Program-made: the position numbers and the translations under genes
Notes under the pieces: model-generated
Seen by the model: only the letters and a program-made list of their open reading frames with translations
Databases searched by the model: none
Told to the model about the DNA's origin: nothing
NCBI GenBank assembly: GCA_030154385.1
Contig: JASKJZ010000186.1
Span: 1 to 5,639, forward strand
DNA length: 5,639 nucleotides
DNA from: Clostridiales bacterium
Lineage (GTDB): Bacteria > Bacillota_A > Clostridia > Lachnospirales > Lachnospiraceae
Direction of reading: 5' to 3'
Part shown: one piece after another, positions 1-5,639 of the stretch
Layout: each line of letters begins with the position of its first letter
How positions within the stretch are numbered: the first letter of the stretch is position 1

Positions 1-828
1 ATGAAATGAATCTGTTAAAACAAATTCAGCCCCTTTAATTAAAGCTAAAAATTCTCCGGGACCTACATTGTTATGACTTGCATCATTTCCGTTCCAGATA
101 GACAAAACATCGATATTGTTTTTTTTCTTATATTCCCTCAATTTATCTAAAATTGCTTCAGTTGGTTTACCCAAAAAATAGCAAAATATATATTTATTAT
201 TAGCCACTCTATATTGATTTGCTATCTTATCCCATTGCCCACCAGACAATAGCAGCGTTGGATCTATATGACAGCTTACTTTTCTATTTATCAATTCTTC
301 TACGATTTGTTTTCCAGAATGCTCACGAACAGATATGTGTTTCATTCCTAAAAGATATCGTGTAAACTCTTCTCTTCTATCATCAACAATTTTTTCTATA
401 CCAAAAGAGGCTGCATAAGAAGCTCTCTTATCATGATCAGCAAAATCAGCAAAGTATTTTCCATCAATCTCAGTTGCTTCAGAATTCCAGACTTGATCAC
501 TGCCACAAATAAACATATCATAATATTGATTTGCGGCAATTCTGTCGTTATTTTTATTCAACCAATATCGTGAAAAGGATATATTATCATGATTAAACTG
601 ATCAAAATTTATTCTTCTTTGAAAACGTTCAGGTCTTTTTGTAATAAAAAACAAGAACTTCTTTATGTTAAATTTCAGCCACTCCAAATATACGTTATAA
701 TTTTGGAACCAGGGATTATTTAGCGTTTCAACTGAATTGCCTAACTCCAATAATATATTTTGAAGTGCGTAATTTTGTAAGCGATTTCCATAGTTATCGC
801 TCACCATAGTAATAATGCCAATTCTCAT
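1..828 (-). CDS. Polysaccharide pyruvyl transferase family protein, 3' end outside window
   Basis: Reading the minus strand from ATG at 828 gives 276 codons without a stop up to the window edge. The start is firm: it opens MRIGIITMVSDNYGNRLQNYAL, and an in-frame TAG lies seven codons upstream (849-847). Family marks of PF04230 are visible in order: the N-terminal GIIT...NYGNRLQNYAL segment, CGSDQVWN at residues 108-115, SYAASFG near 137-143, SVRE at 166-169, HIDPTLLL at 187-194, and TDSFH at 272-276 where the window ends (usually followed by G). Family members (CsaB, WcaK, EpsO type) transfer pyruvate from phosphoenolpyruvate to a sugar of a capsule, exopolysaccharide or wall polymer in the cytoplasm. 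Full-length members are usually around 350-400 residues, so roughly the last quarter is missing. The gene follows the flippase gene in the same direction but is now separated from it by an insertion sequence. The exact sugar acceptor cannot be told. Some PF04230 members may have other acceptors. Confidence 0.9.
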   Translation of the reverse strand, partial: MRIGIITMVSDNYGNRLQNYALQNILLELGNSVETLNNPWFQNYNVYLEWLKFNIKKFLFFITKRPERFQRRINFDQFNHDNISFSRYWLNKNNDRIAANQYYDMFICGSDQVWNSEATEIDGKYFADFADHDKRASYAASFGIEKIVDDRREEFTRYLLGMKHISVREHSGKQIVEELINRKVSCHIDPTLLLSGGQWDKIANQYRVANNKYIFCYFLGKPTEAILDKLREYKKKNNIDVLSIWNGNDASHNNVGPGEFLALIKGAEFVLTDSFH

Positions 829-841
829 ACTTATTATTGTA

Positions 842-848
842 CCTTCCT
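842..848 (-). promoter_or_regulatory. Ribosome binding site of the pyruvyl transferase gene
   Basis: AGGAAGG on the minus strand lies 13 bases before the ATG at 828. The match to the 16S rRNA tail is good, but the spacing is longer than usual. No better site lies nearer, and the in-frame TAG just upstream (849-847) leaves this as the only start. Confidence 0.55.
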
Positions 849-852
849 ATAA

Positions 853-858
853 TGTCAA
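853..858 (-). repeat. TTGACA at the right end of the element, possible shared core sequence
   Basis: TTGACA here matches TTGACA at 2882-2877 on the other side of the element, in the same orientation. Six bases in AT-rich DNA can recur by chance. The tract AAAAT follows four bases inside both copies, reading inward, which slightly favours a real end structure. Confidence 0.25.
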
Positions 859-885
859 GCCTAAAATCATTGAATTTTAAGGCTT
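857..885 (+). terminator. Stem-loop with T-rich tail on the plus strand, terminator-like
   Basis: On the plus strand AAGCCTAAAAT (857-867) and ATTTTAAGGCTT (874-885) form an 11-bp stem with one bulged A and a six-base loop. The stem is followed by TTATTT. The T-rich side is on the plus strand. On the minus strand, where all genes lie, the hairpin is followed by GACATTATAGG and is not a convincing terminator. No plus-strand gene ends here, so it may block antisense transcription into the element or may be a structural part of its right end. Confidence 0.3.
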
Positions 886-929
886 TTATTTAAATAGTTA
901 CCTCTAAAACCAGAGCCTAAAGTGCAGAA

Positions 930-950
930 CAGTCATGATATCATGTACTG
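930..950. repeat. 21-base near-perfect palindrome in the right part of the element
   Basis: The core CATGATATCATG is a perfect 12-bp palindrome. It is flanked by CAGT and ACTG, with one extra A on the left arm of the minus strand, giving ten complementary pairs plus one bulge. It lies about 70-100 bases inside the likely right end, between the hairpin block and the TTGACA. It could be a protein-binding site, a cruciform at the recombination end, or a hairpin at the 3' end of the guide RNA. Confidence 0.5.
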
Positions 951-971
951 AATAGCTAAAAATAGGTACAG

Positions 972-1344
972 TTTATAAAGCATCCTCTTGTTTGCTCTAT
1001 AAAGGCTATCAGCCTCTGTTTAACTATGATGGTGAACCTTCCGTGTCTAAAGGGATCATGTCCCAACTTCCTTCGTCCCACCTGTTCATACACTGAGTGC
1101 CGGCTAAGCTTTCTAACAGGGTCATGCCCTACGGAGGGAACTACTGCCAGCTACAGCTCTTGTTTGTATTTGATTTTACTGACCTCTTGGATCTTCAAGG
1201 TACTGATATTCAGTGGACGCTATACCTTGCTTCTCGCTGTTGGTCTTGTTATTAACGAAGCACAAATGATACTTCGTTGTTATCGGGTTTCTTACCAGAA
1301 CCCTGCTCGATTTCAGAATCATCTGGAACCCAGCAAGGTCCTGG
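972..1344 (-). ncRNA. Candidate guide RNA (bridge RNA/seekRNA) region of the insertion sequence
   Basis: This tract has no credible protein gene and lies just downstream of the transposase stop on the same strand, where IS1111-group elements encode their guide RNA. Read on the minus strand it holds successive hairpins. A: 1344-1332 pairs with 1307-1295, 13 bp with two G-U pairs, with a small inner hairpin in its 24-base loop. B: AACGAAG 1278-1272 with CTTCGTT 1260-1254, loop of 11. C: CAAGGTA 1229-1223 with TACCTTG 1202-1196, enclosing ACTGA/TCAGT. D: CCCTCCGT 1138-1131 with ACGGAAGG 1044-1037 (one mismatch), enclosing two hairpins with CATGA loops. E: AGAGGCT 1017-1011 with AGCCTTT 1007-1001. 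F: 1003-994 with 981-972, 10 bp with one G-U pair and a 12-base loop. E and F share three bases and cannot both be complete. Hairpins were found by eye and no folding energy was computed. The mature RNA is probably only part of this span. The guide loops were not identified. Confidence 0.55.
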
Positions 1345-1369
1345 ATTTCTTATCTATTTTACATGCTTA

Positions 1370-2797
1370 TTATGCTGCTACAGGTTCCTGTTCGCTCGGG
1401 CGTTTTATGTCCATTAACATCTTTTTCGGATCATATACCGTTCCCTTCGTCAGGATTGTGTAAATTACTCGAAGTAACTTACATGCAATTACAATCAGCG
1501 ATTGCATCTTCTTAAGTGGATTGTCTGCCCTCGTCGTATAGTAGACATGGAGTTCTTTGAATTCCTCCGCGTGAGCCACTACCGATTTGGCTGCTTGGAA
1601 CAGCCAGTATCTAAGTCGTTTGCGTCCTCTATGACTTATCTTGGTTTCCCCTTTATGCTTGCCCGAACTACACGAAACAAGCCCCATTCCACTTAACTTC
1701 TGGATTTCTTTTACATCATCGAATCTCGAAATATCTCCCATCTCTGCTAGTATTCCTGAGAATGTATTTTCTCCAATCCCTGATATTTCAAGGACATTTT
1801 CAGTATGTGGGATTTTTTTGCATTTTTCTTTCAGTTGTTTCTCTATCTCTGAAAGTTGTTCGTCTAACTCTATGATTCTGTTAACAAACCACTTTACAGC
1901 CGTTTTACTTGCATCTGCTCCATCCTTCATGCCAACGCTTTCCTTAGCATACTTTATGAGTTCTTCTGCTCTGCTGTAGCCTCGTCCTCTCAGCTTCGCA
2001 TTATGCCATATCTGTCTGATTCCATCATTGCTCAGAAAGAGAAGATCCTCTGGAAATGGTGCCTGTTTTAACAACTCCAGACTGAATGCTCCGTCAACCT
2101 TTCCCAGTGCGTCCTTGTATTCTGGAAAATATATCTTCATCTCTCGATGAAGTCGATTAATAAAACGGATTCTGTCCTCATTCAATTGTTCGCGGAACAT
2201 CGATAACCTACGCAGATCTGCATACAGTTTTTCAGGCAGGTATGGCATTCCAAAGTTACCATCCTTAACAAGATTTGCAATCAGTTTTGGATCCTTAGTG
2301 TCATCCTTAAGTTGGCTATTGTCCTCAAGTTCCTTCGTCTGCTTAACAGCATACGGATTAACCTGAACAACACTGATCCCATTAGAAATCATCCATGTAG
2401 CAAGACAGAACCAATAGTGCCCAGTTGGCTCAAGGCCTAACACAATCTGTTTCTTGTCATTTGCTGCAGCGATTTTAACGGCCCAATCCTTTGCAGACCT
2501 GAATCCATCCAGTGTATTACTGAATGAGAAAGCGGACTTACTGAGTTCTCTTCCCCTGGTATCAATAGCTCTTACATAGTGAGTTTCACTGCCTATGTCG
2601 CATCCTAAAATAAGCATATCATCACTGATGAATGAAAGTTTATCGTTCTTTGCAAACTTACCATTGGTTTCTAACTCATGCCAAGTTGAAGCATTCAAAT
2701 TATTTTTTATTGCCTCCACTTTTTCTATTAATTCCTGCTGTTCAAAAATATTTGCTGTAATCACTTGATTTTTTGCCTTTGTAGATTTAACATTCAT
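1370..2797 (-). CDS. IS110/IS1111-family RNA-guided transposase
   Basis: A 475-residue recombinase that would excise and insert this element in the cell, guided by an RNA from the element's non-coding region. The N-terminal RuvC-like DEDD domain (PF01548 type) shows D67 in GCDIG, E123 in GLEPTGHY, and D166 and D169 in DDTKDP. A lysine- and glutamate-rich helical stretch at about 306-329 is probably the coiled coil. The C-terminal PF02371-type domain starts with a helix-hairpin-helix (VLEISGIGENTFSGILAEMG, 335-354). It carries the SCSSGKHKGE segment with S377/S378, one of which should be the catalytic serine, followed by ISHRGRKRLRYWL. All expected residues are present, so it is probably active. 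About 60 residues precede the DEDD domain, and members of this family are usually shorter (about 300-430). The ATG at 2797 is preceded by AGAGG at 2810-2806 with an eight-base spacer. The gene reads with the operon, so it may also be transcribed by read-through. Confidence 0.95.
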   Translation of the reverse strand: MNVKSTKAKNQVITANIFEQQELIEKVEAIKNNLNASTWHELETNGKFAKNDKLSFISDDMLILGCDIGSETHYVRAIDTRGRELSKSAFSFSNTLDGFRSAKDWAVKIAAANDKKQIVLGLEPTGHYWFCLATWMISNGISVVQVNPYAVKQTKELEDNSQLKDDTKDPKLIANLVKDGNFGMPYLPEKLYADLRRLSMFREQLNEDRIRFINRLHREMKIYFPEYKDALGKVDGAFSLELLKQAPFPEDLLFLSNDGIRQIWHNAKLRGRGYSRAEELIKYAKESVGMKDGADASKTAVKWFVNRIIELDEQLSEIEKQLKEKCKKIPHTENVLEISGIGENTFSGILAEMGDISRFDDVKEIQKLSGMGLVSCSSGKHKGETKISHRGRKRLRYWLFQAAKSVVAHAEEFKELHVYYTTRADNPLKKMQSLIVIACKLLRVIYTILTKGTVYDPKKMLMDIKRPSEQEPVAA

Positions 2798-2805
2798 TAT
2801 ATATA

Positions 2806-2810
2806 CCTCT
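2806..2810 (-). promoter_or_regulatory. Ribosome binding site of the transposase gene
   Basis: AGAGG lies eight bases before the ATG at 2797 and supports that start over later in-frame methionines such as M61. Confidence 0.6.
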
Positions 2811-2830
2811 TTTAATTTTGGATTTTACCA

Positions 2831-2844
2831 ACTGGCCGGTCAGT
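2831..2844. repeat. 14-bp near-perfect palindrome in the transposase leader
   Basis: On the plus strand ACTGGCCGGTCAGT reads almost the same on the other strand, with a single mismatched pair. It is GC-rich in an AT-rich leader and lies between the proposed -10 box (2859-2854) and the ribosome binding site (2810-2806), at the expected start of the transposase mRNA. It could be an operator, a short 5' hairpin that limits transposase translation, or a left-end recombination structure. Confidence 0.5.
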
Positions 2845-2853
2845 AATAATCTA

Positions 2854-2882
2854 AATTTACTTGAGGTATTTTTTTGTGTCAA
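2854..2882 (-). promoter_or_regulatory. Probable transposase promoter
   Basis: TTGACA (2882-2877, a perfect -35 box) is followed after exactly 17 bases by TAAATT (2859-2854), four of six matching the -10 consensus. A transcript would start near 2847, about 50 bases before the transposase ATG. The -35 box lies only nine bases after the flippase stop. It may therefore lie at the junction of host DNA and element, as in IS110-type elements whose promoter is completed on circle formation or insertion. Confidence 0.5.
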
Positions 2883-2891
2883 CTTCTTGAC

Positions 2892-4310
2892 CTATTTAAA
2901 GTATACAGGAAGCTTTTTAAATCTGTTCATTATAAGTGAAATCACTTTACCAAATTGCTCCTTATAGAGCCACACTATAACAACCGTAATTGCCAAATTC
3001 ACTAAATAATATACCACACCATTCTTTATTGATACCGAAATGATCATTATAATGTTCAAAGCATTAACAATAATAAATCTGATTTTTTTGATACTTAACG
3101 GTGTGAATTCGGTTGTGTCAAAATATTTCTTAGCAACCATATATAGATATCCAATTATCGTCGCAAGTGCTGCTCCATAGAGTCCAAATATCGGTACTAA
3201 CGAAAAATTAAGTACTGTGTTTATTGCAGCTCCAATTACAGATACCTTTAATGCCGATTTCGTATCATGCATAATCAAATAATTTGACCCCAATAATCCT
3301 GAAATGCAATTAAGTATTGCACTATACATGAGTAACGGAGTGATTTTCCATGCAACAAGGTAGCTGCTCTCACAAAAATAAGTAATATACACTCTGTTTA
3401 AAACAATTAAAAACGCACCTGCACAAAACAAAACACATGTCAATAACTCAAAAACACTTGTGTAAGCTTTCGAACGATCTTCTCGAGATTCCAATTCAAA
3501 GGTTGTCAACTGCCACGCTTGTTGAAAAATGCCGTATATAACACTAAGAATAGTTGGAATTTTATGAGCAACTGCATAAATTCCATTTCCTGCAGCTCCT
3601 ACAAACCATAAAATAGCATACTTATCCGCTAAGTTCATAAGGCTCCATAAGATAGCTGTTGGCATCAAAGGCATACTTAGCCTTAACACTTTCTTGATTA
3701 ATTCTTTATCAATGAGTGAAATCTTAAAAACCTTATCTTTTGCGACTACAAATAAGTACACCGACGGCACTACATACGCCAATACAGTTGATAATAAATA
3801 CCCAGGAATTCCTTGTTTAAAATAAAGTAATAAAACAATATTCGACAAGGCAAGTGTTATCGTATATATAACGCCGGAAGCCGCAAATGCAGCAACTTTT
3901 CCATTTCCTCTAACATACATTTGTAAAACACCATATATAGATGATGTTACAACTAGTAAAATAAAATATAAAATATAATCTCTAAACGTATTTGAAAGGA
4001 ACAACAACGGATAAACAAAAGATACCAAAATATTTCCAAGTAATATTAATAGAGCCGTATTCGTAAATATTTTCTTGGCTTCATACTCTTTCTTTGAAAG
4101 AAACATTATGATAACATCGCCTATTCCCAGTGTAGCAATCGGAGAAAATAGGGAAACGGTAGCAATTAAAGTATCCACTGTACCATATTCGCCTGTACTT
4201 AATACATGCGTATAAAATGGAACCAAAATAAACGAAAAGAATTTGCTGCCGAAATTGGCAATCATAAATATTACAGAGTTTTTCGCAAGCTTCTGATATC
4301 TTTCATTCAC
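2892..4310 (-). CDS. Wzx-type polysaccharide repeat-unit flippase (MATE/MOP superfamily)
   Basis: A 472-residue integral membrane protein that would flip lipid-linked oligosaccharide repeat units from the inner to the outer face of the cytoplasmic membrane. The N-terminus (KLAKNSVIFMIANFGSKFFSFILVPFYTHVLSTGEYG) is the classic opening of Polysacc_synt (PF01943) proteins. About 14 hydrophobic segments can be counted, near residues 12-34, 42-67, 84-107, 112-132, 142-163, 168-190, 210-236, 250-270, 285-307, 316-340, 354-372, 375-395, 410-428 and 431-449. The segment DKYAILWFVGAAGNGIYAVA (229-248) and the SGLLGSNYLIMH region (337-348) are typical of the family, and the basic C-terminal tail should be cytoplasmic. 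The length is normal. Nineteen bases separate it from the glycosyltransferase gene upstream. The insertion sequence begins within a few bases after its stop, but the C-terminus (FKKLPVYFK) looks natural. The substrate cannot be read from sequence; the same fold also serves teichoic or O-antigen export. Confidence 0.92.
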   Translation of the reverse strand: MNERYQKLAKNSVIFMIANFGSKFFSFILVPFYTHVLSTGEYGTVDTLIATVSLFSPIATLGIGDVIIMFLSKKEYEAKKIFTNTALLILLGNILVSFVYPLLFLSNTFRDYILYFILLVVTSSIYGVLQMYVRGNGKVAAFAASGVIYTITLALSNIVLLLYFKQGIPGYLLSTVLAYVVPSVYLFVVAKDKVFKISLIDKELIKKVLRLSMPLMPTAILWSLMNLADKYAILWFVGAAGNGIYAVAHKIPTILSVIYGIFQQAWQLTTFELESREDRSKAYTSVFELLTCVLFCAGAFLIVLNRVYITYFCESSYLVAWKITPLLMYSAILNCISGLLGSNYLIMHDTKSALKVSVIGAAINTVLNFSLVPIFGLYGAALATIIGYLYMVAKKYFDTTEFTPLSIKKIRFIIVNALNIIMIISVSIKNGVVYYLVNLAITVVIVWLYKEQFGKVISLIMNRFKKLPVYFK

Positions 4311-4319
4311 ACTTTTTCA

Positions 4320-4323
4320 CCTC
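4320..4323 (-). promoter_or_regulatory. Ribosome binding site that decides the GTG start of the flippase gene
   Basis: GAGG (within AAAGAGGTG) lies nine bases before GTG at 4310. An ATG four bases further on (4306-4304) is in another frame, so the flippase starts with GTG. The site falls in the 19-base gap after the glycosyltransferase stop (4332-4330), consistent with co-translation in one operon. Confidence 0.75.
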
Positions 4324-4329
4324 TTTCAC

Positions 4330-5601
4330 TCAATTTTTTCTTTTCAGTGTAGTCTTCAGCATATTTTTCAAGTCATGAAAAGATGGAAGCCATGCTAAAC
4401 TCATGTTAAATCTAAGAAATCGAATACAGCCTTTAATCCACTTATAATCATTGCTCCAATTTTTTTGTACACCCAGAAATTCAACTGGAACATCTTTATC
4501 TATCTCATCAATAAGAGAAATCCATAGAGGAATAATTCTATTCATATCAAAATTTTCTTTTACAAATTCATGAGCTTTTTCACCCATATTTTTGTTTATT
4601 TCATCATTATTGAGTAAGCAAACCATTTTTTCAATAAAATCTGAGGAATTTCTGAACAGGTAACCCGTTTTTCCATCATCAACTGTATCTAAAAGTCCCC
4701 ATTTTTTTCTTGATACTACAGGAACATAGGCATATTCCATCTCTACAGCACTCACACAAAAGGTTTCTGTCAACGCTGTCGGATTTACAACACCTACTGC
4801 GGTATTCTTAAATATATCTACTTTTTCTTTTCCTACAATTCCAAGAAAATGTACCGATGGCAAAATGGCTCCTGTATCGTCTGTCAAATACTTCATAACC
4901 GAATTTTCGTAATCTTCTTGAGAGATGCCGAATTTTCCCAATTTTGCATTTCGATTATACACTTTCCCATTCCCTATTACATAGAGTTCTGCATCCGGAA
5001 CCTGTTTTAAAATATCAGGCCATATTTGAGCCAATTTATGAAATCCTTTTGCCGGGACAAGAGAACCCACATAAGTTACAACCTTTTTATTAAGTTCCCT
5101 CTTAACTGGAGCTGATTCCATCGGTACCATGTTGAAAATATAGGTCGATTTTTTGATAATATCATCATCTATGTAGGAATCGTATTCTTCTTTTCCAACA
5201 AAGACCACTCTCTTTACATTATTACATTTTCGTACGTCTTTTAGTTCATCATAGTCCAAATAAACATGTGACCATGCTACCGATTTTATGCTTGTTTTTT
5301 CAAGAGTTTGATACCATTCCGTTGTTTTCCCAACTTGATGAATTAGTATATCCATCCCATCAGAATTTGCCTTTTTAAGCATATCTATACTATCTTTAAC
5401 AATATAATCACAAGAACCATCCGGTAAAACATTTTCACTATAATGATATATTGTTATATCCAATCCTCTTTTTTTTAGTTGGCTTGCCAATAAAGTAAAT
5501 AAATATTCTGAGCCACCAACACCTGGATTGCCAAGTTCCGGATTACTTAAATCAACTCCAGCGAATTTCTCGTCTGGTATCTCAACTCCTATTTTTATCA
5601 T
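4330..5601 (-). CDS. Glycosyltransferase, family 4-type (GT-B fold)
   Basis: A 423-residue cytoplasmic sugar transferase that would add a sugar from an activated donor to a growing polysaccharide repeat unit. The N-terminal domain opens with MIKIGVEIP and has the glycine-rich acceptor-side loop GNPGVGGSE (24-32). The C-terminal Glycos_transf_1 (PF00534) domain begins near 172 with VVTYVGSLVPAKGFHKLAQIWP (174-195, K185 in the donor-phosphate loop), continues with AELYVIGNG (204-212), and carries the EX7E pair E279 and E287 in ALTETFCVSAVEME. The last 50 residues form a basic, partly aromatic tail (WIKGCIRFLRFNMSLAWLP) that might contact the membrane. No signal peptide is present. The frame stays open to the right edge, but the family-like MIKIG opening supports the ATG at 5601. 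The ribosome binding site there is weak (AGGA 12 bases away), fitting translational coupling to an upstream gene that ends in an ATGA overlap. The transferred sugar and acceptor cannot be told. Confidence 0.9.
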   Translation of the reverse strand: MIKIGVEIPDEKFAGVDLSNPELGNPGVGGSEYLFTLLASQLKKRGLDITIYHYSENVLPDGSCDYIVKDSIDMLKKANSDGMDILIHQVGKTTEWYQTLEKTSIKSVAWSHVYLDYDELKDVRKCNNVKRVVFVGKEEYDSYIDDDIIKKSTYIFNMVPMESAPVKRELNKKVVTYVGSLVPAKGFHKLAQIWPDILKQVPDAELYVIGNGKVYNRNAKLGKFGISQEDYENSVMKYLTDDTGAILPSVHFLGIVGKEKVDIFKNTAVGVVNPTALTETFCVSAVEMEYAYVPVVSRKKWGLLDTVDDGKTGYLFRNSSDFIEKMVCLLNNDEINKNMGEKAHEFVKENFDMNRIIPLWISLIDEIDKDVPVEFLGVQKNWSNDYKWIKGCIRFLRFNMSLAWLPSFHDLKNMLKTTLKRKN

Positions 5602-5639
5602 ACAAAAAATACATCCTGTTCTATCTTTATATTTGACAT
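5598..5639 (-). CDS. 3' end of an upstream gene, unidentified (partial)
   Basis: Reading the minus strand from the right edge, 13 codons (SNIKIEQDVFFV preceded by ATG) end in TGA at 5600-5598. This TGA overlaps the glycosyltransferase ATG as ATGA, a very common arrangement for coupled genes in bacterial operons. The ATG at 5639-5637 is probably internal to a longer gene. A second frame is also open here (the glycosyltransferase frame), so the call rests only on the overlap pattern and an open stretch of 13 codons. The product is not recognisable. Confidence 0.35.
   Translation of the reverse strand: MSNIKIEQDVFFV

Follow-up and report, generated by a model that had tools for sequence, protein, structure and literature searches.

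The closest described systems belong to the IS1111 group of insertion sequences (ISEc11, ISPa11, ISKpn4, IS4321), for which passages of PMC11187229 describe a guide RNA encoded downstream of the transposase, in which the complement of the top strand precedes that of the bottom strand, and a promoter formed by the joined ends of the circle, reported for ISEc11. The same passages give the IS110 member ISEc21 a guide order reversed relative to IS1111 and note, as an exception, a 'green' group of elements whose IS110-type transposase gene is followed by a non-coding region. According to sections of PMC11208160, the bridge RNA of IS621 has two loops whose left and right guides address the target and the donor on either side of a core dinucleotide, and a promoter is again reported across the joined ends. 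Here, we describe an element that appears to share these three features of the IS1111 group as well as the two-loop guides, core and joined-end promoter of IS621. It lies in a 5,639-nt stretch of a Clostridiales contig (JASKJZ010000186.1), hereafter the window. From sequence comparison, we consider it very probable that the tract behind its transposase gene encodes a guide RNA of the bridge/seeker type on the transposase strand, acting in the cycle proposed below.

The window contains genes of a polysaccharide cluster (glycosyltransferase, flippase, pyruvyl transferase), and one minus-strand insertion element (Table 1) interrupts the cluster between the flippase and pyruvyl transferase genes. 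The ends were set from genomes with several copies (Fusibacter, two Butyrivibrio and Lachnospiraceae A4), where the left end reads ...AG-CTTCCTGTAT and the right end ...TATAGGA-AG, corresponding to positions 2914 and 843 of the window. One AG stands at each junction without target duplication beyond the core, as in the IS110 family, and a perfect sub-terminal repeat, CTTCCT/AGGAAG, spans 6 bp and extends further only with a 2-nt offset. Empty sites at the same locus were not found directly, only orthologues. The initial annotation had counted 541 non-coding nucleotides after the transposase. The gap to the next start codon, at 828 on the minus strand, does have this length, but 14 nt of it (829-842) are host DNA. 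Its count of 94 nt before the transposase proved too short, because it ran only to the stop codon of the flippase ORF (2892); the real 5' non-coding end measures 117 nt, with the left end at 2914. This flippase ORF now stops inside the left end (2892-2914), its last codons being element-encoded. In three relatives (L016, L068, L074), CTTCCTG or CCTTCCTG directly follows the right end, as if these copies had landed on another left end or on a circle junction.

Table 1. Positions of the element and of its proposed RNA features in the window
Feature	Position	Strand	Remarks
Whole element	843-2914	-	AG core dinucleotide at both ends (2913-2914, 843-844); set from multi-copy genomes and junction promoter spacing
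Left end	2798-2914	-	Repeat CTTCCT, -10 box TATACT, hairpin over the transposase ribosome-binding site
IS110-family DEDD transposase	1370-2797	-	475 aa; Pfam PF01548 and PF02371; NCBIfam NF033542
3' non-coding region, very probably encoding the guide RNA	843-1369	-	527 nt; 517-583 nt in the 60 tracts with both landmarks; covariation on 48
H1, long hairpin just after the stop codon	1295-1344	-	Part of the 5' extension; 19 pairs
H2, hairpin of the 5' extension	1254-1278	-	Both sides vary in 7 of 8 pairs
H3, hairpin with conserved CGUCC bulge (1215-1219)	1199-1226	-	Both sides vary in 5 of 8 pairs
Putative target-binding stem-loop	1092-1157	-	Helices 7-9: 9 of their 15 pairs vary on both sides, with 98-100% of cells paired
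Putative right target guide GUUNNNNCC	1133-1141	-	Would pair with the top strand to the right of the core
Putative left target guide and core UUAGAAAG	1109-1116	-	Equals the left flank at -1 to -5
Putative donor-binding stem-loop	1025-1090	-	Helices 10-13 of the covariation structure
Putative right donor guide GGAAGUU	1065-1071	-	Complementary to left end AGCTTCC, one G-U
Putative left donor guide ACGGAAG	1038-1044	-	Reads in the same sense as AGGAAG at the right end
H6, hairpin following the donor loop	972-1003	-	3 of its 9 pairs vary on both sides; 89% of cells paired
H7, hairpin beside the right end	857-885	-	8 pairs, one of them varying on both sides; 83-91% of cells paired; weak
Right end TTGACATTATAGGAAG	843-858	-	Contains -35 box and sub-terminal repeat; completes TTGACA-17-TATACT with the left end in the circle
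Right junction	826-848	-	AGGAAGG ahead of the start codon of the pyruvyl-transferase gene

None of 100 dinucleotide shuffles folds as well as the tract on the transposase strand (z -3.39), while on the opposite strand 12 of 100 shuffles do (z -1.25). An Rfam scan of the window's RNA at the gathering thresholds gave no match. We compared the tract with 117 related loci, comprising the best 80 of 108 confirmed from genomes, 36 from viral contigs and one from a plasmid; the viral contigs yielded no loci to a scan with the single protein and 36 to an alignment scan, and DNA searches returned 2 plasmid and 3 phage records. A fixed core motif together with an ORF is present in 80 of the 118 sequences (117 loci and the window), and since loci were picked by this motif, the conservation of the core itself is partly by choice. 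Ten non-viral loci without the core (L061, L065, L071-L073, L076, L077, L079-L081) end within the transposase match or within about 100 nt after it; L017 carries a shortened core, recovered by the covariance model described below. Removal of 7 loci without a right end and of 13 that were interrupted, truncated or distant reduced the 80 to 60 tracts; 50 remained after near-copy removal, and 48 of these form alignment A2 (L067 and L068 left out).

RNAalifold predicted 85 pairs on the 48 tracts, 38 of them changing on both sides. After editing by eye on the same sequences, the structure has 90 pairs with 94.8% of cells paired, and 45 pairs change on both sides, compared with 25.5±2.5 in shuffled alignments, which ignore the kinship of relatives that are not independent, and 13-20 for slid structures. 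The covariation sought by the initial annotation is thus present, and its count of at least six hairpins on the transposase strand agrees with the seven that we find conserved, the seventh, H7, being weakly supported. In H1, 14 of the 19 pairs vary on both sides and 96.3% of cells are paired. A possible long-range pairing, CGUCC-GGAYG, keeps four pairs that form in all 48 tracts with one-sided changes only; no GGAYG partner turned up in those sister-clade loci where the CGUCC of H3 is retained. An antisense ORF that overlaps the tract (1026-1463, plus strand) was rejected as a conserved gene, with indels of 1-2 nt in the alignment.

What does the conserved core recognize? In the proposed target loop, GUUNNNNCC lies on the 5' side and NNNNN-AG on the 3' side, both within short internal loops. 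We compared these guides with the flanks of their own elements in 56 left and 57 right pairs, which remained of 71 rows after missing or repeated flanks were removed (eight distant or doubtful loci were excluded beforehand, and L063 has no guide). The left guide equals the left flank at positions -1 to -5 in 53, 51, 47, 32 and 24 of the 56 sites, compared with 27.5, 26.1, 22.7, 19.9 and 16.0 expected by permutation (p 5e-5 at each of -1, -2 and -3, 2e-4 at -4 and 7e-3 at -5). When the guide is moved one base out of register, the total p becomes 0.043 (shift -1) or 0.69 (the other way); in either case AA and GG doublets keep a single position at p 2e-4. Read from these flanks, the agreeing bases belong at least in part to the target, since two copies in the same genome (L011, L062) differ there and elements with GAA guides are found in TGG (L009) and AGG (L078) sites. 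The window's own site fits poorly (guide UUAGAA, flank TTAAAA).

The case for the putative right target guide is weaker than for the left, with position +2 carrying the signal. There, guide and right flank covary in 36 of 57 pairs (28.2 expected, p 2.5e-4), and guides with T face a T flank in 6 of 7 cases compared with 9 of the 50 others (Fisher p 8e-4). At +1, a G that hardly varies matches the flank in 54 of 57 (p 0.053), and positions +3 to +6 are not significant over the same 57 pairs (p 0.21, 0.051, 0.66 and 0.28). In the donor loop, 4 nt of the left guide match the right end in 66 of 69 elements, a set that includes near-copies (57 GAAG with GAAG, 9 GGAG with GGAG); the right guide shows one co-change, in L050, where GGAGG in the guide goes with CTCC in the left end. 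Covariation of guides with target and donor is characteristic of bridge RNAs and seekRNAs, and together with the compensatory pairs it supports the earlier proposal of a guide RNA downstream of the transposase. If the tract were instead a regulator or attenuator without any guide role, its matches to the ends would derive from shared terminal repeats, and GGAAG motifs are indeed common to the ends and the RNA. However, the RNA matches flank positions, some of which differ between copies within the same genome, and shifted registers lose most of the signal; we regard a pure regulator as highly improbable.

The transposase itself combines a DEDD RuvC domain with a Transposase_20 domain, as is general in the IS110 family, and matches the NCBIfam model of IS110 RNA-guided transposases (NF033542) with 209 bits against a cut-off of 140. 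Its C-terminus also gives a weak NCBIfam match to a TIGR-Tas endonuclease (40.6 bits, cut-off 100). With a limit of E 1e-20, 4,867 related proteins were retrieved, a set that extends beyond the window's clade. The label 'IS1111-type' given by the initial annotation found no support in the protein: the transposase falls into its own clade of 29 rows (support 99/100), apart from a clade of IS4321 and three relatives (100/100), in a tree whose deep order is unresolved, whose branches are long and which does not contain IS1111 itself. It shares 19% identity with IS4321, its 475 aa and separate clade set it apart from the 330-350 aa and full-length relatedness of the IS1111 group, and the perfect repeat of 6 bp falls short of the 7-17 bp sub-terminal repeat of that group. 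Two further traits do match the IS1111 group, namely a long downstream non-coding region (527 nt, compared with 117 nt upstream) and the guide order, with right guides before left in both loops as judged by one covarying position for the right target guide and one co-change for the right donor guide. The element is IS1111-like in guide order and RNA position, with a transposase outside the IS1111 clade, and it further differs from that group in the extra 5' domain of its 3' region and in a broad, Shine-Dalgarno-like target. In IS621, guides run left before right in an RNA upstream of the transposase; here, the RNA lies downstream with right guides first.

Is the downstream RNA a common feature among relatives? 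In 31 of the 40 sources searched, a covariance model of the target and donor loops (R1) placed the core on the transposase strand, either at the 3' end of the transposase match or further downstream; 8 of the 40 had helped to build the model, and the hits extend down to transposases of 31% identity. The one hit elsewhere, on the minus strand in L094, has an E-value of 0.53, so the downstream placement suggested earlier extends to relatives, unlike the upstream guide RNA of the IS110 group sensu stricto. R1 missed nine sources: L061, L109, L114 and L115 hold little or nothing beyond the transposase match, L090 has 243 nt left, L064 has a truncated transposase, and L102, L103 and L116 gave no hit despite about 3 kb beyond the match. 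Within one bacterial family, R1 matches occur in 51 of 397 genomes. Two copies of the core lie close together in L032 (4957-5109 and 5254-5409), and R1 found two shortened copies in L017 from Blautia schinkii (4626-4747 and 6564-6665).

The distance from the stop codon to this core varies between clades. It is 200 nt in the window and 200-240 nt in six loci of the window's clade, including the window, compared with 24-57 nt in 12 of 14 relatives of 31-39% identity; the two exceptions are L091 with 91 nt and L113, whose frame stops early, with 244 nt. The suspicion of an enlarged RNA in the initial annotation is supported by these roughly 145-175 additional nucleotides, and the RNA may be in two parts. 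L085 and L086 (44-47% identity) have 64-70 nt with an H3-like hairpin containing CGUCC, while L083, L084 and L106 have 180-206 nt with an added long H1-like hairpin of other sequence. In our reading of these distances, the core alone would have gained H3, then H1, then H2. The likely role of this additional conserved 5' domain, H1-H3, is to bind the large transposase or to protect and process the RNA.

A competing explanation, to which we give somewhat less than an even chance, restricts the guide RNA to the 130-nt core of target and donor loops and treats H1-H3 and the 3' hairpins as a separate structured 3' UTR with a role in stability, termination or control of transposase expression. The short spacing in the 12 distant relatives leaves no room for H1-H3, and known seekRNAs measure 70-100 nt, with a longer, possibly precursor RNA, in passages of PMC11187229, both of which speak for such a division. 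Against it, H1-H3 covary within the clade. The hairpin of other sequence at the place of H1 in L083, L084 and L106 was weighed against the division as well, although it would suit a part of the RNA and a UTR equally.

The rebuilt empty sites often resemble Shine-Dalgarno sequences, e.g. TAGGAGG, AAGGAGG or GAAAGG. With redundant right flanks removed, 35 of 80 have an ATG-started ORF that begins 5-16 nt after the core; the window's clade contributes 22 (of 57) and the sister clade 13 (of 23). This count excludes L064, L087, L088, L094, L191, L201, L202, L209 and L214, repeats and flanks below 120 nt, and the right end of a few sister-clade loci may sit 1-2 nt too far in it. Six later 12-nt intervals hold 2-6 such starts in the window's clade and 1-5 in the sister clade (p 6e-11 and 2e-8). 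Among control AGG sites in the flanks, 95 of 850 have an ATG-started ORF at that spacing, with a minimum of 50 codons, while the site count also took ORFs of 25 codons open to the contig end. The other 45 of the 80 sites have no ATG-started ORF at 5-16 nt. An earlier count that allowed ATG, GTG or TTG gave 23 of 55 sites; random places reach 16%, and AAGG or AGGAGG motifs 21%.

Pairing with the anti-Shine-Dalgarno sequence averages -8.26 kcal/mol over 54 rebuilt sites with both flanks, a set that leaves out further loci with doubtful ends, compared with -2.47 for random flank and -6.0 for AGG-centred flank, a control that is itself Shine-Dalgarno-like. Values of -8 or below occur at 29 of the 54 sites compared with 16% of 850 AGG-centred controls, and values of -5 or below at 44 of 54 compared with 63%. 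For the gene behind L034, matched in 46 of 60 genomes, a Shine-Dalgarno sequence stands at the matching place in at least 6 of the 9 Roseburia orthologues listed (L219, L224 and L226 are ambiguous); for the gene behind L015, no empty site was found among matches that were short and repeat-like. The window's own site is a weak case, with -4.0 kcal/mol and a start codon 13 nt away. Taken from these flanks, many insertions in the group appear to fall in ribosome-binding sites before genes.

After insertion, the right junction pairs with the anti-Shine-Dalgarno sequence at -8.32 kcal/mol, and by its sequence the right end supplies a new Shine-Dalgarno-like element, AGGAAGG or AGGGAGG, before the gene. 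Selection could in principle produce the same bias, if gene-killing insertions were lost and those in ribosome-binding sites kept because the right end restores the signal, and the retained pairing (-8.32 compared with -8.26 before insertion) fits this. The left target guide, however, is mostly GAA-AG or AGG-AG and agrees with the flank, and we consider selection an unlikely source of the bias. Judging from the title of a 1997 paper by Doran, the mycobacterial IS110-family element IS900 reportedly targets translation start signals. Its target motif is given as CATGNNNNNNTCTCCTT in parts of PMC8141618, which we read as the reverse complement of a Shine-Dalgarno sequence with ATG, so that, as oriented there, the start signal would lie on the opposite strand, unlike here. 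As far as target choice goes, a preference for ribosome-binding sites thus appears to have a precedent in IS900.

When the window's ends are joined at AG, they form a promoter-like -35/-10 pair, TTGACA-17-TATACT, and a junction pair with a 17-bp spacer occurs in 53 of 56 elements, near-copies included. In the left end, which folds with z -3.27, ATACCTC pairs with GAGGTAT at the transposase ribosome-binding site, and both motifs are present in 61 of 71 left ends; this hairpin is likely a guard against read-through translation. Another promoter-like site, TTGACA-17-TAAATT, lies inside the element on the transposase strand (2854-2882), in a region where such sites are about as frequent as in shuffles.

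From the RNA structure, the guide agreement, the promoter-like junction and the target bias that we observed, we infer transcription, binding and catalysis as follows. The element would be excised as a circle, and the joined ends would form a sigma-70 promoter from which the transposase gene is transcribed, with the guide RNA as the 3' part of the transcript. In this RNA, the target loop would present the right guide GUUNNNNCC and then the left guide NNNNN-AG, and the donor loop the right guide GGAAGUU and then the left guide ACGGAAG. The transposase would hold the circle junction (ATAGGA-AG-CTTCCT) and the target (NNGAA/AGG-AG-G...) together, and strands would be exchanged at the AG core. The target guides read like Shine-Dalgarno sequences, which would lead many insertions into ribosome-binding sites, where the right end would restore AGGAAGG (or AGGGAGG) before the gene.

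With its downstream non-coding region and IS110-type transposase, the window's clade may belong to the 'green' group, whose members are unnamed in those passages of PMC11187229. Titles and abstract openings in the literature, a coverage that leaves out most subscription papers and preprints, included none that joins a bridge or seeker RNA with a Shine-Dalgarno target. On balance, we favour the view that the clade uses a generalist Shine-Dalgarno/anti-Shine-Dalgarno target loop, spreads through ribosome-binding sites genome-wide with repair, and carries an RNA of about 370-500 nt that has grown stepwise. If so, the target loop would mimic the Shine-Dalgarno sequence on one side and its complement on the other, and an RNA-guided clade would spread through ribosome-binding sites while mending each with its own right end. 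The proposed guide RNA, guides and core are now given for a large group of elements. An RNA-guided transposon could then choose a target that is short, near-universal and gene-sparing, and the group would offer natural bridge systems with a large transposase and an extra RNA domain, whose role is open to direct testing.
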